22,499 bases of DNA from a virus, in IMG/VR virus record IMGVR_UViG_3300047330_000093, positions 1 to 22,499 of that record. One strand, 5' to 3'. Both the position numbers and the translations under genes were made by a program. Numbering within the stretch: position 1 is the first letter of the stretch; every line of letters begins with the position of its first letter. The notes beneath the pieces were generated by a model that made no database searches, had not been told where the DNA came from, and saw only the letters and a list, made by a program, of their open reading frames with translations. This document shows positions 1 to 22,499 of this stretch, in pieces.

Positions 1-306
1 TTACAGAATCGCCTTGAGGAAGGTGACGACCGCCTGCAGCGCGGCCACGCCACTGGCCACCTGCGTCGCCGTGCTTGGGGAAATCGCAGCACTGGCGGCG
101 GTCACCACGGGCGCCGCCGCGGAGACGGCGTTGGCGATGTCCGTCAGCGCCGACTGGTGCGGCGCTTCGCCCGCCACCGCGTTTACGACGCTCTCCGCGG
201 CCGGCAGCGCCGCATCCACGGAAGCGCCGATCGGACCGCCGAAAATTGCGCCAGCAGCGCCGGCGAGGTTCAGGCCGGTTTCGACTTCGTCCAGAGTATT
301 TGACAT
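1..306 (-). CDS. Small Ala-rich protein downstream of the endolysin, function unknown
   Basis: This is a complete 101-residue reading frame, with its TAA at the window edge, and is the last gene seen in the transcript. An AAGGA ribosome-binding site lies about 11 bases before the ATG. The protein is rich in Ala, Gly and Val, has almost no charged residues after residue 10, and carries two moderately hydrophobic stretches (about residues 13-46 and 64-101), the last ending in VVTFLKAIL. I recognise no family. Its position after the holin-like and endolysin genes allows a lysis accessory role such as antiholin or small membrane protein, but a small secreted or structural protein fits equally well. 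It is separated from the endolysin by an AT-rich palindromic repeat, so it may be expressed separately. Confidence 0.6.
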   Translation of the reverse strand: MSNTLDEVETGLNLAGAAGAIFGGPIGASVDAALPAAESVVNAVAGEAPHQSALTDIANAVSAAAPVVTAASAAISPSTATQVASGVAALQAVVTFLKAIL

Positions 307-350
307 CGTGTTTATATCCTTGTTTGGTAGGCGATATCGGAAAGAGGGGA

Positions 351-475
351 AGCGCTTCTTTTTTGAAAAAAAGAAGCAAAAAACTTTTGGTCCTGCGGGC
401 GTTGGTAGCTGCAGGACATGGACCCGCGTTGAATGAAAGTTTTTCGGTTCTCTTTTTCAAAAAGGAACCGCTTTC
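351..475. repeat. AT-rich nested palindrome, copy 1 (endolysin / 101-aa gene junction)
   Basis: Two inverted arms (351-388 and 436-475) flank a spacer of about 47 bases. The left arm has the family consensus: GCTTC, a T-run, GAAAAAAAGAAGC, then AAAAAACTTTT, so it folds on itself. In the right arm GCTTC/GAAGC is replaced by CGGTTC/GAACCG, so the arm's own hairpin is kept while pairing with the left arm is weakened. The endolysin stop codon is at 479-481, directly at the outer edge of the right arm. The same family occurs at three other gene junctions in this window. Confidence 0.85.
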
Positions 476-478
476 TTG

Positions 479-994
479 CTAATCCCCAATTATCGCAGCC
501 AGCGCCAGTGCACGACGCGTCCAGCCGAGACCGAAAGTACCCCAGCTTGGCAGATGCGAGGAAAATTCCAGCCGTCGCGCCAAGGCTTCGCGCGCGATCA
601 GTTGCGGATTGCCCATCTTGAGGGCGGCGATCGTGGCATTTCCTAACACGCCGTCAGGATTGGCGCCGGCCGCCAGCTGCAGCCAGGTGATCGACCGGCG
701 GATGCCGGCATTGACCGCGGCATCGAACGCGACGAGAGCCAGCGGAAACGCCAATTCGTCACCGGCAATTTTGTCCCAGTAGTCGCGCCGGTAGATTGCC
801 TCCGCCTCCGCCTGGGTAAGATGCGCGATCTCCAGCGATGGGTAGGCGGCCGCGCTGATGCCAAAATTCGTGCCGCGCAATTCGCCGCTGCCGACGGCGC
901 CGCCTGTCCAATTGCCCGGATCGGCGGCGTTGCTGGAAAAGCCGCCTTCCTGCGCCAACGTGAAGGCGATGCAACGGGTAAAACTATCCATCAT
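479..994 (-). CDS. Endolysin, glycoside hydrolase family 108-type lysozyme
   Basis: This is a muralytic endolysin of about 171 residues, predicted to cleave peptidoglycan glycan strands at the end of infection. The N-terminal half carries the family pattern: a catalytic Glu in AQEGGF (Glu16), then ADPGNWTGG, TNFGIS, an Ala-rich YP segment, LT..EAEAIYRRDYWD, and FDAAVNAG near residues 93-100. The C-terminal half (LQLAAGANPDGVLGNATIAAL onward) matches the peptidoglycan-binding part common in this family. There is no signal peptide, so export must rely on the holin. The gene starts at ATG 994 or ATG 991. The ATG at 994 overlaps the upstream stop as TGATG, and CCAGGA lies about 6 bases before it. 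A longer frame back to 1039 overlaps the upstream gene and was not chosen. Confidence 0.92.
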   Translation of the reverse strand: MMDSFTRCIAFTLAQEGGFSSNAADPGNWTGGAVGSGELRGTNFGISAAAYPSLEIAHLTQAEAEAIYRRDYWDKIAGDELAFPLALVAFDAAVNAGIRRSITWLQLAAGANPDGVLGNATIAALKMGNPQLIAREALARRLEFSSHLPSWGTFGLGWTRRALALAAIIGD

Positions 995-1326
995 CAATGT
1001 CCTGGAAAATGCAGGATATTCGCCGCTAATCCGCCGCATAGCGCGGAGAGCAGGCTAACGATCATGATCGTCACGCGCCGCTCGGCATCGCGCTCGCCGC
1101 CCATGTGCGAAAGTTGCACCCGCAATTCGCTCAAGGCCGCCGTCAGTTCGTCGACCTTGGTGAACAGCTTCGAGAAGACCTGGTCTTCCTGCGACAGATA
1201 GCGCTCGCGCCAGTTCTCCAGCGCGTCCACGCGGGCATCTAGCACCACGTAGTCCTGCCGAAACTTGGCGATGTCGCCACGCATCGCCGCGACATCGGAT
1301 CGCAGCAGCGCAACCTCTGACTCCAT
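994..1326 (-). CDS. XhlA/holin-like coiled-coil protein with one C-terminal membrane segment
   Basis: This 110-residue protein has an N-terminal helical heptad region (about residues 1-75, with repeated ALLRSDVAAMRGDIA-type spacing) and a single hydrophobic segment (about 84-105, RVTIMIVSLLSALCGGLAANIL). That architecture matches XhlA-type haemolysin/holin accessory proteins. It is translationally coupled to the endolysin (TGATG overlap), which supports a role in membrane permeabilisation or endolysin release. The start at 1326 is chosen because AAGGG lies 7 bases upstream. Longer frames run into the palindromic repeat. A structural coiled-coil protein is the alternative. No second multi-pass holin is visible nearby. 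Confidence 0.75.
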   Translation of the reverse strand: MESEVALLRSDVAAMRGDIAKFRQDYVVLDARVDALENWRERYLSQEDQVFSKLFTKVDELTAALSELRVQLSHMGGERDAERRVTIMIVSLLSALCGGLAANILHFPGH

Positions 1327-1340
1327 GTTAAGACCCTTCA

Positions 1341-1633
1341 TTCCAGCCGTCGTGGTGTTTGGTTGTGCCCAAGCAAGGCCAGGGGGCTTTGGCCCGTCGC
1401 GCGGGACGCGCGCCTTCGGCGCGACGTCCACCCACTAAGGGCACAGCCCTTGGAACACGATTCCGGTCGGTGAAGAGAGGAGCCTTCACAGCCACGGGCG
1501 TTGAAACGAACGCAAAAGGCCCCTCTCTTCACCGACCCGGACTCGTTTCCAAAGGCTGTGCCTTTGGTGGGGGTCCAGGGGGCAAAGCCCCCTGGCCTTG
1601 CTTGCGCTGGATCAAACCCCACGACGGCTGAAA
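1341..1633. repeat. Long near-complete GC-rich palindrome (~290 bases) filling the gene gap
   Basis: The 307-base gap between the esterase and the XhlA-like gene contains no credible gene. It is almost wholly one imperfect inverted repeat. Reading inward from either end gives CAGCCGTCGTGG, then GCAAGGCCAGGGGGCTTTG, then AAGG(G)CACAGCC(C/T)TTGGAA, then GGTCGGTGAAGAGAGG. The centre is near 1488-1518. The left arm has an extra GC-rich insertion (about 1398-1432) absent from the right arm. The right end touches the esterase stop codon. A shorter relative lies at 5971-6076. Reading frames on both strands here encode similar peptides only because the DNA is palindromic. Confidence 0.88.
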
Positions 1634-3772
1634 TCAATAAGGCTGGTTGGACAGCGTTATGGGATAGAATGTCGCCTGCAGCGGCATGTTGATCGACCAG
1701 GCGGTGCCGAGATCGCCGGCGATGTCCCAGTTGGCGGGGGGTGGCAGCAGCGAGGCGTTGTCCGTCACCGCGTCGCCGCGGCCGATCTGCGTGCTGCCAT
1801 AGGGGTAGAAGAACAGCGCCTCGGCGGAAGGATTGGTGATGCCAGACGCGAGCGTCACCGAGACATGCGTCGCATCCACCCGCGCCGCCGCGGTCGCGGC
1901 GATGATGTTGCCGGGGCTGGCGACGCTGCCGCCATCCATCACCGCAAAGCCAGCACCATTCTGCGCCTGCAGCGGCACGATCAGGTCGTTTCCGGAATCA
2001 TGCTGGATGGTGAGGATGATGTTCGTGTCGGAGGCGCGATAGACATGCGTGATCAGCGGACCGCCACTTGCAGGCAGCCCGGATGCCGGCAGGGCGCCGG
2101 CGGGGATCGTGTCGCTCAGGCCGCCCGCGATCGCGACGCGGCCGGCGGCGAAGGCCCCGATGCGGCCATAGCGAAGCAGGTCCGGCTGGTCGCGATGCTC
2201 CGGATCGCCGCCGCTGAAAATGCCGGTGGCCGGGTCGTAGCTGGCGTTGAGCGGATTTGAATCGGCCGTCTGCGCGGCGAAGACGGTGATGTTGTTGGCG
2301 GCGACCGCGGCGAGATCGGCGATCGATTCCCGCACCATCTGCACGCCGACATCGGTTTCGTACGGAATGGCGTTCCAGGCGAGCAAGGGCAGCGAGGCGG
2401 CGGTCCGGCCCAGCAGGCTGCGCGTGAGCGAGAGCAACCGCAGTACCGTGCCCTCGTACAAGGACTTGTTGCTGTAGGGCATGGTACTGTCCTGCTCGGA
2501 CCAAGGCCAGACCAGGAAGGCGATATCGGCCTCGTCAAGCGTGGAGACGAGGGCGGAGGCACCGGTCAGATAGTTGGTGAGGGCCGCGAAGTCCGGCCCG
2601 CCGGACCAGGTGGAAGGGTCCGAGCCGTCGCCGGGATTGGTCAGGAATGTACCATTATCGGGACCGGGCGGGAACAGCGGCGGCGAAGAGTTGGATATCG
2701 GGTGGCCGGAGATGATCGAATAGCGCGAGGGCGAGATGTAGGTGCCGGAGGGCAGCCCGTCAAAGGCGTAGGCGGCGGCGCCGAGATACCAGGCGACGCC
2801 CTGCGCCATCGCCAGCGGCGCGCCGGCATTAACGAACCAGGCGGCGTTCGACTGGCCCATGACGAGCACGCTGACGCCGCGCCTGGCGCCCCGCAACCAG
2901 CGCGCCTGCGCGGCAATCAGCGTGCTGATCTCGCCGGCATCCAGCGCCCGTTCCCAGGTGGCGGCCTCGTGGAACCAGCATTGGGCGGAACCCTGGATGC
3001 TGCCGTCGTGCAGAAACAGCACCTGCCCGTTCACGCTCGCGGCGAACGGATTGTTGATGGCGCTGGCCACCTGCACGCCGTCCAGCCAGGCGTCCACGCC
3101 GATATTCGGCGTGTTGCGCAGGATGACGGCATGGGTGTGGCGGCGGGTGATCGTCGTCGAGAGCACCGTCTGGCTGGCGGTGCCGGGAAACAAGGTCAGG
3201 TTGGCGCCGTTGCTGTCCGCGCGCAGCACTGTCGCGCCATTGGCCGTGCAATGCAGCAGCGGGATCGGATCCGCATCGACGTAATACGTACCCTGGCGCA
3301 GATTCGGCCGGGTCCAGACCAGGTAGCGCGTCCAGGCCGCGCCGGCGCCGAGCTCGAAGCCGGGATGCGACAGACCCCAATCCGGATCGAGGCTTGGGCC
3401 ATAGGTGACGATGGTCGGGTCCGGCGCCCCGACGGCGCCGAGATAGCCGTTCACGCGGGCGGTCGCGATCGTGCTTGCGGGGCTTGTGTCGGCGGCGATG
3501 TGATACGGCGCGAGCGCGTTGCCGCCGCCGGATTTGTCCATGACCGAGCCGACGACGGTGTTCGCGGTGGTGACCGGGGCGCCGGTGACGTCGAGCAGGC
3601 CGGCGAGCAGCCCGGCATCCCACCAGCCGGACAGGCCGGAAATGTCGGACGGGAACGGGCCAGAGAACAAAGATGCAGCCGGCGTGCTGCCGGGCGCCAG
3701 CGCGCTGACCAGGGCGCGCGCATTGACGCCGGTGAGCAGCGGCGCGCCAGGGGAGGTGAAAAGGAACGCCAC
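1634..3772 (-). CDS. Tail-associated LamG + SGNH/GDSL-type carbohydrate esterase
   Basis: This 712-residue protein begins at a GTG immediately after the upstream TGA (TGAGTG), with no clear ribosome-binding site, which suggests coupled translation. Residues ~40-292 look like a LamG/concanavalin-like beta-sandwich (HAVILRN, VDAWLDGVQV, VLFLHDG, ending in the family-typical WERALDAGEISTLIA). Residues ~298-550 look like an SGNH hydrolase related to sialate/acetylxylan esterases: VLVMGQSNA (nucleophile Ser308), VWPWSEQDS (residues 421-429, corresponding to the WxxGExD block, with Ser in place of Gly), and GDPEH (Asp523, His526, the DxxH block). About 160 C-terminal residues are probably beta-rich. 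The inferred role is removal of acetyl or similar esters from a host surface polysaccharide during adsorption. Confidence 0.82.
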   Translation of the reverse strand: MAFLFTSPGAPLLTGVNARALVSALAPGSTPAASLFSGPFPSDISGLSGWWDAGLLAGLLDVTGAPVTTANTVVGSVMDKSGGGNALAPYHIAADTSPASTIATARVNGYLGAVGAPDPTIVTYGPSLDPDWGLSHPGFELGAGAAWTRYLVWTRPNLRQGTYYVDADPIPLLHCTANGATVLRADSNGANLTLFPGTASQTVLSTTITRRHTHAVILRNTPNIGVDAWLDGVQVASAINNPFAASVNGQVLFLHDGSIQGSAQCWFHEAATWERALDAGEISTLIAAQARWLRGARRGVSVLVMGQSNAAWFVNAGAPLAMAQGVAWYLGAAAYAFDGLPSGTYISPSRYSIISGHPISNSSPPLFPPGPDNGTFLTNPGDGSDPSTWSGGPDFAALTNYLTGASALVSTLDEADIAFLVWPWSEQDSTMPYSNKSLYEGTVLRLLSLTRSLLGRTAASLPLLAWNAIPYETDVGVQMVRESIADLAAVAANNITVFAAQTADSNPLNASYDPATGIFSGGDPEHRDQPDLLRYGRIGAFAAGRVAIAGGLSDTIPAGALPASGLPASGGPLITHVYRASDTNIILTIQHDSGNDLIVPLQAQNGAGFAVMDGGSVASPGNIIAATAAARVDATHVSVTLASGITNPSAEALFFYPYGSTQIGRGDAVTDNASLLPPPANWDIAGDLGTAWSINMPLQATFYPITLSNQPY

Positions 3773-5929
3773 TCAGCTGACCGTAAGGGTAAAGGTGGAG
3801 ACGGTCTGGCTGTCGCCAGCGGCGGTTTCGACCCACACATAGTAGTCGCCCGGCGCCGCCGGCGTCGGGTAGTAGATCGCCCACATCGAGTTATTGTTGA
3901 TGACAAGCGCCGACTGCCACCCGGTCGTCGGGGCGACCGTGCCGGATGTCGAAAGCGCGACCTGGGTGGCAATCGACTGGGGAGGCGAGATGCCGCCATT
4001 GATCCCGATGCTGCCGACACCGTGGGTATTCGTGCCACCCGGATTGTTGACGCTGTAAATGCCGCCGGCCTGGGCAGCCAACGTGATGGCGCCGGAGACG
4101 GCGGTCAGGCCGCTCGCGGCATCCTGAGCCCAGACATAATAGGTGCCGGCCGCCACCGGCGTCAGCGACGCCGCAAAACTGCCCGAATTGGTTACGGCCG
4201 CCGTCCATCCCGATGCGGGCGCGGTTTCGTTCTGCGTCGCAAGGGCAACATTCACGGCGTCCGCCGCCGGGCTGACCGTGCCCGTAATGGCGAGGGCAGA
4301 GCCGGCCGTGCCGGTCGCCGGCGCGCTGACGGTCAGCGCCGCGGTAACGACGCTGATCGCCGAGGAAATCACCTGAACGGACCTATCGGAGGTCTGCCGC
4401 GCCCAGATATAGATCATCTCCGCCGCTTCCGGGGTCAGGCTGGCAGTCCAGCCGCTGCCGGTCACCGTGCCCGCAACCCAGCTCGCCGGCGCCGCCGTCG
4501 CGCTGCTCGAATACCCAACCTCCACGGCGGCGCCGTCGGGCGAAACCGTCCCCGCGACCGCAATCGCCGCCCCCAGCGTGACGCTGGCAGGCAGCGCGTC
4601 AATACCAACTGAGGGCGGAATGATGGTAAAGGCGTTCGAGACGCCGAGCACCGCCGGGTTGGCGTGGTCACGCACCTGCACCGTGTACGTGCCGGCGGCC
4701 AGACCGGGCATCGTGAAGCTATAAGCGTTGGCGGTGATCACCGGGCCGGAGACCTCGCTCCAGCTCAAGCCGCCATTGCTGGAAACATCCAGCGCGGTCG
4801 GCGCGTCGTTGAAAATGCCGCCTGTCACGGTGAAGGCCGCCCCGGGCGCCGGGGCTGAGATCGACGCCACCGTCAAGGTCGGCGCATTCGGCACAATGCC
4901 GCTCCACCACACAAGCGAGCCGCCCGAATAGGTTATGCCAACCAGGCTCGTCGACCCGCCAGGCGGCAGCACCGTGCCGCCTGAGCCCGACGTGATGCCT
5001 GTGCCCATGGTGACGGACCCGGCGCTGAGATTGATCAGCGTGCAGGAAAAACCGGAGCCCATATTGGCGAAATTCGCGGTCAGCGTGATCGGCTGGCTGG
5101 CCACCAGCAGCCGGTCGTTATGCGCGGTCGCGTCCAGCACCGTGTTGCTGGTAAGCTCGACGACATCGGTCTTCAGGCTGGGGATCTTGGCCTGCAGATA
5201 GGTCCAGATCGCGCCGAAACTCTGCACGTTCAGCGACGAACTGCCTTGCGCGACCAGCAACGTATCGCTGTCGGCGGCGGGCGAAGCGGCCGGCAACTGG
5301 TTGATCGTCTGGCCGCCGATCAACTGGCCATAAGGGATCCAGGCATTCGCGCCGTTCTGCCAGATGGCGACGTAATCTGAAGCGCCGATGGCGCTGACCG
5401 CCGTCTCGGTGCCCGGCGCAAGCAGCCCCTGGCCGGTGGCGCCGGCAGGGCCTTGCGGCCCGGCCGGCCCAGGCGCACCGGTGGGACCTTGCGGACCCGC
5501 CGGACCGGCAATGCCGGATGCCGTGACCGCGATGACCCCGTTGTCATCGATGCTGATGCCGCCGCCGGCGCTGAACAGGCCGCGCAACGCTGTGACCGGC
5601 AGCAGACCAGGCGCCGCATCTGCCTCAATCACCACGCTGTCCGTCAGCGACATTACCGCCTGCACCGGAAACCCGGCATGGTCGCCGCCATTGGCCGCCA
5701 ACATCCCCGCCGCCAGCGCCAGCCCGGTGCCGACGGTCACCGCCTCAGGCGAGCCGGCGCCAACGCTGTTGCGCCCGAGTAGATCGCCACTCGGTACGCT
5801 GATCAGCGGCTGCAAAGTAGCAGTAAGCTGCGAGACGGTAACGGAATAGGTCAGCCCCGCCTGCGACAAAGGCAGCAGATCGCCGGACCCGACCGTCGCG
5901 ACCGGCGGCAGTTGCGCTATGGTTGTCAT
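3773..5929 (-). CDS. Tail fibre with collagen-like segment and four Ig-like domains
   Basis: This is a 718-residue fibre. The N-terminus (TIAQLPPVATVGSGDLLPLSQ) is the short attachment motif seen in many phage fibres, and it recurs at residues 208-230 (TINQLPAASPAADSDTLLVAQG). A collagen-like run of ten Gly-X-Y triplets spans residues 139-168, which usually gives trimeric rod segments. Residues ~255-345 are beta-rich with a WWSG motif. Four Ig-like repeats of about 85-100 residues follow (about 347-437, 438-527, 528-618, 619-718). Domains 2-4 end in related (Y/W)(Y/I)(V/I)WA/VE strands before the next boundary. The ATG at 5929 is the only sensible start. It probably forms a side or long fibre for receptor binding. 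The receptor is unknown. Confidence 0.85.
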   Translation of the reverse strand: MTTIAQLPPVATVGSGDLLPLSQAGLTYSVTVSQLTATLQPLISVPSGDLLGRNSVGAGSPEAVTVGTGLALAAGMLAANGGDHAGFPVQAVMSLTDSVVIEADAAPGLLPVTALRGLFSAGGGISIDDNGVIAVTASGIAGPAGPQGPTGAPGPAGPQGPAGATGQGLLAPGTETAVSAIGASDYVAIWQNGANAWIPYGQLIGGQTINQLPAASPAADSDTLLVAQGSSSLNVQSFGAIWTYLQAKIPSLKTDVVELTSNTVLDATAHNDRLLVASQPITLTANFANMGSGFSCTLINLSAGSVTMGTGITSGSGGTVLPPGGSTSLVGITYSGGSLVWWSGIVPNAPTLTVASISAPAPGAAFTVTGGIFNDAPTALDVSSNGGLSWSEVSGPVITANAYSFTMPGLAAGTYTVQVRDHANPAVLGVSNAFTIIPPSVGIDALPASVTLGAAIAVAGTVSPDGAAVEVGYSSSATAAPASWVAGTVTGSGWTASLTPEAAEMIYIWARQTSDRSVQVISSAISVVTAALTVSAPATGTAGSALAITGTVSPAADAVNVALATQNETAPASGWTAAVTNSGSFAASLTPVAAGTYYVWAQDAASGLTAVSGAITLAAQAGGIYSVNNPGGTNTHGVGSIGINGGISPPQSIATQVALSTSGTVAPTTGWQSALVINNNSMWAIYYPTPAAPGDYYVWVETAAGDSQTVSTFTLTVS

Positions 5930-5970
5930 GTCGAACCCCTTCAGAGCGAAGCGGGAGGCTGTCTCTCAGA

Positions 5971-6076
5971 AAGCAAGGCCAGGGGGCTCTGCCCCCTGGA
6001 CCCCCGCCAAGGCCTGAGGCCTTGGAACCCAGTCATGGCGGGGGAACAGAGGGCCAACGCCCCCCTGGCGTTGCTT
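5971..6076. repeat. GC-rich nested hairpins, short relative of the 1341-1633 palindrome
   Basis: This fills most of the 148-base gap between the spike and the next fibre. It contains a perfect hairpin at 5979-5999 (CCAGGGGGC/GCCCCCTGG with a TCT loop) and a perfect hairpin at 6007-6025 (CCAAGGCC/GGCCTTGG with a TGA loop). CCCCCGCC at 6001-6008 pairs with GGCGGGGG at 6037-6044. The outer arms 5973-5986 and 6061-6074 pair with one mismatch. GCAAGGCCAGGGGGCT is shared with the longer palindrome. The spike's stop codon (6078-6080) abuts it. No T-run follows a stem, so a simple intrinsic terminator is not evident. Confidence 0.85.
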
Positions 6077-6077
6077 G

Positions 6078-8636
6078 CTAAGCCACAGCCACCCAATTCG
6101 TGTTGCCGGTTCCGGCCTGTTTGACCCAGAACGTGACACCGACGCCGCCGTTCAGGTTGCGGAACGTCGAGCCTGGCGGCGCCGAAACCACGTTCTGTGG
6201 CGAGCCGCGGCCGATCAGGTCCACCGCGCCGGTCGGTTCGGTGTCGGAGATCAGCCTGACCATGCCGGCACCCGCCGGGTGCAGCGAGATATCGCCCGAC
6301 TGCGTCCGCAGCGTCACGCTGCCATCGCCATTCGGTGAAACATAGTCATTCTGTGAGAAGCGCGCGGCGCGCCAGGCGCCGTTATTGCCGATCCAGTCGA
6401 TGGCGGAGCCGGTCGGGATGGTGATCGGCGCGTTGGTCCAGTTGGTCTGCGCCGGCGAACTGCCGGCGGCCGCGAAGGTGACGTCGGTCATGCAGTCGAT
6501 GGTCAATTCGTGGTTCTGCCACACCGGCAGGCCAACCTGCACGGTGAGCGTGGCGCCGCTGCCGTTCCCGGAAATCGTCGCCGTCGTCCCAGGCCCGTAG
6601 CCTGACCCGAACGCCGTCATCTGAATGCCGAGCACCGCGCCGGCCGAGAGCCACACATTCGCCGCGGCACCGCTGCCCGTCCCGCTAAAGCTCACCGTCG
6701 CGCTGGTATAGCCGCTACCGCCGTTGACGACCTTGCAAAAGACGATCGTGCCCACGGCTTCGCTGCCTTGCTGGGTGATGATGCTGGCGATCGGTGCGCT
6801 CGCCTGCTGCACCGAGACCGCATCCGCGATATCCGGTACGATCAGCGTATACACGCCATTGAACGTACTGGGGTTGACCGACCAGCGGGTGAGGTCGTTC
6901 AGCAGATTGCCGCGCATGGTGATGCTGTCGGTGTAGGCGGAAATGGCAGTGGTTAGATTGGCGCCTGGCTCCGCAAGGATGATGTTGTCGGTCACCACGA
7001 TATTCTGCGGCGCATCCCGGATCAGGATGGCGGTCACGGAACCGCTGTAATTGATCCAGTTGCCGATGATCGAGAGATCGTAGCAGGCAAGGTTGAAATC
7101 GTTGCCGGTGCCGTCAGATTCGACATTCTGCACGGCGATGCCGACGCCGGTGGGATCCTGGATGAAGTTGTTGCGCGCCATGCAGTTCTGGCCGCCCCCG
7201 ATATTCAGGCCGATCAGCGCGCCGTCGATGTAGTTGTCGGCGACCTCTGTGTAGATCGAGCCGCCGCAATCGATGCCGAAGTCGGAGGCGCCAGTGATCA
7301 TGTTGCCGGTGACTTTGCAATAACCCGTATCGCAGAGAATCCCGGCGCCGCTGGTATAGACCGTGCTGTTATTGGCGCAGAGATTGCCGCTGACCAGAAT
7401 GTTACGGCCGGAGATATAGATGCCGTAATTGCGGTTGGAATAACAGTTGTTGGCGGCGATCAGCGCACCCAGCACGTCCGGATTGGCGTTGCCGTAGACG
7501 ACGTTGTTGCCCTTGTTTGTCTCGTTGAAATTGCCGACGATGATGCCGCAGCCATTGTTCCAGCAGGTGTTGCCGACGATGTGCAGGTTGCGAAGTTTCA
7601 GCGTGAAGGTCGGGTCTTGGCTGTCGGCATGAATGCCATCGCCGCCATTGTCGTGGGCCCGGCAATTGGTGATGCTGAGCGCCTCCGTCGCAAACACGGT
7701 GATGCCGTTCGCCGCGTTGTTATAGAACTCGCAGCCGTCGATATGGTGCTGGGTGATCGCCGGATCGCTCGGCAGATAGGTGAGCCCGGAGCCGTTGCCG
7801 GACCCGCTGGCGTTGCGGAAAACGCTGCGGGTGACGATCGACTTGGTGCAGCTGGCCTGCACCGCGACGCCACACGTATTCTTGGTGATCGTGTTGTTGG
7901 CGTCAAATATGATGCCGTCGATGAACAGAGTCGCTGACGAAAAGCTGAGCCAGGCAGCCGGCGACGACGTGCCGGAGTTCGACTGGTTCAGGCGCTGCAT
8001 GATCGTGACCCCCGGCACGCCGAGCAGGGTGCAGCTGGCGGCGGTGACGTCGCATTCCCCTATGATGGCGTACGTCTTGGCACCGAGCCGGACCGGATTT
8101 CCGCTGGCGATGGCCGCCAACAACGCGCCGCTGTCATCGGTGACGCCATCCCCCGCGGCGCCGAAATCCTCGATCGAGACGGCGTTCATCGCCAGCGCCG
8201 CGAGCGTTCGGGTCGTCGTGGCCACTGTCGCCTTGGCGGTCAGCGCGCCGCCCGGCAGCCCGGCAACGCCGCCCATTCCTGACAGGAAGTTGGTGTAGCT
8301 AACACCCGCATTGGCGCCGCCCTGCCCGATCGGCACGATGTCCGACGACCCCGGCGTGTTGCCGCCCGGCAACGATGGTATCTCGAACGGCGCCGCTGCC
8401 GCCGCCAGGGTGGTGCCTGTCAGGGCGAGATTGGCGCCGATGGTGATGGCAACCGGCGGCGCGGTCCCTGGACTGGCGCCGCCCAGCAGCGTGTTCTGCG
8501 GCAGGCTGAGCGCCGCCTGCACGCCCGCCAGTATCTGCGCGCGGGTCGCACCGAGGGTCTGGTCATTCTGGAAAATCGGCACCAGATCGGTGTCCGCGAC
8601 CGAATTGGCCAACGGCAATTGTCCGATTGTCGGCAT
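6078..8636 (-). CDS. Right-handed beta-helix tail spike (pectate-lyase-like)
   Basis: This 852-residue protein starts at ATG 8636 with GGGGA upstream. An open frame back to 8786 exists but only translates the palindromic repeat. The N-terminus (TIGQLPLANSVADTDLVPIFQ) is the fibre attachment motif. A second degenerate copy is at residues 85-105. The catalytic-fold signature SIEDFGAAGDGVTDDSGALLAAI (residues 154-176) marks a pectate-lyase-3-type domain. Residues ~180-600 are Asn/Gly-rich helix rungs (GNTCWNNGCGI, ANNCYSNRNYGIYI, GNLCANNS and similar). Two GGSGYT-like repeats lie at 639-702. The C-terminus (FRNLNGGVGVTFWVKQAGTGNTNWVAV) resembles fibre ends. It probably binds and may cleave surface polysaccharide. 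Active-site residues cannot be assigned from sequence alone. Confidence 0.88.
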   Translation of the reverse strand: MPTIGQLPLANSVADTDLVPIFQNDQTLGATRAQILAGVQAALSLPQNTLLGGASPGTAPPVAITIGANLALTGTTLAAAAAPFEIPSLPGGNTPGSSDIVPIGQGGANAGVSYTNFLSGMGGVAGLPGGALTAKATVATTTRTLAALAMNAVSIEDFGAAGDGVTDDSGALLAAIASGNPVRLGAKTYAIIGECDVTAASCTLLGVPGVTIMQRLNQSNSGTSSPAAWLSFSSATLFIDGIIFDANNTITKNTCGVAVQASCTKSIVTRSVFRNASGSGNGSGLTYLPSDPAITQHHIDGCEFYNNAANGITVFATEALSITNCRAHDNGGDGIHADSQDPTFTLKLRNLHIVGNTCWNNGCGIIVGNFNETNKGNNVVYGNANPDVLGALIAANNCYSNRNYGIYISGRNILVSGNLCANNSTVYTSGAGILCDTGYCKVTGNMITGASDFGIDCGGSIYTEVADNYIDGALIGLNIGGGQNCMARNNFIQDPTGVGIAVQNVESDGTGNDFNLACYDLSIIGNWINYSGSVTAILIRDAPQNIVVTDNIILAEPGANLTTAISAYTDSITMRGNLLNDLTRWSVNPSTFNGVYTLIVPDIADAVSVQQASAPIASIITQQGSEAVGTIVFCKVVNGGSGYTSATVSFSGTGSGAAANVWLSAGAVLGIQMTAFGSGYGPGTTATISGNGSGATLTVQVGLPVWQNHELTIDCMTDVTFAAAGSSPAQTNWTNAPITIPTGSAIDWIGNNGAWRAARFSQNDYVSPNGDGSVTLRTQSGDISLHPAGAGMVRLISDTEPTGAVDLIGRGSPQNVVSAPPGSTFRNLNGGVGVTFWVKQAGTGNTNWVAVA

Positions 8637-8671
8637 GCGATCGTCCCCAGAAGAGTTAGAAAAAACAGGAA

Positions 8672-8803
8672 GAAAGCGCTTCTTTTTTGAAAAAAAAAGA
8701 AGCAAAAAACTTTCGCTCCTGGGGGCGGCGACGCGCTCGGTGCCACAGCCGGCAGTAAATGAAAGTTTTTTGCTTCTTTTTTTCAAAAAAGAAGCGCTTG
8801 CTT
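8672..8803. repeat. AT-rich nested palindrome, copy 2 (adaptor / spike junction)
   Basis: Left arm 8672-8714 and right arm 8761-8800 are near-perfect inverted copies (AAGCGCTTC, T-run, GA-run, GAAGC, AAAAAACTTT and its complement). Each arm also folds on its own. The spacer of about 46 bases is GC-rich, and its CTCCTGGGGGC and GCAGTAA ends are shared with copy 4. The adaptor's stop codon lies 11 bases beyond the right arm. The spike's start codon lies 36 bases beyond the left arm. Confidence 0.88.
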
Positions 8804-8813
8804 CTTCTTACGT

Positions 8814-9296
8814 TTAGATCGTCGTGATCGGCGTTCCGGTCGGGTCCGTCAGCGCCTGCCCGGCCGGCGTCGTCAGCGCCGAAACCGGCGCGGGCACCGA
8901 AGCCAGCGATACCACAGGGAGCGAGATGCTGCGCGCGAGGGTACGGCCGCCGGTGGTGGTGATCGTCACAGTCACCGTATAGGTCGTTTGCGGCTGCCCC
9001 GCGGTCAGCCACAGCACAGCCCAGGCGCCATCGGCGGTCGATGAGGCAAGCGTAAGATCCCCGGGGTTGTCGGGGCTGATCAGCACGTCGAGCGTTGCAA
9101 TCGTATCACCGGGATTGGCAGTGAGCGCCGGCGAGATGTCGAAGACATAGTCCAGCGTATCGCTGGGGTCCTTGGCCGGCCAGGCCAGCGGGGTCGCGGG
9201 CGGGATTTGCGGACCGCGCGGTGTGGGCACAAAACCATCGATCTGCACGTAGCGCGCATTCGACGGCCGCCAGATATGGCTTGCGGGTGTGCTCAT
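8814..9296 (-). CDS. Putative fibre-tail adaptor protein
   Basis: This is a 160-residue protein. GAGAGG lies 8 bases before the ATG, and the gap from the upstream fibre is 12 bases. The central part (DYVFDISPALTANPGDTIATLDVLISP, about residues 48-76) and the following beta strands (VLWLTAGQPQTTYTVTVTITTTGGR) match the general pattern of small phage fibre-tail adaptors. In these, an Ig-like beta sandwich follows a D-Y-x-F-D motif. Its place between a short fibre and the large spike fits an adaptor docking receptor-binding proteins on the baseplate. The C-terminal ~30 residues are Pro/Thr-rich and may be a flexible tether. The assignment rests on pattern and context only. Confidence 0.65.
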   Translation of the reverse strand: MSTPASHIWRPSNARYVQIDGFVPTPRGPQIPPATPLAWPAKDPSDTLDYVFDISPALTANPGDTIATLDVLISPDNPGDLTLASSTADGAWAVLWLTAGQPQTTYTVTVTITTTGGRTLARSISLPVVSLASVPAPVSALTTPAGQALTDPTGTPITTI

Positions 9297-9308
9297 GGCT
9301 ACGGCCTC

Positions 9309-10562
9309 TCAGTATTCCACGAAGACGATGCCGACCGACCCGGCGCCGCCGCCATAGCCTTGTGGATTGCCGCCGGTGCTGCAGCCGCCGCCGCCGCCGC
9401 CGCCGCCATAGCCGTTCGCCGTATATCCGTTCTGCGGGCCGCTGCTCCCCTTGCCGGCGCCCGGCCCACCACCGTCCCCGCCCCGGCAGGCGACGGCGAT
9501 CGAGTCGGTGCCCATCGACCCGCCGAAATTATAATTGCCGCCGAAGCCGATGCCGCCCGCCCCGCCCGGCATCGAGAACGCCGCCGAGGTGCCGCCGCCG
9601 CCGCCGGACCCGCCGCTGGCGGACAGATAGTCGCCGAAGCTCGACGTGCCGCCATCGTTTCCGAACGCCGGCGTCGGCGTCCCGGCGCCGCTGGCCCCAA
9701 CCGTCACCGCGATCTCCTGCCCCGGGGTGAGGTTCGTGACGATGCCGATCGCCATGCCGCCGGCGCCACCACCCCCGCCCGGCAAGCTGCTGTGATAGCC
9801 GCCGGCGCCGCCGCCACCGATGACGGTAACGCGCACCGCGCTCACCCCATTCGGCACAATGAATGAGCCGTTATTGTTGAAGACCTGGACCGAAGAGAAG
9901 CCCGGCCGCAGCAGCGGCAACTTGTAGCTGACGAAAGGCGCGCCGGGCGCGATGTTGATCGCTCCGTTATGCACCGCGCTCTGGCCGTAATTGACCGTGA
10001 TGACGTAGAGCCCGACCCAGCCCGTATCGACCGCAGGGGTCGCTTGGGCGCCGGACGAAGCGGCCGCACCCGGCTTGAGCTGCAGTTGCACGCGTTGAAT
10101 GCGCTGCGTGGTCTGCGCGGTGCCGGAATTGCTCGGCCCGGAATATGGCTGCGAAGGGTTGGCGGCGTTGACATAAGGCAGCACCACCGCATCCGTATCG
10201 GTCTCGGAAAACGCCGCTTCAATCAGGTAGTTGATCGATTGGCCGGAGGTCCCCGGCGGCGTCAGCGTGAAACTGGAGGCTTCCAGGTTGATCCCGGTCT
10301 TTACGATCTGGTCGGTCGTGTCGGCGCCGAGCGAACCGTAGGGGTTCGCATCGAGCGCGGTGAACTGCGTAATGCTGCCGGGCCCCACATTCACGGTCAG
10401 CGAGGCCGGCGCGGTCGCGGTGCAGGCCAGGCCGTCGACCACTACGTTGCTGCCGAGCACCGAGGCCGTCAGCGCGCTGATCGCGGTCATCGCGTTGCGG
10501 TTCAGGTTGAGGATGTCGGTATCCAGCGGAATGCTGCCGGGATAGACGATGTTGCGATCCAT
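9309..10562 (-). CDS. Tail fibre/collar-type protein with glycine-rich receptor-binding tip
   Basis: This is a 417-residue protein with GAGGAT 7 bases before the ATG. The N-terminal region (about residues 1-65, IVYPGSIPLDTDILNLNRNAM onward) resembles the baseplate-binding part of short tail fibres. A middle beta-rich region (about 66-220) includes the RIQRVQLQLKPG motif. From about residue 225 a glycine-rich domain begins with the family-typical pattern F-x-x-x-G-S-F-I-V-P-x-G-V-x-x-V-x-V-x-x-IGGGG. It continues to the end, with Gly runs of up to eight residues broken by variable, Ser/Asn/Tyr-containing segments. Such tips can pack as polyglycine-II helices whose exposed loops choose the receptor. 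It is the first of the distal recognition proteins after GpI. Confidence 0.82.
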   Translation of the reverse strand: MDRNIVYPGSIPLDTDILNLNRNAMTAISALTASVLGSNVVVDGLACTATAPASLTVNVGPGSITQFTALDANPYGSLGADTTDQIVKTGINLEASSFTLTPPGTSGQSINYLIEAAFSETDTDAVVLPYVNAANPSQPYSGPSNSGTAQTTQRIQRVQLQLKPGAAASSGAQATPAVDTGWVGLYVITVNYGQSAVHNGAINIAPGAPFVSYKLPLLRPGFSSVQVFNNNGSFIVPNGVSAVRVTVIGGGGAGGYHSSLPGGGGGAGGMAIGIVTNLTPGQEIAVTVGASGAGTPTPAFGNDGGTSSFGDYLSASGGSGGGGGTSAAFSMPGGAGGIGFGGNYNFGGSMGTDSIAVACRGGDGGGPGAGKGSSGPQNGYTANGYGGGGGGGGCSTGGNPQGYGGGAGSVGIVFVEY

Positions 10563-10571
10563 GCGTGATCC

Positions 10572-11231
10572 TCAGTTAGAAAGATTCATCCAAGCGATGC
10601 TGGCGGTCGGCAGCACGCCGGCAGCCGCGGCGTAGATGTCCGCGTCACTCACCATGCCCGGAATGGCCGCCAGATCGGCATAGACCATCGGCGCCGCGCC
10701 ATAGCCGCCGGGGCCATCATTATAACCGCCGGCATTACTGACAGGCGTCGCGTTCGGGCGATAGCCAGTAACGAAAAACTGGTACGGCAGCAGCTTGCAC
10801 CCGTACCCGCCCGCAACGCCGTAGCCGAGCGTTCCCGCGCCATAGCCGCCCGTATCCGCCGCATTGAGCGGCTCGAAAATCTGCGGTGCGCGGCCTGTCA
10901 GATTTGTCAGCGCGGTGACCAGCGCGGCGCGCGTCGCCCGCGGCGCGATGAGATTGGCGCGGATCCGCAAGCTGAAGGCGGCGTCGCTCTCGCCAGGGCC
11001 GCGCGGCAGGGCTGTGCCAAAATAGTCGGCCGACGCAATATCGAGAAAAATTCCCGAGGCGCTCGCAATGCGCGTTTGCGACCGCGCGTAGGTCAACAGA
11101 CCGTACAAACCGCTCCATGCCGCCGCCAGGCCGCTGAGCAGCGCGTCCAGGATCGGCGTGGCATCGCCAAACCAACGCGCTGGCAGGACCGATTTCAGGC
11201 GGCCCAGCATATCGTTGTTGTCGCCGATCAT
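10572..11231 (-). CDS. GpI-like baseplate / tail-tip protein
   Basis: This 219-residue protein follows GpJ, where P2-type phages encode GpI. The N-terminal ~125 residues are helical and resemble the general pattern of such proteins (LGRLKSVLPARWF, LARSQT-like segment, a DYFGTALPRGPGESDAAFSLRIRANL stretch). Similar PRxxGESDxxFRxR motifs also occur in GpJ. The C-terminal part is unusual: it is rich in Gly-Tyr (GGYGAGTLGYGVAGGYG, residues ~128-144) and ends in a short ordered segment. The start at 11231 has no strong ribosome-binding site. The next Met at 11210 is no better. The gene begins 19 bases after an AT-rich palindrome. It probably links the baseplate wedge to the fibres. Confidence 0.7.
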   Translation of the reverse strand: MIGDNNDMLGRLKSVLPARWFGDATPILDALLSGLAAAWSGLYGLLTYARSQTRIASASGIFLDIASADYFGTALPRGPGESDAAFSLRIRANLIAPRATRAALVTALTNLTGRAPQIFEPLNAADTGGYGAGTLGYGVAGGYGCKLLPYQFFVTGYRPNATPVSNAGGYNDGPGGYGAAPMVYADLAAIPGMVSDADIYAAAAGVLPTASIAWMNLSN

Positions 11232-11249
11232 GCTTGAGCGCGGTTAAAA

Positions 11250-11430
11250 AAAGCACTTCTTTTTTGAAAAAAAGAAGCAAAAAACTTTCGGACTATATCC
11301 ATGTTGGTTTAACCGCCCAAGCCCAATTTAGCAGATGTCCGTTCGTTAGTGCGTTAGCCCGGTCGATGCCAACGCCCGCATTAAACAAAAGTTTTTTGCT
11401 TCTTTTTTTCAAAAAAGAAGCGCTTTCTTG
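11250..11430. repeat. AT-rich nested palindrome, copy 3 (GpJ / GpI junction)
   Basis: Arms at 11250-11288 and 11387-11427 match the family. There is one change in the outer GCGCTT of the left arm, which reads GCACTT. The spacer is the longest of the four (about 98 bases), less GC-rich, and shares only CGCCCGCA-like bases near its right end with the others. The GpJ stop codon (11445-11447) lies just beyond the right arm, and the GpI start is 19 bases beyond the left arm. Confidence 0.87.
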
Positions 11431-11444
11431 CTTTGCTCAGTCGT

Positions 11445-12569
11445 TCAGGAAACTGTTACTATCCCGGTTCTAATGACGCCAAACAGCGGCGGTACCAAAT
11501 CTGCGGTGCCGCCGTTCAATAGAACCGCGCTGACATTCGTAATCGAACCTGAGGCGGAGTATGCCAGTTGCGCGAGGCGAGTATAATTAAGCGTCGCGCC
11601 GACGCTCAGGCTCGCGATATAGGTTTCGATCGCCCTCGCGACCGCGGCAACCATCAGTTGATGCGAGACGCCTTCAAGATTTGCGATTGTCATCGAAACA
11701 TCGGCGGGCGAGACGACCGGCCCCTGCACCGCAAAGCTACTGCCGACCGGGCGTACCGCGTCCACCGCACCCTGCACTGTGGACAATAGCGAGGCTGGCG
11801 GCGCGCCGGACCCGTCATCGACGGTGACGACGAAATGACCCATCTGGGTGGCGCCGGTCTGGTCGATGTTCTCGCTGATGACGTAGGTCAGGCCTTGCTG
11901 GATCGAGGTGATCGCGGCGCCGATCGCGACATCCGTCGCCTTCGAGAGGCTGGCGAGGTAGCTGCCGAACCGCGTGCGGAACGCCGCGTCGCTCTCCGCG
12001 TCCTGGCCGCCTGCGAGCGCCAGCGAATTGGTCACGGTATCGACCCCCGCCACCGCCGAGGACAGGACGGATATCGCGCCAGGCTGGACGTTGCCGGCAC
12101 TTCCCGCGACACTCGCGGCGACCGGCACGGTGACGCCGCCGACGCCGGCGGCCAAAACATAGCCGCCGCAAGCGGCGCTATAGGCAGGGTTTGTCATATC
12201 TGTCGTGACCGTGAAACCCTGGGTGTTCGCCGTTGTCGCAACATCGGTGCCGACCGGAATTAGCGCCGCAATGCTCGGCGAAAAGCGCGAGAAGGTCACG
12301 AACCCGGCCGCCGCGACCGCGGGCAAGCGATAAAACCCGAAATCGGCCCCGAAACTGTCGCAATCCGCACCCGTGCTGGTCGCCAGCCGCGTGGTCGCCA
12401 GCACCTGGACGATGAGCCATTGCAGCCAGAGCGCCAACGAGGCGTTCGCCTCGAGAATCGCCCGCAGCACCGACCCGACGGTGAGGTCGAGCAGGCTGGC
12501 GGCGGCACCTTGCACGGCGGCGGCCATGTTCTCGACCAGCGTCGTAAAGTTTTGCAGGGAAAGTTGCAT
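11445..12569 (-). CDS. J: Baseplate assembly protein J (wedge)
   Basis: This 374-residue protein matches GpJ/gp6-type baseplate wedge proteins. It has an N-terminal helical part (LLDLTVGSVLRAILEANASLALWLQWL, residues ~26-52), then a beta region with PVGTDVATTANTQGFTV, then VPVAASVAGSAGNVQPGAISVLSS. The diagnostic motif GGQDAESDAAFRTRFGSYLASLSKAT follows at about residues 187-212. The C-terminal part resembles the usual alpha/beta repeats (VDAVRPVGSSFAVQGP, AIETYIASLSVGATLNYTRL). The ATG follows directly on the TAA of the upstream gene (TAAATG), with no clear ribosome-binding site, which suggests coupling. GpJ forms the wedge ring with the gp25-like protein encoded just upstream. Confidence 0.93.
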   Translation of the reverse strand: MQLSLQNFTTLVENMAAAVQGAAASLLDLTVGSVLRAILEANASLALWLQWLIVQVLATTRLATSTGADCDSFGADFGFYRLPAVAAAGFVTFSRFSPSIAALIPVGTDVATTANTQGFTVTTDMTNPAYSAACGGYVLAAGVGGVTVPVAASVAGSAGNVQPGAISVLSSAVAGVDTVTNSLALAGGQDAESDAAFRTRFGSYLASLSKATDVAIGAAITSIQQGLTYVISENIDQTGATQMGHFVVTVDDGSGAPPASLLSTVQGAVDAVRPVGSSFAVQGPVVSPADVSMTIANLEGVSHQLMVAAVARAIETYIASLSVGATLNYTRLAQLAYSASGSITNVSAVLLNGGTADLVPPLFGVIRTGIVTVS

Positions 12570-12938
12570 TTATGGCGATACCGGAAAGGTCAGGATGCTG
12601 CTCTGCTGGGTGTAGGCGTCGGTGTAGGTGATGGTCAGGGTGACCGTGCCGTCATCCGCACCGAGGGCGGTGACGACCGGCGCCGGATTGTTAGCAATTG
12701 CGGCCTCCTTGAGAATTTGCCCGCGCACGATCGCCTGAATGGCCGCCGGCGCCGCCGGCTGCCCGACAAATTGCGCGAGCCCGGCGCCATAACCAAGCTG
12801 CCATATATAGCCGCCGTGATTCGTCAGCAACCGCCGCAGCACCCGCTGCTGGGTCAATGTTGTGCCGTCAGAAAGCGCGATGTCGCCGGTCGGGCTGACC
12901 GACAAATCACCGCCGAAGGTAAGAGCCAGATCAGCCAT
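12570..12938 (-). CDS. W: Baseplate wedge protein W, gp25/lysozyme-like family
   Basis: This 122-residue protein has the GpW/gp25 pattern: LSVSPTGDIALSDGTTLTQQRVLRRLLTNHGGYIWQLGYGAGL (residues ~12-54) followed by a helix and two beta strands near the end (TVTLTITYTDAYTQQSSILTF). It overlaps the GpV gene by one base (TGATG) and abuts GpJ. gp25-like proteins sit at the centre of the baseplate wedge and contact the first sheath ring to nucleate sheath assembly. Length is normal for the family. I see nothing unusual in it. Confidence 0.9.
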   Translation of the reverse strand: MADLALTFGGDLSVSPTGDIALSDGTTLTQQRVLRRLLTNHGGYIWQLGYGAGLAQFVGQPAAPAAIQAIVRGQILKEAAIANNPAPVVTALGADDGTVTLTITYTDAYTQQSSILTFPVSP

Positions 12939-13483
12939 CAGACGGTCACCGAAGGCGATCCGGTGCTGCCGCCTTGCGGATCGGTATGCGTATGCTCGTC
13001 ATACGCGTTGCGCAGCGCCGCCAGCGTGCCATGCGCGCCACCGCGGTCGGAGATATCGCCGCTGACGATAAGATTTCCGATCACATTCACGGTCGCGGCC
13101 TGCAGCGTTATCGTGCCGTCGTTCAACAGTTTCACGCAACTTCCCGTCTGATGCTGCATCCATAGCTCACCGGCTGGCGCGCCTGGCGCCGCATCGACCG
13201 CCGACCACACGCAACCCACGATAACACCCTGTTCGGAACTGCCTTCCTGCGCCACAACCAGCACCTGGCTGCCCGGCGTCAACGGCGCCGCGAGCCCCCA
13301 GCCGGCGCCAACCCAGGCCGAGAGGATCGGCAGCCACCCGCTCAGCACATTCTCCGGCTGCATCAGCACGCGCGCCGCATAGGCGGTGGGGTCGAAACTC
13401 GATACCAGCCCGAACCGCACGACGCCTGCCAACCCATCCAGCCCGCCGGCGTGCGCCTTTACGGCATTCCAGAACTGATCCAC
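12938..13483 (-). CDS. V: Baseplate spike protein V with HxH tip
   Basis: This is a 181-residue central spike protein. It starts at GTG 13483, with GAGG 8 bases upstream. Residues ~20-95 form the OB-fold (VVRFGLVSSFDPTAYAARVLM, PGSQVLVVAQEGSSEQGVIVGCVW). Residues ~105-145 are short beta repeats typical of the triple-stranded helix (GELWMQHQTGSCVKLLNDGTITLQAA, TVNVIGNLIVSGDI). The tip DEHTHTDPQGGSTGSPS contains His164-x-His166, which binds an iron atom in known spikes of this type. The family role is piercing the outer membrane when the sheath contracts. The gene sits between the hub and GpW genes. Confidence 0.93.
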   Translation of the reverse strand: MDQFWNAVKAHAGGLDGLAGVVRFGLVSSFDPTAYAARVLMQPENVLSGWLPILSAWVGAGWGLAAPLTPGSQVLVVAQEGSSEQGVIVGCVWSAVDAAPGAPAGELWMQHQTGSCVKLLNDGTITLQAATVNVIGNLIVSGDISDRGGAHGTLAALRNAYDEHTHTDPQGGSTGSPSVTV

Positions 13484-13492
13484 CGCTCTGCC

Positions 13493-14473
13493 TCAATTCA
13501 CCGCGTGGGCACGAACGATCTGCGTAAAACCGCGCCCTGCATCGATCGACCGCCGGATCGTATCGACCATATAGGTCTGGTCGAAAGCCGACTCAGTCTG
13601 GCTCAAGCTGATCGTCGAACCAGGCACCAGCGCCAGCTCGCCCGGCATCCTGGCCACCATGATCGTGCCATGCTGCGCCAGGCCCGCCAGGTGACGGCTG
13701 GCAAAATTCATCGCCTGCTGGCTGGTCAGATTGGGCCGGATCAGCGTAGTGCTAAGTCCCTGGCCCAACCCGGCCGTCTGCGTCACGACCGTCTTGTTGC
13801 GCGTATTCCAGGATTTCACCGTCGCGGTCCCCGGTATGGCGGTTGCGCTGTCCAGGATCAGCTCCATGCAATCAGCCGGCGTCAGAGACAGCGACGGGGC
13901 ACTCGGCGCCGGCCCAAAATTCAACGTCGCGCCAGTAACGGAGAGCGAAAACCCCTCGATCAGCGCAAGCCAACAAAGCAAATTCCACTCGGTACCGGCG
14001 CGCGAGTTCAGCCCCAGCGCGCTCCTGGCATGGTCAAGATCGTAATACTGCCCGACCGGCGTACTGGTCGCTGTCACATTCGCCGTCAAACCATGCCGCG
14101 CGGCAATCGTTGCGGCAATCTGGCTCGCGGTCTGGTTGGCGAATGTCTCGGCGATCTCGGTATCGATCAACCTGGCCGACAAATCCCGCCCGGTCAGCGT
14201 CGCCGTGTTCTGCAACAGGTCGAGCCGGATGTTGTCCACCTGGCCGGTCAACACACTCACAAACCCGCCAGGTAGCAACGCCAGCTCGATTGCCACCGTC
14301 TGCGCGCCCAAGGATGCGAAATAGGCCGCACCCGCGGCTGAGCCCCCAATCGCAAACTTAACCACGAACCGGTCCGCCGCAAAATAAGCGACCTGCTCGA
14401 TCTCGACCGACACCGCGCCCGCAATTGCCGCCCCGCCGATGCTGACCTGGACTTGCGGCTGATTAACTTGCAA
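13493..14473 (-). CDS. D: Baseplate hub, phage late control protein D-like
   Basis: This 326-residue protein occupies the hub position. In P2-type phages the equivalent protein forms the trimeric hub that holds the spike and caps the tube. Features include tandem beta domains (YFAADRFVVKFAIG, VAIELALLPGGFVSVLTGQVDNI), the segment GRDLSARLIDTEIAETFANQTASQIAATIAARHGL (residues ~94-128), and EWNLLCWLALIEGFSLSVTG (~162-181), all typical of GpD. The start appears to be TTG at 14473, overlapping the end of the LysM gene by 11 bases, with a GGGGGC tract a little upstream. Later GTG codons would remove the first beta strand. A VgrG-like reading is equivalent. Confidence 0.88.
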   Translation of the reverse strand: MQVNQPQVQVSIGGAAIAGAVSVEIEQVAYFAADRFVVKFAIGGSAAGAAYFASLGAQTVAIELALLPGGFVSVLTGQVDNIRLDLLQNTATLTGRDLSARLIDTEIAETFANQTASQIAATIAARHGLTANVTATSTPVGQYYDLDHARSALGLNSRAGTEWNLLCWLALIEGFSLSVTGATLNFGPAPSAPSLSLTPADCMELILDSATAIPGTATVKSWNTRNKTVVTQTAGLGQGLSTTLIRPNLTSQQAMNFASRHLAGLAQHGTIMVARMPGELALVPGSTISLSQTESAFDQTYMVDTIRRSIDAGRGFTQIVRAHAVN

Positions 14474-14651
14474 TGCCGCCGCCAGCCCCCGGATTCACCG
14501 GCGGGATGATGAGGGTTGTCAATCCGACCAGTTGCGAGTCCGAGAGTCCGTTGGCCTGTGCAATCCGGATCCATTGCGTTGCATCATTCAGATATTGCGC
14601 CGCAAGCGCGAACAGATTGCCGCCGACGACGGTGATCGTTTGCGTGGTCAT
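14463..14651 (-). CDS. LysM-domain tail protein, GpX-like
   Basis: This small protein of 62 residues is little more than one LysM domain (TITVVGGNLFALAAQYLNDATQWIRIAQANGL, then a LTTLIIPP end). Its position between GpU-like and GpD-like genes is that of P2 gpX, a small LysM tail protein thought to help assemble or stabilise the hub. It overlaps the upstream gene by 4 bases (ATGA) and the downstream one by 11. There is no signal peptide or catalytic domain, so peptidoglycan binding, if any, would be structural. Confidence 0.87.
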   Translation of the reverse strand: MTTQTITVVGGNLFALAAQYLNDATQWIRIAQANGLSDSQLVGLTTLIIPPVNPGAGGGIAS

Positions 14652-15346
14652 GTCAGCTCATTCGCCATGTTGGTCGCCGCCCGATTGAGGAAGCCCGTCA
14701 TTCCGGACAACGCCGCAAGCTGGCCGGACGAAGCAACCACTTGCGCCAGCCCGCCAATTGCCGCCGGCGCATCAATGGCCGTATTCAACAACCCGACGCC
14801 GCTCTTCAACGCAACATTCGCGGTCGCCAGACCGGTCGAGACGACGGCCTGCGCGCCACTCAAACTGGCCATGCTCGCGGCTCCGGCAAGCGGCAATGAA
14901 ATGCCGGCCTGCGGTGCCAGCGCGACCGCTGACGCTATGTCATTGGCGATCAACGTGGTCACCGACGATACCGCTGATGCGATTTCCGCCACCGGATCGA
15001 TCACCACGACGCAGCTGATCGTAAATGGTATCCACCAAGGCTTTTCGTAGCTCGCCGAAAACGCCCCGATGACGACCGTATAGAAGAAACTGTCCCAGAA
15101 CAGCGGAAGCTGCGCGCCCAGTGCCGTTGCCGCGTCGAGAGTCTGTGCCCGCGCTGCCGCATCGCCGCCAGAAAAGACGCCGGAAAAACTGATCTTCGCC
15201 GGGGCATCACCAAGCGCATCCACGACACGGCCACCGCCGATCAATTGATGCACCGCGATGCGCTGCGCGCCGCCGAGCGCAATCTTTTCCGGGACTTCAA
15301 AGTCCTGAAACGTCACAGTCCCAAGTGTGATGACAACGTTGCCCAT
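14648..15346 (-). CDS. GpU / DNA-circularisation-N-like tail-baseplate protein with long C-terminal tail
   Basis: This is a 232-residue protein. The N-terminal ~115 residues (VITLGTVTFQDFEVPEKIALGGAQRIAVHQ, then RVVDALGDAPAKISFSGVFSGGDAAARAQTL, then LPLFWDSFFYTVVIGAFSAS) have the strand pattern of P2 GpU. They also resemble the N-terminus of Mu-type circularisation/baseplate hub proteins. The remaining ~115 residues are Ala/Ser/Val/Leu-rich helix-forming repeats without charged residues, which is unusual for GpU. Its neighbours (tape-measure slot, then LysM and hub) put it at the tube-baseplate interface. It starts two bases after the upstream TAG. Confidence 0.72.
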   Translation of the reverse strand: MGNVVITLGTVTFQDFEVPEKIALGGAQRIAVHQLIGGGRVVDALGDAPAKISFSGVFSGGDAAARAQTLDAATALGAQLPLFWDSFFYTVVIGAFSASYEKPWWIPFTISCVVVIDPVAEIASAVSSVTTLIANDIASAVALAPQAGISLPLAGAASMASLSGAQAVVSTGLATANVALKSGVGLLNTAIDAPAAIGGLAQVVASSGQLAALSGMTGFLNRAATNMANELT

Positions 15347-15348
15347 CG

Positions 15349-16236
15349 CTACCCCGGAATTTGCAACCCAGCCCAGGCCGGGCTGAGCCGCGGATCAAAG
15401 CCCGTCATGCCAGAAGGCGGCAGCCGCGACTGTCGGGCGAGATAGTCATCGATGGCGCGATCAAGTCGCATCGCCGAAAGCTGCCCATCGGCCACCCCGT
15501 TCCCCGCCTCCGGCAAAACCGTGGCAGCAGAATTTGTATTCTCTCTGTTAGCAGGCGCGGGCGCCGCGCCCTGCGCGACTGGGCGCAACGGCCGGGTCAC
15601 CGCAAAATTTGACGGCGCCGACAACGCCGGCGTCAAAGCAGAGACCGAAGCTTGACTCTCGCGCGGCCTCCGGACCGGTGCCAGGCGTGGCAGGGTTCCA
15701 AGTCGCGCCCGCCGAAAACTTTCACCGCCGTTCGCAGCGAGATCGGGCCCGCGACGCGTCTGCAGGCTCAGGGCGCCAGCGCCGCGCCGCACGCGTTTCC
15801 CCCGCGTCTGAAATCCGCACAGGCCCCTCGCCACGTTCATACCAATCGCAACGAATTGGTAAAAACGAGATTCCGGCGCCTCGCGCGGCCAAATGAACAT
15901 CCGGCTTCGGCCAGCGGGCGCTGCGAACGCCAACAGGCGCGCCGTTCCCTGCGGATTCACACCGGATCCGGCGTAAACGGACCGTGCAGTAAGCCAAACT
16001 GCCGCACCACAAGACTGCCGTGCGATCGCAGCCGCGGCTGATCCCGGCGAAAACCGCCTTGTCGCCGCAGCGGCACTTACACCGGCTGCAAAATTTATTC
16101 TTCTAAGAGGCGTCGTCTTATGCACCGCCCTTCGCAGGACCGGCGCCACGGAAACCCGGCCTTCACCAGCAATGGCAAGCGCAGCCCGGTACACAGCAGG
16201 CCGGCGAATCAACCAAGAATGATTCATCTCAGCCAT
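15349..16236 (-). CDS. Unusual ~295-residue protein in the tape-measure slot
   Basis: The gene lies between the GT chaperone and the GpU-like gene, where contractile-tail phages encode the tape measure, but its frame is only about 295 residues. Possible starts are TTG 16239, ATG 16236 and ATG 16227. None has a convincing ribosome-binding site. The first ~230 residues are Arg/Ala/Pro-rich with no visible heptads or membrane helices. Rarer codons (AGA, AGA, ATA in a row near residue 45) make it look unlike its neighbours. The last ~45 residues (LDRAIDDYLARQSRLPP, FDPRLSPAWAGLQIPG) look like a genuine conserved end. It may be a very short tape measure, a remnant of a deleted one, or an unrelated protein. 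Confidence 0.5.
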   Translation of the reverse strand: MAEMNHSWLIRRPAVYRAALAIAGEGRVSVAPVLRRAVHKTTPLRRINFAAGVSAAAATRRFSPGSAAAAIARQSCGAAVWLTARSVYAGSGVNPQGTARLLAFAAPAGRSRMFIWPREAPESRFYQFVAIGMNVARGLCGFQTRGKRVRRGAGALSLQTRRGPDLAANGGESFRRARLGTLPRLAPVRRPRESQASVSALTPALSAPSNFAVTRPLRPVAQGAAPAPANRENTNSAATVLPEAGNGVADGQLSAMRLDRAIDDYLARQSRLPPSGMTGFDPRLSPAWAGLQIPG

Positions 16237-16698
16237 CAACCCAACCCAGCCGCCGCCAGTCGAATGTCAGCCCGTCCAATTGCCCGAATACCACAACATA
16301 GGCCATGCGTTCGTCATCATCCAACCGGCAGGCCACATCGTAAGGCACCCCACACTTCACCAGATACAAGCAGTCGATCAGCCCAGGGTGCCGGCTCAGT
16401 TTCCCGCGTGCGCGACCACGTTGTCCAGCGGCGTCGGCGCAATCGCTGCGGCGACTGCGCTCGCACCATCCTCACCTAGGCGCTCCAGCACAGTCTCAAC
16501 ACCGGCCTCACTGCCGGGGAACGGCATCGGCACGCCATCCAGCACCGCGACGGAAGCCGCAATAGTCGCGAGCCCCATATACGCCTCGTTCACGGAAAGC
16601 TCCGGCCCCAGCGCCTTGTACAGCCGCAGCGTCTCCAACACGCCCACGCGCCGCAACGAAAGTGCGCGCCCAGCCCTGTCCGTAATGATCCGCTCCAT
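16229..16698 (-). CDS. Tail-assembly chaperone GT, made by -1 frameshift
   Basis: The second reading frame (16399 down to the TGA at 16229-16231) has no start codon before the junction, so it must be read by frameshift from the G frame. It adds 56 residues (LSRHPGLIDCLYLVKCGVPYDV to the end FDWRRLGWVDG), giving a ~156-residue fusion. The slippery heptamer GGGAAAC is at 16399-16405, directly before the G stop codon. In lambda and P2 (gpG/GT, E/E') such fusions recruit tube subunits to the tape measure and are absent from the virion. The gene overlaps the tube gene's stop codon and runs a few bases into the next open frame. Confidence 0.88.
16396..16698 (-). CDS. Tail-assembly chaperone G (short product)
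   Basis: This is the unshifted product of about 100 residues, starting at ATG 16698 (TGATG overlap with the tube gene). A GTG three bases earlier is also open. It is mainly helical (ALSLRRVGVLETLRLYKALG, YMGLATIAASVAVLDGVPMPFP, GVETVLERLGEDGASAVAAAI). This fits tail-assembly chaperones encoded between tube and tape measure in the lambda G or P2 E position. It ends in VVAHAGN, with the TGA immediately after the slippery site. The known role of the family is to keep the tape measure soluble and ready for tube assembly, in a fixed ratio with the GT product. Confidence 0.85.
   Translation of the reverse strand: MERIITDRAGRALSLRRVGVLETLRLYKALGPELSVNEAYMGLATIAASVAVLDGVPMPFPGSEAGVETVLERLGEDGASAVAAAIAPTPLDNVVAHAGN
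16399..16405 (-). promoter_or_regulatory. -1 ribosomal frameshift site GGGAAAC
   Basis: On the minus strand the heptamer G-GGA-AAC fits X XXY YYZ in the G frame. The G-frame stop TGA follows directly. Slippage moves reading to GGG-AAA-CTG and opens the 56-codon extension. An adjacent stem was not clearly resolved by eye, although the following bases (GAGCCGGCACCC then GGGCTGATCG) could pair locally. Confidence 0.88.
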
Positions 16699-17126
16699 CA
16701 CACGCTCACGCGGCTGGAGGCGAAAAAATCCAACAGCTGCGCGACCGGCGCATCACCCTTATAGGCCCCCGCCGATGTCAGCTTGAACACGACACCGCTG
16801 AACTGAAAGGTCGACGTCGAACCATCAGGTTCATTAACGTATTGATACAACGTCCCGGCCGCGATCGACTGCCCATTGAAATAGGCCTGCTCGATCGCCG
16901 CGATAAAATCATCCGCCGCCGGCGAGCCGCGATCCAAGGTGAACGTCCCGGTCCAGCCCCGCGGCAGCTCGGCGCCCATTTGCACGCCATCCAGCCGGTC
17001 CACCCGCACCGATTGCGTGACCTGCTTCGCCTCGAAGCCGGTGACATAAGACAGATCAACCCGCCCGAACGGCCCCATCACGACGAGTTGGCAGTCGCTG
17101 CCAACCGAGAATGTATTGAATGGCAT
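16698..17126 (-). CDS. Tail tube protein
   Basis: This 142-residue protein follows the sheath gene and precedes the chaperone, the standard tube position. The sequence is beta-rich: DCQLVVMGPFGRVDLSYVTGFEAKQVTQSVRVDRLDGVQMGAELPRGWTGTFTLDRGSPAADDFIAAIEQAYFNGQ reads as the tube-type sandwich with one central helix. It is followed by strands around YQYVNEPDGSTSTFQFSGVVFKL. A strong GAGGA ribosome-binding site lies 7-8 bases before the ATG but could be sequestered in a hairpin (17133-17157). Subunits stack as hexameric rings around the tape measure inside the sheath. An AT-rich palindrome separates it from the sheath gene. Confidence 0.9.
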   Translation of the reverse strand: MPFNTFSVGSDCQLVVMGPFGRVDLSYVTGFEAKQVTQSVRVDRLDGVQMGAELPRGWTGTFTLDRGSPAADDFIAAIEQAYFNGQSIAAGTLYQYVNEPDGSTSTFQFSGVVFKLTSAGAYKGDAPVAQLLDFFASSRVSV

Positions 17127-17132
17127 TGTCAG

Positions 17133-17157
17133 TTCCTCTAAAACTTCGTTTTAGGAA
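17133..17157 (-). promoter_or_regulatory. Hairpin that could mask the tube gene's ribosome-binding site
   Basis: On the minus-strand RNA, TTCC then TAAAAC (17157-17148) can pair with GTTTTA (17144-17139) and GGAA (17136-17133), with a GAA loop and a two-base bulge. The paired 3' side contains the GAGGAA ribosome-binding site of the tube gene, whose ATG begins 7 bases later. Pairing is visible in the sequence. Any regulatory effect is inference. Confidence 0.4.
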
Positions 17158-17160
17158 GTA

Positions 17161-17287
17161 AGCGCTTCTTTTTTTGAAAAAAAAGAAGCAAAAAAACTTT
17201 TACTCCTGGGGGCTGTGGCACGCCCATGCCAAGGCCCGCAGTAAGCAAAAGTTTTTTGCTTCTTTTTTTCAAAAAGGAAGCGCTTTC
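17161..17287. repeat. AT-rich nested palindrome, copy 4 (sheath / tube junction)
   Basis: Arms at 17161-17200 and 17247-17287 are inverted copies with the family pattern. The right arm has one A-to-G change in its inner hairpin. The 46-base GC-rich spacer shares CTCCTGGGGGC and GCAGTAA with copy 2 and can form its own stem (GGCA/TGCC and GGGC/GCCC). The sheath stop codon (17288-17290) touches the right arm. The tube start is 35 bases beyond the left arm. Confidence 0.88.
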
Positions 17288-18826
17288 CTAAGTCTGCTTG
17301 CTCACCTGCACCGTCTGCCCGCCCTGCACGTTCACGATGAACTTCTCGTTGATCGCCTGGTACCGCACCTGCACATCCGCCTGCACATAGCCAAGCCCGG
17401 TCCGGCTCGACGGATTATTGGAATCATCGCACACCACCGCGAACGGCAGCGACCCGTCGGTGCTGCCAAGCAGCCCCTGGCCCAGCAGCCCATTCAAGAA
17501 CGCCAGCAGCGTCGCGCGGATATTCTGGAACAGCGTCGTATTCACCAGCTGCCCCACATAAGGCCCCATGCCGGCGGACAGAGTGCTGGCGATGTAATTC
17601 GTCAGCCTCGTGTAGTTATCGCCATCGATGGCCGCGTTCGACGACGCGTTATGCCCGCCTCGCACACCCCAGTACGCGCCGCCGGGCTGCGGATTGGCGA
17701 TCACGTCGATCCCCGCGGACAGCAGTGCCGACAGATCGGCCGTCGCATAGGTCGTCGCCGTCCCCCCGCCCGGCTGCCCAGATTTCTGGCTGCCAATCAC
17801 CCCGAACAGCGGCTTGTTCAGCGACGACTGCTCCGGCGACAAATTCGCCAGCCTCCCGCCCACGAAGCCTTGCGGCGATACCAGCCGCGTCAGCTGGTTC
17901 GCCTGATCGTACCAATAGATCCAGTCCCCGAACATCATCTTCGCCGCATAGGTATCGATGCCGGCTTCCGCCTTCACCAGAACCGCATTGGCGATGTTAT
18001 CCCCGGCCGGCCCGGTCAGAATCATGTAAACCGATTCCGACAGCCCGAACGCGACCTGCACGCTCCATTGCGTCGGATCATCCGCATCCGCCAGCAGCGC
18101 GATCGAGCATCCCTGGCCGCGCAACGCATACATACCCTGCCGCGGCAGCGTATCGCTCCCCACCAGAGTCGCGGCGGTGACCGTCGCCGCGCCATCGGTC
18201 CCAGGCGTTCCAGCTGAAAACGGGTAGGTCCCGGCAAGCGGCGTCGCGCCCGAAGATGTCACGGTCGCAGCGACGAGTTGCGACGGGCCGCGCAACGCCC
18301 CGTTGCCTGCATTCACCGCATTCGCCAGATTGCTCCAGAACGCGGCGCCCGAGCCGGTGATGTTGTTGTAAACCTCCGGCGTCTGCCCCGGAAACGCCAC
18401 GGTCAGTTGCCAGGAATTCGCGGCCGACCCCGCCGACAAGGTCAGCGTCAGCTCGTTGCCCAGACTGCCCGTATAAAGCGCGGTGAACGTCACGGCGCCG
18501 AGCAGCGAGACCGAAGCCGCCGTATCCGTCCCATCCGTCGCCCGCACGCAGCGGAAATTTGCCGCCCCTTGCTGCACGGCGGTCGCAACCTGCGTGCCCA
18601 TATCGTATTTGCGCGCCATCACCGGCCCGAACGCCGTGGCGTAGCTTGCCATATCGCTGATGATCGTCGGCTCCCCGACCGGCCCCCAGCTCGCGGTGCC
18701 GACCACGCCCAAAACGTCGGTCGGCACGCCGTTCAGCAGCAGGCTCTGCGGCGGCACAATCTGCACATACAGATCGGGTACGATCAGCGCCGTCGTGTTC
18801 AACGCCCCTGCGGCAAAAACTGGCAT
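17288..18826 (-). CDS. Contractile tail sheath protein
   Basis: This is a 512-residue protein. The start at ATG 18826 is chosen because AAAGGA lies about 8 bases upstream. The frame stays open back to 18853, but that would overlap the previous gene. The N-terminus has the sheath pattern (VPDLYVQIVPPQ, then VLGVVGTASWGPVGEPTIISDMASYATAFG at about residues 38-67). A variable beta domain follows (about 100-225). The conserved C-terminal part contains GDWIYWYDQ, FVGGRLANLSPEQSSLNKPLFGVIG, the AYWGVRGGHNAS segment and a final exchange strand (RYQAINEKFIVNVQGGQTVQV). It polymerises around the tube and contracts to drive the spike, which makes this a myovirus-type particle. Confidence 0.95.
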   Translation of the reverse strand: MPVFAAGALNTTALIVPDLYVQIVPPQSLLLNGVPTDVLGVVGTASWGPVGEPTIISDMASYATAFGPVMARKYDMGTQVATAVQQGAANFRCVRATDGTDTAASVSLLGAVTFTALYTGSLGNELTLTLSAGSAANSWQLTVAFPGQTPEVYNNITGSGAAFWSNLANAVNAGNGALRGPSQLVAATVTSSGATPLAGTYPFSAGTPGTDGAATVTAATLVGSDTLPRQGMYALRGQGCSIALLADADDPTQWSVQVAFGLSESVYMILTGPAGDNIANAVLVKAEAGIDTYAAKMMFGDWIYWYDQANQLTRLVSPQGFVGGRLANLSPEQSSLNKPLFGVIGSQKSGQPGGGTATTYATADLSALLSAGIDVIANPQPGGAYWGVRGGHNASSNAAIDGDNYTRLTNYIASTLSAGMGPYVGQLVNTTLFQNIRATLLAFLNGLLGQGLLGSTDGSLPFAVVCDDSNNPSSRTGLGYVQADVQVRYQAINEKFIVNVQGGQTVQVSKQT

Positions 18827-18830
18827 CGTT

Positions 18831-18971
18831 TCAATCCTTTCCGGCGGTGACACGCACGACGAAGCCGGCCTGCGGACCGGCCAAAATCTTCTGCACGGCG
18901 GCGGCGTCCTTGATCACGTCGCCGCGCCGGAAACCCTCGAAGGGCTTCAGCACCACCAACTGATATGTCAT
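18831..18971 (-). CDS. 46-residue protein between tail terminator position and sheath
   Basis: This short frame begins at ATG 18971 with AGAGGGA about 8 bases upstream and ends 4 bases before the sheath start codon. It reads as a compact beta-rich domain (MTYQLVVLKPFEGFRRGD, then KILAGPQAGFVVRVTAG) and has normal codon use. I do not recognise a family. Mu-like phages also carry a tiny gene (the gp38 position) just before the sheath gene, so it may be a conserved small tail protein. Tight spacing on both sides and a good ribosome-binding site support that it is real. Confidence 0.75.
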   Translation of the reverse strand: MTYQLVVLKPFEGFRRGDVIKDAAAVQKILAGPQAGFVVRVTAGKD

Positions 18972-18984
18972 GAAGAAATCCCTC

Positions 18985-19812
18985 TTATCCTTGTAAGGTT
19001 TCGACGAATTCGGCATTCGCGTTGAAATTCCCGGTGCCGAACAGCATCGCCGGCACCAGCTTGCCGCGCGTCGTCGGATATTCGGCGCTGTAGCGGATCG
19101 TCCTTTTGTAAAGAGCCGCGTCGGCAGCACCATCCTCGGCGTCACTGCCAAGATAAATCAGCCGCGCCCAAGATCCGTCCGCCAGCGCGATGAATGCCCG
19201 GCGCGCCAATGCCTGGTCGATCAGCGAACCTGCCTCATCGCGCAACGGCGGCGTCGGGCTCCACAGCGTGATCTGAAAATCCTGAACCTGCCGCTTGATT
19301 TCCTGTAACGCATTCGCGCCGCTCACCACCCGCGCGGTGAACATATCGGCGTTCGGCAGCGTGATCGTCGTCCCGGCATAATCCACGAACCAACCGGCGC
19401 CGCGCAGCAGCGCCGCCAGGTTGCTCGCCACCGTCGCCGGCGAATCATTGGCCTGCACTGCATAAGGAAACGTGGCGCCATTCACCGCCACACCGGCCAA
19501 TTGCCCCACCGCGCAGGTGCCTGAAAAACTCGCACTCTGCGGCGCCACCAGCACCAACAACGTCGGCGGCACCGGCGCCACGGTTTCCCATTTGCGCGGA
19601 AACCGCGTCACATTCTTCACATTCGCGCCGGCATCCACGGTGACATGCAGAACGCCAACCGCCAGATCCGCGCCCAAGGTCGGCGATGTCGGCAACCCGC
19701 GATACACCCGGCACGTCGCTCCAACCGCGCTCGCCGCCGCCGTGCCGTTCGGATAGAGCGCATTGGCGACGATCGTCACCAGCGCCGTCTCCACATCCGA
19801 CTGGTCAGCCAT
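18985..19812 (-). CDS. Tail-terminator/completion candidate
   Basis: This is a 275-residue protein starting with a TGATG overlap to the upstream gene. The N-terminus (DVETALVTIVANALYPNGTAAASAVGATCRVYRGLPTSPTLGADLAVGVLHVTV) looks like a tail-terminator or tail-completion fold: a helix, then a strand with an RVYRG-P motif. The middle and C-terminal parts are beta-rich (VVSGANALQEIKRQVQDFQITLWSPTPP, ARLIYLGSD, LYKRTIRYSAEYPTT). YSAEYPTT-type ends are common in proteins that cap the tail end. It lies between head-completion genes and the sheath, where tail-terminator genes sit. The exact role is inferred from order. Confidence 0.55.
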   Translation of the reverse strand: MADQSDVETALVTIVANALYPNGTAAASAVGATCRVYRGLPTSPTLGADLAVGVLHVTVDAGANVKNVTRFPRKWETVAPVPPTLLVLVAPQSASFSGTCAVGQLAGVAVNGATFPYAVQANDSPATVASNLAALLRGAGWFVDYAGTTITLPNADMFTARVVSGANALQEIKRQVQDFQITLWSPTPPLRDEAGSLIDQALARRAFIALADGSWARLIYLGSDAEDGAADAALYKRTIRYSAEYPTTRGKLVPAMLFGTGNFNANAEFVETLQG

Positions 19813-20459
19813 CAGGTCGCCGCCTGATTCATCGACAGGCGCCAGACGCCGCTCACCATCTCCACCGCATTCACCACAAACCGCGCCCCGCCCGCATCGG
19901 TCAGAATATCTGCGACCAGCGGCTGCACGCAGTTCACCGCCGGCAGCAAAGCAACAAACCCCGGCACCTTGGTGTCATCCGGCAGCCCCACATGCGTCCG
20001 GTCCACAGTGCCGCCGCCCACCAACAGACTCGCCGGAAATCCGGTGATCAAAGCCGTCTCGGTTCCCGGCAGCACCGCGCCATAGGGGTTCACGCCCGGC
20101 AAAATCGGCGCCGCCGGTCGCCACAAACAAACCGTCGCATTCGTCATCACCACCAGCATCGGCTTCGGCGGCTCGATCGCCGCCACAAACACGGTGCCCT
20201 CCGGCCCCGTCAAATAATCGCCGATCTGCAGATAGCTCCAATCCGCCCAGGCCTGCCGGAACGGCACCCCAAACCCGCTTGGCGCGCCCACGCTGCCGCC
20301 CGGCAGCACAAACGCTACAGCCAACCGCAAAAACCGGTTCGCCAGATCAATCGGCATTTGCGGCCCGTTCGGCCGATACGCATCGTGCAAAAACCCGACG
20401 CGCCGGGCCGCACATCCGGCGCCATAGGCCAGCCGGTCCGCCAGCCTTACCCCGTCCAT
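19812..20459 (-). CDS. Neck / head-closure candidate, function unknown
   Basis: This is a 215-residue protein starting two bases after the upstream stop (TGAGATG) and overlapping the next start by one base. It has an Arg-rich N-terminus (MDGVRLADRLAYGAGCAARRVG) followed by a beta-rich body (RFLRLAVAFVLPGG, YLQIGDYLTGPEGTVFVAAIEPPKPMLVVMTNATVCLWRP) with a pattern of short strands. Nothing catalytic is seen. The GDYLTGPEGTVFVA segment is reminiscent of head-closure or stopper proteins. Its place between the adaptor-like gene and the tail-terminator candidate supports a neck role, but I do not recognise it with confidence. Confidence 0.5.
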   Translation of the reverse strand: MDGVRLADRLAYGAGCAARRVGFLHDAYRPNGPQMPIDLANRFLRLAVAFVLPGGSVGAPSGFGVPFRQAWADWSYLQIGDYLTGPEGTVFVAAIEPPKPMLVVMTNATVCLWRPAAPILPGVNPYGAVLPGTETALITGFPASLLVGGGTVDRTHVGLPDDTKVPGFVALLPAVNCVQPLVADILTDAGGARFVVNAVEMVSGVWRLSMNQAAT

Positions 20460-20460
20460 C

Positions 20461-20856
20461 TCACACCACCAGCGTCACGCCGGCCTGCGCCAGCGCCGCG
20501 CCAGGCGGCACGCCCAGAAACCCGCATAACCGCCGCCGCCACGCATCGAACAACGCCGTCCGGTCAGCCGTTTCGTTCTGGTTATGCGTCCACGCCGCGG
20601 CGCTTGCCGTATCCAGATTATCAGAAGCCGGCGGAATCGCCGCCTCCAAAGCGGCAAGCGTCGATAGATATTGCAACGTCACGCCAATCTCCGCCGGCGC
20701 CAGATTATTCATCCGGTATTCCAGCGTGCCAAAGGCCTGGAAAAACCGCCAGGACTCGAACCCGGCCGCCCCCGCGCCATAGGCCGGGTAGCCGCAGAAC
20801 CGGCGTACATCGACTTTCTGCGCATCCGTGAACGCGCCCGGCACAGTCACCGACAT
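20461..20856 (-). CDS. Head-tail connector/adaptor candidate, function unknown
   Basis: This is a 131-residue, mainly helical protein (FTDAQKVDVRRFCGYPAYG, GFESWRFFQAFGTLEYRMNNLAPAEIGVTLQYLSTLAALEAAI, LFDAWRRRLCGFLGVPPG). The DVRRFCGYP start and helical composition fit the small connector proteins that attach below the portal. Its position two genes after the capsid protein is the usual one. It begins one base after the previous stop (TGAAATG) and is followed by a neck candidate at the same tight spacing. Assignment is by context and helix content only. Confidence 0.55.
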   Translation of the reverse strand: MSVTVPGAFTDAQKVDVRRFCGYPAYGAGAAGFESWRFFQAFGTLEYRMNNLAPAEIGVTLQYLSTLAALEAAIPPASDNLDTASAAAWTHNQNETADRTALFDAWRRRLCGFLGVPPGAALAQAGVTLVV

Positions 20857-20857
20857 T

Positions 20858-21166
20858 TCAGTACGTGTCCCCGTCGCCGAGCGTGAAATACACGGTGCCG
20901 GTGCCAGCCGCCAAAATCGCCGCCGCGTAGCTCACGAACGGCCCGCCATCCACCAGCATCCTTTGCCCCGGCGGCACCGGCGTACCCGCCGCCGACGCCG
21001 CCAACGACGAAGACGCACCCAATTGAAAAAACGCCGTGGCGGACGCCGCATTATACACCAGCACCGCCGAGCCGCCGCCCTTCAAGGCCACGTTGGCGGA
21101 GCTGGTGGACGCGGCGAGACTCGCCGTTCCGGCCGGCCGAAACGGCTGCGTTGAACCTGTCGCCAT
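20858..21166 (-). CDS. Small Ala/Ser/Gly-rich head-region protein, function unknown
   Basis: This is a 102-residue protein starting at ATG 21166, with a strong AAGGAG ribosome-binding site in the 10-base gap after the capsid gene. It is nearly free of charged residues until the C-terminus (LGDGDTY). It reads as an alternating beta pattern with VALKGGGSAVLVYNAAS, FFQLGASSSLAASAAGTPVPPGQRMLVDGGPFVSYAAAIL and TGTVYFTLGDG. This suggests a compact beta barrel such as a capsid decoration or head-fibre base protein, but no diagnostic motif is seen. The neighbouring capsid gene and the good ribosome-binding site suggest abundant expression. Confidence 0.6.
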   Translation of the reverse strand: MATGSTQPFRPAGTASLAASTSSANVALKGGGSAVLVYNAASATAFFQLGASSSLAASAAGTPVPPGQRMLVDGGPFVSYAAAILAAGTGTVYFTLGDGDTY

Positions 21167-21176
21167 CTCCCGCTCC

Positions 21177-22499
21177 TTAACCGATATGCTCGATCATTAC
21201 CGCGCGCTTGTAATTCGCGTTGGTCGCCGTCGGCACCGTCGTCGGCGTGGTCGTGGTGTCAGACGGCGCGCAAAACCCGCCGATCCAGTACCAGCTCTGC
21301 GCGATGATCTGCTGCAGCCGGTCGATCGGCTCGCGCGTCACCATCGCCACATTGTCGATCACGTTCACCAGGCTGTCCTTCGGCGCCACATCATCCGCCG
21401 CCATGCCGGCAAAATCTCCCTCGATCAGCGCGCCCTGCCCGCAAACGATCGGCCGGCGCACATACAATCCAGAGATCGACGGATGGCTCTGAACATACGC
21501 CTCCGTCGTCGTGATGAAGCGCAGGCCGAGAAAATCGCTCACCATCCCCTGCCGGAACACCGGATTGGACGAGGTCGCGCCCTGGAACAGTTGCTTGAAG
21601 TCCGGATCGGCAAACAACTGCCGCGCCGAAACCGGATCGAGATAGCAATTATACACGCCATCCACCAGCGGCACGGCATTGCGCCGCAACAGGGCCACCG
21701 CATCCAACAGATTGCCCATCGCCAGCGTATCGGTCGCCTGCAGCGCGGCAGTCGTCGCGCGCCCCGCCGGCCGCACGATTGAGCTCGCCGTCGCCGCGAT
21801 CACCGCATTGCCCGCTGTGCCATCCGCCACGCTGACATTGCTCGCAAACAGCAGCGCCCCGGAAATTCCGTCCGGCGCCGTCGACACGTTCGTCGCATCC
21901 GGCGTCACGCCGATCACGCTATAAACACCGCCATTGACAGTAACGGTCAGCGGATAGGTGTTCGACACGCTCTGCTGCACGCCATTGACGAACACCATCT
22001 GAAATCCACGGACATCGTCAACCTCGACGCTCGGCCCCGCCGACGTCAGCGTGGTGATCACCCTGGTATTGCCGCCGAAATAGGGCGCGAACAATGCGTT
22101 GCGCGCCAGTTCGTCCAGGCTCCGCGCCGCCTGCTCCCCATTCGTCGCCGCATTCTGCAGGAACTGCGAGGCGATGCCGACACGGCTCGTCACCATGTTC
22201 AAATCCTGCGTCGCCGCATAGAAATTCAGCGTAATCGTGTACTGCTCCACGCCCCAGCTCGTGCTGGTCAGCCCGTTATCCAGATTGGTGTTGCTCGCAG
22301 CCGCCAACGGCACCGTCACGCTCGGCTTCAACCCGGCCCGCGTCTTCGTCAACGTCTCGCCGATGCCGACAGAAAACTCTTCACGATCGGCAATCAACCG
22401 ATACCCCAGCCGCGATTTGAGCGACATCTCGAACTCGCGCTCAAGAAATCCCTGCTGGATAATCGGCTGCAACGCAGCCGGAAAATTCTGAATACCCAT
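21177..22499 (-). CDS. Major capsid protein (HK97-like fold, N4-gp56-like)
   Basis: This is a 440-residue frame with an ATG at the last base of the window. The N-terminal motif (GIQNFPAALQPIIQQGFLEREF) suggests a true start, but the window edge prevents a check for upstream codons or a ribosome-binding site. Features fitting HK97-fold capsid proteins are an N-terminal helix, a beta-rich arm (VGIGETLTKTRAGL), and a C-terminal segment with VDGVYNCYLDPVSARQLFADPDFKQLF, then FRQGMVSDFLGLRFITTTEAYVQ. These resemble the P-domain of N4-gp56-type capsid proteins. The insertion around residues 165-225 is beta-rich (NGVQQSVSNTYPLTVTVNGG). Sitting first before connector and tail genes, it is the main shell protein. 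Portal, protease and terminase genes would lie beyond the window. Confidence 0.8.
   Translation of the reverse strand: MGIQNFPAALQPIIQQGFLEREFEMSLKSRLGYRLIADREEFSVGIGETLTKTRAGLKPSVTVPLAAASNTNLDNGLTSTSWGVEQYTITLNFYAATQDLNMVTSRVGIASQFLQNAATNGEQAARSLDELARNALFAPYFGGNTRVITTLTSAGPSVEVDDVRGFQMVFVNGVQQSVSNTYPLTVTVNGGVYSVIGVTPDATNVSTAPDGISGALLFASNVSVADGTAGNAVIAATASSIVRPAGRATTAALQATDTLAMGNLLDAVALLRRNAVPLVDGVYNCYLDPVSARQLFADPDFKQLFQGATSSNPVFRQGMVSDFLGLRFITTTEAYVQSHPSISGLYVRRPIVCGQGALIEGDFAGMAADDVAPKDSLVNVIDNVAMVTREPIDRLQQIIAQSWYWIGGFCAPSDTTTTPTTVPTATNANYKRAVMIEHIG

Follow-up and report, generated by a model that had tools for sequence, protein, structure and literature searches.

A C-terminal tag homologous to tape-measure proteins and exchangeable effector domains in a family of contractile phage cassettes

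The cassette and its slot gene

The stretch of DNA analysed here (the window) is an entire IMG/VR record of 22,499 bases, in which a contractile-phage cassette extends from capsid to lysozyme on the minus strand; all genes given with coordinates below lie on that strand. The order is capsid, head-tail genes, sheath, tube, chaperone, the gene referred to here as the slot gene, a U-like gene and a LysM-like gene, and the cassette then continues with gpD, gpV, gpW, gpJ, more tail genes, fibres and a GH108 lysozyme. The major capsid protein (21177..22499), which is single copy in genomes of the genus, was matched to the major head protein phrog_1357 (E 2e-34), and the gene suggests that the particle keeps a head. 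Capsid, portal and terminase are all present in the window and conserved in its relatives, so the cassette does not belong with headless systems of the tailocin or eCIS type. The tail sheath (17288..18853), which marks the tail as contractile, matched phrog_23 (E 1e-45). The following conserved gene (16698..17126; phrog_12993, of unknown function in PHROGs, E 2e-37) probably encodes the tail tube, judging from its place after the sheath. The U-like protein (14648..15346; phrog_21362, E 4e-41) is encoded directly 3' of the slot gene and is followed by a small LysM-like baseplate/tube adaptor (14463..14651), which matched the C-terminal part of phrog_21362 (E 2e-14) and, weakly, LysM and the baseplate family phrog_975. 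The baseplate hub gpD (13493..14473) was assigned from the tail protein phrog_52 (E 2e-24) and also matched Phage_GPD at E 4e-5, below the Pfam cutoff, and the GH108 endolysin (479..1039; PF05838, E 2e-20) lies at the cassette 3' end. In the window a palindrome located between genes (AAGCGCTTCTTTTTTGAAAAAAAGAAGCAAAAAACTTT, together with its inverse) occurs four times (341-477, 8664-8809, 11247-11434 and 17153-17289) and breaks up an otherwise tight operon. Long, nested inverted repeats were also seen between two genes at 1337-1637.

The gene upstream of the slot (16396..16701; phrog_20383, of unknown function in PHROGs, E 9e-17) was read as the tail-assembly chaperone G from its position and its frameshift extension. 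A slippery heptamer, GGGAAAC (16399..16405), is the predicted site of -1 frameshifting from G to GT, and the T extension (16229..16405) reads ...GVPYDVACRLDDDERMAYVVVFGQLDGLTFDWRRLGWVDG after the heptamer, its stop overlapping the ATG of the slot gene by 8 nt. The seemingly empty 157 bp 5' of the slot gene contain this extension, which relatives keep even where the slot is empty. The slot gene thus lies at the tape-measure position, with GT and its extension upstream and the U-like, LysM-like and D genes downstream.

As in the original prediction, the space from the chaperone to the U-like gene contains a single long minus-strand frame, the slot gene (15349..16236). It encodes 295 aa from its ATG, or 296 aa from an alternative upstream TTG at 16239. 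The gene was accepted as real because its ATG overlaps the stop of the T extension and because a relative, L004, has the same length without a single indel at 66% nucleotide and 53% protein identity. The dN/dS ratio against L004 was about 0.53 for the whole gene and 0.39 for its C-terminal third (0.07-0.18 for neighbouring genes), and this ratio together with the unchanged length shows that the frame is coding despite its odd codons. The odd codon use itself, also part of the prediction, is real, since GC at codon positions 1/2/3 was 0.67/0.63/0.64 (third position of the neighbours 0.67-0.85) and the codon log-likelihood was -0.12, against +0.11 to +0.43 for the neighbours; coding periodicity was lost over the first ~175 residues. 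The protein (pI 11.9) is rich in Ala (19%), Arg (13%), Gly (9%) and Pro (8%) and has no hydrophobic 19-mer, which agrees with the predicted Arg/Pro-richness and lack of membrane helices. It does not have the character of a long helical or coiled-coil ruler with hydrophobic segments (coiled coil assessed from composition only).

Homology of the slot protein to tape-measure C-termini

It had been suggested that the last ~45 residues of the slot protein were conserved and might be its functional part, and profile searches of the whole protein and of its last 50 residues had been proposed as a check. The whole protein gave nothing significant in Pfam or PHROGs, and sequence searches of Pfam, NCBIfam, PHROGs and the PDB with the slot protein and with the effectors described below returned almost no matches. 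The C-terminal end was informative. Relatives were located by searches with the U-like protein and the slot protein, which gave about a hundred virus loci, and conservation of the last ~45 residues was seen in dozens of them, in agreement with the suggestion that they form the functional part. A profile HMM of this C-terminal tag was built from 30 slot proteins, classical tape measures being left out, and searched against 7,917 ORFs. It matched 31 of 38 ORFs with the tape-measure pattern (E 6e-14 to 2e-4), each match lying 1-6 residues from the C-terminal end, and unrelated matches started only at about E 0.05. The tag of the window copy comprises residues 258-295 (15352..15465; LDRAIDDYLARQSRLPPSGMTGFDPRLSPAWAGLQIPG; alignments A1 and A6). 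The slot protein is therefore homologous to tape-measure proteins over its C-terminal ~40 residues only.

In distant relatives the region holds two genes, a small one ('...PPRPFLA...') and one for a classical tape measure that begins 'MIDAYTIGI' and is about 290-520 aa long there and 600-650 aa in Paraburkholderia-type loci. The clade of the window has neither the small gene nor the 'MIDAYTIGI' N-terminus, and the end '...LPPSGMTGFDPRLSPAWAGLQIPG' is retained. The slot protein is thus not an ordinary tape measure: as had been proposed, the tape measure was cut down or replaced, its C-terminus being kept and its N-terminus gone. The spacing from chaperone to U in relatives varied from 174 to over 4,000 bases, and slot proteins ranged from ~240 to 510 aa even among close relatives whose sheath and tube are near-identical. 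It has been reported that acetic acid bacterial myophages have tails of 156 +/- 6 nm (PMC8566455), a length that could not be linked here to any one tape measure. In the Komagataeibacter phage phiKX1 (L110, 2288-4516), a 742-aa protein was found at the tape-measure position, with several genes between it and U.

Homologues of the slot gene occupy either the corresponding slot or the cassette 3' end. The slot was empty in five viral contigs (L017, L018, L067-L069) and four genomes. The tag-profile search located a tagged gene in these genomes at the cassette 3' end, after the lysozyme, a holin-like gene and a 103-aa gene and before rplT, although in G266 it was seen only as a fragment at a contig edge; the five viral contigs stop short of this site. 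A phage without any tape measure, considered as an explanation of the empty slots, was accordingly rejected for the genomes. Because it is found at the 3' end in genomes with an empty slot, the tagged gene can change place and yet is retained. Of the 38 genomes of the genus, 26 had the tag. With a strict search it was detected in ten of 249 genomes of the family (E-values per genome), with strong matches in five genomes of the genus and weaker ones, at E about 1e-10 to 1e-11, in five outside it.

In Acidocella-type genomes tagged genes also occur away from the cassette. G526 has a naked copy in its cassette and two tagged effectors elsewhere, one of them between polA- and icd-like genes, and each of the two is preceded by a secreted or membrane partner. 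One extra tagged gene was found in G525, one in G513 and three in G516, in which no tube or capsid match was obtained.

Exchangeable effectors and domestication of the cassette

Two short motifs were read from the slot proteins in the linker that precedes the tag. In the window these are SVAPV at residues 29-33 (16138..16152; 'SIAP' or 'GFAPV' in relatives) and LAPVRR at residues 185-190 (15667..15684; 'LPSIAPI' or 'SFAPV' in relatives). In many relatives an N-terminal domain of 200-270 residues sits upstream of the first motif, and one and the same linker and tag is joined to at least six unrelated domains, some of them lysozyme-like. Families F1, F2, F3 and F4 and several single forms (one SleB-like by eye, one SLT-type, and others) were mutually unrelated by BLAST. 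The family as a whole therefore combines a constant carrier with exchangeable toxin-type domains, and the window copy is its effector-less form.

Most effector domains had no family match in Pfam, NCBIfam or the PDB. An SLT domain (PF01464, E 3e-7, above the Pfam cutoff) was found in the effector ORF of L239, a copy that is broken or mis-assembled, since its tag and SLT domain lie in different frames. F2 resembles lysozyme by reading ('RQRESGD...GAYQMG'), a resemblance that no library match confirms. The AlphaFold models of F3 and F1 were poor (pLDDT 35 and 48); with Foldseek the F1 model gave no significant fold match, and several of its sub-threshold matches were lysozyme-like (MltE, goose lysozyme), which is a hint only. 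A search of 200 genomes sampled from the phylum, run without a positive control, did not find the F1 domain.

The effectors are mostly encoded after a gene for a secreted (signal-peptide) or membrane protein, and for three families the partners match the effectors one to one. F2 was always accompanied, at its four loci, by a homologous immunity-like family of ~165 aa (five proteins, two of them in L030), F3 at seven loci by a 226-254-aa family with hydrophobic segments (seven proteins), and F1 at three loci by a 137-aa membrane family (three proteins); a recurring partner family is not shown for F4 and F7. No effector has a hydrophobic segment. As far as gene order and sequence tell, this is the layout of effector-immunity pairs that would act in the periplasm. 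An adjacent, cognate immunity-like gene is thus a feature of the family, and none lies beside the window copy. Sister cassettes swap effector type (F1 in L014 and F3 in L019; F1 in L035 and F3 in L033 and L038), and some have no effector at all.

Other genes were seen around the tagged genes. In L030 two paralogous F2-type immunity-like genes (2869-3929 and 5461-5904) accompany a single effector, and an F1-type immunity-like gene is present without an F1 effector. A ~320-aa phosphodiester-glycosidase (NAGPA) protein lies beside slot effectors in L014 (2884-3852), L019, L035 and L085, the domain having been demonstrated for the L014 copy. In L029 the tagged gene and U are separated by a 373-aa frame (1306-2427) that resembles a pectate lyase by eye.

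A simpler reading would be that the slot gene is a plain short tape measure, its linker and anchoring C-terminus giving a short contractile tail in the way that the Rhodobacter GTA uses a shortened tape measure, and that the effector fusions are ordinary cell-wall hydrolases borne on the tape measure for entry. The place between GT and U, the homologous C-terminus, the modest 290-520 aa of classical relatives and the absence of any indel over 295 codons at 66% identity all agree with it, and tape measures with lytic domains are well known. However, a twofold range of protein lengths alongside near-identical sheaths and tubes is hard to reconcile with a ruler, and neither matching immunity-like genes nor unlinked tagged effector genes would be expected of one. 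We give this reading somewhat less than an even chance.

The cassette occupies a fixed locus. In six genomes (G234, G150, G266, G002, G293 and G197) it adjoins the same MltA, Tim44 and glycosyltransferase genes, and the gene order from XRE regulator to lysozyme is colinear throughout. Protein divergence of the cassette correlates with that of its flanks (Mantel r 0.96, p 0.006). Of 38 genomes of the genus, 24 (one fragment counted) have a single capsid gene at 86-93% identity and two more have a 55-64% relative, while 22 have a single tube gene. Across the family, head, packaging, tail and lysis genes had dN/dS values mostly of 0.05-0.3, pairs including the window among them, which gives no support to the earlier idea of a defective particle. 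Inspection of the ORFs of G004, G234 and G150 revealed no integrase. One member of the cassette family (L061) is an Acidocella record. The cassette is thus domesticated in six genomes of the genus, with a fixed locus, vertical inheritance and purifying selection. Since the window is a metagenomic virus record with neither an effector nor host flanks, its own domestication is presumed from its relatives. The original prediction did not extend to this domestication, to the swapped effector domains and matching immunity-like genes, or to the ability of the gene to sit elsewhere.

These data also bear on whether the slot effector might be the entry muramidase of a still infectious phage and its secreted neighbour an inhibitor made by the lysogen for superinfection exclusion, as with gp5 and Sp of T4. 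The lysozyme-like F2 and SLT-type effectors with their secreted partners are what such a phage could carry, and several relatives are virus-catalogue contigs. An infectious prophage is argued against in the genomes examined because the locus is fixed and co-diverges with conserved host flanks and no integrase was seen, and orphan effector-immunity pairs outside the cassette also speak against this explanation, which we consider unlikely. A decaying tape-measure pseudogene in a dying prophage, to which the odd codon use, the lost periodicity and the dN/dS of 0.53 might point, is highly improbable in view of the absence of indels and stops at 34% nucleotide divergence, the conserved motifs and tag, the purifying selection on all other genes and the presence of a tagged gene in 26 of the 38 genus genomes.

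Proposed function and related systems

Taken as a whole, the data are probably best explained if a tape-measure C-terminus became the tag by which polymorphic cell-wall effectors are loaded into a domesticated contractile particle, the window showing the effector-less form. The C-terminus of a tape measure is expected at the baseplate hub, and the conserved tag, as the old tape-measure end, would recruit its protein into the tail tube there during assembly with the help of the GT chaperone, the disordered linker filling the tube lumen. In related cassettes tag and linker would carry one of several N-terminal cell-wall-targeting domains, the matching secreted or membrane immunity protein being encoded next to the effector, and in some genomes further tagged effectors would be supplied in trans. 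Contraction would then eject the tagged protein and bring its N-terminal domain into the periplasm of a target cell, so that non-kin cells may be killed. The machine would be a vertically inherited, capsid-bearing, GTA-like cassette of Acidocella-type Acetobacteraceae, and the window copy may act as a minimal tape measure or as a plug without cargo. More tentatively, and as a possibility rather than a probability, the cassette could be a domesticated, GTA-like phage that packages DNA and also serves as an antibacterial injection system, its transferable tag loading immunity-matched cell-wall effectors, encoded in the cassette or elsewhere, into the tail tube.

Several known systems share parts of this design. 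RcGTA is a domesticated, single-locus, vertically inherited phage cassette under purifying selection, with a short tape measure and a non-contractile tail. The present cassette resembles it in its single locus, vertical inheritance and purifying selection on head and tail genes, whereas its tail is contractile and its effectors are tagged; genes for terminase, portal and capsid are present here. We know of no tagged effector-immunity repertoire in RcGTA. The gp5 lysozyme of T4 is a tail-delivered cell-wall hydrolase with a periplasmic inhibitor, Sp, but its carrier is a hub lysozyme that is not derived from a tape measure and is not polymorphic like the present family. MuF toxins are borne on a capsid-associated carrier, the MuF protein, with the toxin at the C-terminal end, a polarity opposite to that of the present family. 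These polymorphic toxins are associated with temperate phages and with immunity genes (PMC5576092), and they share toxin-type domains and immunity-type genes with the present family.

Closer precedents come from actinobacteria. In the Streptomyces davawensis CIS, the tape-measure-related protein Tme is an effector of the contractile system with an enzymatic end (PMC11126660). Tme is a large protein with DUF4157 and transmembrane helices, its functional domain is C-terminal and its CIS is headless (PMC11126660), whereas the present family has its functional domain at the N-terminus and the tape-measure part as the C-terminal tag, and retains capsid and terminase. The Sle1-type effectors of actinobacterial SLP/CIS are likewise tape-measure-related and reconfigurable, and one has an adjacent immunity gene; they have an N-terminal coiled coil from the tape measure, a DUF4157 partner and a C-terminal functional part in a headless CIS, and a C-terminal tag common to trans-encoded effectors, such as the present family has, is not described in the text consulted (PMC13277306). 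Tme and Sle1 are thus the closest precedents, and the present family is set apart by its opposite polarity, its capsid-bearing carrier and its unlinked tagged genes.

A limited literature search found no such GTA-like domesticated element for Acetobacteraceae, nor GTAs with tape measures there. To our knowledge, cargo loading into contractile tails is still poorly understood. If the proposed reading is true, a short C-terminal tag common to tape measures and trans-encoded effectors would be a simple loading rule for such tails, and the domesticated phages would gain a contractile GTA-like member, inherited vertically and keeping its capsid, in Acetobacteraceae. Kin discrimination is predicted for acidophilic bacteria from the effector-immunity pairs, and the three forms of the tagged gene (naked, effector-bearing and relocated) would provide a natural series for how much tape measure a tail needs.
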